Assembly (NCBI GenBank): GCA_937991945.1
Contig: CALKLO010000087.1
Location: 1-64,000 of the forward strand
Direction: 5' to 3'
DNA length: 64,000 bases
Source: an uncultured Granulosicoccus sp.
Lineage (GTDB): Bacteria > Pseudomonadota > Gammaproteobacteria > Granulosicoccales > Granulosicoccaceae
In this document: positions 1 to 64,000 of the stretch, one piece after another
Numbering within the stretch: the first letter of the stretch is position 1
How the letters are laid out: the number at the start of each line of letters is the position of its first letter
Made by a program: the position numbers and the translations under genes
The notes under the pieces: generated by a model
What the model saw: only the letters and a program-made list of their open reading frames with translations
Databases searched by the model: none
Told to the model about the DNA's origin: nothing

Positions 1-536
<536 letters not shown>

Positions 537-609
537 TCACTTGTGAAAGTGACTATAACGAAAAAAAGCGCACCAAACTCATATTCCGAACCTCGAACGG
601 ACACTCGCG

Positions 610-2370
610 TTGACAAACAAAAACGCTCAATTCCGTCCGCATTGTGTGGACTTGGCACCTAGGGCATTTTCACGCCCTGATAATTCTCGTGATAACAGTG
701 CATCGCGACGATACGCCGAGGCTGCAGAGCGGCACGCGCGCAAGCAACCCAAAGCTCGTCCATCTCGGACAGGCGGAGGATCGCTGGGCGCCGTTAGACT
801 TAATGAAGTCGCGGAACAAGAACCCAGATTCAATCACGCTGGAAAATTAACCGCAGCCATTGCTTGCATAGCTAGTGGCATTTTCTGGACAACGACCAGC
901 ACCGGTAAAACGGCAACGGCCGTAGAAGCATTAGCCGAGCCTGAGCCTTTGGTCATTCAAGAAGTGATCAAATCCCCGACATTCTTTTTCGATGATTCGG
1001 TGAACGCACTGGCAGCACACTTCCCTGACAATGCTGACTCAACGCTTCCATCCCCCGCTACGCTGTCGGCGGTGTCGGTTACGGGCGGCAGTAGTGATTT
1101 AAATGCTCTATTCGAACCACTCATTATTAACAACGGGTCTGCTGGCATCTCGACTGAGAAAACTCAGAGCGAAAACCCGCTAGTAAATCATCCATCTATA
1201 ACGGCAACTCGTGACCAGGCAATTGCCCCTGCGGGCGCATCTGTATCAGCTGTGAAAGTTGCATCTGGCGATACGCTATCGGGGATATTGAACGATCACG
1301 GCATTAAGATCGAACAAATGCCTCAGTTACTGACGGACGACATTGTTAAAGAGCATTTGTCAGTATTAAGAATTGACCAAGAACTCCAAATCACTCAATT
1401 GCCCAGCGGTGAATTCCACAGCCTCACCGCTCGCGTTGGCAATGACAAGAAAATTACTATACGTCGCTCTGCCAACGATTTTGCTGTTGCCTCAATCGAC
1501 CTGCCTGTAGAAAAAGAACGCGTTGTCACATCAGGCACTATTGAGCAATCACTCTACTTAGCAGCGGAACAAGCCAATCTCAAACAGTCCACCATTATGG
1601 AACTGGCTGATATTTTCCAGTGGGAGCTTGATTTTGCGCGTGATATTCGCAAGGGCGATCAGTTCGCTCTGGTTTACGACCGTCTGTATAGAGATGGAAG
1701 CTACATCGGGGATGGCGACATTCTCGCGGCAGAATTCGCTCGTGGTGGCAAAATCCACCGAGCAATAAGATTTACTACGGACGACGGTAACACTAGCTAC
1801 TACACAACTGAAGGCGAATCTTTACGCAGAACCTTCATGCGTCACCCGGTCGATGTTGTTCGTATCACCTCCAAATTCAACCCGAACAGGCTCCATCCTG
1901 TACTGCACAAAATTCGTGCTCACCGCGGCGTTGACTACGGCTCCCCTCATGGCTCACCTATCTATGCAACGGCAGATGGAAAAGTGACTATGTCTGGTGA
2001 AAAAGGCGCCTACGGAAACACTGTGATTTTGCAGCATGGCCAACGATTCAGCACCTTGTACGCACATATGTCTAAAATTTCGTCCAAATCAAAGGTCGGA
2101 ACTCGCGTTAAACAGGGCGATGTCATTGGTTACGTGGGCAAAACAGGCCGCGTAACAGGCACTCACTTACATTATGAGTTCAGGGTAAATAACGAACAAA
2201 TCGACCCGTTGAAGGTTGAGCTACCCGCAGCAAAACCATTGCCTGCCAAATACCTGGCTGAACTAAAAACTATTTCGGCTGAAATGACGGCTCAAATGAA
2301 GAGTGTATTGTCGGATATCGACAAAGTAGCATCGGCAAACACACAAGCTATAACCCTGCCTGTTAAATAA
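610..2370 (+). CDS. M23 family murein endopeptidase with LysM/OapA-like region
   Basis: Periplasmic zinc peptidase expected to cut cross-links in peptidoglycan, as MepM (YebA) does in E. coli. The zinc-site motifs of family M23 are present: HRGVDY with H438 and D442, and HLHYEF with H519 and H521. A LysM/OapA-like segment (KVASGDTLSGILNDHGI) lies near residues 215-240 and probably binds glycan. A hydrophobic stretch near residues 80-95 (AAIACIASGIFW) follows a long basic N-terminus and is probably the membrane anchor or signal. The first in-frame start is a TTG at 610, so the true start could be further in. At 586 aa it is longer than E. coli MepM (440 aa), mostly from the N-terminal extension. 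It is divergent from tyrS and convergent with erpA. Confidence 0.88.
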   Translation: MTNKNAQFRPHCVDLAPRAFSRPDNSRDNSASRRYAEAAERHARKQPKARPSRTGGGSLGAVRLNEVAEQEPRFNHAGKLTAAIACIASGIFWTTTSTGKTATAVEALAEPEPLVIQEVIKSPTFFFDDSVNALAAHFPDNADSTLPSPATLSAVSVTGGSSDLNALFEPLIINNGSAGISTEKTQSENPLVNHPSITATRDQAIAPAGASVSAVKVASGDTLSGILNDHGIKIEQMPQLLTDDIVKEHLSVLRIDQELQITQLPSGEFHSLTARVGNDKKITIRRSANDFAVASIDLPVEKERVVTSGTIEQSLYLAAEQANLKQSTIMELADIFQWELDFARDIRKGDQFALVYDRLYRDGSYIGDGDILAAEFARGGKIHRAIRFTTDDGNTSYYTTEGESLRRTFMRHPVDVVRITSKFNPNRLHPVLHKIRAHRGVDYGSPHGSPIYATADGKVTMSGEKGAYGNTVILQHGQRFSTLYAHMSKISSKSKVGTRVKQGDVIGYVGKTGRVTGTHLHYEFRVNNEQIDPLKVELPAAKPLPAKYLAELKTISAEMTAQMKSVLSDIDKVASANTQAITLPVK

Positions 2371-2404
2371 GGCCTTAGGGGCTTTCGTATAATCTGGTTA
2401 CTGA

Positions 2405-2444
2405 CCGAGCCCTAAACTGGGCTCGGGCAAGAAACTCGTTTTTT
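2405..2444 (+). terminator. Terminator-like hairpin after the M23 peptidase gene
   Basis: A perfect 8-bp stem (CCGAGCCC at 2405-2412 and GGGCTCGG at 2419-2426) with a 6-nt loop lies between two convergent genes. A run of six T follows at 2439-2444, but 12 nt away rather than directly adjacent, so termination strength is uncertain. The stem could also serve erpA, which ends at 2443 on the other strand. Confidence 0.55.
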
Positions 2445-2808
2445 ATACTGAAAAAGACGAACCGCAACCACATGTAGTCGTTGCGTTAGGGTTTCTAATA
2501 ACGAATTGAGACCCTTCCAAACCTTCTGTGTAGTCGATCTCAGCACCCGTAAGGTATTGAAAACTCATCGGATCTATTAGGAGCTTGACCCCTTCTTTCT
2601 TGACTTCGGTATCACCATCGTTGATGACCTCGTCAAACGTAAATCCGTACTGAAAGCCACTGCATCCGCCACCTGACACGAATACACGCAACATCAGATC
2701 AGGATTCCCTTCTTCTTCAATCAACTCTTTGACTTTCAATGCCGCAGCTTCGGTAAATACCAAGGCATCAGGCATTTCGAAGTCGTCAATACTGACTTCT
2801 GCACTCAT
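2443..2808 (-). CDS. erpA: A-type iron-sulfur insertion protein ErpA
   Basis: Small A-type carrier that passes Fe-S clusters to apoproteins in the cytoplasm. The three conserved cysteines are present: C49 in GGGCSGF and C113/C115 in the C-terminal TTCGCGSSF. The length of 121 aa fits the family (E. coli ErpA is 114 aa). The start ATG at 2806-2808 has a strong AGAGGA ribosome site 8 nt upstream. It lies downstream of argC on the same strand but is separated by 136 nt that hold a promoter-like sequence with an inverted repeat, so it is probably transcribed on its own. The order tyrS / M23 / erpA / argC matches the Pseudomonas PA0668-PA0662 neighbourhood, apart from genes missing here such as anmK. 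Confidence 0.93.
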
Positions 2809-2838
2809 TTGGGAATTCCTCTCATTCGCATACAGCCA

Positions 2839-2866
2839 AGTTTACTTGACCTAGCAATTTAGTCAA
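2839..2866 (-). promoter_or_regulatory. Putative erpA promoter overlapped by an inverted repeat
   Basis: On the minus strand, TTGACT (2861-2866) and TAAACT (2839-2844) are separated by 16 nt and resemble -35 and -10 boxes; the -10 matches the consensus at 4 of 6 positions. A perfect 7-bp inverted repeat, ACTTGAC/GTCAAGT (2844-2850 and 2862-2868, 11-nt centre), covers the -35 and the spacer, as expected for a repressor operator. The spacing does not fit the IscR type 1 consensus. Predicted from sequence only. Confidence 0.45.
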
Positions 2867-2882
2867 GTATTAGGCCATTCAA

Positions 2883-2928
2883 GCTGTGAACACCTACTTA
2901 CGAACAATCTCGTGTTCGGGTTCACAGC
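2883..2928 (-). other. Nested hairpin downstream of argC
   Basis: An outer perfect 9-bp inverted repeat (GCTGTGAAC at 2883-2891, GTTCACAGC at 2920-2928) encloses an inner 6-bp one (CGAACA at 2901-2906, TGTTCG at 2913-2918). It begins 17 nt after the argC stop and lies between argC and the erpA promoter. No U-tract follows on the minus strand, so it is not a classical intrinsic terminator. It may be an RNA 3' end, a processing site or a protein-binding site. Confidence 0.5.
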
Positions 2929-2944
2929 CCACACTCATTGATGG

Positions 2945-3970
2945 TTAGGGCATTAATGCAGGTTGCAACAGACCTTCGGTTTCAGGCATACCCAACATTA
3001 GGTTCATATTTTGAACCGCCTGCCCTGCTGCGCCTTTCACCAAGTTGTCTTCAACAGCCAAAACAACGGCTGTGTTACGTCCTTGAGGCCGGTGAACCGC
3101 TAGTCGGCAAACGTTGGTTCCACGCACTGATCTTGTCTCAGGGTGTGAACCAGCAGGTAGAACATCGACGAATGGCTCATTTTCAAAGCGCTTTTCGAAC
3201 AGAGCCTGAAGATCAACTTCTTCTGTGAGCTGAGCGTACAACGTGGAATGAATGCCACGGATGATAGGCAGCAGGTGCGGCGTAAACGTAAGGTTGACGT
3301 CACTATCGGTCATACCCCTCAGTCCTTGCTCAATTTCTGGCAAGTGACGGTGGCCTGCCACGCCGTATGCCTTAAAACTATCTGCAGCTTCTGCCAGCAG
3401 GTTAGACACCGATGCACCGCGCCCTGCCCCCGTAATACCCGACTTAGCGTCTGCAATTAGAGCGTCACAATTGACAATTCCTGCTTCAACCAACGGCAAA
3501 AATCCAAGCTGTACGGTGGTCGGGTAGCAACCAGGGTTAGCAACCAACTGGGCGGTACGGATACTATCGCGGTGAATTTCAGGCAACCCGTATGCGGCCT
3601 CTTTCACCAACGATGGGCAGTTGTGCTTCATGCCATACCACGTCTCCCAAACGGATAAATCTTGGATTCGGAAGTCAGCTGACAGATCGACAACTTTCGT
3701 GCCTTTTTCTAGTAGCGCAGGTGCCTGATGCATCGCCGTTCCATTAGGCGTTGCGAAAAAGACTAAGTCGCACTGGGCGTTTTTGACATCATCTGGATCA
3801 GAAAACAATAAATCCACATGGCCGCGCAAACTTGGGAATAGCGAATCTACGCGGTTACCGGCTTGAGCACGTGAGCTAATAAATACGATTTCAATATCAC
3901 GGCGTACGCTGAGAAGACGAAGCAATTCAACACCGGTATACCCAGAACCTCCGATAATTCCGATTCTCAT
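2945..3970 (-). CDS. argC: N-acetyl-gamma-glutamyl-phosphate reductase
   Basis: Third step of arginine synthesis: NADPH-dependent reduction of N-acetylglutamyl phosphate to the semialdehyde. The dinucleotide-binding motif [10 protein letters not shown] lies at the N-terminus and the catalytic cysteine is C148 in [10 protein letters not shown] chose the ATG at 3968-3970 ([13 protein letters not shown]), which gives 341 aa, close to the usual length of about 345. An upstream in-frame start at 3997 would add nine residues not typical of the family. The following gene on the same strand is erpA, after a nested hairpin. Confidence 0.95.
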
Positions 3971-4141
3971 TAGCTGCACAGACTCCATTATTTTCAAAAA
4001 CGCTTCAGGCTCAGCGTGAACCTGATCTAGTCTGGATTATTGCATAGCTTTGCAGCTTCAGTCGTTTAACGCGTTCTCAATCGTAGCTAGGGTACGTCCG
4101 CCTCAGAAAGGAAGCGGACTGCCCTTAAAACGGCCGGCAAA

Positions 4142-6316
4142 TTAGCGGGCAGGTGATGCATTAGCCAGATCATCCCAATGCGCGGCATATACCTTTGCAT
4201 CCTTTATATAGAACAAGGCATCGTTAACCATCACCGACCGATCTTGACCGTAGCCATAACCATCAGTTGAATCGACTCTGAGCACACCCCTAGGGATAAT
4301 TTGGGCATCGGCCCCCACTTGAATATCAAAACCATGTAAACCCGAAAAGCTATAGCCATACCAATTCGAAGCCTCCTCAATGCTTGAAGGGTGCTCAGCA
4401 TCAGAAGCGCCATGCACATCTATACCAAAGCTCAATCGCATTGGATGAGCATCGGTTGCAGCTTGAATCGTAATCGCTCGATGATCATTTAATGCATTAC
4501 TGTTTGTTCCACGTTGTCCGACAAGCACCGATTGAATCTCCGTAGGCTCAGCAGGATTACTGACGTCAAAGAGAGACAATTTAACGCCCAGCACTAGAGC
4601 CCCATTAAAGAATTCCTCAGCCGCATAGGCATCCCGACCAATACCGAGCAAGTGGTTTTCACCGATAGGCTGTAGGTAATCGCTATATCCCTCGATTTCC
4701 AATTCGCCAGCAGTGCTTGGGTTAGTGGGATCAGCAAGATCAATGACGTAGAGCGGATCCGTTTGACGGAAAGTCACCAAATAGGCTCTATCACCCACAA
4801 ACCGAGACGCATAAAGCTGCTCACCAGGTTTACCGATAAGCGTGGGAGAGTTATCACTCGGCAATGTAGACACAGTTTGCAAACTACCCTGCCCATCAGA
4901 TTTCAGCACAGTCATTAGGATGGGACTGTTGTCACCACCTTGTTGGTCATTCATCGTTGCAACACGCAAATAACCGTCTTTTTCACTCATTCTAAAAGGC
5001 TTTCTTAGTGCGTTCCAACCTAAATGCCCATTCACTTTTCCCGAACCTTCGTAGCTCAGCTGTCCTGAATCGATATCGAATTGATGGATATCAGTATTGA
5101 CTCTGGGATCGTACCAAGCGATATCGACAGGCAATTCATCGCTCTCAACATCAATTTCTCGTCCATCCTCAGCAATTGGACCAGACGAATAGTCATATTG
5201 AGTTGTGGCTAGAAACACCGCATTCGCCGATGCATACAGAGTTTCAGTAGCGCCGAGGAAGCACACACTGTCACTCATATCCATCGTATCCAGATCAATG
5301 ACGCCTAAGGTAATGATATCGGGGGAGTAATAGCTGCTATCAGAGCCAGAATCTGCAACAAAGCACGAGGAAGGATCAACCATTGCGGTGCCTGCAGTAT
5401 CGCCATTGCGATAGTACATGGGCATAACCGTTGATAAATCAGTGCTGTCTACCTGCGCGGCCCAATCAGCTGAGCTTTGGGTCCATGGCTCAATACCTTC
5501 CAACGTTGGGTAATAACGCGATACGAAAAATAGGTGACTACCAATACGCCGACTAGAAACAATTTGCCCATCGAATTCGAACGAGGCAGAAATACTAGGA
5601 GCGGCAGGGTTACTGACATCCACTTGAGTAATCAGGCTATCGGCACCTGAAAAGGCTGTTGAACTTCCCCAATATTCCCAGTAGTTGTTACCCGAAGCCG
5701 TGACGTATACCGAAGCCGCATCGCCTGACTCATATAGATAGAATCCTTGGGCATACCGACCTGACAGGTCAAGCTCAAAGTCAATGGCGCTACTGGAATC
5801 CGGTGTCTGCGCATCCAAATTCAAAATTCGCAACTCTGAACGATAGGACTGGGGTATCGCTATAGATGATCGCCCTGAGAACGTAGGACCCTCATCGACG
5901 AGCTCAGGGACACCTTCATAGTCGTAAAAATATTCACTATTAAGTACATACAACTCATCACCTGAGGCGGCGAGTTTCACCCAATCTTGCTCATCTACTC
6001 CTTGTTCTTGAACATTGGTACTGGTTGTTTCATTCTCAGATGAGGCTGCTCCATCGCTCGTTGTAGAACTATCCGAATCAGCGGCTGTATCTACTGCCGA
6101 CTCCTCAAACACAACGTTGCTCGTACCGTAGTAGGAAGCTTGAGCTTTTAGCCCTGTTTTCAACGCCTCGTAGAAATCCTCGGCTGAACCAATAGGCGTT
6201 AGCGCCCGCGACGCTAGATTATCTGGGCCTGCGACCTCAACAGGGCTGTCTGAACTACAGGCTGACAGTAGCAACGCTACGACAGCTGTAGATAAGTATG
6301 TCTTCATCGGAATCAT
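4142..6316 (-). CDS. Secreted beta-propeller lipoprotein (PF09826-like)
   Basis: Probable outer-envelope lipoprotein of unknown function. The N-terminus has a signal peptide ending in a lipobox (LLLSAC; the lipidated Cys is C17 counting from the ATG at 6307). An S/T/E-rich low-complexity linker follows at about residues 65-95. The rest resembles the family of secreted C-terminal beta-propeller proteins distantly related to WD40 (COG4880/PF09826), with blades carrying phrases such as VQEQGVDEQDWVKLAASGDELYV-like and GDRAYLVTFRQTDPLYVIDL. Possible starts are GTG 6319, ATG 6316 and ATG 6307; a GAGG sits 8 nt before 6316. It seems to stand alone between argC and chpA. No enzymatic motif is seen, and the family role is not established. 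Confidence 0.75.
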   Translation of the reverse strand: MIPMKTYLSTAVVALLLSACSSDSPVEVAGPDNLASRALTPIGSAEDFYEALKTGLKAQASYYGTSNVVFEESAVDTAADSDSSTTSDGAASSENETTSTNVQEQGVDEQDWVKLAASGDELYVLNSEYFYDYEGVPELVDEGPTFSGRSSIAIPQSYRSELRILNLDAQTPDSSSAIDFELDLSGRYAQGFYLYESGDAASVYVTASGNNYWEYWGSSTAFSGADSLITQVDVSNPAAPSISASFEFDGQIVSSRRIGSHLFFVSRYYPTLEGIEPWTQSSADWAAQVDSTDLSTVMPMYYRNGDTAGTAMVDPSSCFVADSGSDSSYYSPDIITLGVIDLDTMDMSDSVCFLGATETLYASANAVFLATTQYDYSSGPIAEDGREIDVESDELPVDIAWYDPRVNTDIHQFDIDSGQLSYEGSGKVNGHLGWNALRKPFRMSEKDGYLRVATMNDQQGGDNSPILMTVLKSDGQGSLQTVSTLPSDNSPTLIGKPGEQLYASRFVGDRAYLVTFRQTDPLYVIDLADPTNPSTAGELEIEGYSDYLQPIGENHLLGIGRDAYAAEEFFNGALVLGVKLSLFDVSNPAEPTEIQSVLVGQRGTNSNALNDHRAITIQAATDAHPMRLSFGIDVHGASDAEHPSSIEEASNWYGYSFSGLHGFDIQVGADAQIIPRGVLRVDSTDGYGYGQDRSVMVNDALFYIKDAKVYAAHWDDLANASPAR

Positions 6317-6449
6317 CACTTAGACCTCATTAATTTGGGTTATTTTTCCCAATATTACACGGGTAGCGACCAAAAGCAAGGCGAATTAAGCCTGTTAAGC
6401 GGGTTTAGTGGTTATTTTGATTCCTACTTCACTACCGAAAACCCAATAC

Positions 6450-9400
6450 TCAGGCAATTGTGATGTCCGGTAAACGTAAACCAGCCGCTTCAACGGCCTC
6501 TTGTAGCTGGCTCTGGGTATAAGGTTTGGCTAAAAACCTGACAGCGCCCATGCCCAATAATTTTTCACGATTTTCACGGCTGTCACGACTACTAATGACG
6601 ATAACTGGCGGACACGCCTCTCCGTACTCTTCCTTCACTCGCTTGAGAAATGCTTTTCCATCGAGACGAGGCATCTCTAAATCGAGCAGTATTAAATTAG
6701 GTAGAGCTGTTGCCATGCTTTCCAACGCCTCAATACCATCTCGCGCCAAACGAGCCGCAATGCCGCATTGCTGCAATACACTTTCTGCCGCTACCCGCAT
6801 AGTTAATGAGTCGTCCACTATCAGGGCAACAGGCCGTAACGATTCTCGAGCAGGCTTAACACGCTTGTTTTGTGTAACGTCCTGATTTTCCAGAATCTGA
6901 TGTAGATCCAAGATAAGAACCTGGCGACCATCTGACAGCACACTACCACCCGAGTAACGCTTTAAAGAGGCCAACTGCGGACCCAATGCCTGAGTGACTA
7001 ATTCACGGTAGCCAATGACTTGATCAATTTCTAACGCCAAAGACACACCGGCAGCAGTCACAAGAACTGCTGAGCGCTGTTTTTTATGATCATTACTTTG
7101 GCGTCCAGAACGCTGTGACATAAGCGCTGAAAGCGACGATTTCCTATAGCGATCAGGAATGCTTCCAGCCGCACCTGAAGCAACTCGAACCGCATCAACA
7201 AAATTGACAGGTAGCGCAAACAAAACGCCTTCGTTTTCTACCAACACGACTTGATTGACAACAATTCGCTGGGGGATGCGCAGCGTCAGGCGTGTGCCGT
7301 TGCCAGGTTCCGTGGCTAATTGGATTCTGCCACCCAGAAATTCTATAGCGGATTTGACCGCAGACAAACCTAACCCATGGCCTGCCAACTCTGTCGGAGT
7401 GGCAACCGTTGAAAAGCCAGACTGAAACAGCACATTTTGTAAATCTTCATGGCTGTCGAGTGAGGCTTCGCCACGCTCTTGCACCCACTCACTCATTTGA
7501 CGAAGCCCTATACCTCGGCCATCGTCTGAAAAACGCAGCACAAGATCGGTTCCATCGACCGATGCCGACAACAGTAAATCACCGCAGCCGCTCTTACCCG
7601 ATGAAGCTCTTTCATCAGCATTTTCAATACCGTGTACAACGGCATTGCGTGCTAAGTGCTGAAGCGGTGCAAGCAACTGCCTGAAAAGCGCACGATCCAA
7701 GGTTATCTCACCACCTTCCATTCGCAGACTGGCCACCTTGCCGGTCGTTCTTGCTGTGTCTTCAACCGTTTGAGAGAGCCTGTCAAATAGCTCATCCACT
7801 CGTACCAAACGCGTACGAATCAAACTTTGCTGTAGCCCAGCGCTAGCTCGCGATGCTTGTTGCTGTTCACGCTCAGCTTGTCGCAAGGCACCACGCATAA
7901 CGCTACGTGCCGCTTCCAAGTCCGCCAGAATTTCATTGACCTCAGGCGTGTTGCGTAACGTGGGAGACTGAGGCAACTCGCGAAAGCGGATCGCGGTGGT
8001 CTCAATGTCTTGATACACCTCCCGCAAACGCGCTAACTCATCGCTTAAACGGGCTTGGTTGACGGTGACATCCGTTGCTAAATCTAGCAACGCATCGAAG
8101 GCTGTATCACTGACCCATAGTGAATCTTTTGAAGGTGTCGGTGCAGCGGCTTGCGTGTGTTCAGTTTGCGCATGCTGAATAATTTGAGCAGCACCTGCTT
8201 GCGTATGTAGCTCACTTAACGCGCTGTAGCCACTACGTAATATCTCAGCTTGCGCTTGAATACTCGGAGATTCCTGCATCTCACTTTCTAATGCATGGGC
8301 CTGTTCAGCAATGGCAACGCGGCCTGCCATGCGCGCACTACCTTTGAGTGTATGTAGAACAGACAATGCTTCGCGGGTATCACTTGACTGGTGATCGGCT
8401 ACATTGAGTATTGCGCGTAATCGCTCAAGCAATTCATCGGCTTCTTCGCCAAATACGTCGTCTAAAGAACGCACATTAGCAGCGATACCTAAACCGGTGT
8501 CCTGCACAGTAGAGCCAGGAATTGTGGATGCCAGAAACCCACCCAACTTTTGCTCAATGGCCAGTACGCTCTGCCCGACCGCCTCACCATTGCTTAGGGA
8601 CTCAAGTCGTGCACGCAATGCCACAACCAAATCACCCACAAAACGAGTTTCCGACACATCGAAGAAATGCCCTAAACGTTGCCGCGCTAATGCCACACGT
8701 TGTAGCGGTTGAACAATGCCAACAATGTGCGGCGCATCGACTGTCTGCGCACTGCCCGTTAAGGTGTGAAGCGCCCGAAGCATTTGCTCGGATGGTAATT
8801 TCTGCGCGCTATCAGACTCAGACTCCAGTGCTATGCGTACTGATTCATCTAGTGCTTCTAAATGACTCAAACATTCGTGGTAGAAAACATGCTGCAGTGT
8901 CTGGTCAAAGCCTGTGACTTCCGATTCATCTAGGCTAGAAGACAATAATTTATCATCGACATTAAGCGTTAATTCATGAGCATCTTCCATAGACACTTGA
9001 TCGAGTAAATCATCAGTGCTCTGCAATTTTTCCATGAGCTCGTCAAAATCTCTAACGCTATCTGAGCCACTGAGCATTTGATCAAACAACTGGGGTATTA
9101 CTGCGTGTATTTCGTCGAGTAAGTGCAGCTCATCAGATGCCAACGTGCCCGCTCTGCCCACTTGATTTGAACACCACGCAACCCCTGCAACCGCCAAATC
9201 ATGAATAGCCGAGCCGTTCTGATCTCGACTTGTTTGTTCAAGTTCAGTCAATGATTGAGTTACGTACGCAAACGCGACTTCAGTTCGGTCGCGTCGGAAA
9301 TTTGCGATACCAGAACCCAGACTGTCCATGTGAGGCAACAATACAACTATGCGTCGCTCCCATTCTGCCTCAGTTAAATTAACCGGCATGCTGGCAGTAT

Positions 9401-11144
9401 CACCGTCCAGCTCAGCTAAGGCATTAACCAATGCGTCTTCGGCATCTAGCAGTAGTTGACTGGCTGCTGCCTGAGGTTGCAAAACACACCCCAGGTAATA
9501 ATCAACTGAGACCAACAGCGTGGCAATGTCTTCTTGGATGGAATGATACCCATCAGCCGTATTGCCTGATTGTCGACCGCTGAGTTGCAAACGTGTCAGT
9601 ACATCGCCTAAGCCATTTAATAGCGGGCTAATTTCAGGTAGCGGTAAAATCTGTAAGGCATTATCAATTAACTGCAACTGCTGACTAATGCTATGGCTTT
9701 GCCCGGGAGCCAATGGACCCTTACTCAGTATAAGCTCGAGCGAGTCAGCAATTTTTTGCAAGCCACTCCGCGCTTCTCGCAAGCAGGCGTCAGTGGCTAT
9801 ATCAATAAATACGTCTTCGGCAGTAATGCTTGAGGCGTTGTCACCAGACTGACGAGTTATGCTTTGTCTTGCTGCTCTGTCTAACAAGGCATCTAGCAAC
9901 AACAAAGACTCGGCAAGACTCAGCCGTGTTTCTATGTCGGGCGTTGATTCGCCATCTAAATTGTTTAAACCTGTGTTTATCGTTTGCAAGCAATCCAGGG
10001 CATCGGTTGCCCCCATCAAAGTCAGCACCGGCTCTAATTGCCGCAGTCGAACTCTGAGTCGCACAACCTTGGGGTGATCCGCCCGAGTAGGAGCTTGTTC
10101 CAACCACTCTTTGAGCGCTTGAGTTTCAGTCGATATGCTGCTGCGAATGGCGTTTGCCAAATGGTAGCCGACACCGATAGTCGGTGTGTCATGACTATCA
10201 GCTGCGCTGGCCACTTGTCGCACTCGATCTAGACGAAATCGTCTGCGCAGTTCAATGGCTATTTGAGAGCTTGTTTCTATTTGTCCAACGTAATAGAGAA
10301 AATTACGCAGTAAATCGCCCGGCAATAGATCGTCAGGGGCCGCAATAAGAATACCTCGATACATATGCCGCTCAAGCTGGGCGAACAATTTTCTTAATGC
10401 AGGACCATCAACAATCTCCTTTCTAGCGATCGCTTCAGCAACAATTGACGCTGATTGATAAAGCGGCACAAGTACGCCCAAGTATTCACGAGACTTACAA
10501 AATTCCACGAGCAAATGCAGCTGCGGGGACAGCTCTAACGCCTTTTCAAGGTCATCGCCCTTCCACCACTCTAAAAGCCTTGCGGCCAAACGTGCATGTT
10601 GTTCTGTTGCAAAAGCAACCCACTCAACCCGCTGCTCTTGCCAATGCTCATCAGACACACTCGCATACAGTGGTTCTGGCAATTGAATACCGGCAGCTAA
10701 AATCAAGGTATCTGATAGGAGCTCTTCCCCACGGCAAGCTCGGCTATCGTTAACCAGCGGCAACAATGACAATGCGTTGTCTAAACGGCTGTCTTGCAAT
10801 AACTTTGCGACATGCGTACTCAGCTCATCTGCTGCATTGAGCAACACACGTCCAAGCTCAGATCTATTATCGATGCGCCCAGCTGAATCTGCGTGCAGAA
10901 GTTGCAACAACTCCTCAGCCACATAGACGGCAGCTACTTTGTCCAACAATACAAGCGTGTTACGAAATCGTTGCAAGTCTTCTATTAAGACATCACGATT
11001 ACTTTCGATGGACGAATTAAGGTAGTTTTTGACATGCAATGCAAAGGCGTCACTCTGCACTTGCAAATGAGCCAGCGCCTCATGACTGAAATCAGGCACA
11101 ACGGTTGTGCGCTCATTCGAATTGTCGCGGCCATAGTCGGTCAT
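6450..11144 (-). CDS. chpA: ChpA-like hybrid histidine kinase of the type IV pilus chemosensory system
   Basis: CheA-type hub of the Pil-Chp system that controls twitching motility and surface responses. The domains I read, in order, are: an N-terminal FimL-like or degenerate phosphotransfer region (1 to about 600); a canonical Hpt motif with H793 (LHTLTGSA); a second with H931 (LHTLKGSA); a dimerisation helix region; a kinase ATPase with HLARNAVVHGIEN, DDGRGIG and GHGLGLSAV; a CheW-like domain (VLFALPVNFVDAVRV); and a C-terminal receiver with phospho-acceptor D1488 (LILLDLEMPRLDG). At 1564 aa it is much shorter than P. aeruginosa ChpA (about 2470 aa, with six Hpt plus Spt and Tpt domains). 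It overlaps the end of pilJ by 4 nt (ATGA), so it is translationally coupled as the last gene of the pilG-I-J-chpA operon. Confidence 0.92.
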   Translation of the reverse strand: MTDYGRDNSNERTTVVPDFSHEALAHLQVQSDAFALHVKNYLNSSIESNRDVLIEDLQRFRNTLVLLDKVAAVYVAEELLQLLHADSAGRIDNRSELGRVLLNAADELSTHVAKLLQDSRLDNALSLLPLVNDSRACRGEELLSDTLILAAGIQLPEPLYASVSDEHWQEQRVEWVAFATEQHARLAARLLEWWKGDDLEKALELSPQLHLLVEFCKSREYLGVLVPLYQSASIVAEAIARKEIVDGPALRKLFAQLERHMYRGILIAAPDDLLPGDLLRNFLYYVGQIETSSQIAIELRRRFRLDRVRQVASAADSHDTPTIGVGYHLANAIRSSISTETQALKEWLEQAPTRADHPKVVRLRVRLRQLEPVLTLMGATDALDCLQTINTGLNNLDGESTPDIETRLSLAESLLLLDALLDRAARQSITRQSGDNASSITAEDVFIDIATDACLREARSGLQKIADSLELILSKGPLAPGQSHSISQQLQLIDNALQILPLPEISPLLNGLGDVLTRLQLSGRQSGNTADGYHSIQEDIATLLVSVDYYLGCVLQPQAAASQLLLDAEDALVNALAELDGDTASMPVNLTEAEWERRIVVLLPHMDSLGSGIANFRRDRTEVAFAYVTQSLTELEQTSRDQNGSAIHDLAVAGVAWCSNQVGRAGTLASDELHLLDEIHAVIPQLFDQMLSGSDSVRDFDELMEKLQSTDDLLDQVSMEDAHELTLNVDDKLLSSSLDESEVTGFDQTLQHVFYHECLSHLEALDESVRIALESESDSAQKLPSEQMLRALHTLTGSAQTVDAPHIVGIVQPLQRVALARQRLGHFFDVSETRFVGDLVVALRARLESLSNGEAVGQSVLAIEQKLGGFLASTIPGSTVQDTGLGIAANVRSLDDVFGEEADELLERLRAILNVADHQSSDTREALSVLHTLKGSARMAGRVAIAEQAHALESEMQESPSIQAQAEILRSGYSALSELHTQAGAAQIIQHAQTEHTQAAAPTPSKDSLWVSDTAFDALLDLATDVTVNQARLSDELARLREVYQDIETTAIRFRELPQSPTLRNTPEVNEILADLEAARSVMRGALRQAEREQQQASRASAGLQQSLIRTRLVRVDELFDRLSQTVEDTARTTGKVASLRMEGGEITLDRALFRQLLAPLQHLARNAVVHGIENADERASSGKSGCGDLLLSASVDGTDLVLRFSDDGRGIGLRQMSEWVQERGEASLDSHEDLQNVLFQSGFSTVATPTELAGHGLGLSAVKSAIEFLGGRIQLATEPGNGTRLTLRIPQRIVVNQVVLVENEGVLFALPVNFVDAVRVASGAAGSIPDRYRKSSLSALMSQRSGRQSNDHKKQRSAVLVTAAGVSLALEIDQVIGYRELVTQALGPQLASLKRYSGGSVLSDGRQVLILDLHQILENQDVTQNKRVKPARESLRPVALIVDDSLTMRVAAESVLQQCGIAARLARDGIEALESMATALPNLILLDLEMPRLDGKAFLKRVKEEYGEACPPVIVISSRDSRENREKLLGMGAVRFLAKPYTQSQLQEAVEAAGLRLPDITIA

Positions 11145-12595
11145 ACGTTGACAGCCCTATCTGCTGCTCGTCTAGCCACGCTTACCGATGTTTTTTGGGT
11201 GCCCGTACTGACCGTGCTCTCTGGCATTTGAAAGTCACTGGTATAACTTCGTAGCTCGACCGATAGTTTTTGCAGTTCATCTAATGAGGTTGAATTTAGC
11301 GTAACGCCATCGCCGGTCTGTACGGTGATTTGGTTAATCTCATCCATGTTCTCTGTTAGTTGACGCACAATGCCAGTTTGCTCGACGCACCGCTCGGTCA
11401 TCTGTAAGACGCTTTCATGCAAATTCTGCGAACTGCTCTGAATAACATCCAAAGCATCGCTAGCTTGCTGCGTTTGCGCAACCCCTGCCGCTAATTCAGA
11501 CGTTATGTGCTCCATGGACTGAACCGTGTCAGAGGCATCTTCGGCAATAATGCGAGTCAGACTCCCGATATCACGGGTTGCTTGCCCCAATACTTCTGCC
11601 AGCTGAGCGACTTCATCTGAGAGCCGGCCTAAATCGGCTGCTGCATCGGTGACAGTTGCAGCCCGCGAACCCGCCGATGCACGAATAGTTGTATTCAAGG
11701 CTAACAAATCGGTTTGATTCGCAACATCTTTGATGACCATGACGCATTCATCAATCGAGGCGACGTTATCGGCTAAACGATGCATGACCCGAGTGGTGCC
11801 ATCTGCCTCGTCTCGGATGGCAGACAGTCGGTGCAAACTAGCTCGCAGGGCTGCGCCGCCAGCTTCTGCTTTTTCTACGGCAGTTTGAGCCGCTAACGAG
11901 GATTCAACCGCATCAGCCGATAAGCCCGACATGGTGGTGCTCATGGAAAACAGATAATTTGATGAGCGGTGTATCTGTCGGGACTGTTCGGCGCACGCTG
12001 TTGACACTTGCACGGCAGATTCGCGAGACTTCTCTATGGACTCGTCAAGCTGCTGCGCCGATGAGCCTAACGTGCCGACCAACCAACGCATATCGCTGAC
12101 AACGTGGTTGAATGTTTTTGCCAACAAGCTGGTAGATTCGATAGATTCGGTGGCACTGGAACGTAAATCACCGTCCATGATGGGTACGGTTTCATCGACC
12201 AGCCTGGTAATAGCGCTATCGTTACTCGAGGATCTGGCAGACAAAGCAGATTTTTTTGCATGGAACAAATCTCGCCCAACGTAGACAACGCACCCTAGCA
12301 AGATAAAACTAAGAGCCATCAACACAGCGGCCCATATTGTGGCGTTTTGCAACAGGGGGGCGTCCGTGACGACTCTGGACATTAAACGTTCGGTGGCAAC
12401 CATCTCACTGCCATTAACAGTGCCGTCTTGCAAACCTTGCCAAGCCTGCTGCATTTCAATGATTCGTTCATTCGTCATTGATGTTGTTCGGGCCATTCCA
12501 AAGACCGATACGCTAAGCGCCAACAAGGCTAAGGCGAGTAAAATGATAGTCACGCCTAAACCACGTCCACTGGAACTGTTCATTGCATCGGCCAC
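11141..12595 (-). CDS. pilJ: PilJ-like methyl-accepting chemoreceptor with a very small periplasmic domain
   Basis: Receptor of the Pil-Chp array. Two membrane helices are evident at about residues 13-34 and 86-107, leaving only about 50 periplasmic residues. The cytoplasmic part is a long alpha-helical signalling domain with a hairpin-tip-like segment near residues 290-310 (VIKDVANQTDLLALNTTIRA-like). P. aeruginosa PilJ is 682 aa with a large periplasmic sensor, so this 484-aa protein has lost or never had most of that domain. It begins 3 nt after pilI and overlaps chpA by 4 nt. The name rests on operon position as well as sequence. No pilK methyltransferase gene lies between it and chpA. 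Confidence 0.85.
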   Translation of the reverse strand: MADAMNSSSGRGLGVTIILLALALLALSVSVFGMARTTSMTNERIIEMQQAWQGLQDGTVNGSEMVATERLMSRVVTDAPLLQNATIWAAVLMALSFILLGCVVYVGRDLFHAKKSALSARSSSNDSAITRLVDETVPIMDGDLRSSATESIESTSLLAKTFNHVVSDMRWLVGTLGSSAQQLDESIEKSRESAVQVSTACAEQSRQIHRSSNYLFSMSTTMSGLSADAVESSLAAQTAVEKAEAGGAALRASLHRLSAIRDEADGTTRVMHRLADNVASIDECVMVIKDVANQTDLLALNTTIRASAGSRAATVTDAAADLGRLSDEVAQLAEVLGQATRDIGSLTRIIAEDASDTVQSMEHITSELAAGVAQTQQASDALDVIQSSSQNLHESVLQMTERCVEQTGIVRQLTENMDEINQITVQTGDGVTLNSTSLDELQKLSVELRSYTSDFQMPESTVSTGTQKTSVSVARRAADRAVNV

Positions 12596-12598
12596 CTT

Positions 12599-13042
12599 TT
12601 AGGACTGCTCCATCACGTTTAAAAACTCAGGAGACTGGACTAAAGAGCTGATATCCAGGATTCGATGCACTTTGTCATTGTTGATAATGGCCCTGCTGGA
12701 AAGCGCCAATTTACTCGCGTGCACTGCATGAACTTCGGTATCGGACAGTGGTACATCATTGACTGCGTCATCGCAAAGACCAACGATATTGTCCACTTGT
12801 AAACCGGCAATGCTAGCCGAGGGGTCGAGTTCGAGTGTTCTTCCTGTCGACGAACGTCGACCTGCAAAGGCACCGACATCGGTAACCGGCAATAATTTGC
12901 CATGCGCAACCGCTATTCCCCTGAACCAACTGCAAGTTCCAGCTACTGGCTGAATAGTGAGCTCTTCATGGATAGCTTTAACGAGACTCGACGGTGCGGC
13001 AAGATCCACCCCTCCTGCATCAAACAGCAAGTATTGTGTCAT
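12599..13042 (-). CDS. pilI: CheW-like adaptor PilI
   Basis: CheW-domain scaffold linking the PilJ-like receptor to ChpA. The 147-aa protein begins MTQYLLFDAGGVDLAAP and contains the CheW-typical strand pattern GKLLPVTDVGAF and IAGLQVDNIVGLCDDAV. I chose the ATG at 13040-13042 because AAAGG lies 9 nt upstream. The alternative TTG at 13048 would leave only about 2 nt between that site and the start. It sits 3 nt before pilJ and 21 nt after pilG in one operon. In P. aeruginosa pilH lies between pilG and pilI; here it is absent. Confidence 0.88.
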   Translation of the reverse strand: MTQYLLFDAGGVDLAAPSSLVKAIHEELTIQPVAGTCSWFRGIAVAHGKLLPVTDVGAFAGRRSSTGRTLELDPSASIAGLQVDNIVGLCDDAVNDVPLSDTEVHAVHASKLALSSRAIINNDKVHRILDISSLVQSPEFLNVMEQS

Positions 13043-13063
13043 GTGCAAATGCCTTTATTGAAT

Positions 13064-13543
13064 TCAAACGTCAGCTGCTTCAGTCGATATTGCCACTGTT
13101 GAACTAGGCACTGGAGACTTGATTTTGCCGGCTAAATGATGCTCAACCGCGCCCGTCAATGTTTGTGCGGTGAAAGGCTTTGACAGATGCGCATCACTAC
13201 CGACAACTCGAGCACGTGCTTTGTCGAATAATCCGTCTTTGCTGGATAGCATAACGACCGGTATGTCGCGATAGTCGGCATTGTTCTTAATCAGCGCACA
13301 CGTTTGATAGCCGTCGAGCCTTGGCATCATGATGTCAGCAAAAATTATCGAAGGCCTGTGCTCTACGACTTTTGCTAACGCCTCGAAACCATCATTGGCG
13401 GTTACGACGTTGTAACCTGCCGAGCTTAGAAAATTGCTCGCAGAACGCCTGATGGTCTTACTGTCATCCACCAGTAAAACCGTGACATCGCTATGCGTGT
13501 CTGGCATTGGAACGGCATTGATCAGGTTATCTGAACCTTTCAT
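13064..13543 (-). CDS. pilG: Response regulator PilG
   Basis: Single receiver-domain protein that promotes pilus extension in the Pil-Chp system. The receiver is complete: acidic pair D26/D27 (LLVDDSKTIRR), phospho-acceptor D70 (FADIMMPRLDGYQTCALIKN) and K122 in LSKPF. The segments MMPRLDGYQTCALIKNN and VMLSSKDGLFDKA are almost word-for-word PilG. The C-terminus adds about 25 residues beyond the receiver. The ATG at 13543 has GAGAG upstream; M13 (13507) is a less likely alternative. It is the first gene of the operon and is divergent from gshB, as in Pseudomonas (PA0407/PA0408). Confidence 0.92.
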   Translation of the reverse strand: MKGSDNLINAVPMPDTHSDVTVLLVDDSKTIRRSASNFLSSAGYNVVTANDGFEALAKVVEHRPSIIFADIMMPRLDGYQTCALIKNNADYRDIPVVMLSSKDGLFDKARARVVGSDAHLSKPFTAQTLTGAVEHHLAGKIKSPVPSSTVAISTEAADV

Positions 13544-13689
13544 GTAAAGCTCTCGTTTGTGAAGCCTACTTACCAGCGCTTCAAGGGTATCCGATTAGGG
13601 ACCCAAACGTCACGAGAAATACACGATTAGCACGCAATATAAGCGGTACATGCGATACTGGCGATTACTCATTTTGGCTGTGAACAACG

Positions 13690-14676
13690 ATGACTATCAC
13701 AATAGGAATCGTGATGGACCCGATAGAGTCCATCACTCCATATAAAGACACCACCCTGGCAATGATGCTGGCAGCTCAGGCGCGCGGTTGGATCGTCCAC
13801 AGCATTGATCAGAAAGATCTATTCCTAGATCAAGGCCGAGCCTTTGCCCGACGGCGCAAAGTCACGGTTTATGATGACAACACACATTGGTTTGATGCTG
13901 AAGAGCCCGTTGATGCGCCTCTGAGTGAGCACGATATTATCCTGATGCGAAAGGACCCCCCTTTTGATATGGATTTTATTTACACCACCTACATTCTCGA
14001 AAGAGCCGCTGTTGAGGGTGTTTATGTCAGCAATCGACCCAATTCATTGCGTGATGTTAACGAAAAGCTCTACACCGCGTGGTTTAGCGAATTTTGCCCA
14101 CCAACATTGGTGACAACCAGCGCAAAGCGTCTAAAAGCCTTCATCGAGCATCATCAAGACGCGATCATCAAGCCTCTCGATGGCATGGGTGGGGCAGGCA
14201 TTTTCCGCCTGACGCCGAACGATCCCAATATCAATATTATTCTGGAGCAAGCAACGCTTGACGACTCACGGCAAATAATGGCGCAGCGTTACGTTCCTGA
14301 AATCAAAGATGGCGATAAACGGGTGCTCGTTGTTAACGGTGAAGCAATGCCTTTCGCGTTGGCCAGAGTGCCTGCGCAAGGTGAAACTCGCGGCAATTTA
14401 GCGGCAGGTGGCCGTGGTGTACCGGTGGCAATTACCGACAAGGAACGACGAATTGTTGACGCAGTTTCACCGTACCTGCTAGAACGCGGCCTACTCTTTG
14501 TAGGCCTAGATGTCATTGGTAGCTACCTGACGGAAATCAATGTCACCAGCCCAACCTGTGTCCGCGAACTGGACGCGCACATGCACAAGGAAAACGGCAC
14601 TACCACAACCTCGTCTAATGGCTACACTCCGGGTATCGCAGATATTTATCTAGATGCTCTGGAAAAGCAGCTATAA
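13690..14676 (+). CDS. gshB: Glutathione synthetase
   Basis: ATP-dependent ligase joining gamma-glutamylcysteine and glycine, the last step of glutathione synthesis. The 328-aa protein has the family start GIVMDPIESITPYKDTT, the ATP-grasp segments IIKPLDGMGGAGIFR and GLLFVGLDVIGSYLTEINV, and the usual length (E. coli 316 aa). It leads an operon with the TonB-like gene, whose likely ATG lies 7 nt after the gshB stop, and is divergent from pilG. The order gshB-tonB3-yqgE-yqgF-pyrR-pyrB-pyrC' is that of Pseudomonas. Confidence 0.96.
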   Translation: MTITIGIVMDPIESITPYKDTTLAMMLAAQARGWIVHSIDQKDLFLDQGRAFARRRKVTVYDDNTHWFDAEEPVDAPLSEHDIILMRKDPPFDMDFIYTTYILERAAVEGVYVSNRPNSLRDVNEKLYTAWFSEFCPPTLVTTSAKRLKAFIEHHQDAIIKPLDGMGGAGIFRLTPNDPNINIILEQATLDDSRQIMAQRYVPEIKDGDKRVLVVNGEAMPFALARVPAQGETRGNLAAGGRGVPVAITDKERRIVDAVSPYLLERGLLFVGLDVIGSYLTEINVTSPTCVRELDAHMHKENGTTTTSSNGYTPGIADIYLDALEKQL

Positions 14677-14683
14677 ACCATCC

Positions 14684-15565
14684 ATGACAGCAGCCGCACT
14701 ACCCGACGCAAGTCGACAACCCGATGTTTTAGCCATCGCGCTTTTTGTGGCTGCGGCTGTGCACGCGATCATCTTCCTGGGCGTCAGCTTCAAGCCCTTT
14801 CTGGAAGAAATGCGCACGCCCCCGGCATTGGAAGTCATCCTTGTGCAAAACGCTGCAGATGCAGAAGAGCCTGAAGAGGCCGACTATCTCGCTCAAGCAT
14901 CACAGGACGGTGGAGGTCAGACTGATGAAAACACGCGACCCTCATCACCTTTTGCCAGTGATTTAGACACCGATATGAATGGTGTCGCTGCAGCACCGGT
15001 CGAAGCTAGCGCGCCTGCCCCGTCTGAAGATGCCGCTGAAGAAATAGTGACCGCTGTTTTCGCAACCACATTGGTAGAGACGGAAACCACCGATGAGGCC
15101 ACCGAAACAGTCGATGCTCCTCGCAACGCCATGCTTGTTGAGCAAAGTCTTGCCATTGCAAGCCTTGCAGCCGAGATTAATCGCCAACAGGAAGAATTTG
15201 CCAAACGCCCCAAGAAAAAGCACGTCAATGCTCGAACTAAAGAGGCCGCCTCTGCCGAGTACATGTATAGCTGGGTGGAACAAGTAGAGCGTGTTGGCAA
15301 TCTAAATTATCCTGATGCAGCTCGACGAAATGAGCTGACAGGGGCTTTAATTTTAGTGGTGGGAATCTACAAAAACGGCGAAATCGAGAGCGTCACTGTC
15401 GACGAATCCTCAGGACACACAGTCCTCGACGATGCAGCAGTGAGAATCGTGGAACTGGCCGCACCTTTTGAACCCATGACTGGTAAGCTTGCTGAAGAAA
15501 CCGATATTTTGTATATCGTTCGCACGTGGGAATTTCAAAGCTCTAACTCCGTCATCAGCTACTAG
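14684..15565 (+). CDS. TonB-like energy-transduction protein (TonB3 position)
   Basis: Inner-membrane protein with one N-terminal helix (about residues 15-35), an acidic and Ala/Pro/Thr-rich periplasmic spacer, and a C-terminal TonB domain of about 85 residues (YPDAARRNELTGALILVVGIYKN through YIVRTWEF). It occupies the position of tonB3 (PA0406), which in P. aeruginosa is linked to twitching motility and pilus assembly, so a link to the neighbouring pilus genes is reasonable but inferred. I start at the ATG 14684 (MTAAALPDAS); the open frame extends upstream to 14654 inside gshB. The protein is 293 aa. ExbB/ExbD genes are not adjacent. Confidence 0.85.
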   Translation: MTAAALPDASRQPDVLAIALFVAAAVHAIIFLGVSFKPFLEEMRTPPALEVILVQNAADAEEPEEADYLAQASQDGGGQTDENTRPSSPFASDLDTDMNGVAAAPVEASAPAPSEDAAEEIVTAVFATTLVETETTDEATETVDAPRNAMLVEQSLAIASLAAEINRQQEEFAKRPKKKHVNARTKEAASAEYMYSWVEQVERVGNLNYPDAARRNELTGALILVVGIYKNGEIESVTVDESSGHTVLDDAAVRIVELAAPFEPMTGKLAEETDILYIVRTWEFQSSNSVISY

Positions 15566-15615
15566 AATTTGCCGAAACTCTACCCAGGTGTCAGCCGATT
15601 CATAAACACAAAACT

Positions 15616-16167
15616 ATGGATCTGACTCACCACTTTCTTGTGTCAATGCCGCAACTTCAGGACGGCTGTTTCAAAGATTCCGTGGTTTATATCATCGACC
15701 ATAACAAGAACGGTGCTTTTGGCGTCATCGTTAACCAAGAAATGGGCATGAATCTGGGAGAAGTGTTTTCTCAACTCTCAATCTCAACTGACAGCGATTC
15801 GGTTACAAACAGCCCCATTCTCAAGGGTGGCCCCGTGGATGAAGGCCACGGTCTGGTACTCCATAAACCCGGTCAAACGTTTGAGATCACCCAAAACTTT
15901 GAAGGAGGCGTTTCAGTCTCCAGCTCCAAAGATATTTTGGAAGCTATTGCCAGGCTAGACACCACTGAGCAATACCTTATTGTGTTGGGTCACGCCGGTT
16001 GGGCTGCTGGGCAGCTAGAAATGGAAGTAGCCGAGAACGCCTGGCTAACAGTCGAGGCCTCTGCGAACATTTTGTTTGACACACCCATTGCACAGCGACG
16101 CCAAGCTGTTGCCGATACATTGGGAATCAACCTGAACTCGCTGGTTGGGCATTCTGGTCATGCCTGA
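15616..16167 (+). CDS. yqgE: YqgE/AlgH family protein
   Basis: Conserved cytoplasmic protein of about 185 aa (here 183) with no firmly known biochemical role; AlgH was linked to alginate regulation in Pseudomonas. Typical segments are MDLTHHFLVSMPQLQDGCF, VIYIIDHN-like with NGAFGVIVN, and YLIVLGHAGWAAGQLE. It overlaps ruvX by 8 nt, the same order as in most gammaproteobacteria, suggesting one transcript with gshB and the tonB-like gene upstream. Confidence 0.94.
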   Translation: MDLTHHFLVSMPQLQDGCFKDSVVYIIDHNKNGAFGVIVNQEMGMNLGEVFSQLSISTDSDSVTNSPILKGGPVDEGHGLVLHKPGQTFEITQNFEGGVSVSSSKDILEAIARLDTTEQYLIVLGHAGWAAGQLEMEVAENAWLTVEASANILFDTPIAQRRQAVADTLGINLNSLVGHSGHA

Positions 16168-16603
16168 TAACACCATAGGCACGTGTATTGGATTTGATTT
16201 CGGGACACGCAGAATCGGCATAGCCATTGGCGAATACAGGCTACAAAAAGCAACCCCTCTGGGCGTAGTCACTAATCACAATGGCACACCCGATTGGCCC
16301 TCCATCGACAAGTATATGGAACAGTGGCAGCCAAGCGATATTGTCGTAGGCTGGCCCCTGACCGAAGACTTACAAGAACAAACCATCACCCACCACGTGA
16401 AAGGGTTTATTAAACGGCTTGTAAAACGCTACGATTTACCGGTCCACAAGGCTGATGAAAGATTCAGCTCCATGGCCGCTCAGGATGAAATAAAGAAAAT
16501 GCGAAGCTCTGGTCAGCGCAAACGCAAGACAACACATTCAGATGTCGATACACTCGCGGCCGCGCTTATACTCGAGTCTTGGTTTGCTATGGGGCCTGAA
16601 TAA
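16160..16603 (+). CDS. ruvX: Putative Holliday junction resolvase / pre-16S rRNA nuclease RuvX (YqgF)
   Basis: RNase H-fold nuclease implicated in 16S rRNA 5'-end maturation. The first catalytic motif GFDFGTRRIG lies at residues 11-20, and VVGWPL, DERFSS and HSDVDTLAAALIL follow in the expected order. The family length is about 140-150 aa; from the ATG at 16160 this is 147 aa. The frame opens further upstream at a TTG (16145) inside yqgE, which I do not use. It overlaps yqgE by 8 nt and shares one nucleotide with pyrR (TAATG). Confidence 0.93.
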   Translation: MPDNTIGTCIGFDFGTRRIGIAIGEYRLQKATPLGVVTNHNGTPDWPSIDKYMEQWQPSDIVVGWPLTEDLQEQTITHHVKGFIKRLVKRYDLPVHKADERFSSMAAQDEIKKMRSSGQRKRKTTHSDVDTLAAALILESWFAMGPE

Positions 16604-17133
16604 TGAAAGAGTCCGACACAACAGTTTTCGATACAACAGCCGTCAGCCATTGGTTAGACGGAATGCTAGCCCCTCTCATGCAATTATTGGATGAGCAAAC
16701 ACCTGTTGCATTAATCGGCATACGGCGAGGCGGTGTTGATATCGGCACCCATTTGTTAGCTCAACTCAAGAGCAAAGGCGTCGCGGTAGAAGCTGAGTTA
16801 GGGGAACTTAACATTGCATTTTACCGAGACGATTTTAGCTCCGTGGGTTTACATCCTGTCGTCGGACCGTCTCAAGTGCCTTTTGAAGTGCAGGACAAAC
16901 ACATCGTGCTAGTGGACGATGTGTTAGGAACGGGGCGTACGGTGCGAGCCGCTATGAACGAAATCTTTGACTACGGCCGTCCAGCCAAAATCACACTGGC
17001 AGTACTGGTTCAGCGCAACGGTCATGAGCTACCTATTCGGGCTGATGTCGTTGGTCACAACCTTGCTGTCCAATCCAATGAGTATATCGATCTTGATGCA
17101 TCAACTATGACTGTTCGTGTGGGCAAAAAATAA
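16603..17133 (+). CDS. pyrR: PyrR bifunctional pyrimidine regulator / uracil phosphoribosyltransferase
   Basis: PRTase-fold protein. Family members bind PRPP and UMP, and some attenuate pyr mRNA. The PRPP-binding signature [18 protein letters not shown] is intact near residues 102-118, and [11 protein letters not shown] matches the N-terminal loop. Length is 176 aa, as in the family. It overlaps pyrB by one nucleotide and ruvX by one, so all are co-translated. In Pseudomonas pyrR also sits directly before pyrB. I do not see an obvious PyrR-type attenuator in the window, so any regulatory role is unproven. Confidence 0.93.
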
Positions 17134-18113
17134 TGAGTCTTCCGGACCCCCAGTTCAACGCACTCGGTGAACTACATCATTTCATCGATATTGATGGACT
17201 CGATAAATCCCTACTAACGCAAATTCTAGATACCGCAGAAGGTTTTGCTGGGGTAAACGATCGAACTATTAAAAAAGTCCCTCTACTCAGAGGAAAAACA
17301 GTCGCCAACTTGTTTTTTGAAAACAGCACGCGTACCCGTACCGCTTTCGAATTGGCAGCAATAAGACTCAGCGCTGACATTCTAAACGTTGACTTAGTGA
17401 CCTCCTCTACTAAAAAGGGCGAATCATTACTCGACACGCTGCATGTGCTCGAAGCACTTCAATGCGATATGTTTGTCGTTCGACACGGCGACTCTGGTGC
17501 AGCACATTTTATAGCTCGGCACGTTTCACCGTCTATCAACATCATTAACGGTGGCGACGGTCAACATTCACACCCGACGCAAGGCATGCTCGACATGTTT
17601 ACCATTCGCCGACATAAGGGCGATTTCAGCAACCTATGCGTCGTCATCATTGGTGACATAAGACACTCTCGCGTTGCCCGTTCAGATATATCAGCCTTGG
17701 TTAAATTGGGTGCTGGTGAAGTACGAGTCGTTGGACCCAGAACCTTAATTCCCGCTGACGTTGAATCATTGGGTGTGACCATCTACCCCACCTTAGAAAA
17801 AGCGTTAATCGGTGCCGATGTCATCATGGGATTACGCCTTCAAAAAGAACGCATGGCAACTGCAACAGTGCCTAGCTCGGGTGAGTTTTACCGAACTTAC
17901 GGTCTAACGCCAGCACGCTTAGCGTTAGCTAAACCGGATGCGCTAATCATGCACCCTGGCCCGACCAACCGCGGTGTTGAAATAGCGGGCAGCGTTGCTG
18001 ATGGCAAACAATCGGTTATTTTAGAACAAGTGACGTACGGTATTGCCGTGCGAATGGCCATCATGTCTATCGTGATGGGTAATGCCACTAACTTGCGGCG
18101 GGCACAATCGTGA
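17133..18113 (+). CDS. pyrB: Aspartate carbamoyltransferase catalytic subunit
   Basis: Joins carbamoyl phosphate and aspartate in pyrimidine synthesis. The carbamoyl-phosphate motif [16 protein letters not shown] is intact near residues 63-78, with HPTQGMLD and [11 protein letters not shown] downstream. Length 326 aa is usual for the class A Pseudomonas type, which forms a dodecamer with the inactive dihydroorotase homologue encoded next door. The gene overlaps pyrC' by 3 nt. No regulatory subunit pyrI is present, consistent with that enzyme class. Confidence 0.96.
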
Positions 18114-19420
18114 CAATTAGCATAGATAACATCGTCACTGTCCGGCGAGTGAAGTTACTCGACAATGACGCTGAACACAGCATCATAATTCGTGACGGCA
18201 TCATTGAGTCTATACAGCCAGACTCACAAGCAGCTGATGAATCAGACTCGGTTGTCATTGATGCTCAAAACCAATATGCAGTGCCCGGTCTGTGCGATTT
18301 ATACGCTCGTTTGCGCGAACCTGGACTCACCCGCAAAGGCTCGATTGCATCTGAATCACACGCAGCACTAGCCGCCGGATTTACCAAAGTGTTGTGTTCT
18401 CCAGATACACAACCTGCTATCGATAGCGTAGCAACCGTTCAACTAATAAGACAACGAGCTGAGGCGGCACAAGGTGCTCATATCCTACCCATAGCTGCGT
18501 TAACTGTCGGCTTGGCTGGTGAACAACTCAGTGAATTAGCCACCCTACAAGCTGCGGGCTGCCCAGCCGCGAGCCAAGCAGACATACCATTGAGCAACAC
18601 GAATGTGCTCTTTAGCGCCATGGAATACGCCGCATCGTTTTCACTGCCGTTATTTATGACTGCACGTGATTCGCAACTGGGTGCTGGCGGCTGTGCTCAT
18701 GCGGGAGCGATGGCAACTCGACTAGGACTCCCCGGCATTCCAGTTGCCGCTGAAACCGTTGCGTTAGCCAGGTTGCTTGAAGTCTGTCGAGAGACAGATT
18801 GTCGCCTGCATATATCCAGAGTAAGTTCTGCACGCGCATTACACATGATTAGTGCCGCAAAGCTTGCCTCCCTACCAGTCACATGCGATGTTGGACTTCA
18901 TCATCTTTTCTTTACGGATGATCAGCTTGCTGGCTACGACGCTAGTTTTAATAGTGAAGTACCTTTTCGAAGCATTGCCGATCGTGATGCTCTGCGCCAA
19001 GGTTTGTACGATGGCACTATTGACGCTATTTGTACCGATCATGCTCCACACGATAGAGATGCTAGCCTAGCCCCCTTCCCTGCGACAGAGCCTGGACTGG
19101 CAGCCTACCATTGGGCACTGCCCTTGATTTTGCAACTTCCCGAGCTTGTTGGTTTATCACTACGCGACGTTTTCGACAAATTAAGTAGCGCACCTAAAAG
19201 CATCATTGACGGCTCTTTAAGTTCAGGGCTTGAAGTCGGCAAAGCTGCTGAGTTTTTCTTGCTATCAAAAGAGTCTCCAGTGGCGGCCATGGAAGCCTCT
19301 TTAGAATCTGCCGGAACTAATCATCCGTTAAACGTCCATGGGGCCGAGGCACTAGGACTTAAACCATTACTTGGCAAAGCGTCTCATGCGTTTCTACACG
19401 CTCGCCTCCACACCTTATAA
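18110..19420 (+). CDS. pyrC': Dihydroorotase-like non-catalytic subunit PyrC' of aspartate transcarbamoylase
   Basis: Amidohydrolase-fold partner that holds the PyrB dodecamer together in Pseudomonas-type ATCase. The metal-binding HxH that should follow strand 1 is replaced: the protein reads [17 protein letters not shown] with Y65 and R67 in place of the two histidines. The rest of the family signature (REPG, TDHAPHD near residue 306) is kept. It is therefore very probably not a working dihydroorotase, and a true pyrC should lie elsewhere. The start is a GTG overlapping the pyrB stop (GTGA). Length 436 aa. Confidence 0.92.
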
Positions 19421-19440
19421 CTTGCAAGGATAGTCACCTC

Positions 19441-20043
19441 ATGCGCGATGCAGACGAACACAAACAAGCCATGCAATCGCTGCAGGCTGAGCAAAAGAAA
19501 AAAGTTAAGGAAGCTGAGCATTCTGAACGCGGCTTAGTGCTGGTTCATACCGGCAATGGCAAAGGTAAATCTAGCTCAGCCTTTGGTGTCGCTGCTAGAG
19601 CGCTAGGCTGGGGAAACACCGTCGCAGTTGTACAGTTTATAAAAGGCACCTGGAAGACCGGTGAGCGGGAGTTTTTTAAACGATTCCCTGAGCAGCTACA
19701 CTGGCATACGATGGGCGAAGGCTTTACTTGGAATACCCAAGATTTAGATCGTGATGTTGCAGCCGCTACTGCAGCCTTTGAACAGGCCACAACGTTAATG
19801 CAAAGTGGTGAATATGATTTAGTTGTGCTCGATGAAATCAACATCGCTCTTCGCTATGACTACTTGGATGTTGATAAAGTCATAGCCGAAGTGCAGTCTC
19901 GGCACGAACGCACCAGCGTCATACTAACGGGGCGCGATGCCAAACCTGCCCTTATGGAAATGGCTGATCTTGTTAGCGAGATGAAAGAGATCAAGCATCC
20001 GTTTCAATCCGGTATCAAAGCAAAGCAAGGCATTGATTTTTAG
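19441..20043 (+). CDS. cobO: Cob(I)alamin adenosyltransferase, CobO/BtuR type
   Basis: Adds the 5'-deoxyadenosyl group to corrinoids. The 200-aa protein has the P-loop GNGKGKSS at residues 38-45, FIKGTWKTGEREFF and LVVLDEINIALRY (Walker B-like), all as in BtuR/CobO. An AAGGA ribosome site precedes the ATG. It starts 20 nt after pyrC' and 37 nt separate it from cobQ. With cobQ it forms a small corrinoid salvage pair. No B12 riboswitch fits in the short upstream gap. Confidence 0.95.
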   Translation: MRDADEHKQAMQSLQAEQKKKVKEAEHSERGLVLVHTGNGKGKSSSAFGVAARALGWGNTVAVVQFIKGTWKTGEREFFKRFPEQLHWHTMGEGFTWNTQDLDRDVAAATAAFEQATTLMQSGEYDLVVLDEINIALRYDYLDVDKVIAEVQSRHERTSVILTGRDAKPALMEMADLVSEMKEIKHPFQSGIKAKQGIDF

Positions 20044-20080
20044 ATATTGCTCGTCACTGTTACTAGGCTAAAGCAGTTAT

Positions 20081-21568
20081 ATGCCCGCAAAAGTTCTCAT
20101 GTTTCAGGGCACAGGCTCTGACGTTGGCAAATCTACATTGGTGGCAGGTCTATGCCGCATTGCGAAAAGACGAGGCATTTGTGTCGCCCCGTTCAAACCG
20201 CAAAATATGTCTAACAACGCCGCAGCGTGCCAAGACGGCGGCGAGATAGGCCGCGCGCAAGCTCTACAAGCGCGAGCCGCTGGGCTTGAATTGCACGTTG
20301 ATTTCAACCCCGTATTACTCAAGCCGCAAAGCGATTGCACCGCACAAATCGTGGTTCACGGAAAAGTCCTTGATACCATTTCAGCGGCGGACTACATGAA
20401 CAAGCAACGCCAGCATCTTATGCAGGCAGTTATCGACAGTTTCTCGCGCTTGTCCGAACAATACGACCTTATTTTAGTCGAGGGTGCCGGTAGCACCGCT
20501 GAGACCAATTTGCGCGAACGTGATATCGCCAACATGGGTTTTGCGCAACGTGTTCAAGCGCCAGTCTGTCTTATTGGCGATATTGATCGTGGAGGCGTTA
20601 TCGCCTCAATTGTCGGCACTAAAACGGTTATTGATGAGTCCGATGCAGCTCTTATAAAGAGTTTTGTTATTAACCGTTTTAGAGGTGACCCTCGCCTGTT
20701 CGATGATGGCGTGATCGACATTGAGCAAATGACTGACTGGCCTTGCCGAGGTGTCGTACCTTGGCTACCGTCGGCTCTAAAGCTACCTCAAGAAGATGCC
20801 GTTGTACTCGAGCAACACAGCGCCTCTAGCGAAACACCTGGACGCCTCGTACGAATAGCGGTTCCAATGTTTTCGCGCATTGCTAATTTCGATGATATGG
20901 ACCCGTTACGCTTGGAGCCCAATGTAGAGCTTGGCTTCGTACGCCCGGGCACGCCAATACCTAGCAATGTTGATGCGATCATTTTGCCAGGCACCAAATC
21001 AACCATCGGTGATTTAGCGTTTCTTAAGGAACAAGGCTGGCATCACGATATTATCGCTTTTGCCCGGCAAGGCGGACATGTCACTGGCGTATGCGGAGGC
21101 TATCAGTTGTTAGGGCAACAAATTCATGATCCTGATGGCATAGATGGCCCGCCAGGTAGTGTCGCAGGCCTAGGCTTGTTGAATATAGACACCACCATGC
21201 AAAGCGAAAAACGTACACAACAAGTTCACGGGATCTGTACGCGAAGCAACGCGCGGGTATCGGGGTATGAGATTCATGTAGGCAGTTGCACCGGTGAAGA
21301 CACGCAATCGCCTATGATCATGCTTGATGGTAAACCCGATGGTGCGATTAACCGCACTGGCAACGTTGAAGGCACTTACCTTCACGGACTATTTAGTAGC
21401 GACGAATTTAGAGCTGCCTGGCTTAATCGTTTGAAAGGGCATGTCGCAGGCCAGCTTAACTATGAGTTAACGGTTGAACGTGAACTTGATATTCTTGCCG
21501 ACGGTTTAGAGGCAGCCCTAGACGTTGATGCGTTATTCAACGACGCTGCCGAAGCGCAAATTCGCTAA
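20081..21568 (+). CDS. cobQ: Cobyric acid synthase (CobQ/CbiP)
   Basis: ATP- and glutamine-dependent amidation of four side-chain carboxylates of adenosylcobyrinate diamide. The N-terminal dethiobiotin-synthetase-like domain (MFQGTGSDVGKSTLVAGLCR) carries the P-loop. The C-terminal glutamine amidotransferase has GGHVTGVCGGYQLLG with the nucleophilic cysteine, and a late GTYLHGLF histidine. Length 495 aa is usual. It follows cobO and is convergent with tdk. No further cobalamin genes are nearby, so the pair may serve salvage or be part of a dispersed pathway. Confidence 0.95.
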   Translation: MPAKVLMFQGTGSDVGKSTLVAGLCRIAKRRGICVAPFKPQNMSNNAAACQDGGEIGRAQALQARAAGLELHVDFNPVLLKPQSDCTAQIVVHGKVLDTISAADYMNKQRQHLMQAVIDSFSRLSEQYDLILVEGAGSTAETNLRERDIANMGFAQRVQAPVCLIGDIDRGGVIASIVGTKTVIDESDAALIKSFVINRFRGDPRLFDDGVIDIEQMTDWPCRGVVPWLPSALKLPQEDAVVLEQHSASSETPGRLVRIAVPMFSRIANFDDMDPLRLEPNVELGFVRPGTPIPSNVDAIILPGTKSTIGDLAFLKEQGWHHDIIAFARQGGHVTGVCGGYQLLGQQIHDPDGIDGPPGSVAGLGLLNIDTTMQSEKRTQQVHGICTRSNARVSGYEIHVGSCTGEDTQSPMIMLDGKPDGAINRTGNVEGTYLHGLFSSDEFRAAWLNRLKGHVAGQLNYELTVERELDILADGLEAALDVDALFNDAAEAQIR

Positions 21569-21579
21569 GCTCAGTAGCG

Positions 21580-22164
21580 TTACTGTACTGCGTCCATAAG
21601 TTGTCGATAGTGTCGCCTGCATTTTGATTCGTAGCGATCATTACCACCAATTTCTACTTGTGCTCCCGATGCAATGACCTCTCCTGCATCATTGACTCGT
21701 ACGGTCATGGTGGCTTTACGTCCACAAGTGCATACCGTTTTAAGTTCCGTCAACTTGTCAGCGACAGCCAACAAACGCGAAGACCCAGGGAATAACTCAC
21801 CCTGAAAATCGGTACGAATGCCAAAACACAGCACGGGCACATTGAGCTCATCCACAACCTGCGCAAACTCATCCACTTGACTGCGTGATAGAAATTGCGC
21901 CTCATCAACAAGCACACAAGCCAACGGGGCTTTTTCGTGTTGCGATTTTATAGGCTGGAAAAAGGATGTCTGCGCATCAAACAATTGTGCCGACTCTTGG
22001 AGCCCAATACGAGAACGAATCACACCCTTGCCAAATCGATCATCGATCGCTGCAGTGTACAAAGCGACTTGCATGCCTTGCTCACGATAATTATGCGCGG
22101 ACTGCAATAGCGAGGTAGATTTACCTGCATTCATGGCCGAATAATAAAAATAGAGCTGAGCCAA
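21580..22164 (-). CDS. tdk: Thymidine kinase
   Basis: Type II thymidine kinase for deoxynucleoside salvage. P-loop SAMNAGKST lies at residues 9-17, and [10 protein letters not shown] forms the Walker B/DEAQF motif. A zinc-binding set CTCGRKA and CRRHY is seen near the C-terminus. Length 194 aa is normal. It starts 3 nt after the fucU stop on the same strand, so the two genes probably share a transcript. It ends 11 nt from the end of cobQ. Confidence 0.96.
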
Positions 22165-22167
22165 CGA

Positions 22168-22629
22168 CTAAACCTCGGGTGGAATCACACCTTTTGTGAA
22201 GATGAAGCAACCATAAAAACGTCGCTCACTCGTCGCAAGAACCGCATAGCTGGCACTCGCCTTTTCATAAAACGCGAAACGTTCTACAGGGCGTAGTATA
22301 AAGCCGTTGCCTTCATACTGGTTAATGACGGCTTGAACTTCTTGTTTCACAATAGGCTGTGCGTCAGGCTCACCAACGACTTCCATACATTGAGCCGCAT
22401 CATCAATAAACGTATCTAGTGGCATCAGCGACAGCACAGCATTTGCCGCTTCAACCACGTTAGCGCCATCCATACGCAATAAACTACCGTGTGAGGTTTT
22501 GCGGGCGACGCTTTCGGCCGGAAAATTAGCGTCGCACAGGACAAGGGAGTCTCCGTGCCCCATCGCTGCTAACACCTGCAGCAAATCAGGGTTTAACAAC
22601 GGGTTTATATTTTTCAACACAAGCGACAA
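22168..22629 (-). CDS. fucU: RbsD/FucU family sugar mutarotase (L-fucose mutarotase-like)
   Basis: Family members interconvert alpha and beta anomers of L-fucose or ribose so that kinases and isomerases receive the right form. The 153-aa protein matches FucU: GHGD (24-27) with the catalytic-type histidine H25, CDANFPAES (32-40) and RFAFYEKASASYAVLATSER near residues 117-135. FucU of E. coli has DAHFP where this has DANFP. No fucose operon surrounds it; it precedes tdk by 3 nt. The real substrate is unknown, and it could work with the sugar kinase at 28.5-29.7 kb. Subfamily assignment is by recalled sequence. Confidence 0.85.
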   Translation of the reverse strand: MSLVLKNINPLLNPDLLQVLAAMGHGDSLVLCDANFPAESVARKTSHGSLLRMDGANVVEAANAVLSLMPLDTFIDDAAQCMEVVGEPDAQPIVKQEVQAVINQYEGNGFILRPVERFAFYEKASASYAVLATSERRFYGCFIFTKGVIPPEV

Positions 22630-22675
22630 GCCCTCTTCAGTTCAGCAGCAATATAGCTACCCTAAACTGACACTC

Positions 22676-23929
<1,254 letters not shown>

Positions 23930-23987
23930 TCTCGGTTAACGGCCAAGAACGTTATTTCCGTTGTGACACCGCTAACAACCGTACAGT

Positions 23988-26462
23988 TTAGGGTGTGACG
24001 AGTATCTCGACGCTTACCGTATCAACGGCTGAAGGATCGATGCTGTCATAAGCTGCAAAGGTTAGGGTTCGAAGCCCGATATCCGCAGCAGTCGGTGTCC
24101 AGTAAAATGTACGAGAACCATCCCCGTTATCGGTAAATTCTGACCCTTCAGGCGCATCCCACACGTTTAGGTTTGGCGGCACACCCGTGGCATATTCCGC
24201 TTCAACGCGATGCACAACTGTTTGCCCAACACTTGTACTTAAATTCGGTATCTTGCGAAGTATGGGTGATTCAGTTACGCCAGACGAATCAATTGATGCG
24301 TGCTCTGAGCCTGTGCCCGTGTCCGCTGGCAGATTAGACACAATATTCAAAGTCATCACTTGGCTTGTTCTTACAGAGGCGTCTGAGGCTCTGATGGCAA
24401 TAAGCTCGATGGTCACGGCAGTCGGTGCATGTAAAGGCACCTGCCAGGTCAGCGATAATTGCCCATTACCGATACCCGCCATCTGCATACCTTCTGGCAA
24501 TGATCTAGCTGTGACGCTTGGCATTGTGCCGTCAGAATCGATAGCGCTAAGCACTACAGAAAAAATCTCACCGGCTTGTAAACTGAGTGAAGGGATATTG
24601 AGAAATTGTGGCGTGCCAGTTTGCTCCAGCAACTCGCTATCGTTAACGAGCTCTTCAGTGACCACTGCGTCAGTTCTTTTTACTAACGCTACCCAGTCTT
24701 CTCCCTGACTAGAGGGTGGTGCGCCCAGTAACAACGGTGCATTCCCAGCGTGTTCTTCACCAACGTTAGAAAAGCTACCCGTACGAGGATCAAACCAAGT
24801 TAGCTGATAAACGCCATCGACCCCACTAAGATCCAACCATTCTGCTCCATTACTTGACGGTAGATAGACAGCATAAATCTCACCAGTCGCTGCAAATACT
24901 TCCGCACCGCCGTATGTGTCATCGTCACCTTGGAGCAATTCATCAACGGGCTGCATACGCCAAAATGGAAGCTGTGACTCCATCATCTCTCGGGCAAAAC
25001 GCATTTGATCCCACATGGCTTCACGCTGCCGAAAATCACCTGCATTGATATCACCGCCAGCGGGTAGCGGGTTATAGCCAAAATACCACTCTATGTTACC
25101 GCCACTAAACAGCACATCGTAGAGGATCTCTTTACGTCGATCGGAGATATCATCAGGACCAATACCGTTGGTGTTCTCGTCCATATCAATAACCCAAGGG
25201 CGCCCTGCGTTTCTCGAGTTTTCTCGCCATTGTTCGACAAAATCGCCAGCAAACTCTGCGTCATATTGAATTGACGATGCGCTATATCGGGAGTCACCCA
25301 CTATTTCGCCATAACGATAAAACTGATTGATGTGAGTGTGTACAGCTATCGGCTTCTGGCTCCAATCAATAGCCTGGATATAGTCAGCATGTTTGTCGAG
25401 TTCAACGCGAGGAAAATCATTCTCTTCCCCAAGGTTCCATTTGATCGCTAAAAGATACGAAAAACGGGCCACTAATTCACGAAAAAACAGACGACGCTCA
25501 ACGCCCAACTCACCGTTGTCCAACCATAGTTCGTTTGCGGTTTCTGTCTCGCTCAACACTATATTTAGCGCTATACCTTTTTCCTGCGCATGATTAAGAA
25601 CAACATTCCATTGGTATAATTTACTGATGTCGTAGTGAGTCTTATTAAATCGCGTGTTCTCAGCCCCGACAAATGGGTACGTTTCCTGACCATCACCACC
25701 TAGATTCATGGGCAGAAAATAAATGGAGTTGACCCCTTTTTCACCTAAGTAATTCAGCGCACCAATGAGCCCTAAACTATCAGCACCTGTCGTTGCATGA
25801 GTAAAGTACGGATCCGACTCATTTACATCACTACGATGAGCTGCAAAGTCGTGAAGGAAATCACCATCGATACCGCCTTGATCAAAGGTGCCATCAATAC
25901 CTGCAAAACCCAGTAGATTTTCAGGGCTATCAGTGCCACCTTTAATCCAATAGGGTCCATCACGAAACTTCAAGTAGTGCTCGCCTACATACTCTAATCG
26001 GCCGTGACGTAAAAACAGAGGGGCATCGCTTGCCGCATGAGTTATATCAAACACGCCTTCGCTACCGTCTAAAACCACTGCAACCCCTGCGTTATCATCA
26101 AGGCTTACAGCAACCTCACTTCCCTGCCGAAGTGTCGCCAGATACTGCCATTGACCTATTTCATCGGCGGCAAAGCGAGCTCGCCAAATGTTACCGCTTC
26201 CATAGCCATTACCATCACCCGCAAAGAAGCCTGGAATTTCAGTGATTGCACCACTAGGAGCGGTTAGCGTAACGCTTAAGCGATAATCTAAAAATGGATT
26301 GTTGGATGTATCAGTTTCATTGGCAGAAGGGCCATTGAAATTGAGCTCTATTGGGTGCCATTTCTCCATCTCGCCACGTACGTCTGCAGCAGATGAAAGA
26401 GAACACGTTAGGCATAAAGCACAGATATAAATTAGGCGCTTCAGCCAAATAATTCGACGCAT
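23988..26462 (-). CDS. Secreted DUF5060 glycoside hydrolase-like protein with collagen-binding-like and Ig-like domains
   Basis: Probable exported carbohydrate-active protein of 824 aa. A signal peptide (1-25, ending SSAAD) precedes a DUF5060 beta-sandwich (about 30-125, with FNGPSANETDTSNNPF and GIWRARF-like phrasing). A TIM-barrel region of glycosidase type (about 155-510) has possible acid residues in KWNLGEENDFPR and VIDMDENTNGIGP. A collagen-binding-like domain (about 540-610, YLPSSNGAEWLDLSGVDG) and two putative Ig/cadherin-like domains reach the C-terminus. No substrate can be named. The ATG at 26460-26462 follows GGA 6 nt upstream. It lies just upstream of the kelch gene, and its promoter region contains several palindromes, including a LacI-type operator-like site. 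Confidence 0.75.
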   Translation of the reverse strand: MRRIIWLKRLIYICALCLTCSLSSAADVRGEMEKWHPIELNFNGPSANETDTSNNPFLDYRLSVTLTAPSGAITEIPGFFAGDGNGYGSGNIWRARFAADEIGQWQYLATLRQGSEVAVSLDDNAGVAVVLDGSEGVFDITHAASDAPLFLRHGRLEYVGEHYLKFRDGPYWIKGGTDSPENLLGFAGIDGTFDQGGIDGDFLHDFAAHRSDVNESDPYFTHATTGADSLGLIGALNYLGEKGVNSIYFLPMNLGGDGQETYPFVGAENTRFNKTHYDISKLYQWNVVLNHAQEKGIALNIVLSETETANELWLDNGELGVERRLFFRELVARFSYLLAIKWNLGEENDFPRVELDKHADYIQAIDWSQKPIAVHTHINQFYRYGEIVGDSRYSASSIQYDAEFAGDFVEQWRENSRNAGRPWVIDMDENTNGIGPDDISDRRKEILYDVLFSGGNIEWYFGYNPLPAGGDINAGDFRQREAMWDQMRFAREMMESQLPFWRMQPVDELLQGDDDTYGGAEVFAATGEIYAVYLPSSNGAEWLDLSGVDGVYQLTWFDPRTGSFSNVGEEHAGNAPLLLGAPPSSQGEDWVALVKRTDAVVTEELVNDSELLEQTGTPQFLNIPSLSLQAGEIFSVVLSAIDSDGTMPSVTARSLPEGMQMAGIGNGQLSLTWQVPLHAPTAVTIELIAIRASDASVRTSQVMTLNIVSNLPADTGTGSEHASIDSSGVTESPILRKIPNLSTSVGQTVVHRVEAEYATGVPPNLNVWDAPEGSEFTDNGDGSRTFYWTPTAADIGLRTLTFAAYDSIDPSAVDTVSVEILVTP

Positions 26463-26633
26463 AGGGGTCCAGATGATCGTTAATTGTTATCTGATTAAGT
26501 ATGCAATGCCCCTAAACATCACATATTGCGCTATTTAACATAGTGCGACTTAAACCTATCAAAGCGTGAACTCTGTCTAACTGTAATTCACGCGGCCCTC
26601 ATTCGACAGCTAGCAAAACTAGAGGTATTCCAC

Positions 26634-26645
26634 ACAAGCGCTTGT
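26634..26645. promoter_or_regulatory. LacI-family operator-like palindrome ACAAGCGCTTGT
   Basis: Perfect 12-bp palindrome centred on CG with the AAGCGCTT core common to operators of LacI/GalR-type sugar regulators. It lies 171 nt upstream of the DUF5060 start and 131 nt upstream of the exostosin start. The regulator is not encoded in the window. Inferred from the pattern only. Confidence 0.4.
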
Positions 26646-26699
26646 CAGTGTCGATCAACACCCATTGATCGCACAAGCTAGACGGTTTCAATCAACTTG

Positions 26700-26728
26700 T
26701 TGGACATTACGTCGATAGACATTATAAC
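26700..26728 (+). promoter_or_regulatory. Sigma70-type promoter for the exostosin-like gene
   Basis: TTGGAC (26700-26705) and TATAAC (26723-26728) are separated by exactly 17 nt, each differing from consensus at one position. Transcription should start near 26735, giving a leader of about 40 nt that contains the GGGTAATTACCC palindrome before the ATG at 26777. Confidence 0.65.
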
Positions 26729-26750
26729 CAATGCCGACAAAGGCAGACTT

Positions 26751-26762
26751 GGGTAATTACCC
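26751..26762. other. Palindrome GGGTAATTACCC in the exostosin leader
   Basis: Perfect 12-bp palindrome ending 14 nt before the ATG of the exostosin-like gene, downstream of its predicted promoter and in the place where a Shine-Dalgarno sequence would be expected (none is seen). It could be an operator or affect translation start. Confidence 0.4.
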
Positions 26763-26776
26763 TGCCAAACTACTCA

Positions 26777-27727
26777 ATGAAACTGTTTCTTACTTCTGCA
26801 TATAGCACGCACTCAGGCCTTGATATCTTGCGCCAGTATGCGGCAACTGATACCGCCCAGAGTCATAGCGTTTGCGATGACCCTTCTGAGGCTGACGTGA
26901 TCTTGTTTGTAGAAAACACTCAGTTTGATGACATATTGTTCAAAGCCTTATTGAGTCATCCGTTGAGAGAGCAATTCCCTGACAAGGTCTTTATGTACAA
27001 CGAAATGGATCGTCCTTGGGATGTACTACCAGGGCTGTATTGTTGTATGACCGGAAAACATATTAATGCAGCCAGACACAATGCATTTGCGTACCTAAGT
27101 ACGCCCAACCCATATGTCCATGAAGCTCATACATTGGACGTCGAAAAACAGTGGCTATACTCGTTTATGGGAGCTATGAGTCATGCTTGCCGGCGCACTG
27201 TTATGCGTTTGGAACATGCGGAAGGTAAGGTTATAGATACCTCTGATTTTAACGTATGGAAAACAGACGATTCAGAATTGGAAGTGCGCGGCAATGCCTA
27301 TGCAAACTTACTAGCTTCCAGCGAATTCATTCTGTGTCCTCGCGGCATTGGGACTTCATCTATTCGACTGTATGAGACTCTAGAGGCTGGGCGTGTACCA
27401 GTTATAATTTCTGATGATTGGGTTCCACCGGAGGAGACTGACTGGAGTTTCGCCATCAAGGTGGAAGAACGACGTATATCCTCGATACCCGGCTTGTTGA
27501 AAAGCCTACAGAGTGAATCTGTCGAACGAGGTGAAGCTGCGCGCGAAGCATGGGAAGCTAGCTATGCACCCAACACGTTTTTTAACACCGTGGGCAACTC
27601 AGTTTCTTCATTAGTGTTAGGCGAAGCGCATAAACACAAAAGCTCCCATGGAGCTCATTTACAAAAATGGATTACGACAGGCGGACTGTTTACTCGTTCA
27701 GCTAAACAAAAACTACGAGGGGGTTAA
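26777..27727 (+). CDS. Exostosin-family (GT47-like) glycosyltransferase
   Basis: Probable glycosyltransferase of 316 aa. The family hallmark is the C-terminal nucleotide-sugar part, here SEFILCPRGIGTSSIRLYE followed by TLEAGRVPVIISDDWVPP (about residues 182-218). The N-terminal half has EADVILFVENTQF and FMYNEMDRPWD. Exostosin-fold enzymes in plants and animals transfer uronic acids and other sugars; bacterial members are scattered and mostly uncharacterised. No membrane helix is obvious. It is monocistronic with its own promoter and is convergent with the nucleotidyltransferase/GHMP kinase operon. Acceptor and donor are unknown. Confidence 0.78.
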   Translation: MKLFLTSAYSTHSGLDILRQYAATDTAQSHSVCDDPSEADVILFVENTQFDDILFKALLSHPLREQFPDKVFMYNEMDRPWDVLPGLYCCMTGKHINAARHNAFAYLSTPNPYVHEAHTLDVEKQWLYSFMGAMSHACRRTVMRLEHAEGKVIDTSDFNVWKTDDSELEVRGNAYANLLASSEFILCPRGIGTSSIRLYETLEAGRVPVIISDDWVPPEETDWSFAIKVEERRISSIPGLLKSLQSESVERGEAAREAWEASYAPNTFFNTVGNSVSSLVLGEAHKHKSSHGAHLQKWITTGGLFTRSAKQKLRGG

Positions 27728-27788
27728 TTAGGGCGCCTGTTCCTATTAAGGACGTCGCCAGCTTTACTCTCGGTTAAGTAGTCCGATA

Positions 27789-28514
27789 TTAGGACTTATC
27801 AGCTCGCCACTCGTTAGGGGTATCTTGAATAAGACCTCGTGCGCTGCCACCTGCCGCCAACCATTGATTGATCGCATATTGAACTTCCCTTTCACCTCTG
27901 GGTGATTTAGGAACTTTACCAATATACGAGGTTAACGCAGGGGGCAAAACAAACGTCAAATTTGCACCTATTGAGCTAGGTGCAGTACCTGCTGGAGGTT
28001 TCTCTACAATCTCAGCGATACTTTGATCATCATTGAAACGAACACTTGAACGGCCCGCAAGTTCAGCTTCCGGTAGGTCTTTCATGCTGACTGTTAATGC
28101 TTCTGAATGTTCGTTGTGAAAACATAAAAGCTCATTAAAAAACTCAGGCGCTAGTAGGTAGTCAGTTGCACTGAGTATGTACGGTTGTTCCACGATGTCA
28201 GGGTAGGCATTAATAACGGCTTGAAGCGCATGAGCGGTGCCAGACAATTGTGTTTGTTGAACACAACGCACTGATTGCTCTGATACGTCCATGCGATGCT
28301 TGGCATAGTGTTCTACTTGCTCATGCAAATAGTGCGTGACCAAAACAACATCAGTAACACCTGCGAGTACCAGCGAGTCCATGATGTAGTCGAGCGTAGG
28401 TTTGCCACGATGAACTAACAATGGCTTCGGTGTGCTGTCAGTGTGCGGTCGTAAACGTGTACCACGTCCAGCAGCTAATAGGATGGCTCGCTTGACCACA
28501 CTTTTCGAACTCAT
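27789..28514 (-). CDS. Sugar-1-phosphate nucleotidyltransferase
   Basis: NTP-transferase-fold protein of 241 aa. The signature LLAAGRGTRLRPHTDSTPKPL lies in two parts at residues 12-32, with SATDYLLAPEF as the metal-binding region and EIVEKPPAGTAPSSIGANL downstream. It is the short type without a left-handed helix domain, like MurU or RmlA-type enzymes, and would make an NDP-sugar from a sugar 1-phosphate. Its start overlaps the end of the GHMP kinase gene by 4 nt (ATGA), so the two proteins are made together and probably act in sequence: the kinase makes the sugar 1-phosphate, and this enzyme activates it. The nucleotide and sugar are not known. Confidence 0.85.
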   Translation of the reverse strand: MSSKSVVKRAILLAAGRGTRLRPHTDSTPKPLLVHRGKPTLDYIMDSLVLAGVTDVVLVTHYLHEQVEHYAKHRMDVSEQSVRCVQQTQLSGTAHALQAVINAYPDIVEQPYILSATDYLLAPEFFNELLCFHNEHSEALTVSMKDLPEAELAGRSSVRFNDDQSIAEIVEKPPAGTAPSSIGANLTFVLPPALTSYIGKVPKSPRGEREVQYAINQWLAAGGSARGLIQDTPNEWRADKS

Positions 28515-29713
28515 GGTTGTAAAACTCTGACTGTGCTTTCAGTGTCTGCCACCAGAATTTTGGCAACACCTTGTAAATCTGGGTAGAGCTGTATGTATTG
28601 CTCCATTAACGATACGGCAATATCGTCTGCTTTATTGGCGTCCACCAATAAGAACAAACAACCACCGTACCCACCACCACTAAAACGGTTGCCATAAACT
28701 CCAGGGATTTCTCTGGCTATTTCATGCAAGGCAATAAGCCATTCACTGCCACTCTCGTAGTCGTTAATAGAGCTTTGACAGGACGCATTCATCAACTGCC
28801 CAAACAACTCCACATTGCCCGCCTGCCAAGCTTCAGCTCCTGCTTTCACACGCGCCATTTCCGTGTAAACATGTTTAGCACGACCCGCCAATGGCTCAGG
28901 CAATTCGCTAAACACATGACGAGACGCCTCTGGCACTTCACCTAAATGGGTTGCTCCTGGGTACAACAGGTTTGCAGCTGCCTGACACTGCGCCACACGG
29001 GTGTTGAAAGGTGATCCGCCTAGATCTCGAGACACGCCGGAATAGCACATAAGGAAACGGTACTGCTCCATTTCAGGTGGATCAGCGATAAGAGTCGCCG
29101 TGACGCTTTGAACGTCAAGTCGGGCCATATGATCACGCTGACCAAAGACAATGGACATTTGATCTTGAATGCCGTTGTTAAGGCCTCTGTAGTCGTTTTC
29201 TACTTGTCGTGATAGTTCAACATATTGCTCTTGCGTCAGCTCGATTTCGTTAACGTGCGCTAACGCTGCCAAATAAGCCAGGATGACTGATGCGGATGAA
29301 CTCAGGCCACAGCTCACCATCGTGCCGAAGACCACAGCTTCAACACCTAGCTGTGTGTTCGAGTTTTCGTGTAACGCAGTAATTGCTGCTCGAGCCATGG
29401 AATCCCAACCATGCTCATCATCTAATTGCATGGGTAGAAAACACGTGTTTTGCCAAGTACCCTGAGCTAGCTTTGCATGTACTGTCGTTTTGGGATCGTC
29501 GCTGGGCCAAAAGCACAAAATAGTATATTGATTGAGGCATCGAGCGAGAACCTGCCCGCCCTGATGATCTATATGCGCGCCTAGCGGATTAAACCGATAC
29601 GGAGATACGACAACCTTAGGCACTGTGTCGCACCCCGTAATACGCTGAGCTTGCACAATACAGTCATCAATCAAATCCTTGACCGGCTGAGCATCCAGGC
29701 TGCTACTTGTCAT
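28511..29713 (-). CDS. GHMP kinase resembling galacturonokinase
   Basis: Sugar 1-kinase of 400 aa with all three GHMP motifs: SPYRFNPLGAHIDHQGG (37-53), CGLSSSAS (135-142) and NRFSGGGYGGCL (342-353); a likely base is D184 in NGIQDQMS. The first motif replaces the galactokinase form GRVNLIGEHTDY with the version known from plant galacturonokinase (Arabidopsis GALAK reads APYRICPLGAHIDHQGG by recall). Further agreement is seen in ENDYRGLNNGIQDQ and EIPGVYGNRFSGGGYGG. I therefore infer phosphorylation of galacturonic or a related uronic acid at C1. It overlaps the nucleotidyltransferase gene by 4 nt. Substrate is unproven; another galactose-like sugar is possible. Confidence 0.8.
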   Translation of the reverse strand: MTSSSLDAQPVKDLIDDCIVQAQRITGCDTVPKVVVSPYRFNPLGAHIDHQGGQVLARCLNQYTILCFWPSDDPKTTVHAKLAQGTWQNTCFLPMQLDDEHGWDSMARAAITALHENSNTQLGVEAVVFGTMVSCGLSSSASVILAYLAALAHVNEIELTQEQYVELSRQVENDYRGLNNGIQDQMSIVFGQRDHMARLDVQSVTATLIADPPEMEQYRFLMCYSGVSRDLGGSPFNTRVAQCQAAANLLYPGATHLGEVPEASRHVFSELPEPLAGRAKHVYTEMARVKAGAEAWQAGNVELFGQLMNASCQSSINDYESGSEWLIALHEIAREIPGVYGNRFSGGGYGGCLFLLVDANKADDIAVSLMEQYIQLYPDLQGVAKILVADTESTVRVLQP

Positions 29714-29821
29714 ATCTGCTCATCAATACACGAGAAATGGGCAGGCCATTTTGCAACACACTGCGTGCAAATGGCAATCACCTATCGGTACTCAGCCCAT
29801 CGTTAGGCTATGACACATTGA

Positions 29822-30988
29822 CTAGCCGTATTTCTTTTCGTTGGGATTGGTCTCTTCTAGGGACATATCGCCGTCAATCATGTCATCAAGAGTTCCAGAA
29901 CTACTGGCCGAATCAAGCTTAATTCTCAGTCTCAGATCATTTACAGAGTCAGCATTGCGCATTGCTTCTTCGATAGTAATGGCATTCTTTTTTACCAGAT
30001 CAAATAAAGCATTGTCGAATGTGCACATACCTTGGTCTTGACTGCGTCTCATCAAATCCTTAATTTCATGAACTTCGCCACGCATAATGAGATCTGCCAT
30101 TAACGGCGTATTGAGCAAAATTTCAACCGCTGCACGACGCCCCTTACCACTCGGTGTTGGTAGCAAGCGTTGTGATATGAATGCTTTTACATTTAACGAT
30201 AGGTCTAGCAGCAACTGCTTATGACGAGCCTCTGGAAAAAAGTTAATGACTCGGTCTAACGCCTGATTCGTATTGTTTGCATGTAAGGTCGCTAAGCACA
30301 GATGCCCCGTTTCGGCGAAGGCTATAGCGTGCTCCATCGTCTTCTGGTCTCTGATCTCACCAATCAGGATCACATCGGGTGCTTGTCTTAGCGTATTTTT
30401 CAACGCAACTTCAAAAGATGCCGTATCGGTTCCCACTTCACGCTGAGTGACGATGCAACCTTTATGCTGGTGCACGAATTCAACAGGATCTTCAACCGTA
30501 ATGATATGCCCGTTGGAATTCTCGTTACGGTAGTCAATTAATGAGGCTAGGCTTGTCGATTTACCAGAGCCGGTACCACCAACGAATATAACAAGTCCTC
30601 TTTTTGCCATCGCGATTTGACCCAAAATATCGGGCAAATGCAGGTCTGAGAAAGATGGGATATCGTTGGGAATTATTCTGACCACTAGCCCCGCACTACC
30701 ACGCTGTACAAGCGCGTTGACTCGAAAGCGTGAAATTTTGGGCAAGGCTATGGCAAAGTTACATTCTTTATGTTTCTTGAAGTCATCTTTCTCAATGTCA
30801 GTCATCAGGCATTGAGTCAGGGCCAGCGTATGCTCTGGAGTCAGGATCTTGTCCATCACCGGGCTTACCTTTCCATGTATGCGCATGGATGGCGCAGCAC
30901 CAGCAATAATGAAAAGGTCAGAACCCCCTTTCTTATACAGACTGACCAACAGTTCATCCATGAACCGCTTGGCGACTTTAAGATCCAT
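29822..30988 (-). CDS. pilU: Type IV pilus retraction ATPase PilU
   Basis: PilT-family hexameric ATPase that assists pilus retraction. Walker A VGGTGSGKST lies at residues 137-146, ITVEDPVEFVH forms the Asp box, and the His box is GHLCLATLHANN. The C-terminus is longer than PilT and acidic (SSSGTLDDMIDGDMSLEE), as typical of PilU. Length 388 aa compares with 382 in P. aeruginosa. It follows pilT by about 49 nt on the same strand. The ATG at 30988 has GGGG 8 nt upstream. Confidence 0.94.
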   Translation of the reverse strand: MDLKVAKRFMDELLVSLYKKGGSDLFIIAGAAPSMRIHGKVSPVMDKILTPEHTLALTQCLMTDIEKDDFKKHKECNFAIALPKISRFRVNALVQRGSAGLVVRIIPNDIPSFSDLHLPDILGQIAMAKRGLVIFVGGTGSGKSTSLASLIDYRNENSNGHIITVEDPVEFVHQHKGCIVTQREVGTDTASFEVALKNTLRQAPDVILIGEIRDQKTMEHAIAFAETGHLCLATLHANNTNQALDRVINFFPEARHKQLLLDLSLNVKAFISQRLLPTPSGKGRRAAVEILLNTPLMADLIMRGEVHEIKDLMRRSQDQGMCTFDNALFDLVKKNAITIEEAMRNADSVNDLRLRIKLDSASSSGTLDDMIDGDMSLEETNPNEKKYG

Positions 30989-31037
30989 TATTTATTCCCC
31001 TATGTAGCTGTTGATGAGTTGCTGTTCGAACTCAACA

Positions 31038-32075
31038 TCACAGTAAACTGTCAGGGTTAGCCGCTTTGAGGCGAGCTTCGGCCAAATCAACCTTTCCACG
31101 GTTTACTAGCTCCTTCAGATTTTGATCCAAAGTTTGCATACCATGAGATTGTCCCGTCTGGATAGCGGAGTACATTTGCGCCACCTTATCTTCACGGATA
31201 AGATTTCTAATAGCCGGAGTACCCATCATTATTTCATGAGCGGCGATTCGCCCTCCTCCAGTTTTCTTCATAAGCGTTTGCGAAATAACGGCACGTAAAG
31301 ACTCCGACAACATGGAACGCACCATGGGTTTTTCACCGGCCGGAAAGACATCAACAATACGATCGACTGTTTTAGCCGCTGAACTTGTATGCAAGGTACC
31401 GAATACAAGGTGACCTGTTTCTGCAGCTGTAAGTGCTAGCGATATTGTTTCTTGATCACGCATCTCACCCACGAGAATGACATCCGGATCTTCTCGAAGA
31501 GCAGATCGTAGAGCTTCACCGAAACCTAAGGTATCGCGATGGACCTCACGTTGGTTAATCAGGCACTTCTTACTTTGGTGAACAAATTCTATTGGATCCT
31601 CAATGGTCAATATATGCCCCAGTTCGGATTCATTTTTATAATCCATCATGGCAGCCAATGTCGTCGACTTACCCGATCCCGTAGGCCCGGTAACCAACAC
31701 AATACCGCGAGGCAGAGCTGCAATATCTTGGAAAATCTTCGGTGCACCTAATTGCTCAAGTGACAAAATTTCGGATGGGATGGTTCTAAAGACTGCGCCA
31801 CAGCCTCGATTTTGATTAAATGCGTTTACACGAAAACGAGCCGTTTCAGGAATCTCGAAAGAAAAATCCGTCTCCAGCTTCTCTTCAAAGTCCTTACGCT
31901 GTTTGTCGTTCATGATGTCGTACACCATGGCTTGAACAGCGGCATGGTCCAACGCAGGCACGTTTACCCGGCGCATATCACCATCCACGCGTATCATGGG
32001 CGGTAGTCCGGCTGACAGATGCATATCTGAGGCGCCATGCTTTACACCAAATGTCAGAAGCTGAGCGATATCCAT
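31038..32075 (-). CDS. pilT: Type IV pilus retraction ATPase PilT
   Basis: Main motor that depolymerises pili. From the ATG at 32073-32075 (MDIAQLLTFGVKHGASDMHL) it has 345 aa, the standard length. The open frame continues 11 codons upstream without family support, and AAAGG lies about 9 nt before the chosen ATG. Walker A GPTGSGKST is at residues 130-138, the Asp box LTIEDPIEFVH and His box GHLVFGTLHTSS follow, and the C-terminal AIRNLIRE motif needed for retraction is intact. It is divergent from yggS, as in Pseudomonas. Confidence 0.96.
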   Translation of the reverse strand: MDIAQLLTFGVKHGASDMHLSAGLPPMIRVDGDMRRVNVPALDHAAVQAMVYDIMNDKQRKDFEEKLETDFSFEIPETARFRVNAFNQNRGCGAVFRTIPSEILSLEQLGAPKIFQDIAALPRGIVLVTGPTGSGKSTTLAAMMDYKNESELGHILTIEDPIEFVHQSKKCLINQREVHRDTLGFGEALRSALREDPDVILVGEMRDQETISLALTAAETGHLVFGTLHTSSAAKTVDRIVDVFPAGEKPMVRSMLSESLRAVISQTLMKKTGGGRIAAHEIMMGTPAIRNLIREDKVAQMYSAIQTGQSHGMQTLDQNLKELVNRGKVDLAEARLKAANPDSLL

Positions 32076-32259
32076 GAAACTAACCTTTGTTATTTCGGGG
32101 AAAGCCAAAAGACCCTACCCATGTATGGGGAGACTCAAACGCACGCTAGTCGGTTAAAGTCACACTCGTAATGTCGGCAAGATCGCGATTTTTGTTAGCT
32201 GACATGTAGCCTTCCACTCAGCCCAATTGGCTGAAAAACACTTGCAGAAGCCCATTAAC

Positions 32260-32958
32260 GTGACCGATCCGACAACTTCGACTACGAAAGCCTTAAATCA
32301 AGTAACGCTAGAGCTGCATGAATATGAGGAAAAGTACGCTCGCCTGCCGGGTAGCGTTATTCTTCTAGCGGTTAGTAAACGCAAGCCTGTAAGCGCTATT
32401 CTGGAAGCTATGCAGGCCGGACAAACAGCATTCGGTGAGAATTACGTCGATGAAGGCGTTGATAAAATTCTCACGATTAACGATAAGAGCCTGCAGTGGC
32501 ACTTCATTGGGGCCATACAATCCCGTAAGTGCACTCAGATAGCCGAACACTTTGATTGGGTACATGGTGTCGATCGCCTTAAAGTGGCTACTCGGCTATC
32601 AAATGCACGCCCAGACAGTGCAACACCTTTGAATATATGTCTTCAAGTGAACCTTGATCAAGAAGAAAACAAGGCTGGCGTCACTATTGAGGAAGTCCGT
32701 GAATTAGCGTTGGCATGTTCAATGCTGCCCAGGTTACGTGTGCGCGGACTTATGGCAATTCCAGCGCCTCGCGATGACATCACAGAGCAGCGTGAAGTGT
32801 TCGCTAAACTTAGCGATACATTAATAAATTTAAAGAATGATCTGCCTGATTTGGACACTCTTTCAATGGGTATGAGCGCAGATATGGAAGCTGCGATAGC
32901 CGAAGGGGCGACCATCGTAAGGGTTGGAACTGCGATATTCGGAGTTCGCGATCATTGA
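32260..32958 (+). CDS. yggS: PLP homeostasis protein (YggS/PROSC family)
   Basis: Alanine-racemase-like barrel that binds pyridoxal phosphate and keeps free PLP low. The PLP lysine lies in LLAVSKRKPV, with FGENYVDEGVDK, WHFIGAIQSRKC and LSMGMSADMEAAI downstream. Start is uncertain: the frame opens at a TTG (32227) and the next candidate is the GTG at 32260, giving 232 aa, the usual length; neither has a clear ribosome site. It is divergent from pilT and precedes tal and proC. The yggS-proC-yggT order is conserved in gammaproteobacteria, but here a transaldolase gene is inserted. Confidence 0.92.
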   Translation: MTDPTTSTTKALNQVTLELHEYEEKYARLPGSVILLAVSKRKPVSAILEAMQAGQTAFGENYVDEGVDKILTINDKSLQWHFIGAIQSRKCTQIAEHFDWVHGVDRLKVATRLSNARPDSATPLNICLQVNLDQEENKAGVTIEEVRELALACSMLPRLRVRGLMAIPAPRDDITEQREVFAKLSDTLINLKNDLPDLDTLSMGMSADMEAAIAEGATIVRVGTAIFGVRDH

Positions 32959-33007
32959 TGCCTATGCATTCTTGTTAAACTAGTCACATCTAACCAGGTA
33001 AAACATC

Positions 33008-34123
33008 ATGAGTCAGAACAATCCTCTAGCAGACGCCTACGGCATTGGTCAAAGCATGTGGCTGGACTACATACAAAAAAGCCTTTTTGAAGGCGAATTA
33101 CAGACCATGATCAAGGAAGACAAAGTCATGGGGCTGACATCAAACCCTGCGATTTTCGAACAAGCGATCGCTAACACTAGCGAATACGACGATGCTATCA
33201 ATGCCATCGTTGCAGCAGATGCGTCAGTCTCCTCGCTCGAACTGTTTAATCAGCTTGCTATTCCTGACATTCAAGCCGCCGCCGATGCATTCGCTGAGAC
33301 CTACGAAGCGACCGATGGCGTGGACGGCATGGTGAGTTTTGAAGTTACGCCTGATCTAGCTCACGATGCAGCGGGCACTATTGCTATGGGTGTTGAACTT
33401 CATAAGCGAGTTGATCGCCCTAACCTGATGATTAAAGTACCAGGCACAAAAGAAGGTGTTAAGGCCTTCGAAGCACTCACAGCACTAGGTATAAACGTCA
33501 ATGTGACTCTGTTGTTCAGCATCTCACGCTATCGTGAAATTGCCCAAGCCTACATACGCGGCCTAGAACGACGTCATGCTGCTGGTCACTCAGTGGCCCG
33601 AATAGCCTCTGTAGCCAGCTTTTTTGTCAGCCGTGTCGATGTCAGCGTCGATGACGCGTTAACAAAAAATGCCAGCGAAGCCGCTCTAGGGCTTAAAGGT
33701 AAAATCGCCATTGCGAATGCAAAAGTGGCATACGGCCATTTCGTTAACCTGTTTGGCAGCGAGCAATTTGGTGTGCTCAAAGAGCAAGGCGCACGACCTC
33801 AACGATTGTTGTGGGCTAGCACAGGCGTTAAAAACCCAGATTACTCCGACGTTTTGTATGTTGAAGAGCTCATTGGACCTGACACAGTAAATACTCTGCC
33901 TCCGGCCACAATGGCAGCGTTCAAAGACCATGGCGTTGCCGAGTCACGATTGACTCTACAACTAGCCCAAGCCCATAAAGATATCTCAGCACTCGCTGAT
34001 ATCGGCATTCCATTAAACGACATCACTGACAATCTCGAAGCTGGTGGCATTACCTCGTTTGTTGAGGCATTTGATCGCCTACTCAGCGTTCTTGAAGAGA
34101 AGCGCAAGGCAGTAGCCAGTTAA
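33008..34123 (+). CDS. tal: Transaldolase, long form
   Basis: Pentose phosphate enzyme moving dihydroxyacetone units between sugar phosphates. The Schiff-base lysine is in PNLMIKVPGTKEG; the N-terminal substrate motif is MGLTSNPAIFEQAI, and NVNVTLLFSISRY follows. At 371 aa it belongs to the longer transaldolase group found in actinobacteria, cyanobacteria and some proteobacteria, not the about 317-aa TalB type. It shares one nucleotide with proC (TAATG), so it is co-translated. This position inside the yggS-proC block is unusual. Confidence 0.94.
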   Translation: MSQNNPLADAYGIGQSMWLDYIQKSLFEGELQTMIKEDKVMGLTSNPAIFEQAIANTSEYDDAINAIVAADASVSSLELFNQLAIPDIQAAADAFAETYEATDGVDGMVSFEVTPDLAHDAAGTIAMGVELHKRVDRPNLMIKVPGTKEGVKAFEALTALGINVNVTLLFSISRYREIAQAYIRGLERRHAAGHSVARIASVASFFVSRVDVSVDDALTKNASEAALGLKGKIAIANAKVAYGHFVNLFGSEQFGVLKEQGARPQRLLWASTGVKNPDYSDVLYVEELIGPDTVNTLPPATMAAFKDHGVAESRLTLQLAQAHKDISALADIGIPLNDITDNLEAGGITSFVEAFDRLLSVLEEKRKAVAS

Positions 34124-34965
34124 TGAACTGGATATTCGTCGGTGCCGGCAACATGGCAAGCAGCCTTATAGGTGGGCTAATTGCCAGTGGAGCCAACACC
34201 AATAATATTGCAGTTGTTGATCCCGACACTGCGGCCTGTGAGCGAGCAAAAGAGCGCTTTGGAATTCTCGCAGGCTCAGCGTTGGGCCCAATGCTTAACA
34301 CCTTGTCTTCGGATGAGTTAGGTGTCGTTATTGCGGTAAAGCCTCATATTGTTCAAGCGGTATGCACTGATTTAACGCAAACACTCGCCGCTAGTGACAT
34401 CGATGCCAAACCTCTTGTCATCTCTGTAGCTGCTGGCGTGCGAGCCAGCAGCATGCAAACTTGGTTACCTGAGCAAACAGCATTGGTTCGCTGCATGCCC
34501 AATACGCCAGCGCTGCTAGGTTTGGGCGCGACAGCGCTCTATGCCAACGAAACTTGCTCAGAAGCACAAAAAAATACTGCACAAGACTTACTTAAGACGG
34601 CAGGAACCACATTGTGGGTAGACGCTGAAGCTGCTCTAGATGCGGTAACCGCCGTATCTGGAAGTGGCCCCGCCTACTTTTTCTATCTTATTGAGCATAT
34701 GGCCGCCGCAGGTGCAGCCCTAGGACTCGATGAGGCAGTAGCCAGAGATTTAGCCATAGAGACAGCCTTTGGTGCGGCAAGTATGGCCAGAACTCGTGAG
34801 CATACTCCCGCTGTTTTACGAGAAAACGTAACGTCCAAAGGTGGCACGACAGCCGCTGCGTTATCGATATTCAATGACAGCAATATGCCCAAAATTGTCG
34901 AACAAGCAATGCAAGCCGCACACGATCGCGCCGCTGAACTAGGCGATCAATTAGCACCTGAGTGA
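34123..34965 (+). CDS. proC: Pyrroline-5-carboxylate reductase
   Basis: Last step of proline synthesis, NAD(P)H-dependent. The N-terminal Rossmann motif is FVGAGNMASSLIGGLI, the C-terminal signature is MPNTPALLGLGATALY and VSGSGPAYFFYLIEHM, and SKGGTTAAALS closes the active site. Length 280 aa. It overlaps tal by one nucleotide and is followed after 72 nt by yggT, in the order common to Pseudomonas and relatives. Confidence 0.96.
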   Translation: MNWIFVGAGNMASSLIGGLIASGANTNNIAVVDPDTAACERAKERFGILAGSALGPMLNTLSSDELGVVIAVKPHIVQAVCTDLTQTLAASDIDAKPLVISVAAGVRASSMQTWLPEQTALVRCMPNTPALLGLGATALYANETCSEAQKNTAQDLLKTAGTTLWVDAEAALDAVTAVSGSGPAYFFYLIEHMAAAGAALGLDEAVARDLAIETAFGAASMARTREHTPAVLRENVTSKGGTTAAALSIFNDSNMPKIVEQAMQAAHDRAAELGDQLAPE

Positions 34966-35037
34966 TCAGGACAGCACGGTTTGTGCTTAAAAGCTTCGTG
35001 ACGCAACCGTAACAACCTACTTTTCGGAGAATGTTTA

Positions 35038-35643
35038 ATGGGAAATCCTGCACTGAGCGCACTTGCGTTTATTCTAGGCACCCTGTTCAATTTGTACGCA
35101 ACCGTGGTTGCTGTACGTTTTGTCATGCAAGTAGTTAGAGCCGATTACTACAACCCACTTGCTCAGGGAATCGTAAAAGTGACTGACCCTTTGTTGGTTC
35201 CGTTACGTCGATTTGTACCTAGCATCAAGCGCTATGACACGGCCTCTTTACTCCTCTGTTTTGCCGTCTTGCTGCTAAAGCTTGTTGTCTTCAAATTATT
35301 AAGCTTGGGCGCGGTACCCAGCATGGGTAGCAACTTGATGGTGAGCCAACTACCCGTCATTGGCTTATTTATTGTTGCCCTCTTAGATCTCATCCATCAG
35401 TTCTTTAATGTGTTTATTTTTGCACTGATTATCCAGGCCGTTATGAGCTGGCTTCCGGGAAGCTCTTCCAACCCCGTCTACGGATTGGTATCTTCCATCA
35501 GTGCTCCAATATTGCGTCCAATGCAAAATCTGATTCCGCCTATTGGAGGAATTGATCTCACTGTGTTTTTCACCATACTAGGACTCTATGCTTTACGCAT
35601 ATTTTTCCTAGGCACACTTCAAGTTATGTTCGGCTTGGGATAG
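35038..35643 (+). CDS. yggT: YggT family integral membrane protein
   Basis: Membrane protein of 201 aa with two YGGT repeats, each a pair of helices with a conserved loop (NPLAQGIVKVTDPLLVPLRRFVP in the first, in two parts; SNPVYGLVSSISAPILRPMQN in the second). A role in osmotic or ion stress has been suggested for relatives; the biochemical role is unknown. A GGAG ribosome site precedes the ATG. It follows proC as in most gammaproteobacteria. Confidence 0.93.
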   Translation: MGNPALSALAFILGTLFNLYATVVAVRFVMQVVRADYYNPLAQGIVKVTDPLLVPLRRFVPSIKRYDTASLLLCFAVLLLKLVVFKLLSLGAVPSMGSNLMVSQLPVIGLFIVALLDLIHQFFNVFIFALIIQAVMSWLPGSSSNPVYGLVSSISAPILRPMQNLIPPIGGIDLTVFFTILGLYALRIFFLGTLQVMFGLG

Positions 35644-35808
35644 AAAAACACTGCAATCACAGCTCTTTTTTACATATAGATCGTATTTTTGCTGAAAAAA
35701 CAGTGCTTTTTTCAATAATTCACCTATAAAAGCTGGTTGTAGTGAAGTATCTATGGTATTTTTCGCGCGCCTTGGTTTAGGCGCTTCATTGTTTGCAAAA
35801 CGCTAGAA

Positions 35809-35836
35809 TTGTAGTGTTTTTGGACAATTTTATAAT
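35809..35836 (+). promoter_or_regulatory. Promoter of the HU-like gene
   Basis: TTGTAG (35809-35814) and a perfect TATAAT (35831-35836) are 16 nt apart in an AT-rich tract. The predicted start leaves a leader of about 20 nt with AAAGAGGA (35847-35854) 8 nt before the ATG, a strong ribosome site. High expression is expected, as for nucleoid proteins. Confidence 0.65.
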
Positions 35837-35862
35837 TTAACGTACAAAAGAGGATCTACCGT

Positions 35863-36285
35863 ATGGCGGCGAAGAAGAAAGCAGCAGCTAAGAAGAAACC
35901 AGTTGCTAAAGTTGCGAAGAAAAAAGTAGTAGCTAAGAAAAAAGCAACAGCAAAGAAAAAAGCAACGGCAGCTGCAGGTGTTAAGAAGCCACCTACGAAG
36001 TCAGAAATCATGACATCGATTGCCGAGACAACAGAGCTAAGCCGTAAAGAAGTGGCCTCTGTATTCGAAGCACTCAACGGACTGATTCAGGACAACCTGA
36101 AGCCACGGGGACCTGGAACATTCAGCGTACCGGGTCTCATGAAAATCCGTGTAAACAAGAAGCCAGCTACCAAAGCTCGCAAAGGCATCAACCCTTTCAC
36201 TGGTGAAGAGACCATGTTCAAGGCGAAGCCAGCTCGTAAAGTCGTTAAAGTTCTTCCTTTGAAAAACTTAAAAGACATGGTCTAG
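35863..36285 (+). CDS. HU/IHF-family nucleoid protein with histone-H1-like lysine tail
   Basis: DNA-binding protein of 140 aa. Residues 1-46 are an Ala/Lys tail with 19 lysines in KKK triplets, like histone H1 or AlgP tails. The remainder is a complete HU fold: the helical dimerisation part (KSEIMTSIAETTELSRKEVA), the core FSVPGLMKIRV, and a DNA-embracing arm with GINPFTGEE, the counterpart of GRNPQTGE. It has a strong promoter and ribosome site and is followed by a 10-bp stem. Tail-bearing HU proteins are known (mycobacterial HupB has the tail at the C-terminus); an N-terminal tail is less common. It probably compacts DNA and may bind RNA. Confidence 0.9.
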   Translation: MAAKKKAAAKKKPVAKVAKKKVVAKKKATAKKKATAAAGVKKPPTKSEIMTSIAETTELSRKEVASVFEALNGLIQDNLKPRGPGTFSVPGLMKIRVNKKPATKARKGINPFTGEETMFKAKPARKVVKVLPLKNLKDMV

Positions 36286-36309
36286 CCCTTAGGCTATTCC
36301 CGGTAGTAG

Positions 36310-36335
36310 GCCCGCAGCGTCTTATCGCTGCGGGC
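36310..36335 (+). terminator. Strong stem-loop after the HU-like gene
   Basis: GCCCGCAGCG (36310-36319) and CGCTGCGGGC (36326-36335) form a perfect 10-bp GC-rich stem with a 6-nt loop, 25 nt after the stop codon. The following sequence is AT-rich (TCAATATCT) but lacks a real T-run, so termination is likely but may be partial. Confidence 0.65.
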
Positions 36336-36552
36336 TCAATATCTACCCTACTGTATTACCGTAATACCCCCCTCAGCTCACAACGCCAAATCACCGGCCC
36401 TTTCAATTCGCTAGTTTGGCGTCAATATTGAAACGTAGCAGAGCATGCCCTCTGGCAGTACACTGCACCGATGGATGATTCACGGCGAACTTCCACATAG
36501 CATTGAGGGTCAACTGCATACCTCTTCTCTCTTACAGTCGGATTGAAATTTA

Positions 36553-37458
36553 ATGAGCGCTACCGCTTCATCTTTGGCAGCAACAGAAAAACCAGCTCGA
36601 TTACCGCGGTTTGTAAACAGTCTTCTGGTTGTTGGCATTGGCGTGGCTCTAGCCGTTGTTTCTCTCAAATTGCTACCAAGCTCAGAGCCTCAGCCTATGG
36701 CTGACATAACGCCTGTGTCCTCTGGCCGCGCTAGTAGCCCAGGCCCTGTCCAACTGGCACAGAGCATTGTATCCAAGCACCTCTTTGGCGATGCCAGCAA
36801 GAAGCCTGTTGTGGCAGAAGCACCCAAAAAACAAGAACCTATTAAGAAAACTAGCCTGAACCTTCAATTGGCTGGTGTGTTTGCGTTTGAACCCAAAGAA
36901 AAAGCCTTCGCCATCATAAGCTCAGGCACAGCTGAACAAAATGCCTACGGTATAGGCGACAAAATTAGCGGCGAAACGACATTAGAAGAGGTCTACCCCG
37001 ATCATGTCGTCTTGCTCAACCGCGGAAAACTCGAAAAATTATTACTGCCTGAGAACGTTCAGCCTATAGCGATGCGACCCATTCAGACGTCCACCGCTTC
37101 TGATGATCAATCTAACAGCGCCAACAGCCAGCCGGTCGAATTACCGACTAACCCTCGTGAGCTAAGAGATACACTGGCTAGAAATCCGGCCATGTTGGGA
37201 CGGGTTGTTGCCGCTGAGCCTTATCAGGAAAACGGCAAATTAGTCGGTTACCGCATTACACCTAAGCAAAACCCGGAAATTCTGGAAGCTCAAGGTATTG
37301 TCGCTGGCGATATCATCACCAGTGTCAACAACATTCAGCTTAATAGTCAGAAACAAGGCATACGAGCGCTACGTAATGCAGTCAAAGCTGAAAACCTTGA
37401 AGTTGTTGTACTCAGAGATGGAATTGAAGTCCCCATCAGCATTTCATTGGCTCAGTAG
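36553..37458 (+). CDS. gspC: Type II secretion protein GspC
   Basis: Inner-membrane part of the type II secretion system that contacts the GspD secretin. One N-terminal helix (about 24-42), a Pro/Lys linker, the homology region (LNLQLAGVFAFEPKEKAFAI, GDKISGETTLEEVYPDHVVL) and a C-terminal PDZ-like domain (GYRITPKQNPEILEAQGI, GDIITSVNNIQL) are in the expected order. Length 301 aa. It starts the gspC-D-E-F run; no strong ribosome site is seen before the ATG. Confidence 0.93.
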   Translation: MSATASSLAATEKPARLPRFVNSLLVVGIGVALAVVSLKLLPSSEPQPMADITPVSSGRASSPGPVQLAQSIVSKHLFGDASKKPVVAEAPKKQEPIKKTSLNLQLAGVFAFEPKEKAFAIISSGTAEQNAYGIGDKISGETTLEEVYPDHVVLLNRGKLEKLLLPENVQPIAMRPIQTSTASDDQSNSANSQPVELPTNPRELRDTLARNPAMLGRVVAAEPYQENGKLVGYRITPKQNPEILEAQGIVAGDIITSVNNIQLNSQKQGIRALRNAVKAENLEVVVLRDGIEVPISISLAQ

Positions 37459-37528
37459 CCTTTCTATGACGTAAACACGTCATTTCGCATTAAACAGCTA
37501 CACTTAATGGGATATCGAATTACCTGAA

Positions 37529-39919
37529 ATGACAATGTTTAAACCGCTTTTAAAATCTGCAATCTTAAGTCTGGCTGTTGCCACCGCGACAATGTCGCCT
37601 GCTCATCTATATGCGCAGGATGGCACGTTCACGCTAAACCTTAAAAATGCGGACATTCACTCCCTGATACAGACCGTATCTAGACAATCAGGCAGAAATT
37701 TTGTTGTTGATCCGCGAGTTAAGGCGCGTGTCACCGTCATTTCGTCGACGCCGCTGAATGCCGATGAACTCTACGAAACCTTCTTGTCCGTACTTCAGGT
37801 GCACGGATACGCCGCAGTACCGAGCGGCGATTTAACGAAAATCGTTCCTGATGTCAACGCGAAGCAAGGTCCAGTGCCGGCCTATACCGACGCGACTAGC
37901 TCCTCTGACCAGCTAGTCACGAAAGTTATCAAGGTAGCTAATGTGCCAGCAGCCCAGCTGGTGCCCATATTACGACCTCTGGTACCGCAGCAAGGCCATT
38001 TGGCGGCTTACGCCTCCACCAACACACTTATCGTCACTGACAGAGCGTCTAACATTGAGCGCCTGACTACCATTATTAACGGTATAGACAGACCCGATAA
38101 CGATGAAGTGGAGATTGTCAGACTCTCACACGCCTCTGCCAGCGAAATCATTCGTATCATGCAATCGCTACAAAGCCGTGGTGGCCAGATCGACGGAACA
38201 CCTGGCTCTGTCCGCTTTGCAGCTGACGAACGTACCAACAGCATCCTACTCAGCGGTGACCCAACCGTGCGTGCTCGTACGCGCGGAATCATCATGAATC
38301 TAGACACACCGGTAGAATCTGGCGGTAACACGCGAGTCGTTTACCTGCGATACGCCAATGCTCCAGACCTACTCGCTATATTGACGGGTGTTTCAGCAGG
38401 CCAAGCGAAAATAGGCACATCATCAGACAGCACCGATGGAACGGCAGCCGTGCCTAATACAAACGGTACCCCAGCGGCAGGCACTCAGCCTGCCGCGGTA
38501 CCAACAGCCTCATTGATTCGACGTGCGACACAAGAGAGTGATCGACCCAATGTCGATATTCAAGCCGATGAAGACACCAACGCCCTGATTATTACTGCGC
38601 CACCTGATGAAATGCGCAGCATCCTTGCTGTTGTAGAGCAGTTAGACATTCGTCGTGCACAGGTATTGGTTGAAGCGATCATTGCAGAGCTCTCTACCAA
38701 TAACAGTTCACAGCTGGGTGTTAACTTTGCGGTCGATGGAACAAACGACAACCGCCCTGCGGCCTATACAAACCTCGGTGGTGCTACTCAGTCATTGGTT
38801 GGCACCGTAGCCAGCGGAGGAGCTGCGTTGACTCAAGGGCTATCCTTAGCGCTGGGTCGCTTTGGCTCTGATGGCATCGATTTTGGCGTCTTGCTCTCTG
38901 CAATCGCCTCCGACACTGATAACAATATTCTCTCTACACCGACATTGGTCACCATGGACAATCAGGAAGCTGAGATTGTTGTTGGTCAAAACGTGCCTTT
39001 TGTCACTGGCACGCAGTTGTCATCGTCCAACGACAACCCGTTCCAAACGATTGAGCGGCAGGATATCGGTATTAGCTTGAAAGTGAAGCCTCAGATCAAT
39101 GAAGGCGACAATATCAAGATGGAAATCGAACAGGAAGTCTCTGATGTCAGCAACACAGCCATTAGCGGTGCCACTGACATAACGACGAATAAGCGATCCA
39201 TTAAAACGACAGTACTCGTTGAAGACAGACAAACACTCGTATTGGGTGGCTTAATCGATGATCAAATCAACGATACGCGCGAAAAAGTCCCATTTCTAGG
39301 TGATATACCTCTGCTAGGTAGCTTGTTCAGGTACCGAACAACCAGTAAATCTAAGCGCAATCTGATGGTTTTCTTACACCCAACGATTCTACGAGACCCT
39401 GAATCTGCTGATTTCTACAGCCGTAGTAAGTACGACGACTTGCGCACTGCACAACTAGGATTGTTTGACAACGAAAAGCAGTTCAACGACAAACTCAAGC
39501 CTGTCTTACCTGAACTGCATATGTATTTCCAAGGTCAGCGAGTCATTCGTCCTAGCGATGATTTCAGCACTATTTTGCCAACCTCTGATGCCACGAAGGC
39601 GACTAAGCCAACAACGGTTGTTGACCCATCAGAAAATGCAGCAGTTAGCTCAGATGTTTTATTACAGGCGGTGCCTAGCATCAAAATCATTAAAAGCGCA
39701 GCTAGTAGTGCCGCCGCTAAAGATGCTATCCCGTCACTTAAAGCCAGTGCATCGCTAGACGCTGAAATGCTCGAGCGCTTGAACTTGGTGCGAAACCTTG
39801 AGACCAATGCATCCGCTGTAGCTGCAATGCAATTCGTGAATAAGCCAACGACAAGCCTCATTGCTAGCGCCAGTCTTGAATCTGACCTATTCGGCTCAGA
39901 TGATGCATCCATTGACTGA
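37529..39919 (+). CDS. gspD: Type II secretion secretin GspD
   Basis: Outer-membrane channel subunit of 796 aa. A signal peptide (ending LYAQ) is followed by N0 to N3 domains (FTLNLKNADIHSLIQTVSRQ; VTKVIKVANVPAAQLVPILRPL) and the secretin core (VPFVTGTQLSS, GISLKVKPQINEGDNIKMEI, VLVEDRQTLVLGGLIDDQ, VPFLGDIPLLGSLFR). A Thr/Ala-rich insert of about 40 residues lies between N3 and neighbouring repeats near 295-335. The C-terminal extension of about 130 residues may be a pilotin-binding S-domain or a low-complexity tail. It precedes gspE by 39 nt. Confidence 0.95.
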   Translation: MTMFKPLLKSAILSLAVATATMSPAHLYAQDGTFTLNLKNADIHSLIQTVSRQSGRNFVVDPRVKARVTVISSTPLNADELYETFLSVLQVHGYAAVPSGDLTKIVPDVNAKQGPVPAYTDATSSSDQLVTKVIKVANVPAAQLVPILRPLVPQQGHLAAYASTNTLIVTDRASNIERLTTIINGIDRPDNDEVEIVRLSHASASEIIRIMQSLQSRGGQIDGTPGSVRFAADERTNSILLSGDPTVRARTRGIIMNLDTPVESGGNTRVVYLRYANAPDLLAILTGVSAGQAKIGTSSDSTDGTAAVPNTNGTPAAGTQPAAVPTASLIRRATQESDRPNVDIQADEDTNALIITAPPDEMRSILAVVEQLDIRRAQVLVEAIIAELSTNNSSQLGVNFAVDGTNDNRPAAYTNLGGATQSLVGTVASGGAALTQGLSLALGRFGSDGIDFGVLLSAIASDTDNNILSTPTLVTMDNQEAEIVVGQNVPFVTGTQLSSSNDNPFQTIERQDIGISLKVKPQINEGDNIKMEIEQEVSDVSNTAISGATDITTNKRSIKTTVLVEDRQTLVLGGLIDDQINDTREKVPFLGDIPLLGSLFRYRTTSKSKRNLMVFLHPTILRDPESADFYSRSKYDDLRTAQLGLFDNEKQFNDKLKPVLPELHMYFQGQRVIRPSDDFSTILPTSDATKATKPTTVVDPSENAAVSSDVLLQAVPSIKIIKSAASSAAAKDAIPSLKASASLDAEMLERLNLVRNLETNASAVAAMQFVNKPTTSLIASASLESDLFGSDDASID

Positions 39920-39958
39920 TCGACGCAGGATTCTAAAAAAACACAGTGTTTTCTTCAG

Positions 39959-41551
39959 ATGACAGATGACTTTATTGATGTAGGTGACCCCAACCAGATG
40001 TTTGGGGCAGAGGGTAGTAACGACCCGAATGAAATATTCGGTGCTGCAAAATCAGATGCATTAGCAGTTGGAACTCCTCCACCTTTCACAGACTTGCCAT
40101 ACACTTTTGCAAAGCGTCACGGCGTTTTGCTTGAGCGTGCCGGCACATCAGAGTTGCATTTGGTTCACCGACCAGGCGTGCAACTCACCGCACTGTCAGA
40201 AGCTAGACGCAAAGCCGGCCAAGCTTTGGTCCTAGAGCCTATATCTGCCGACGATTTCGACGCGCGACTAACAAGGCACTATGAGGGAGATACGGGTCAG
40301 TCCATCGATATCATGGATGACTTTGGCGATGACCTTAATCTAGCCCAGTTGGCTGACGCGTTACCAGAACCTGAAGACTTACTCGAATCTACCGATGATG
40401 CACCTGTCATTCGCTTGATCAACGCGATGTTGACCGAAGCTGTGCGCAAGCAAGCATCAGATATTCATATTGAACCCTTCGAAAAACGGTTAGCTGTTCG
40501 CTACCGCGTCGATGGTGTCATGCAAAAATTACTCGAACCGCCTCGCGCTATTGCACCGCTGGTCATCTCACGACTAAAAGTCATGGCCAAGCTCGACATC
40601 GCGGAAAGACGGCTCCCTCAAGATGGTCGTATTAGTCTGAGAGTAGCGGGCCGACCTGTCGATGTTCGTGTCTCCACCCTACCCTCTGGGCACGGTGAAA
40701 GAGTGGTACTGCGACTACTAGACAAGCAAGCAGGGCGTTTAGATCTTGAACACCTCGGCATGCCAGAAGGTGCGCTGAATTCTTTGCAAGCCAGCTTAGG
40801 TTTATCCCACGGCATCATCTTGGTTACCGGCCCTACAGGCTCAGGTAAAACAACAACGTTGTATGCAGCACTTGCGAAATTAAACACAACTCGCTACTCC
40901 ATACTCACCGTTGAAGATCCCATCGAGTATTACATCGACGGTATCGGCCAGACGCAAGTTAATAACAAAGTAGAGCTCGATTTCGCCCGTGGTTTAAGGG
41001 CCATTCTTCGACAGGATCCCGACATCGTCATGGTTGGTGAGATTCGCGATATGGAAACCGCTGAAATCGCTGTACAAGCATCACTCACTGGACACTTAGT
41101 GTTGTCTACGTTGCACACGAATACTGCTGTTGGCGCTGTCACTCGACTTCGCGATATGGGAATCGAACCCTTCCTGTTGTCGTCGAGCTTGGTCGGTCTA
41201 GTTGCACAGCGTTTGGTCAGATTGTTATGCACTCATTGCAAACGAGCCCACACACCCACTGACGGTGAGCTGCGCTCGTTAAAGCACGATGCGTCTGAAG
41301 TGACAGAGATGTGTGCACCTCACGGTTGCGATCATTGCGCACACACGGGCTACTCAGGTCGTCAAGGTATCTACGAAGTTGTTGCAGTTGATGAGCACAT
41401 GCGCACCATGATTCACGATGGGGCTGCGGAACAAGACATTGAACGCCACGCAAGAACAACCAGCCCAGGCATCGCAGACGATGGCATACGCTTGGTCATG
41501 GAAGGCAAGACAACACTTGAAGAAGTGCTGCGGGTTACTCGAGAAGTATAA
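39959..41551 (+). CDS. gspE: Type II secretion ATPase GspE
   Basis: Cytoplasmic hexameric ATPase powering pseudopilus assembly. Walker A GPTGSGKTTTLYA, Asp box LTVEDPIEYYI, Walker B and His box GHLVLSTLHTNT are present. The zinc module reads LLCTHCKR then CDHC (tetracysteine CxxC pairs). Length 530 aa. The first 30 residues carry a small tandem repeat, DPNQMFGA and DPNEIFGA, not typical of GspE. It shares one nucleotide with gspF (TAATG). Confidence 0.95.
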   Translation: MTDDFIDVGDPNQMFGAEGSNDPNEIFGAAKSDALAVGTPPPFTDLPYTFAKRHGVLLERAGTSELHLVHRPGVQLTALSEARRKAGQALVLEPISADDFDARLTRHYEGDTGQSIDIMDDFGDDLNLAQLADALPEPEDLLESTDDAPVIRLINAMLTEAVRKQASDIHIEPFEKRLAVRYRVDGVMQKLLEPPRAIAPLVISRLKVMAKLDIAERRLPQDGRISLRVAGRPVDVRVSTLPSGHGERVVLRLLDKQAGRLDLEHLGMPEGALNSLQASLGLSHGIILVTGPTGSGKTTTLYAALAKLNTTRYSILTVEDPIEYYIDGIGQTQVNNKVELDFARGLRAILRQDPDIVMVGEIRDMETAEIAVQASLTGHLVLSTLHTNTAVGAVTRLRDMGIEPFLLSSSLVGLVAQRLVRLLCTHCKRAHTPTDGELRSLKHDASEVTEMCAPHGCDHCAHTGYSGRQGIYEVVAVDEHMRTMIHDGAAEQDIERHARTTSPGIADDGIRLVMEGKTTLEEVLRVTREV

Positions 41552-42789
41552 TGGCAGCGTTTGAATATCTAGCGCTCGATGATCGAGGGCGAGAAAAAAA
41601 AGGTGTTCTTGAAGCAGATACGGCAAGGCTTGCACGACAACTACTGCGTCAGCAAGACCTGACACCTCTTGAAGTCAGCGAGACATCAGGGCGTGGCAAA
41701 CAAAAAGCTGGCGGTGCAGCCAACAAAGGCGGCTCAACACCGACCTTTCGTGGTGGCATAAAAACCAACGACTTAGCCTTGCTTACACGCCAAATCGCAA
41801 CCTTGAGTGCAGCGGGTACACCACTAGAGGAATCACTCTCAGCGGTGAGTCGTCAAACCGAAAAGCCGCGCATTAAATCACTCTTGTTGTCAGTACGCTC
41901 CAAGGTATTGGAAGGACATTCTTTTGCGTCGGCTTTATCCGATTACCCCAAAGTATTTCCCGAAATCTACCAAGCAACTGTTTCTGCTGGTGAGCAATCA
42001 GGGCATTTGGATGCGGTGCTGGAAAGACTAGCTGACTACACCGAAGAACGGCAAGCAGCCAACGCCACCGTTAAGAAAGCCTTAATTTACCCCAGTGTTT
42101 TAGTCGTTGCCTCCATACTTATTGTCGGATTTCTACTGGCTTACGTTGTACCGCAAGTCGTGCAAGTATTCGACGGCATGGATCAAGAATTACCCGCCCT
42201 GACTCAAATGATGTTGGCTTCCAGCGCGTTTGTACGCGAATGGGGTTTGTTGCTTGCTATCGTTATCTTCGGAATAATAATCGTCTTCAAGCGCGCCATG
42301 AACGGTGAGGCCTTTAAAACTCGCGTTCATTCTTTACTGCTAAAACTGCCGTTGTTTAGACGCTTAATACGAGGCTTTAACACCGCTCAATTTGCACGAA
42401 CCTTGAGCATACTGGCAGCTAGTGGTGTTCCGGTTCTGGAAGCTCTGGACATTGGTGCACAAGTCATTACCAACCGCCCTATGAGAAAAGCGGTAAACAA
42501 CGCTGCAGCTCAGGTAAGAGAAGGTTCGACACTGAGTGATGCGTTAGAGCGGACGGGGTACTTCCCCCCTATGCTGTTACACCTTATTGCCAGTGGTGAG
42601 TCATCTGGTCAATTGGACAGCATGTTAGAAAAAGCAGCGTCTCATCAGGAGCGAGAGCTCAATGGTCTTATGGCGATATTCTTAGGCTTGTTTGAGCCTG
42701 TTGTCATACTGATTATGGGTGGCGTAGTGCTTACCATTGTTTTGGGAATACTTCTGCCGATATTCGAGATGAACCAACTAGTGAACTAG
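41551..42789 (+). CDS. gspF: Type II secretion inner-membrane platform protein GspF
   Basis: Polytopic platform protein of 412 aa with two repeated cytoplasmic domains and three membrane helices (about 184-205, 230-250 and 378-405). Typical phrases are AFEYLALDDRGREKKGVLEAD, LALLTRQIATLSAAGTPLEE and FARTLSILAASGVPVLEALD. A low-complexity Gly/Lys-rich insert lies at about 50-66. It ends the local T2SS run: no gspG to gspM genes follow, so they must be elsewhere. A weak hairpin lies at its stop codon. Confidence 0.95.
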   Translation: MAAFEYLALDDRGREKKGVLEADTARLARQLLRQQDLTPLEVSETSGRGKQKAGGAANKGGSTPTFRGGIKTNDLALLTRQIATLSAAGTPLEESLSAVSRQTEKPRIKSLLLSVRSKVLEGHSFASALSDYPKVFPEIYQATVSAGEQSGHLDAVLERLADYTEERQAANATVKKALIYPSVLVVASILIVGFLLAYVVPQVVQVFDGMDQELPALTQMMLASSAFVREWGLLLAIVIFGIIIVFKRAMNGEAFKTRVHSLLLKLPLFRRLIRGFNTAQFARTLSILAASGVPVLEALDIGAQVITNRPMRKAVNNAAAQVREGSTLSDALERTGYFPPMLLHLIASGESSGQLDSMLEKAASHQERELNGLMAIFLGLFEPVVILIMGGVVLTIVLGILLPIFEMNQLVN

Positions 42790-42806
42790 GCTCTTAGTGT
42801 GAGCCT
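42788..42806 (+). terminator. Weak hairpin at the end of gspF
   Basis: AGGCTC (42788-42793) and GAGCCT (42801-42806) form a perfect 6-bp stem with a 7-nt loop overlapping the gspF stop; a pyrimidine-rich stretch (CTTCTCTGTCGTTC) follows. Possible weak terminator between convergent genes. Confidence 0.35.
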
Positions 42807-42838
42807 CTTCTCTGTCGTTCAAACAAACGATAACAGTC

Positions 42839-43087
42839 TTAGTTGATTGGACGTCGAAATGGCAGAATCTCTGCGCTGGTGTTGCCGGACACGGTGCGCA
42901 TGCCTGAATACACAGATTGGCTAGCAAACGGCCAGAGTTGATCAGCATCAATCAAATCGCACGCTCGGCGCATCATAAGCTCGGATATTTCCAGCTCATC
43001 GCCTGAGTCGTCGACCATTGAGCAAGCCGTAAACGACTTGGGTAGTGGTGCTAGTTGATCACTTCGTTGTGCGTTGCAATATTTCAT
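42839..43087 (-). CDS. Small hypothetical protein, 82 aa
   Basis: I do not recognise this gene. It is supported by an AGGA ribosome site 8 nt before the ATG at 43087 and by its isolated position convergent to gspF. The protein is soluble-looking, with an acidic middle (VDDSGDELEISELMMRRACDL in part) and two cysteines near the N-terminus; no signal peptide or helix is evident. It could be a short regulatory protein or a spurious frame. Confidence 0.45.
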   Translation of the reverse strand: MKYCNAQRSDQLAPLPKSFTACSMVDDSGDELEISELMMRRACDLIDADQLWPFASQSVYSGMRTVSGNTSAEILPFRRPIN

Positions 43088-43229
43088 AAGTTAAGTCCTG
43101 GCTCTCACACCCCAGCTCTACATATCCATCTGTTACGCAAATCTTTGACCACTTTGTCGATCTTGTCGGAACATTGATCGGCAATAGCGCTGCCGAATTT
43201 TTTGCCAATGTTCATGTCAACGGATGGCT

Positions 43230-44102
43230 CTAGTTAGGTTCGCTGTTTAGTCGTGCAATGTGCTCTTCAAATTTTGCGATATCCTCAGAATTTTTCTCGG
43301 GATATCGCAACGGTAATTCTTGTAAGGTTTTTAATACAATTTTGGCCACGCACAATCGCATATACCTTTTGTTATCAGCAGGTATTGCAAACCATGGGGC
43401 CTCATCGGTTGAGGTTTCGTTTAGCAGACTCTCGTAGGCATCCATGTAGTCGTCCCACCGCTCGCGGGTAGACAGATCACTTTTAGAAAACTTCCAATAT
43501 TTTTCAGGCGTAGTCAGTCTTTTTAAGAAGCGCTTCTTTTGTTCGTCTTTGGAGACGTTCAGCCAGAACTTGAGAACTACCGTGCCGTTTCTGCTTATGT
43601 GTTTTTCATGATCACGAATGGAATCAAAGCGCTGCTGCCATAGTGTTTCAGGATCGTGTTGAGGCAATCTCTGGTTGGCAAGGTATTCGGGGTGTACACG
43701 AACGGCTAGGACTTCTTCGTAATAGCTACGGTTGAATATTGAGATACGACCGCGCTCTGGCAATTGCTTGCTTGTGCGCCATAGCCAATCGTGCTCCAGC
43801 TCTTCAGATGAGGGAGACTTAAAAGAGGAGACATGGCAACCAGCTGGGTTGACACCGCTCATAACCGCTCGAATGGTGCCGTCTTTACCTGCAGCATCCA
43901 TAGCTTGAAAAACCAACAGAACGCCGTAGCGATCGTCAGCGTACAGTTTTCTTTGTAACTCGCTGATTTGCTCTACGCAACTGGCAAGCTCTTTTTCTAA
44001 ATCCTTTTTATCAGGAACTGATTCTGCTGGCTCAGTCGGGCTGTGCTTTACTGAGAAAGGCTCATCAGCGGGCACCTGATAGGGAAACTGTAACGGGTTC
44101 AT
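43230..44102 (-). CDS. ppk2: Polyphosphate kinase 2 family protein
   Basis: Polyphosphate-dependent nucleotide phosphotransferase; family members phosphorylate AMP, ADP or GDP with polyphosphate. The 290-aa protein has Walker A FQAMDAAGKDGTIR (about 66-79), the Walker B/lid segment ISIFNRSYYEEVLAVRVHPE, and FLKRLTTPEKYWKFS downstream. It is the single-domain type; the N-terminus (NPLQFPYQVPADEPFSVKH) resembles the TIGR03709 group. I start at the ATG 44100-44102; an upstream in-frame start at 44159 would add 19 residues. It stands alone, with a 7-bp hairpin upstream. Confidence 0.9.
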   Translation of the reverse strand: MNPLQFPYQVPADEPFSVKHSPTEPAESVPDKKDLEKELASCVEQISELQRKLYADDRYGVLLVFQAMDAAGKDGTIRAVMSGVNPAGCHVSSFKSPSSEELEHDWLWRTSKQLPERGRISIFNRSYYEEVLAVRVHPEYLANQRLPQHDPETLWQQRFDSIRDHEKHISRNGTVVLKFWLNVSKDEQKKRFLKRLTTPEKYWKFSKSDLSTRERWDDYMDAYESLLNETSTDEAPWFAIPADNKRYMRLCVAKIVLKTLQELPLRYPEKNSEDIAKFEEHIARLNSEPN

Positions 44103-44439
44103 GATGCACACCCGTTTATAGGTGCTTTTGACTGAAAAATAGCCGCGCAACAGCGACAAACCCTGCAGGCTTGCGTTGCATCAACTATAACTACTTTCAG
44201 TTCCAATAAAGACACAGCTTAGGCTCCAAACGCCCGGTTTGACATAAACCGGACTGGTTCGCGCACCCTCTTAAGAGAGCCGCTAACCTTGAACAGTACC
44301 TAACGATGCTTAAACGAAACTGAAAGAGCCGGTTTTTAGTCCAGCTACGTCACATTTGGGCTATTTGAGGCCTAAAAAGCCAATTAATCGGCGCGGATTA
44401 AACCTTGCGGGGCCATCCAACAGCCCCAAAAACCCGTGA
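44103..44439. other. Intergenic region between ppk2 and the copD-like gene
   Basis: 337 nt without a convincing gene. It contains a perfect 7-bp hairpin CCGGTTT/AAACCGG (44234-44240 and 44246-44252), the palindrome CTCTTAAGAG (44268-44277) and, near the copD-like end, a short GGGGC/GCCCC stem that may help termination. The ppk2 promoter should lie here, but I cannot point to a clear -35/-10 pair. Confidence 0.5.
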
Positions 44440-44904
44440 TCAGCTAAATAATCCGTATCGACCAGCGTATACGCTTGCCACCAATACCAGCCCAAACACC
44501 AAATTAATCAGCACCACATGCCGCACGCGGTTGAGGGCAACACCTGCAGCCGGCCAATCTTCACTAGCAACGGCTGTTTTCAGACTGGCGTAAGGCCGAT
44601 AATAAAGGTAGATGAACAGCACGATCATGAGCAAACCGAGGGCGTGCATCAAATGGACATACACGGGGCTTGTGGCGAATCCGCCAAACGCACTGAATAC
44701 CAGCCAGTAACCGGTTAAAGGCAGAATTAATACAGCCATCCAAACCCACGGGAAAAAACGTTTGAAAACACCGGCCCATATGGTCAGGCGACGGTGTGGC
44801 TCTAACAAACTCATGGAAGGTCGCAAGACGACATAGGCGAAAAACATTCCGCCAACCCAAACGGTAGCGGCTAATCCATGCAGGGCAATCGCAAGTGCAT
44901 TCAT
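44440..44904 (-). CDS. CopD-like four-helix membrane protein
   Basis: Integral membrane protein of 154 aa with four predicted helices (about 4-27, 52-72, 84-103 and 128-147). The start NALAIALHGLAATVWVGGMFFAYVVLRP, read in parts, is typical of the CopD/DUF2214-like group, with a histidine in helix 1 and another in helix 3 (VHLMHALG). Relatives are linked to copper uptake or haem-type membrane redox, but no copper genes are adjacent. It lies 11 nt after sdaA on the same strand and may be cotranscribed with it. Confidence 0.75.
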   Translation of the reverse strand: MNALAIALHGLAATVWVGGMFFAYVVLRPSMSLLEPHRRLTIWAGVFKRFFPWVWMAVLILPLTGYWLVFSAFGGFATSPVYVHLMHALGLLMIVLFIYLYYRPYASLKTAVASEDWPAAGVALNRVRHVVLINLVFGLVLVASVYAGRYGLFS

Positions 44905-44915
44905 AATGATTTAAT

Positions 44916-46319
44916 TTAGCAGTCGGGGAAACTCACCGGTACTTCTATCACGTTTATCGCCAAACCGCCGCGCGCTGTCTCTTTGTATTTTGTTTTCATG
45001 TCAGCGCCGGTCTCTCGCATGGTTTTAATAACCTTGTCTAAAGAGACAAAATGGGTACCGTCACCGCGCAAAGCTATCCTCGATGCATTGATCGCTTTAA
45101 CTGAGCCCATCGCATTTCTCTCGATACAAGGCACCTGCACCAATCCACCGACAGGGTCGCACGTTAAACCTAAGTTGTGCTCCATACCAATTTCTGCCGC
45201 ATTCTCCACTTGTTCAGGGGTGCCTCCCATAACTGCTGCAAGCGCACCCGCAGCCATCGAACAGGCAGACCCGACTTCGCCCTGACATCCCACTTCTGCA
45301 CCTGATATTGAAGCATTTTCTTTGTAGAGAATGCCAATAGCACCTGCTGTGAGCAGAAAATCGACAATCCCTTCTTCCGAACTACCGGCGACAAATCGTT
45401 GGTAGTAATGCAAAACAGCCGGAATAATGCCAGCGGCGCCATTCGTTGGAGCAGTGACAACACGGCCACCCGCTGCATTTTCTTCATTCACCGCCAGCGC
45501 GTACAAATTGACCCAGTCCATGACCGTTAGCGGATCACGAAGTGCGGCCTCAGGGTTTTGACTCAGCTTTTGATAAAGCTGGGCAGCACGGCGCTTAACT
45601 TTCATACCACCGGGCAAAATGCCTTCTTGCTGGCAACCACGCACAACGCAGTCTTGCATGATTTGCCACAACGCTAAGAGCTCTTCACGCACTTGAGCCT
45701 CTGGGCGCCATGTACATTCGTTAAGCATCATAATTTGACTGATACTTTTATTGTGCTCAGCACAAAGCACTAGTAAGCCGTCGCCCGTGGTGAATGGGTA
45801 AGGCACCTCAGTGTCGTCAGCTTTGACCACAGGCTCGTCAATAGCCGCTGAATCATCTAGGACAAAACCACCACCGACAGAATAATAGGTCTTTTGCAGC
45901 ACCACCTCGCCCGCGGCATCGAAAGCTGAAAACAAAACCGCATTGGGGTGGAAAGGCAGGGATTTACGTTTATGCATGACAAGATCTTTCGCCTCATCAA
46001 ACCGCACGCGATGATCCCCCGGAAGCAATACACTTTTGCTTTCTCGAATGGCCTCCAATCTTTGTGGTATCGCTTCGACCTCAACGGTGGTTGGGTGCTC
46101 GCCTTCCAAGCCTAAAAGCACCGCTTTGTCACTGCCATGGCCTTTGCCAGTCGCACCCAGTGAGCCATACAGCTCTACTTTGCAACGATGGACTGATTCG
46201 ACCGCACCTGAGTCCTTTAGCGCCATAACAAAACGCCTAGCAGCAACCATCGGCCCGACGGTATGAGAACTAGATGGCCCGATGCCACTCTTGAAGAGAT
46301 CGAAAACACTAATGGCCAT
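44916..46319 (-). CDS. sdaA: L-serine ammonia-lyase (iron-sulfur type)
   Basis: Deaminates L-serine to pyruvate using a [4Fe-4S] cluster. The N-terminal beta domain starts [20 protein letters not shown]. The alpha domain shows [36 protein letters not shown] and [20 protein letters not shown], which hold the cluster cysteines. Length is 467 aa from the ATG at 46317-46319; the open frame begins 20 codons earlier without family support. It lies just upstream of the copD-like gene. Confidence 0.95.
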
Positions 46320-46464
46320 GCAGCATAATTCCTTTGCGAACGTACAGGTGCCGGAATTCAGGTAGCCGGTGCGCGCCACTGTATCTAGCTTAGGCGTTTG
46401 GCGGTGCTCTGAAAGCGGCCTCGCCCCCCTCTAGGGACGACATGCTGGTTGGAGTGTGAATCCA

Positions 46465-46484
46465 AGCACCGGTTTTAAGGTGCT
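46465..46484 (-). terminator. Possible terminator hairpin after the protease gene
   Basis: AGCACC (46465-46470) and GGTGCT (46479-46484) form a perfect 6-bp stem with an 8-nt AT-rich loop, 17 nt after the protease stop codon. No clear T-run follows on the minus strand. Low-strength prediction. Confidence 0.3.
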
Positions 46485-46500
46485 GATTCAGCAACGATGC

Positions 46501-47202
46501 TTAGTAGGAGTTACGCAGGAACTGATGAATGGTCGAAGCGGCAACGGATACCGAGTGATTTTTGATTTTCACGTAATGATCGCCGTTCAAGTAAGCACCG
46601 AAACCGCGCAGCATGCCGAGCATTTCCCACGCACCGTTGGTGCAGGACAATAATCCGCCGCCTGATTGTCCAGAGTCGATAGAGGCGCTGGAATGCAAAG
46701 CACCCTCGTGTTGATCCTGTAAAACCCCAACAGAGGTCATCATGGCCTGTGCCCTTGGGTAGCCAACAGCCCAAACGGCCTGGAACTCGACCGGGTCGAA
46801 TCCAGCAATGTGTATAGGGCGAATCGATTGTGTATTGACCGCTAAAACGGCTAGGTCTCGGGCTTCATCAACCACCACTAAATCGGCGACTCTATAAGTA
46901 TCACCCACTTTGACGAAAAACTGACCACCACCAGACACCGCATGTGCCGCGGTTAGTACGCGATTTTCGTCATAAACAACGCCCGTTGCCTGGCTTCCAT
47001 GATCGGTGGCTATAGGCAGTATGGCTTGTAAGGTCTTGGCATCTGGCGTGGCGCAGGCAGTTAGCGATAGTTGCTCACGGTCAAACCCTCTGACACTCGC
47101 ATAACTTTCGCTTGGTCGTTCCGCTAACGCTGCCGGTGTCGACATGGCAAGACATGCCACGACTACAGCCAGCGCGCTTCTTTTTATTTGTGCGCTGAAC
47201 AT
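46501..47202 (-). CDS. Secreted trypsin-like serine protease
   Basis: S1-type protease of 233 aa. A signal peptide (about 1-28, ending PAALAE) exports it. The catalytic triad is readable: H87 in VLTAAHAVS, D116 in EARDLAVL and S180 in SIDSGQSGGGLLS. Two cysteines (C50 and the one in LLSCTNGA) could form a disulfide. It lacks PDZ domains, so it is unlike DegP. A 6-bp hairpin (AGCCCG/CGGGCT, 47217-47222 and 47230-47235) lies about 15 nt before the ATG in the leader. The substrate is unknown; it may be a T2SS cargo. Confidence 0.85.
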   Translation of the reverse strand: MFSAQIKRSALAVVVACLAMSTPAALAERPSESYASVRGFDREQLSLTACATPDAKTLQAILPIATDHGSQATGVVYDENRVLTAAHAVSGGGQFFVKVGDTYRVADLVVVDEARDLAVLAVNTQSIRPIHIAGFDPVEFQAVWAVGYPRAQAMMTSVGVLQDQHEGALHSSASIDSGQSGGGLLSCTNGAWEMLGMLRGFGAYLNGDHYVKIKNHSVSVAASTIHQFLRNSY

Positions 47203-47810
47203 TTCTCATCCCCATCAGCCCGTGATAAGCGGGCTTTGACGTGCTATCGACCGAACCCACGGAGGGTTAACACGCAGCAATGGTTGCGAGCATCGCAATG
47301 TGCTGTGATAGTCAATGTCGAATCACGTTTCTTGCGCGGGATCACTCCCACCCCTAAAAAACCACGATCAGTTTTTACTCTTTGGTAAATTTTCTTGATT
47401 TGTGGAATTTATAGTCTACCGCAGGTAGAAGCAGATATCCGCACCATTGCCGACGGGTCTATGACACTTAGGCGAAATACTTAAACGCAATTAGTTAGCT
47501 GTGCAGCGTTCACTTTTCAGCGACCTAAAAAATGTGCATGGCGACAAAGTTTTCGTATAGATGTGACGGCTCTGACTAACCAGATACACATTAGGTAGCA
47601 GAACAGCAGCTTTTGAGTAAGGACTACTACCTTGCTGCCGTTAGCACTTAAATCGAACGATTCGTGATTATGACGTCTGAAGTAGGACGTTGACGCTAGC
47701 GACAAGGTTGTGTTTACTATCACTACCTATCTATTTTGCTTGCGGATGTAGTTGGCTTGCTAGCCATTAGAGCCTGGAATGGACCGACGACTATATAAGA
47801 GACACGCCAG
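47203..47810. other. 608-nt intergenic region upstream of the protease gene
   Basis: No convincing gene in either direction. Next to the protease start is a 6-bp hairpin (47217-47235). Further right are a short AAAAAC/GTTTTT repeat near 47360 and several minor inverted repeats. A 68-codon minus-strand frame at 47517-47723 lacks a ribosome site and plausible composition, so I leave it out. It is the longest gene-free stretch of the window and could hold a small RNA that I cannot demonstrate. Confidence 0.5.
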
Positions 47811-48101
47811 ATGCACACCATATCGAAAGCAGCTCATCTACTCAAAATAAGTGAGTTCAAACTGTTCAGCGAAGCCTACCTCACATGGTTTGGTGACCGG
47901 GCTGATGACAAAGATCTTACGCAAGTATTTTCTCAGTTCATCATGTTTGGAGAGCTACCCATCTGGGCCGATCAATTCGCTCGCTCAGTGCTCGATGATC
48001 TTGAAGCGAACAGACAGGTTAATTTGAACTCCTTCAGCACGCTCAACCTATCTCCACGGATGGGTAAACGACCTGAAATAAGCTTTTCAATCGTTCGCTG
48101 A
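47811..48101 (+). CDS. Small hypothetical protein, 96 aa
   Basis: I do not recognise it. The codon choice and amino acid mix look like a real soluble protein (ISEFKLFSEAYLTWFGDRAD, EANRQVNLNSFSTL), mostly helical, with no signal peptide. A weak AAGAGA lies upstream of the ATG. An 8-bp hairpin at 48123-48144 follows 21 nt after the stop. The 608-nt gap before it and its isolation leave its role unknown. Confidence 0.5.
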   Translation: MHTISKAAHLLKISEFKLFSEAYLTWFGDRADDKDLTQVFSQFIMFGELPIWADQFARSVLDDLEANRQVNLNSFSTLNLSPRMGKRPEISFSIVR

Positions 48102-48122
48102 GAGAAATCGACCTTCAGGCTC

Positions 48123-48144
48123 TCTGGCCAAAAAACTGGCCAGA
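48123..48144 (+). terminator. Hairpin after the 96-aa gene
   Basis: TCTGGCCA (48123-48130) and TGGCCAGA (48137-48144) form a perfect 8-bp stem with an AAAAAC loop, 21 nt after the stop at 48101. No T-run follows on the plus strand. It may end the 96-aa transcript or the convergent HIU hydrolase transcript. Confidence 0.4.
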
Positions 48145-48189
48145 TTGAACCGCTTACGCAGTTACCTCCCGAAGGCGATGGAGATGCGT

Positions 48190-48531
48190 CTAACTGCCAC
48201 GATACGTGGAGTAACCAAACGGATTTAGCAGTAGAGGCACATGATAGTGCTGTCCGTCCGCCTCGATTTCGAAAGCAACATCGACATGCGGGTAAAACGT
48301 TTTTTGTGAAAGCTGGCTGTAATAGTCGGCAAGGTAAAACGTTAGCTTGTACACCCCACCTGGCAGAGCATCTATCTCGCCAGTGAAGTCTGCGACTCGC
48401 CCATCTGAGTTAGTGGCTCCCGTACCTAGCATTAACCAGTCATCACCTTGTTGCTGCATGAGAGTGATGAGTACACCCTCCGCCGGCAAACCACGTGAAG
48501 TATCGAGAATGTGAGAAGTAATTTGAGTCAT
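48190..48531 (-). CDS. uraH: 5-hydroxyisourate hydrolase (transthyretin-like)
   Basis: Hydrolyses 5-hydroxyisourate to OHCU after uricase in purine breakdown. The 113-aa protein has the family start ITSHILDTSRGLPAEGV with the catalytic histidine, an internal arginine in DGRVADF, and the diagnostic C-terminus YSTYRGS. It is near, but not part of, the ade-xdh operon and is divergent from the acyl-CoA synthetase gene. Urate oxidase and OHCU decarboxylase are not in the window. Confidence 0.93.
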   Translation of the reverse strand: MTQITSHILDTSRGLPAEGVLITLMQQQGDDWLMLGTGATNSDGRVADFTGEIDALPGGVYKLTFYLADYYSQLSQKTFYPHVDVAFEIEADGQHYHVPLLLNPFGYSTYRGS

Positions 48532-48721
48532 ATTGCTCCAAATACGCGCAGCGTGTGAGGTATCAGGTGATGGGAATTCAAAATGAAAGACACAGCTTTT
48601 AGCACATGTCGTTATCCGCTAAGCGTACTACGAAGCTTCAATCGCATGTGTTGTAATATCGTGGTTATGCTGATGCTAGCCACCACCTTGATCAGCCCCC
48701 ATAACTTGTATCGGAGATACC

Positions 48722-50347
48722 GTGTCCATTTTTGAGCAAAACCTCGGCCCGACTAAAGCCAACCACCTGCCTTTGTCGCCGGTTAGTTTTCTTCGACGCG
48801 CAGCGGCGATTCGCCCACAGCAGCTGGCCATTGTTCACGGAGATCGCCGATATACGTATGAGCAATTTTGGCAACGAAGCCAACAACTCGCATCAGCACT
48901 AAGCCAACACGGTATCGGCAAAGGCGACTGTGTGGCTATCATGGGGGCAAACACCCCTGAAATGCTGGAAGCACATAACGGCGTGCCACTAATAGGAGCC
49001 GTGCTCAACTCGTTAAATATTCGTCTTGATGCCAGCACGCTTGCTTTCATTCTTGATCATGGCGAAGCCAAAGCACTCCTAACCGATCGCGAATTCTCCC
49101 CGGTCATAAAAGAGGCGCTGCGCATTATCGACAGAGAGATATTGGTCATCGATATCGACGACGTGCTCGCCGAAGGTGGCGAACTACTCGGCTCCATGGA
49201 CTACGAAGCATTTTTAAAAACCGGTGACAGTGAATCTGCCCACGATGCCATCGTCGACGAATGGCAAGCCATCTCCCTACTCTATACATCGGGCACAACC
49301 GGTAACCCGAAAGGGTGCGTGTACCATCATCGCGGCGCGTATCTCAATGCCTTAGGCAACATGACCACCATGGGCGTTACTCATCGCTCACGTTTTTTAT
49401 GGACACTGCCTATGTTCCATTGCGATGGTTGGACATTTACCTGGGGTGTTACCGCAGCAATGGGCACGCACATCTGCTTACGCAAAGTCGACCCCACACT
49501 GATTTTCAATTTAATTGAAGCTGAGGATGTCACCCACATGTGTGGTGCTCCTATCGTACTTAACATGCTAGCCAATGCACCTGCAACGATTCAAAAGCGC
49601 GCAAGCGCAAGTATTGAGATTGCAACAGGTGGCGCAGCCCCTCCTTCATCAGTCATTGAGGCCATGGAAGCCATCGGATTTTCAGTGACTCATTTATACG
49701 GGCTCACTGAAACCTATGGCCCTGCAACCGTGTGTATTCCTCAAGACGACTGGCCAACACTTGAACTGCAACAACGCTCAGGACGTATGGCAAGACAAGG
49801 CGTGCATTATTTAACGCTTGAAGATGCTGCCATTATCAATAGCGACACTATGCAAAAAACACCCAACGATGGGCACACCATTGGCGAGCTCATGATTCGT
49901 GGCAACACAGTCATGAAAGGGTATTTGAAAAACCCAACCGCAAGCAACGAGGCGTTTGAAGGTGGTTGGTTTCACACAGGTGACTTAGGCGTGCAACACC
50001 CTGATGGCTATATTGAAATAAAGGACAGAGCCAAAGACATTATTATTAGTGGTGGCGAAAACGTATCGACCCTGGAAGTCGAGGAGATACTGTACCGACA
50101 CCCCGCGGTACTAGAGGCAGCCGTTGTAGCAAAGCCTGACGAGACATGGGGAGAAACACCGTGCGCGTTTGTGACCTTGCACAAGGAAGGCGCGGCAACA
50201 GAGCAAGACATCATTGCTTATTGCAAAGAGCACATGGCAAAATTTAAAGCACCAAAGTCTGTTGTATTCGGCCCATTGCCTAAAACCTCTACGGGTAAAA
50301 TTCAAAAATTTGCACTCAGAGATATAGCCGCAAACGGAGCGTCGTAA
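48722..50347 (+). CDS. Acyl-CoA synthetase (AMP-binding, AlkK-like)
   Basis: Adenylate-forming enzyme that activates a carboxylic acid, probably a fatty acid, to its CoA thioester. The AMP-binding signature SLLYTSGTTGNPKGCVYHH is intact, with YGLTETYGPATVC and the hinge GYIEIKDRAKDIIISGGEN; the C-terminal lysine is in KTSTGKIQKFALR. Length 541 aa. The start is a GTG (48722). A GNAT gene begins 8 nt after the stop, so the two may be cotranscribed. Chain-length preference cannot be told. Confidence 0.92.
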   Translation: MSIFEQNLGPTKANHLPLSPVSFLRRAAAIRPQQLAIVHGDRRYTYEQFWQRSQQLASALSQHGIGKGDCVAIMGANTPEMLEAHNGVPLIGAVLNSLNIRLDASTLAFILDHGEAKALLTDREFSPVIKEALRIIDREILVIDIDDVLAEGGELLGSMDYEAFLKTGDSESAHDAIVDEWQAISLLYTSGTTGNPKGCVYHHRGAYLNALGNMTTMGVTHRSRFLWTLPMFHCDGWTFTWGVTAAMGTHICLRKVDPTLIFNLIEAEDVTHMCGAPIVLNMLANAPATIQKRASASIEIATGGAAPPSSVIEAMEAIGFSVTHLYGLTETYGPATVCIPQDDWPTLELQQRSGRMARQGVHYLTLEDAAIINSDTMQKTPNDGHTIGELMIRGNTVMKGYLKNPTASNEAFEGGWFHTGDLGVQHPDGYIEIKDRAKDIIISGGENVSTLEVEEILYRHPAVLEAAVVAKPDETWGETPCAFVTLHKEGAATEQDIIAYCKEHMAKFKAPKSVVFGPLPKTSTGKIQKFALRDIAANGAS

Positions 50348-50354
50348 ACTACTC

Positions 50355-50813
50355 ATGCATATAATCGTCGATGACCTTCAAGGTCAAGCTGTCATCCAGC
50401 TACTTGAGGAACACATGCAAGACATGCACTCTTCATCTCCACCTGAGAGTGTTCACGCACTGGATCTAAATGGCCTACGCGCAGCCGATGTCACTTTTTG
50501 GAGTGCCTGGAATGACACTGATTTAGCCGGTTGTGGCGCACTGAAAGAACTAACACCCACTCGGGGCGAAATAAAATCAATGCGCACCGCAGCCCTACAT
50601 AGAAGAAAAGGCGTGGCGGCAGACTTACTCACGACCATCATTGATACGGCCAAAAGCCGCAGCTATACACAGCTGTATCTTGAGACGGGTTCTATGATCG
50701 AATTCGAAGCAGCACGATTGCTATACACCCGCTTTGGGTTCGTTGAATGCGCGCCGTTTGATAATTATGAAGAAGACCCCAACAGTATTTTTATGGTGCT
50801 GCAATTACCGTAG
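50355..50813 (+). CDS. GNAT family N-acetyltransferase
   Basis: Acetyl-CoA-dependent acetyltransferase of 152 aa. The acetyl-CoA loop reads RRKGVAADLLTTIIDTAKSR, preceded by the beta-4 strand GEIKSMRTAA, and the C-terminal half has LYLETGSMIEFEAARLLYTR and FGFVECAPF. The substrate is unknown. It lies 8 nt after the acyl-CoA synthetase gene and is convergent with xdhC. Confidence 0.88.
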   Translation: MHIIVDDLQGQAVIQLLEEHMQDMHSSSPPESVHALDLNGLRAADVTFWSAWNDTDLAGCGALKELTPTRGEIKSMRTAALHRRKGVAADLLTTIIDTAKSRSYTQLYLETGSMIEFEAARLLYTRFGFVECAPFDNYEEDPNSIFMVLQLP

Positions 50814-50835
50814 GTGTAACGGGGCCTATAAATTC

Positions 50836-51642
50836 CTAACTTTTTTGTTGGTGGATATGCAACACATCGGCAGTCATAGCGATTGCCACTTCCATAGGGG
50901 TATTACCCGTTTTAAAGTGTAGCCCCATCGGTGCAGTTAAGCCTTCAAGCTCGGTATGTGTAAAACCTTTACGTTTTAAACGACTTCGAAAACTCACGGC
51001 TTTCGAATCAGAGGCTATGAGCCCACAGTACCTCGCATCGCCACGTGCCAATATCGCCTCTACCAACTCCATATCCAGCTCATGGCTATGAGTCATCACT
51101 GCATAGTAGGCATTAGCTGGACAGCTTTCGACATACGCATACGGATTTTCAGACACTAAACGTGTATTGATAGACGCATGGCTTGAAGCACCCCCGCCAT
51201 CAATACAGGTCTTTAATTTTTCCAACCACTCTGATCGTGCATCATGGAAAGTCGCCCTGCACGGCAGGCGTTGTACAATTCTAGCCACCTCCTGCGCCAC
51301 ATGCCCAGCACCAAATACTTGCAGCGAAAAATCACTGGCCCATTGGCAATCGAACTGTAACTTAACTCGCCCACCACAGCACTGCGTTAAGTCTGTACCT
51401 AGCGCAAATTCTTTGTGCGAAATAAGTGGCTCGCTTGTAGGCGCGTTCAGTAGTGTGCGAGCGTGCTCTATGGCTTCAAGCTCCAATGCTCCGCCACCCA
51501 AGGTATCGGCTATGTCGTTAAGCGACACAACCATTTTCGTGCCCACCACTCTGGGCGCAGACCCTTTTAATTCCACGATAGTCACCAGTACGCATGAGGT
51601 GTTTTTCTCAGCGTGTAAGGACAATGCCTTAAGCCAGTTCAT
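50836..51642 (-). CDS. xdhC: Xanthine dehydrogenase accessory protein XdhC
   Basis: Chaperone that binds molybdenum cofactor, supports its sulfuration and inserts it into XdhB. The 268-aa protein has the XdhC/CoxI N-terminal region (VTIVELKGSAPRVVGTKM) and a Rossmann-like C-terminal part (LQVFGAGHVAQEVARIVQRL). It starts 2 nt after the xdhB stop, ending the operon ade-xdhA-xdhB-xdhC. Confidence 0.94.
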   Translation of the reverse strand: MNWLKALSLHAEKNTSCVLVTIVELKGSAPRVVGTKMVVSLNDIADTLGGGALELEAIEHARTLLNAPTSEPLISHKEFALGTDLTQCCGGRVKLQFDCQWASDFSLQVFGAGHVAQEVARIVQRLPCRATFHDARSEWLEKLKTCIDGGGASSHASINTRLVSENPYAYVESCPANAYYAVMTHSHELDMELVEAILARGDARYCGLIASDSKAVSFRSRLKRKGFTHTELEGLTAPMGLHFKTGNTPMEVAIAMTADVLHIHQQKS

Positions 51643-51644
51643 AC

Positions 51645-53987
51645 CTACCGACGACTCTCGTTGTTTGAAGTATCACACTCAGTACTGCGCTCAATCATCA
51701 ATGTGCACACCCTAAGTACTTCCTCTGGAGTGGCTGGTGCATTCAACACTGGGCACACTGAATAATTCGCCAGTGAGGCAATCGCATCTCGAATGGCTGC
51801 GAATACAGACATTGCCAACATCAGTGGTGGCTCACCGACCGCCTTAGAGTGAAATATGGTTGCCTCTTCATTGGGGCTATCTTTAAGTAGCTCGACGTAA
51901 AACTCATGGGGCATATCACTGATCGCCGGAATTTTATACGTTGCCGGGCCATCTGTTGTCAGCCGCCCCTTGTCATCCCAACACAACTCCTCATGCGTTA
52001 ACCAGCCGGCACCTTGGATAAATCCACCTTCGATTTGGCCTTTGTCTATCGCAGGATTAATGGACGTTCCTACATCCTGGAGTATGTCAGTACGCAGCAA
52101 TTGCGTTTCACCTGTCAGCGTATCAATTTGCACTTCACTCACAGCAGCTCCATTAGCGAAGTAATAAAAAGGCTGACCACGAGCCTCAGCTCTGTCGTAA
52201 TAAATTTTAGGTGTTTGGTAATAGCCGGTGGCCGATAGCTGAATGCGATCTCTGTACGCGGCATCTGCAAGCTCTGGCCAGGTATAAACAATAGACTTGT
52301 CATCCCCAGACACAATGGTCACGGAATCATTTGAGAACGTGATACCACTCGCGTCCACATCGTGACGAGTCATCAAATAATTTTCAAGACGTTCACGTAA
52401 TGTTTTTGCCGCTTTGAGTGCTGCCATACCGTTCAAATCGGTACCCGAGGAGGCTGCAGTAGCAGAGGTGTTGGGAACCTTGTCAGTGCGGGTTGCCATT
52501 ACTGCAATTCGCTCAAGTGACATGCCTAGTTCTTGTGCCGCTATTTGTTGCACCTTTACCATCAAGCCTTGGCCCATTTCAGTACCACCGTGATTGAGCT
52601 GCACGCTGCCATCACTGTAAATATGAATTAATGCACCGGCCTGATTCAAATGCTTAACGGTAAACGAAATGCCAAACTTAACCGGTGTCATGGCAATGCC
52701 TTTTTTCATCACCGTGTTGCTACGATTAAATTCGCGTATTGCGCTACGCCGTGCTTGGTACTCTGAGCTTTTCTCTAGTTGATCAAACAATTCTGGAACG
52801 GTAAACGTCTCTACCTTTTGATGATAGGGCGTGATGTTGCGCGTTGTTTTACCGTAGAAATTATGTCTGCGAACCTCTAGCGGGTCTTTGCCTAAATGAA
52901 AGGCGATAGCATCTATAACCGCCTCCATAGCCATCATGCCTTGCGGCCCACCAAAACCTCTAAAAGCGGTGTTAGAGACCGTGTGTGTTTTACACCGCAA
53001 TCCATCTATTGTGACATCGGGTAAGTAATACGCATTGTCACAATGAAACATGGCTCTATCCACGATAGCATCGGACAAGTCTGGCGAATTTCCACACTGC
53101 CCTGCCAACACATACTCAATACCGCTAATACGCCCATCGTTATCAAAACCCACATCGTATCGATTAAGAAACCCATGACGCTTCCCCGTCATGACCATGT
53201 CATCACGACGTGACAGACGACAACTGACACTCACGCCTTGGCGTTGCGCAAACAAGGCAGAAAAGGCTGCGCAGGCTGTTGCGTGCGTCTCCTTACCACC
53301 AAAGCCTCCACCCATTCGCCGCACAATGACATTCACTCGGTGCATAGGAACGCCCAGCACGTGAGCTAACAAATGTTGAGTCTCTGTCGGATTTTGATTA
53401 CTCGACCAGACGGTAATACCGCCCTCCTCTTCTGGTCGGGCTCGCGCTACTTGTCCTTCTAGGTAGAAGTGCTCTTGACCACCAATGTGGATCTCACCTT
53501 GTAGACGATGGGCGCTGGCAGCCAAGGCATCTGCAGATGTCCCTCTTTGCATTCGGTGCGCAGGGCGTACAAAAAATGATTGTTCGATAGACTGCGCTAG
53601 ATCCAACTGAGGTGCTGATTCGCTGTAGTTAATCTTTGCCTTTAAGACTGCTTGTCGTGCTTGCCTATGTGAGCGTGCTGCAACAACAAACACGGGCTGC
53701 CCCATGAATTCTATGATTTCATCGACGAGCAGAGGATCGCCTTTAAACACAGGACCAATGTCGCTCTCATGAGGCAGATCGGCGAATGTCATGACATCGA
53801 CAACACCGTCGCTGCTTCTGACGTCGGTCAAATCCATTGAAACCATTGCACCATGGGCAATGGTGGCTTGGCCTATGGCAACATGTAGTTGATCCTTTGA
53901 AGGCTCAAGATCATCAACGTATTGGGCGCTACCCGTGACATGACCAATAGCGCTATCGTGTACCTGCGCAGAACCGGCTATGCTCAT
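51645..53987 (-). CDS. xdhB: Xanthine dehydrogenase, molybdopterin-binding subunit
   Basis: Large subunit with the molybdenum active site that oxidises hypoxanthine to xanthine and then urate. The 780-aa protein has the molybdopterin segments RRMGGGFGGKETHATACA, FRGFGGPQGMMAMEAV and GGTEMGQGLMVKVQQIAAQE, and a late KAVGEPPLMLAMSV with the catalytic glutamate region. It overlaps xdhA by 4 nt (ATGA) and is followed at once by xdhC. A two-subunit arrangement (XdhA+XdhB) is usual for proteobacteria. Confidence 0.96.
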   Translation of the reverse strand: MSIAGSAQVHDSAIGHVTGSAQYVDDLEPSKDQLHVAIGQATIAHGAMVSMDLTDVRSSDGVVDVMTFADLPHESDIGPVFKGDPLLVDEIIEFMGQPVFVVAARSHRQARQAVLKAKINYSESAPQLDLAQSIEQSFFVRPAHRMQRGTSADALAASAHRLQGEIHIGGQEHFYLEGQVARARPEEEGGITVWSSNQNPTETQHLLAHVLGVPMHRVNVIVRRMGGGFGGKETHATACAAFSALFAQRQGVSVSCRLSRRDDMVMTGKRHGFLNRYDVGFDNDGRISGIEYVLAGQCGNSPDLSDAIVDRAMFHCDNAYYLPDVTIDGLRCKTHTVSNTAFRGFGGPQGMMAMEAVIDAIAFHLGKDPLEVRRHNFYGKTTRNITPYHQKVETFTVPELFDQLEKSSEYQARRSAIREFNRSNTVMKKGIAMTPVKFGISFTVKHLNQAGALIHIYSDGSVQLNHGGTEMGQGLMVKVQQIAAQELGMSLERIAVMATRTDKVPNTSATAASSGTDLNGMAALKAAKTLRERLENYLMTRHDVDASGITFSNDSVTIVSGDDKSIVYTWPELADAAYRDRIQLSATGYYQTPKIYYDRAEARGQPFYYFANGAAVSEVQIDTLTGETQLLRTDILQDVGTSINPAIDKGQIEGGFIQGAGWLTHEELCWDDKGRLTTDGPATYKIPAISDMPHEFYVELLKDSPNEEATIFHSKAVGEPPLMLAMSVFAAIRDAIASLANYSVCPVLNAPATPEEVLRVCTLMIERSTECDTSNNESRR

Positions 53988-55420
53988 ACTGATTGCACCT
54001 CTAGCAGTACTCGTTGAATTAAGTTTGCTGCCACCTGCGAGCGATACGTAGCACTAGCCCGAGCATCACTCATAGGCGTTAGCTCCTGAGCGATAGCCTG
54101 CTTCGCAGCATTCACGGACGTTTGCGACAATGGTTTTCCGTTCAATGCGCCTTCTGCTTTGGTTGCACGAACAGGGGTTGCCGCCATGCCTCCAAATGCT
54201 AAACGGCAGTCATGCACCACACCGTCTTTTATCGGTAGGTGAATAGCCAAGCACACACTAGATATATCATCGTCGCATCGTTTACTAATTTTGTGAACCG
54301 AGAAATGACTGGTTGGTGCTGGCAACGGTATGTGAACAGAATGAATAAACTCACCGAGTTGCAATGTCGTTTGACGGTAACCCAAGTAGTGGTCCTGTAA
54401 CGCCAATGTTCTAGTTTGATCGGATCGTTGCACCGTGATAGTGGCATCTAAGGCAATCAATAGCGGAGGTAAATCGCCAATGGGCGATGCGGAACCAATG
54501 TTGCCACCAACGGTGCCTTGATTACGGACTTGGTCTGATCCGAAACGTAGCAACAACTCATGAGCACCCGGTATCCATCCTTGCAGAAGCTGCATACAGT
54601 CAGTCAGGGTGACTGCCGCACCCAACTCTACATACGTATCGGTAACAACCGTTTTTTTAAGTTCTGCCACAGCATTGAGCGACACGATAGACGGTAACTC
54701 TCGCATTTGTTGAGTCACCTCTAGCGCAAGGTCGGTACCGCCCGCGAGTATGCGGGCATCCGGGTTGTCGACAAGGTAGTTGGCGAATGCTGGCAAGCTA
54801 TCGGGCTGGTAGAAACCGATAATGCGTGCGGGCTCCTCATTCAACGACTGTAGCGTTGACATTAGCGCATTGTCTTTCTCGCTTGAACCACCTGTTACGG
54901 ACGCATCAATGGCTAATGCGCGTATATCCAATGCACGCTCTGCAGCTTGTATGATCGGTCGATAACCCGTGCATCGACAGAGGTTTCCACCAAGAGCTTG
55001 TTCTACTGAGGCTTTCAGCGTCGTCGTGTCTTCAGGTCTTTGATAAAGAGCATATAAAGACATGACGAATCCAGGTGTGCAAAATCCACATTGAGAACCG
55101 TGCTCATCTACCATGCACTGCTGCACGGGGTGAAGCACATCATGGGTGGCTAACGATTCAACCGTCAGCAATTGCTTACCATGCAGTGCGCCAACAAACG
55201 TAATACAACTGTTTATAGCGTGATGCTCAAGCCGACTTTCACCGGTTGGGCTTTTACCCACGGAGACAACCACGACCGTGCACGCGCCACAGTCACCCGA
55301 ACCGCAACCCTCTTTTGTACCGGTGCGGTGGCGATGAATTCTCAACCAGTCCAGCACTGTCAGGTCCGGTGTTGTGTGATCTAACTCAACGAGCTCCTGA
55401 TCGAGAAGAAATCGAATCAT
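53984..55420 (-). CDS. xdhA: Xanthine dehydrogenase, Fe-S and FAD subunit
   Basis: Small subunit carrying two [2Fe-2S] clusters and FAD. Cluster ligands are readable: GCGSGDCGACTVVVV (plant-type), then CGFCTPGFVMSLYAL and CRCTGYRPI. The FAD domain begins near residue 205 (RILAGGTDLALEV; GNIGSASPIGDLPPLLIALD). Length 478 aa is usual. It begins 5 nt after the ade stop and overlaps xdhB, so electron transfer and active-site subunits are made together. Confidence 0.96.
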   Translation of the reverse strand: MIRFLLDQELVELDHTTPDLTVLDWLRIHRHRTGTKEGCGSGDCGACTVVVVSVGKSPTGESRLEHHAINSCITFVGALHGKQLLTVESLATHDVLHPVQQCMVDEHGSQCGFCTPGFVMSLYALYQRPEDTTTLKASVEQALGGNLCRCTGYRPIIQAAERALDIRALAIDASVTGGSSEKDNALMSTLQSLNEEPARIIGFYQPDSLPAFANYLVDNPDARILAGGTDLALEVTQQMRELPSIVSLNAVAELKKTVVTDTYVELGAAVTLTDCMQLLQGWIPGAHELLLRFGSDQVRNQGTVGGNIGSASPIGDLPPLLIALDATITVQRSDQTRTLALQDHYLGYRQTTLQLGEFIHSVHIPLPAPTSHFSVHKISKRCDDDISSVCLAIHLPIKDGVVHDCRLAFGGMAATPVRATKAEGALNGKPLSQTSVNAAKQAIAQELTPMSDARASATYRSQVAANLIQRVLLEVQSV

Positions 55421-55425
55421 GCAGT

Positions 55426-57228
55426 TTATTCCACGAACAAAGGTGTTTGAGAAAATGTTGTCACGTCAATTAAACCGATGTCTGATATGCGCAACTCAGG
55501 TATGACCACCAAGGCTAGCAAGGAATGCTGCATATAGGCGTTATTTAGAGTGCAGCCACATTGACGCATTGCTTCTACCAGCTGGCTGGCTTTTTCAGCA
55601 ACCACTTCGGCACGTTCGTCTGACATCAAACCTGCGATGGATAGCTCAACCATGGCAAGCTCGCGACCGCCAGCAAAGAGCGTCACACCCCCACCGACTT
55701 CACCCAAACGATTGGCTGCCAACGCCATGTCTTCATGATTGGTACCTACCACGATCATGTGGTGCGAATCGTGAGCGACGGTTGAAGCCATGGCGCAAGG
55801 CACGTTGTACCCGAAACCTGAAACAAATCCGTTTACCACATGCCCAGTGCCGCGATGCCGCTCTACCAAGGCAATCTGGCAAACATCGTTATCGGCATCC
55901 ATTTGAACGTAGCCATTGCTCACAGGCAGTTCGAATTGCAAAGCACGCGTAGGAGCTTGATTTTCAATGACCCCAATGACTCGGGCTGTGACGTTGTCGC
56001 TCGGCTCAGTAGGAGCGGGTATTACGAAATCTGAAGCACTGAGTGTCTTGCCTAGGTGCACCGTATTTTTGGCTGTTGCCGGATACACATAGGGAGGAAT
56101 GTCTACAGACAAAGCGCCTGATTCAGCGACCAACTCACCTTGGGCAAAGACTTGTTCAATCGGAAGCTCAACGAGATCAGAAGTGAGAATCAAGTCAGCT
56201 CGTCTGCCAGGCGTAATAGAGCCTAACTCTCGCTCTAGACCAAAGTGCTCAGCTGCATTGAGGGTGGCCATTTGAATGGCTGTAATCGGTTTTAATCCTT
56301 GCGCTATGGCATGGCGCACGACGCGATTCATATGCCCCTCGTGTACCAAGGTGCCCGAATGACTATCGTCCGTGCACAATATAAAGTAGCGAGGATCAAG
56401 GCCCTGCTCCGTGACAGCCTTTATTTGCGGCGCCACATCGTACCAAGCAGACCCGAGTCGCAACATGGATCGCATACCTTGGCGCACTCGAGCCATGGCA
56501 TCTTCCATACGGGTGCCTTCATGATCATCAGCAGGACCTCCTGCCACATAGCCATGGAACGGTAGGCCAAGATCGGGAGAGGCATAATGCCCACCCACTG
56601 TTTTGTTCGCTTTTCGAGTAGCCGCTATGGCACCGAGCATTTTCTCGTCGTTGTTAGCAACTCCTGGAAAATTCATAACCTCACCCAGGCCAATGATATT
56701 CGGCCATTGCATGGCTTCCTCGACATCCTTAGGACCGAGTTCAGCTCCAGCGTTTTCCAGTCCAGGAGCAGAAGGGACGCAACTGGGCATTTGCACATAG
56801 ACATTAGCAGGCAAACCCACAGCCTCATCGTGCATTAACTTAACGCCTGGCAGTCCCAGAACATTGCCGATTTCATGGGGATCAATAAACATCGACGTGG
56901 TGCCGTGAGGCAAAACAGCACGAGTAAATTCGGTCACCGTAACCATTCCGCTTTCCACATGCATGTGGGCATCACACAAGCCTGGCACTAGGTATCTGCC
57001 GTCCGCCTCGATGATTTTTGTCTCTGGCCCTATGGTGTGCTCAGCATGGGGGCCCACGAAGGCGAACCTGCCACAACTTATCGCAACATCCGTGTTTGGA
57101 ATAATTTCACCCGAGTGGACATTGACCCAGCGCCCATTTCGGATAAGAGTATCGGCGCTTTTGCGTCCCATCGCTACGTCCACTAATGTGGCCGCACTCT
57201 CATTCCAACTTGTTAATTTGCTCACCAC
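55426..57228 (-). CDS. ade: Adenine deaminase (Ade family)
   Basis: Amidohydrolase that converts adenine to hypoxanthine, the substrate of the xanthine dehydrogenase encoded directly downstream. The metal site HxH is in CDAHMHVESGMVT, with ADDHEGT, CTDDSHSGTLVHEGHMNR and NAAEHFGL following in order. A C-terminal AdeC domain shows GVTLFAGGRELAMVELSIAG. Length 600 aa. In place of the more common DGHAP-type motif it has GGHYASPDLGLPFHGYVAGG, so it may belong to a less studied subgroup. It leads the operon. Confidence 0.88.
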   Translation of the reverse strand: MVSKLTSWNESAATLVDVAMGRKSADTLIRNGRWVNVHSGEIIPNTDVAISCGRFAFVGPHAEHTIGPETKIIEADGRYLVPGLCDAHMHVESGMVTVTEFTRAVLPHGTTSMFIDPHEIGNVLGLPGVKLMHDEAVGLPANVYVQMPSCVPSAPGLENAGAELGPKDVEEAMQWPNIIGLGEVMNFPGVANNDEKMLGAIAATRKANKTVGGHYASPDLGLPFHGYVAGGPADDHEGTRMEDAMARVRQGMRSMLRLGSAWYDVAPQIKAVTEQGLDPRYFILCTDDSHSGTLVHEGHMNRVVRHAIAQGLKPITAIQMATLNAAEHFGLERELGSITPGRRADLILTSDLVELPIEQVFAQGELVAESGALSVDIPPYVYPATAKNTVHLGKTLSASDFVIPAPTEPSDNVTARVIGVIENQAPTRALQFELPVSNGYVQMDADNDVCQIALVERHRGTGHVVNGFVSGFGYNVPCAMASTVAHDSHHMIVVGTNHEDMALAANRLGEVGGGVTLFAGGRELAMVELSIAGLMSDERAEVVAEKASQLVEAMRQCGCTLNNAYMQHSLLALVVIPELRISDIGLIDVTTFSQTPLFVE

Positions 57229-57418
57229 TGCACTCTCCTAGAGTCATTCAGAGCCACTTTGAGACGATAGTGGCCAGTTTCGTGCACCCTCTCTTACATT
57301 TTAGGCACCTATATGGTGACCAGATGGCACCCGAATGCCGTGTTTGTCCGCTATACTGGGCCGTTTACCACTGCTTGCGCATACGACCCGTCAATGCGTA
57401 CATCGCAACCTTTTAGTG

Positions 57419-57438
57419 TCACCTCTCCATAGAGGTGA
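57419..57438 (+). other. 8-bp hairpin in the typA leader
   Basis: TCACCTCT (57419-57426) and AGAGGTGA (57431-57438) form a perfect 8-bp stem with the loop CCAT, 37 nt before the GTG start of typA. It has no T-run. It hides an AGAGG that could otherwise look like a ribosome site; the likely real one (AGGA) lies 8 nt before the GTG. Confidence 0.45.
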
Positions 57439-57475
57439 ATAATAGGCGCGCCAGAAGCGTCGACAGGACTACATC

Positions 57476-59311
57476 GTGATCCAGAAACTCCGCAACATAG
57501 CCATCATAGCCCATGTCGATCATGGCAAGACTACGCTGGTAGATAAGCTCCTTCAGCAGTCCGGTACATTGGACATGCGTAAAGAACAGACTGAGCGTCT
57601 GATGGATTCCAACGCGATCGAGAAAGAACGCGGAATCACAATCCTTTCAAAGAACACAGCCATTAACTGGGGCGACTACCACATCAATATCGTCGACACC
57701 CCGGGTCACGCCGACTTCGGTGGCGAGGTTGAGCGTGTTTTGAGTATGGTCGATTCAGTACTTCTACTTGTTGATGCTGCTGAAGGGCCAATGCCGCAAA
57801 CGCGCTTTGTTACTCAAAAAGCGTTTGCCATGGGTTTCCGACCAATCGTCGTTATCAACAAAATTGACCGCGAAGGTGCACGTCCTGATTGGGCGTTAGA
57901 TCAAACCTTTGAGCTATTTGACAACTTAGGTGCAACTGATGAGCAGCTAGATTTTCCTGTTGTCTACGCATCAGCAGTAAACGGCTACGCCGGTTTAGAG
58001 CCTGATGTCACTGAAGGCGACATGACTCCACTATTCGAAACCATCATTAAAGAAGTACCGGTTCCTGATGTGGATCGTGATGGCCCTCTTCAAATGCGTA
58101 TCAGCTCCCTTGACTACAACAGCTATGTTGGCGTTATCGGAATTGCCCGTATTCAACGTGGTCAACTTCGCCCTAACCAGCAAGTTCGAGTGGTCGGTTC
58201 AGATGCAAAAGAGCGCAACGCAAAAGTACTTCAAGTACTTGGCTTTCACGGCCTAGAGCGCATCGAAACAGATTTGGCTCAAGCCGGCGATATCGTTTGT
58301 ATTACAGGTATCGACAAGCTGAACATCTCTGACACCTTGTGTGACCCATCAATGGTTGAGGCAATGACGCCATTATCGGTCGATGAGCCAACGATCAGCA
58401 TGATGTTCCAACCAAACAGTTCTCCGTTTGCTGGAAAAGAAGGTAAATACGTCACCAGCCGAAACATCTGGGATCGTCTGCAAACTGAATTACTGCATAA
58501 CGTAGCCTTACGCGTTGAACGTACTGAGCAAAGCGAGACCTTTAAGGTGTCGGGTCGTGGCGAGTTGCACTTGTCTGTATTGATCGAAAACATGCGCCGT
58601 GAAGGTTATGAGATTGGCGTAGGTCGACCTATTGTTATCACGCGAACTGGCGAAGATGGCTCAATTGAAGAGCCGTATGAGCAAATCACTATCGATGTTG
58701 AAGAGCAACATCAAGGTGCCATCATGGAAAAGATGGGTGAGCGTCGTGCAGATCTAAAAGATATGGTTCCCGATGGCAAAGGTCGCGTTCGTCTTGATTA
58801 CATCGCGCCTGCTCGCGGCATGATCGGCTTTCGTACTGAATTTCTAACAGCGACTTCTGGCACCGGTTTGATCTACTCTGTATTTGATCACTACGGTCCA
58901 CAGTTAAAGTTGAACGTTGGCGCACGTCGCAACGGTGTACTGATCTCTAACGGTCAAGGTAAGGCTCTAGGATTTGCTTTGTGGAATCTTCAAGAACGTG
59001 GCCGCTTAATTCTCGGTGCTAACTCACAAGTGTATGAAGGCCAGGTTATCGGTATTCACTCTCGCGAGAACGATCTGACGGTTAACTGCCTTAAAGGTAA
59101 GCAGCTGACTAACGTTCGTGCCTCAGGTACTGATGAAAACATCGTTCTGACGCCGCATGTAAACATGAGTCTTGAGCAAGCGTTGGAATTCATCGACGAC
59201 GATGAACTGGTTGAAGTAACACCAGAATCCATCCGCGTTCGAAAGAAGCACCTCACAGAAAACGAACGCAAGCGCAACTCCCGCCTACCAAAATCCAGCC
59301 AACCCAGCTAA
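57476..59311 (+). CDS. typA: Translational GTPase TypA/BipA
   Basis: Ribosome-binding GTPase of the EF-G group, needed for assembly of large subunits at low temperature and under stress. G motifs are intact: [10 protein letters not shown] (12-21), DTPGHADF and [10 protein letters not shown]; the C-terminal domain shows [20 protein letters not shown] and [10 protein letters not shown]. Length 611 aa is normal. The GTG start has AGGA 8 nt upstream. Codon choice looks slightly more biased than in its neighbours, in line with higher expression. Confidence 0.97.
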
Positions 59312-59369
59312 TCCAATCCGGGTCGGACCATCATAACCCATTGTTTTAGCTGGTAATAAAGCTATTTTT

Positions 59370-59401
59370 ACCGGATTAATTGATACTAATCCGGTGTTTT
59401 T
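59370..59401 (+). terminator. Intrinsic terminator of typA
   Basis: ACCGGATTA (59370-59378) and TAATCCGGT (59387-59395) form a perfect 9-bp stem with an 8-nt loop, followed by GTTTTT (59396-59401). It lies about 58 nt after the typA stop and has the right form for a Rho-independent terminator. Confidence 0.75.
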
Positions 59402-59433
59402 GATAGCAAAAAAGACGGTTTAATGCACCAATA

Positions 59434-59489
59434 GGGTCGGACCATGAAGATTAGCCAAGGCTAAACTTCATGGTCCGACCCTTTTTTTT
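59434..59489 (+). terminator. Very strong second terminator-like hairpin formed by the repeat
   Basis: A perfect 16-bp stem (59434-59449 with 59466-59481) encloses a smaller TTAGCC/GGCTAA stem and is followed directly by eight T (59482-59489). In the plus direction it is an excellent intrinsic terminator backing up the one at 59370. The zapE stop codon (59488-59490) overlaps its T-run. Confidence 0.8.
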
Positions 59490-60621
59490 AGCCTTGGCTA
59501 AGTTTGGTGGTCCGACCCGCGGATAGGTAGGCGGTGGTTTGCATCTCGAAGAGTCGGCTTGCTGCGCGCTCAAATTCGAAAGCGAGTCGCTGTCCCGTGT
59601 ATAGCTGGTCAGCAGGTGCCTCAGCCGATACAACGAGCTTGACGTGGCGATCATAAAACTCATCAATTAAATTGACGAAACGACGAGCCGCATCGCTCGA
59701 CATCGCATCCATAACTGGAATATCGCTAATCAGCACGGTAGTGAAGACACTGGCAATTTCTATGTAATCCTCCGTCGATCGAGGGGTATTACACAAGGCA
59801 TCAAAAGAAAACCAGATTAGATCCCCGGAGCGACCCAACACCGGTATTTGCCGACCATTGAGTTCTATGCACTCTCGTGTATCGACAGTGTCCTGGCTTA
59901 ATCGCTCGAAATGCGCCTGCATTGCCGCTTGTACAGAGGGTTCGGCCTGCCCTTCCACGAACTCACCCACCGTATAGATGGGCTCTGTCTGTAGCAGACG
60001 AAGCCGATAATCAGTGACACCCAGCATCTCAACCACTTTCGTATGCTTAATAATTTGCGCAATAGCCGGAAGAAATCTGGCTCGCTGCAAACCGTCTTTA
60101 TACAAACCAGCCGGCGGCACATTAGACGTGGTTACAAGCGTCACACCTCTTTCGAACAATGCGCTAAGCAACCCACCCAACAGCATTGCATCGGTAATGT
60201 CGTTAACGTGAATTTCATCGAGCAACAGAAGCCGAGCTCGCTTTGACCAATCCGTGGCAATAACGTCTATCGGGTTTTCCACCCCCTCCAGTTTGCGCAA
60301 GTCAGTGTGAATTTGCTGCATGAAACGATGAAAATGCAACCGAGTTTTATCCTCGAAGGGGAGCTCTTCAAAAAACAAATCGCAAAGGTGTGTTTTACCA
60401 CGCCCTACACCACCCCATAAATACAAACCTTGAACACCTTCAACAGACACTTCCTGTCGTCGCATCCAACGCGCAAATACCGATTGAGAAGGCTGTTTCC
60501 AAGAGCTGCGCTTTTTAAGCTCACCACCAATGAAGTCAAGCTTGCGCATAATGTCGCGCTGCTCTTCATCCGGAGAAAGCAAACCTTGGGCAACTTCAGA
60601 ATCGTAGCGTTGCAAAGACAC
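59488..60621 (-). CDS. zapE: Cell division ATPase ZapE (AFG1-like)
   Basis: AAA-type ATPase that affects Z-ring stability, mainly under low oxygen or heat. Walker A LWGGVGRGKTHL is at about residues 68-79 and Walker B LLLLDEIHVND near 130, followed by TTSNVPPAGLYKDGLQRARF. Length 377 aa matches the family (E. coli 375). The start is a GTG. The last nine residues (GRTTKLSQG) and the stop codon lie within the REPIN-like repeat, so the native C-terminus has probably been altered by that element. Confidence 0.94.
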   Translation of the reverse strand: MSLQRYDSEVAQGLLSPDEEQRDIMRKLDFIGGELKKRSSWKQPSQSVFARWMRRQEVSVEGVQGLYLWGGVGRGKTHLCDLFFEELPFEDKTRLHFHRFMQQIHTDLRKLEGVENPIDVIATDWSKRARLLLLDEIHVNDITDAMLLGGLLSALFERGVTLVTTSNVPPAGLYKDGLQRARFLPAIAQIIKHTKVVEMLGVTDYRLRLLQTEPIYTVGEFVEGQAEPSVQAAMQAHFERLSQDTVDTRECIELNGRQIPVLGRSGDLIWFSFDALCNTPRSTEDYIEIASVFTTVLISDIPVMDAMSSDAARRFVNLIDEFYDRHVKLVVSAEAPADQLYTGQRLAFEFERAASRLFEMQTTAYLSAGRTTKLSQG

Positions 60622-60654
60622 AGTGAATAAAGGCTAGGTAGGCGAAATCACGCG

Positions 60655-61017
60655 TCAGCGCGAAGCTCGCAATGAGCGAATCGCCTCTTTCTGGCGAATT
60701 AAAACGTAACGGTGAACCGACTCTGCCTCTTCTGGTGCAAGGTTTACAAACAGACATTGAATCTGCCCTGTCTCATTCTCTGGAAGCACATCGACGTAAC
60801 CAGAGATTGGGACTTGGCCCGTTGGCAGGTCTAAACTGAATGGGTAGCGTCGACCCTGAGCAACTATCTCACCAGGCAAGGTAAAGCCGTTTGCACTGAT
60901 ATCCAGCACGCGACTCAGCTTACCCTCTATTTGTAGAATAATCGGGTCATCAGGGTCTGGAACCACCTGGTAGGCAGTGCGTCCGGAAATGGCTGCGTGA
61001 ACAGTTATATCATTCAT
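60655..61017 (-). CDS. PilZ-domain protein with a partly degenerate c-di-GMP motif
   Basis: Single-domain protein of 120 aa. It has the PilZ DxSxxG motif (D39, S41, G44 in VLDISANGF) and the family C-terminus ESVHRYVLIRQKEAIRSL. The upstream RxxxR motif is changed to R13-x-x-x-Q17 (GRTAYQ), so c-di-GMP binding may be weak or lost. It lies 19 nt after the MotA-like gene and 33 nt before zapE on the same strand. The pairing with a MotA-type channel suggests a regulatory link, but this is inference. Confidence 0.78.
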   Translation of the reverse strand: MNDITVHAAISGRTAYQVVPDPDDPIILQIEGKLSRVLDISANGFTLPGEIVAQGRRYPFSLDLPTGQVPISGYVDVLPENETGQIQCLFVNLAPEEAESVHRYVLIRQKEAIRSLRASR

Positions 61018-61036
61018 GGTTCGGAATTTACCGCCC

Positions 61037-61804
61037 TTACAAACCGGATGTCACAAGCAACCCTAAACGACTTCTCAACCGCTGTACGTTGTTGTCCTCA
61101 AGGATAATTGTAGCCCCTTGATAAGCAACTTCCACCATGACCAATTCGCGCAAATGAGAAGAACGTAATCGGCCAACAAGGATACACATGAGTATTGCAA
61201 GGCTGATACCGCAAACAAACGGAAGCACTACTGTGCCACCGGGCAGCCCTTGAACCGGCGAAACGTACAATAATAGTGAGCCCAGCATGCCAATCAAAAC
61301 CGCATAAATAGCGGTAAATACGAAGACATCGGCAGACATTTGATGATGGCGCTTTTCACTAGCTACTCGACGATCAAGCGCATATTGAATGGCTAAGTCG
61401 TCGGATGCATCACCAATTAAATGACAGACCTCTTCAACTTGATCGGAGTTAGAACGAATTTCAGCGACTCCTAGCAATCCTTCGCGGCGACTCACTTCGC
61501 AGATCTTCAACATCGCTTTAATCATCGCCTCAGGAGCGGTGCCACCACGAATACCTCTAACGAGAGCGAGCTGCAATGCTTGGCCGATGTGCGCAGTAGA
61601 GAACGTCAGCAGTAAACTCGCTAATGCACCACCGAACACGACAATAACCGGCTGCACGACATCCACCAGACGCTCTGTCCCACTAAGGAACATAGATAGT
61701 CCTATCGTTAGCAAAGCCGCCGCCAAAATAAGCGGGATAACTTGCCAGATTTCTACGCTCTCATGTTTGCGCACAAATAGATCGTCTGAAGTCGTCAAGG
61801 ACAC
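61037..61804 (-). CDS. MotA/TolQ-like membrane channel protein without a MotB partner
   Basis: Integral membrane protein of 255 aa with four helices (about 20-40, 49-69, 161-181 and 189-210), a large cytoplasmic loop between helices 2 and 3, and a cytoplasmic C-terminus, the layout of MotA. The tail AYQGATIILEDNNVQRLRSRL resembles the MotA ending. The usual conserved proline-glycine pattern before and in helix 3 is altered (VLIGMLGSLLLYVSPVQGLP). No motB or exbD gene is next to it, and no flagellar genes are in the window. The start is a GTG. It is followed by a PilZ gene. Confidence 0.68.
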   Translation of the reverse strand: MSLTTSDDLFVRKHESVEIWQVIPLILAAALLTIGLSMFLSGTERLVDVVQPVIVVFGGALASLLLTFSTAHIGQALQLALVRGIRGGTAPEAMIKAMLKICEVSRREGLLGVAEIRSNSDQVEEVCHLIGDASDDLAIQYALDRRVASEKRHHQMSADVFVFTAIYAVLIGMLGSLLLYVSPVQGLPGGTVVLPFVCGISLAILMCILVGRLRSSHLRELVMVEVAYQGATIILEDNNVQRLRSRLGLLVTSGL

Positions 61805-61969
61805 GTTGAATTGAGGCCGCCAGTTAAAAAGGGCTTGTCACCCATGCGAAACTGTGGTGCATCGGTGAATCTTGATGAGAGAATAGCAGAATAACCAAAA
61901 GGTTAAAGTCTGATTTACAACAGCTTGCGCGATAGCTTACTCACCAGAAAATGCAATAAAAATAAGTGT

Positions 61970-62710
61970 CTAGCGTGCCCACTCTAACCATGGAGGGACA
62001 TTTCGCCCTGCCTCGTTTAGACGTTTATCCAGTGCTTTAGCTCCGGGTTGAAACACTTCTAGCTGCCTCCAGAACTTCGGGGAATGATCTAAATACAAGG
62101 TATGCGCTAGCTCATGCAGTAACACGTAGTCGACTAATTCTGGTGGCAAGAACAACAGCTTATAATTAAGACTTAATGTTCCGGTTGAGGAGTAGCTTCC
62201 CCACACAGATCGTTGCCCACGAATCTGCACACGCTTGTAGACCAGCCCGTGGCGCTGTGCATGACGCGCCAATAGTGAGGGTAAAAACCGGGTTGCGGTA
62301 ACACTAAGATAATGAGCAAGCTCAGTCGCTACCGCCACTTTATCGCTAGGATCTGCAGAAATTAAAAGCTTTTCCTCTTTGTCGTTCGTAGCATTTTGTT
62401 GATTTTCCACACCCTCATTTTGTACGAAGCCAATGTTCACACTCTTCCACATGGCTTTCAGATGTAACTGTTGCGGAGGCCAGCAACGATATTCTTCGGG
62501 TGTACGCGCCTCCACATCAGACAACGCATTCTCAATCCATGCCCTATTTGATTCAACAAACGCTGGAATATCGCGCTTGGGGAAACGCTTGGGAATCGTG
62601 ACGATCACCCCCCTGCCAGGCTCAACTCTCAGCGACAGTCGTCTAGCTCGGGCAGACACGACAACCAGATAGTCCAGTGGGTTGTCTAATTCGAGAGACA
62701 GCTGAGTCAC
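61970..62710 (-). CDS. YgjP-like metallopeptidase-domain protein
   Basis: Protein of 246 aa with the SprT-like/M48-type zinc signature HELAH (199-203) followed by a third histidine in LDHSPKFW, as in YgjP (DUF45/COG1451). E. coli YgjP has been reported to have UTP pyrophosphatase activity. The N-terminal phrase ARRLSLRVEPGRGVIVTIPKR is typical. An insert of about 20 residues (VENQQNATNDKEEK) in the middle is not conserved. The start is a GTG. Divergent from the antiporter gene. Confidence 0.88.
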   Translation of the reverse strand: MTQLSLELDNPLDYLVVVSARARRLSLRVEPGRGVIVTIPKRFPKRDIPAFVESNRAWIENALSDVEARTPEEYRCWPPQQLHLKAMWKSVNIGFVQNEGVENQQNATNDKEEKLLISADPSDKVAVATELAHYLSVTATRFLPSLLARHAQRHGLVYKRVQIRGQRSVWGSYSSTGTLSLNYKLLFLPPELVDYVLLHELAHTLYLDHSPKFWRQLEVFQPGAKALDKRLNEAGRNVPPWLEWAR

Positions 62711-62870
62711 AAACCAACGTACCTGCAGTAATAGGGATGTTCGAGTGTACCGTTTTATGTAGTATTCATTGTCAGCGCGTCAGGTTTCGACAGCTATCTC
62801 TCCTAAACTCCATTGAGCTTCGCTTGCTTGAGCGGTGCGATAACCTTTACAGCAGAACAAATTTAACCCA

Positions 62871-64000
62871 ATGACGCTTCTGAGCATAACCAGTATTCTG
62901 ATCACCGTTTCCGCGCTGTTCGCCTACGTGAACTACCGTACGCTGAAACTCCCCAACACCATAGGCATCATGGTGTGCTCGCTACTGTTTTCTCTAGCCT
63001 TAGTCGTATTGGGTAATTTGGGATACGGTGATGGCGAACGTATCGCTAGCGAAATCATTTCGCAAATCGAATTCGATACAACCTTACTCAATGGCATGCT
63101 CGGATTCTTGCTATTCGCAGGTGCGATGCATATCAACCTAGACCACCTGCTTGAACGCAAGTGGACCATAGGCATTCTTGCCTCTATTGGTGTCGTTACG
63201 AGCATGTTTTTGGTCGCCGGCGGCTCGTACTATTTGTTTCGTTTATTCGGCTTTGAAGTTCCATTTATTTATTGCCTACTGTTTGGCTCTCTGATATCCC
63301 CAACAGATCCAATCGCTGTAATGGGAATACTCAAAACAGCAGGAGCAAGCAAATCGTTAGAAATTAAAATAGCCGGTGAATCTTTGTTTAACGATGGTGT
63401 TGCCATCGTAGTGTTCCTTGCCATATTCGGCATGGCCGTCAATGGCGAAGCGTTCGATGCACAACACATCGGAATACTATTCGTCCAAGAAGCTTTTGGT
63501 GGCGCCCTGTTTGGTTTTGCTTGCGGCTGGGTCGTATTGCAAATGCTCAAGCGCGTGGACAACTACCAAGTAGAAATCCTGCTAACCCTTGCATTAGTTT
63601 CTGGTGGCGCAACTGCTGCCGCTGGACTACACCTATCAGCCCCAATAGCTGTTGTCGTAGCAGGTCTTATGATTGGTAATCATGGCCGTAGAGACGCGAT
63701 GAGCGACACCACCGTGCAGCATCTAGATACCTTCTGGGAATTGATTGACGAGATTCTCAATGCCGTATTATTTCTTATCATCGGGCTCGAAGTCATGGTG
63801 CTGAGTCTGGATATGCACATGTGGGCAGCTGGACTCGCTATGGCTATCATGGTGTTGTGCTGCAGAATGATTTCGGTTGGAATGCCTGTCACCGTGCTTC
63901 GAAAATTGAACCGAGAGTTTCACCCTCATGCAATTAAGATTTTAACGTGGGGAGGTCTGCGTGGCGGTATATCGGTAGCGTTAGCGTTATCGATTCCTGC
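62871..64000 (+). CDS. Cation/proton antiporter, CPA1/NhaP type (cut by window edge)
   Basis: Inner-membrane Na+(K+)/H+ exchanger. About 376 residues are visible before the gene runs off the right edge. They include at least ten hydrophobic helices and the CPA1 core: SLISPTDPIAVMGIL, AGESLFNDGVAIVVFLA with the ND pair, and LTWGGLRGGISVALAL near the end. I start at the ATG 62871 (MTLLSITSILITVSALFA). The C-terminus, including any cytoplasmic domain, is missing. Confidence 0.9.
   Translation, partial: MTLLSITSILITVSALFAYVNYRTLKLPNTIGIMVCSLLFSLALVVLGNLGYGDGERIASEIISQIEFDTTLLNGMLGFLLFAGAMHINLDHLLERKWTIGILASIGVVTSMFLVAGGSYYLFRLFGFEVPFIYCLLFGSLISPTDPIAVMGILKTAGASKSLEIKIAGESLFNDGVAIVVFLAIFGMAVNGEAFDAQHIGILFVQEAFGGALFGFACGWVVLQMLKRVDNYQVEILLTLALVSGGATAAAGLHLSAPIAVVVAGLMIGNHGRRDAMSDTTVQHLDTFWELIDEILNAVLFLIIGLEVMVLSLDMHMWAAGLAMAIMVLCCRMISVGMPVTVLRKLNREFHPHAIKILTWGGLRGGISVALALSIP

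Follow-up and report, generated by a model that had tools for sequence, protein, structure and literature searches.

In the elements described as TIRtrons or TIRYTs, a RAYT-like Y1 gene lies between terminal inverted repeats, some of which also form dispersed families and dimers, and the motif GGGGWSAS is common, although not universal, among these repeats (PMC3733652). REPINs are inverted doublets that are non-autonomous and associated with a RAYT (PMC3116915), and the TnpA-REP subclasses 2.1 and 2.3 comprise HuH-Y1 proteins that, in the study concerned, had no REP-like hairpins nearby (PMC6006769). A different kind of repeat-associated site is known from work on DNA gyrase in Escherichia coli, whose target sites share a 130-bp motif with arms in which the G+C content changes every 10.75 bp and are enriched for BIME-2 elements (PMC6379681). 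The accessible portions of the three articles on TIRtrons, TnpA-REP proteins and REPINs (PMC3733652, PMC6006769, PMC3116915) make no mention of helically phased ends, nor does the non-subscription literature that we surveyed by title and start of abstract; the literature matches to our motif strings that were looked at were unrelated by title.

The element described here is, by its anatomy, TIRtron-like with MITE-like derivatives, and its small palindrome resembles a REPIN. As in TIRtrons, so far as the available text on them goes, a Y1 gene is enclosed by terminal inverted repeats, here of the form (G)GGGTCGGRCC instead of GGGGWSAS, which also occur as a dispersed family and as dimers (PMC3733652). 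The REPIN-like part is confined to a 48-bp palindrome, in which two inverted cores form a hairpin. The high copy number of REPINs is not matched in the genome under study, which has 21 copies of the motif and two palindromes of 48 bp, and, judged by eye, the elements differ from REPINs, as far as these are covered in the accessible text, in lacking a GTAG-type tag at the palindrome boundary (PMC3116915). The associated RAYT, at 241 aa, compares with a median of 325 aa for subclass 2.3 and, unlike subclass 2.1, has no DnaA-type domain in Pfam, as these subclasses are characterized in the portion of the article available (PMC6006769). The ends alternate between A/T-rich and G/C-rich blocks with a period of 10.65 bp, close to the 10.75 bp of the gyrase motif, BIME-2 and the strong gyrase site of phage Mu, and gyrase targets include intergenic REP-type elements, as is the case here; however, the gyrase motif, as presented in the accessible text, is degenerate and consists of two arms within 130 bp around a central cleavage segment, whereas the phasing observed here continues without interruption from a fixed core (PMC6379681).

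Results

The window, a 64-kb stretch of DNA, contains the convergent genes typA, encoding a TypA/BipA GTPase (57476-59311, plus strand; TIGR01394, 913 bits), and zapE, encoding an AFG1-type ATPase (59488-60621, minus strand; NF040713, 408 bits; Pfam match to residue 367 of 377). The initial annotation had described a REPIN-like repeat at the zapE end. A further copy of its motif, GGGTCGGACC, which that annotation did not include, sits at 59320, 9 nt past the typA stop codon; the zapE-side copy of the inverted pair lies at 59509-59518, within the end of zapE, so that inverted GGGTCGGACC bounds the entire gap between the two genes. The typA-side copy belongs to a complete family end, made up of core and phased array (59320-59425, plus strand), whose leave-one-out correlation with the G+C profile of the family is 0.46. 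This end comprises GGGTCGGACC at 59320-59329, CTAA at 59386-59389, a T-tract at 59397-59401, an A-tract at 59408-59413 and TTTAA at 59419-59423. In place of an array, the zapE side has the near-perfect, REPIN-like 48-bp palindrome (59434-59481), in which two GGGTCGGACC cores stand head to head in 22-bp arms with one mismatch and a loop of 4 nt, and a half copy of this palindrome adjoining zapE (59488-59518, minus strand), which carries no phased array (phasing correlation -0.13). Inverted pairs connect 59434-59465 with 59487-59518 (32 nt, 88% complementary) and 59430-59456 with 59459-59485 (27 nt, 93% complementary), and the fold of 59425-59525 reaches a z-score of -9.1, with equal stability in none of 200 shuffles. 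Rfam returned no match over 59200-59700, and an RNA family of that database was therefore rejected as an account of the locus. Among the relatives, the genome designated G001 has an element terminus on the typA side that is tandemly duplicated with a unit of 31 bp; in another, G013, the sequence at a contig end turns back on itself where the zapE-adjoining palindrome lies, likely an assembly artefact due to the hairpin.

Read in the typA direction, the palindrome forms a 17-pair stem with five more pairs (-40.8 kcal/mol) that leads into eight T at 59482-59489 (plus strand), where the initial annotation had given a stem of 16 bp and eight T; the first T closes the stem, and the last two overlap the zapE stop codon on the other strand. 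The anatomy of an intrinsic terminator, a GC-rich stem and then a T-run, is present at 59434-59489 and also at 59369-59396 (plus strand; -19.5 kcal/mol including flanks), where a second hairpin, likewise absent from the initial annotation, lies closest to typA within the spacer of the typA-side end. The 2-kb stretch around this hairpin contains five terminator-like sites, compared with 2.4 in shuffles. The suggested use of the palindrome and its T8 as a typA terminator, predicted from the fold, is plausible, but the hairpin and T-run at 59369-59396 precede it, and the palindrome would probably serve as a second terminator behind a hairpin that arose within the spacer. A role in termination only was rejected for the elements as a group because the genes that flank them, judged by the strands of their open reading frames, are convergent, co-directional or divergent.

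As had been noted previously, the half copy supplies the last nine codons of zapE (59491-59517) and its stop codon (59488-59490); the terminus reads ...AYLSA-GRTTKLSQG*. By contrast, the idea that the repeat was taken into function at this position did not withstand comparison. Among 49 genomes having a zapE match, 30 loci were read, and their tails past the conserved Y-L (W-L in G003 and G017, Y-I in G035) vary and are short, with similarity only within close pairs, for example G007/G019 (GSQRRL) and G011/G018 (ATE); no conservation of the tail is seen in relatives that lack the repeat. In G013, the same repeat is translated in another frame (KGSDHES*), in G001 the stop codon falls 6 nt short of it, and the captured tail is common only to G015, the closest relative compared (SAGRTKKLSQ, as far as readable). 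Given this poor conservation, the simplest reading is that the repeat-derived tail is tolerated and incidental, and a conserved function of the tail was rejected. We infer that zapE lost its own stop codon and now reads nine codons into the repeat, probably with neutral effect. An element adjoining zapE, complete or partial, occurs at four of the 30 loci (the genome under study, G015, G001 and G013), with an end 460 nt beyond zapE in G017, and is missing in several RAYT-bearing relatives, which indicates that elements are gained or lost.

Across the genome, GGGTCGGACC has 21 exact copies, compared with four for the reversed control, and is therefore not unique to this locus. Nineteen of these copies fall in nine loci, and the other two, on contigs C23 and C53, lack the rest of the motif. 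Within the window, the four matches found at one mismatch are equalled by 11 of 100 shuffles, so that the status of the repeat rests on the genome-wide count and on structure; a search at three mismatches was dominated by chance (99 matches, 140 in the control). The RAYT gene that the initial annotation had recommended looking for is present in one of the nine loci, at C31:8727-9449, enclosed by inverted copies at C31:8591 and 9698, 1.1 kb apart. It encodes a 241-aa REP-type Y1 transposase that scores above the cut-off for PF01797 and reaches 70 bits against the NCBIfam model REP_Tyr_transpos, below the cut-off of 80. Its residues H60, H62 and Y120, invariant in all 14 aligned relatives, are the expected catalytic residues (HuH plus Tyr), with roles assigned from the family. 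Elements with both ends span 234-1108 bp, and those of 234-324 bp share, in MITE-like fashion, the end module of the 1108-bp element that contains the RAYT; the ends at C31:49k and C31:114k have no exact partner nearby. The second 48-bp palindrome lies at C69:20078-20125, and the matching locus in G015 also has one. Inspection by eye of the 25-nt flanks of seven elements revealed no target site duplication in six, while the C69 palindrome is flanked on each side by CAATTG, which is self-complementary and could therefore be either a duplication or a continuation of the palindrome. Two further observations concern related sequences in this genome. A second Y1 gene (C67:18297-18632) encodes a DnaA-type C-terminal domain (PF08299, 34.2 bits; cut-off 31.5), with no inverted flanks longer than 9 nt within 600 nt. 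In addition, a variant core, GGTCGGACCCCGGTAGGTGGTTG, is found at C42:35566-35588, with similar copies in G001 and G015, possibly marking a second subfamily.

The complete ends constitute a gap-free module of about 106 bp. Following the GGGTCGGACC core, TAA occupies positions 15-17 and TTGAT positions 22-26, and then A/T-rich and G/C-rich blocks alternate, the former near 26, 37, 48, 59, 69 (CTTAA), 80 (TTTT), 91 (AAAA) and 102 (TTTAA). When spacings of 64-79 nt between core and TTAA were allowed, exactly 70 nt were found in 41 of the 45 matches listed from six relatives. We used a near set of 96 ends, namely those of 126 distinct sites in the loci covered that pass a filter for TG[AT] at positions 23-25, which is uninformative on later positions; the set includes related sequences, and its statistics ignore kinship, while G011 and G018 contribute only the ends among the matches listed and are under-sampled. 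The G+C content of this set, taken as 3-nt means, has minima at 16, 26, 37, 48, 59, 69, 80, 91 and 102, corresponding to a period of 10.65 bp over positions 11-106 that none of 1000 column permutations matched in strength. When each end was compared with the remainder, 94 of 96 correlated positively and 91 exceeded the 95% level of the null distribution. The 30 sites that fail the filter have a mean correlation of 0.07 (20 positive), several of them looking like real ends with one base change. Outside the module, phasing is weak at 107-130 (the signal was reached by 5 of 1000 permutations) and absent at -39 to 0 (151 of 1000). It is secure that the ends are helically phased DNA. Hairpin-like long inverted repeats, seen by eye in the spacers of RAYT-near ends (G013:C76:12799-12912, G001:C321:15727-15840, G017:C14:304576-304689 and G009:C167:9950-10063), are perhaps terminators of the RAYT genes.

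In distant lineages, the RAYT gene is flanked on each side by the same array. A search of species genomes with the RAYT alignment yielded 314 stretches that encode a relative, of which the best 80 were used; 69 of these have titles naming neither Granulosicoccus nor Granulosicoccaceae, six of which say only Gammaproteobacteria. Their titles include Desulfobacterota groups, Thioalkalivibrio, Planctomycetota, Nitrospirae and Aminicenantes, and they are mostly metagenome-assembled genomes. At least 250 nt flank the gene on either side in 56 of the 69, and in 46 of these 56 the motif occurs within 320 nt both before and after it, the arrangement of a Y1 gene between terminal inverted repeats that is also seen in the genome under study and that characterizes TIRtrons in the available description (PMC3733652). 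The motif lies 106-135 nt before the matched open reading frame in 49 of 55 cases; on the far side, in 57 of 60, the distance is 94-116 nt. Over positions 28-106, the period is 10.65 bp for the 5' ends (upstream, n=54) and 10.50 bp for the 3' ends (downstream, n=57), in each case with none of 300 permutations as strong. The minima lie within about one base of those in the near set, and the profiles of the two sets correlate at 0.906.

Comparison with relatives shows which features of the elements persist. We compared the loci of the genome under study with twelve stretches of G015, each representing a single motif place or a pair; all nine of the former have a motif-bearing counterpart, six by both flanks and three by one, while three of the 12 G015 loci have none in return. 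In 12 orthologous pairs of ends, aligned without gaps, spacer identity is 0.46, compared with 0.37 in 132 non-orthologous pairings, and the anchors are 88% and 79% identical, respectively; the flanking DNA aligns over more than 700 nt with 65-81% identity. The spacer letters are nearly saturated between orthologues, with spacer length fixed in the pairs compared. The comparison was extended to the motif-bearing stretches of seven further genomes, six of which (G001, G003, G006, G013, G017 and G023) share the flanks of the RAYT; in G009, the gene sits elsewhere, with different flanks. In at least one of these six, both sides matched for the RAYT, E1, E8, S1, S2 and typA loci, E2 matched only in split pieces and E9 on one side; the C69 palindrome locus had no match in their motif-bearing stretches. 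In G013, inverted ends about 4 kb apart (C180:30603 and 34653) have outer flanks that match the two sides of E2, as if genes had been interposed between these ends.

Elements and RAYT also occur together. With one mismatch allowed, at least five composite ends are present in 13 of the 18 genomes whose RAYT has at least 50% identity and in none of 39 others (Fisher, 3.5e-9), a co-occurrence that is not phylogenetically independent since 17 of the 18 RAYT-bearing genomes belong to one genus; at least one composite end is found in 15 of the 18 and in 4 of the 39, and the reversed control never exceeds three per genome. G007, G019 and G026 have RAYT relatives and no composite ends, G010 has one end, and G022 has three, equal to its control count. 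The relatives in G019, G007 and G026, at 52-53% identity, show a TAG before the end of the query (its position in the first two taken from the frames read) and no adjoining motif. G036, from the same class and another family, has 13 RAYT matches, many fragmentary, and six composite ends with none in the control, and is a possible horizontal, multi-copy case.

The period of the ends, at 10.65 bp in the near set and 10.65 and 10.50 bp in the distant ones, corresponds to the phased arms of strong gyrase sites, with their spacing of about 10.75 bp. A four-letter matrix built from positions 28-106 of the 96 ends placed its best match among 73,278 placements on phage Mu at a centre of 17930, next to the position annotated as cut by gyrase, 17879/17880. 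Column-permuted matrices ranked the Mu site first in 0 of 60 cases and, for a combined set of 207 ends, in 2 of 200. Across 18 variants of the matrix, the rank of the Mu site ranged from 1 to 16, with the distant set alone placing it 4th to 16th; a separate group of half-length variants placed it 3rd to 7th. A scan of pSC101, with an assumed position for the par locus, which the record does not annotate, provided no support for gyrase. The phasing of the ends spans some nine turns and lacks the separate central segment seen in the gyrase motif; nor was a cleavage core found in them. Since the Mu rank varies with the form of the matrix and pSC101 is unsupportive, wrapping of the ends by gyrase would be a lead and not a result, one that we consider more doubtful than probable; intrinsic curvature for another protein would give the same pattern.

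Discussion

Taken as a whole, the locus is probably best described as a RAYT-linked element of the TIRtron type with phased, bent or wrapped 106-bp ends and an incidental zapE tail. The repeat on the zapE side would be one side of such an inverted element, whose RAYT may recognise the GGGTCGGACC core, while the array may act as bent or wrapped double-stranded DNA. Phase and length are kept while the letters drift, which suggests that selection acts on DNA bending or wrapping. The likeliest wrapping protein would be DNA gyrase, as for BIME-2 of E. coli and phage Mu, with a transposase complex including bending proteins as the main alternative. It is conceivable, if tentative, that each 106-bp end of this Y1 family, which extends across phyla, comes with DNA already suited to wrapping by gyrase. 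On that view, the ends in Granulosicoccus would have turned into fixed sites of chromosomal topology that retain their position and geometry, though not their spacer sequence, and are maintained with a resident RAYT; they would be independent equivalents of the BIMEs that bind gyrase in E. coli.

An equally tentative possibility is that the phased ends are transpososome sites like those of an insertion sequence, with the end bent for synapsis or cleavage by the RAYT itself or together with HU or IHF, and with gyrase playing no special part. The close fit of the distant ends around the RAYT gene, as in an autonomous element, and the two-ended elements, which resemble MITEs around a single insertion sequence, are in line with this notion; however, the loci of the genome under study recur in place in G015 and do not look freshly copied, and the two ends on C31 without an exact near partner are also at odds with it. 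It is rather unlikely that the locus represents a mobile REPIN domesticated as the coding end of zapE and as terminator of typA, and nothing more. The palindrome with its T8 would fit this account, and REPs that supply stop codons to open reading frames have been reported in the accessible text on TIRtrons (PMC3733652), but the zapE tail is poorly conserved, a hairpin and T-run sit upstream of the palindrome, and the account does not explain the phased 106-bp end at 59320-59425. What holds of the mobile palindromic element initially proposed is that it is multi-copy, inverted, linked to a RAYT and includes a REPIN-like palindrome; as a full description, the term REPIN undersells the ends and was rejected, as complete copies are longer and phased. 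That the spaced pattern reflects mere shared ancestry of recent copies with unselected geometry is very improbable: the flanked genes belong to one RAYT family, but the spacers have diverged to the low identities given above, yet core, TTAA and TTTAA stay in ungapped register in the 12 pairs, and the same phase is retained in distant lineages.

Returning to the RAYT-linked element with phased ends, the short repeat at zapE is a remnant of a larger element, which serves as a warning that short palindromes spotted first may be remnants of this kind. The proposed link with gyrase becomes directly testable. More generally, the findings bear on the question of why bacteria keep RAYTs and their repeats: in the RAYT family described here, the repeat ends have a measurable physical design, with a fixed length and a helical phasing that persist while their letters drift.
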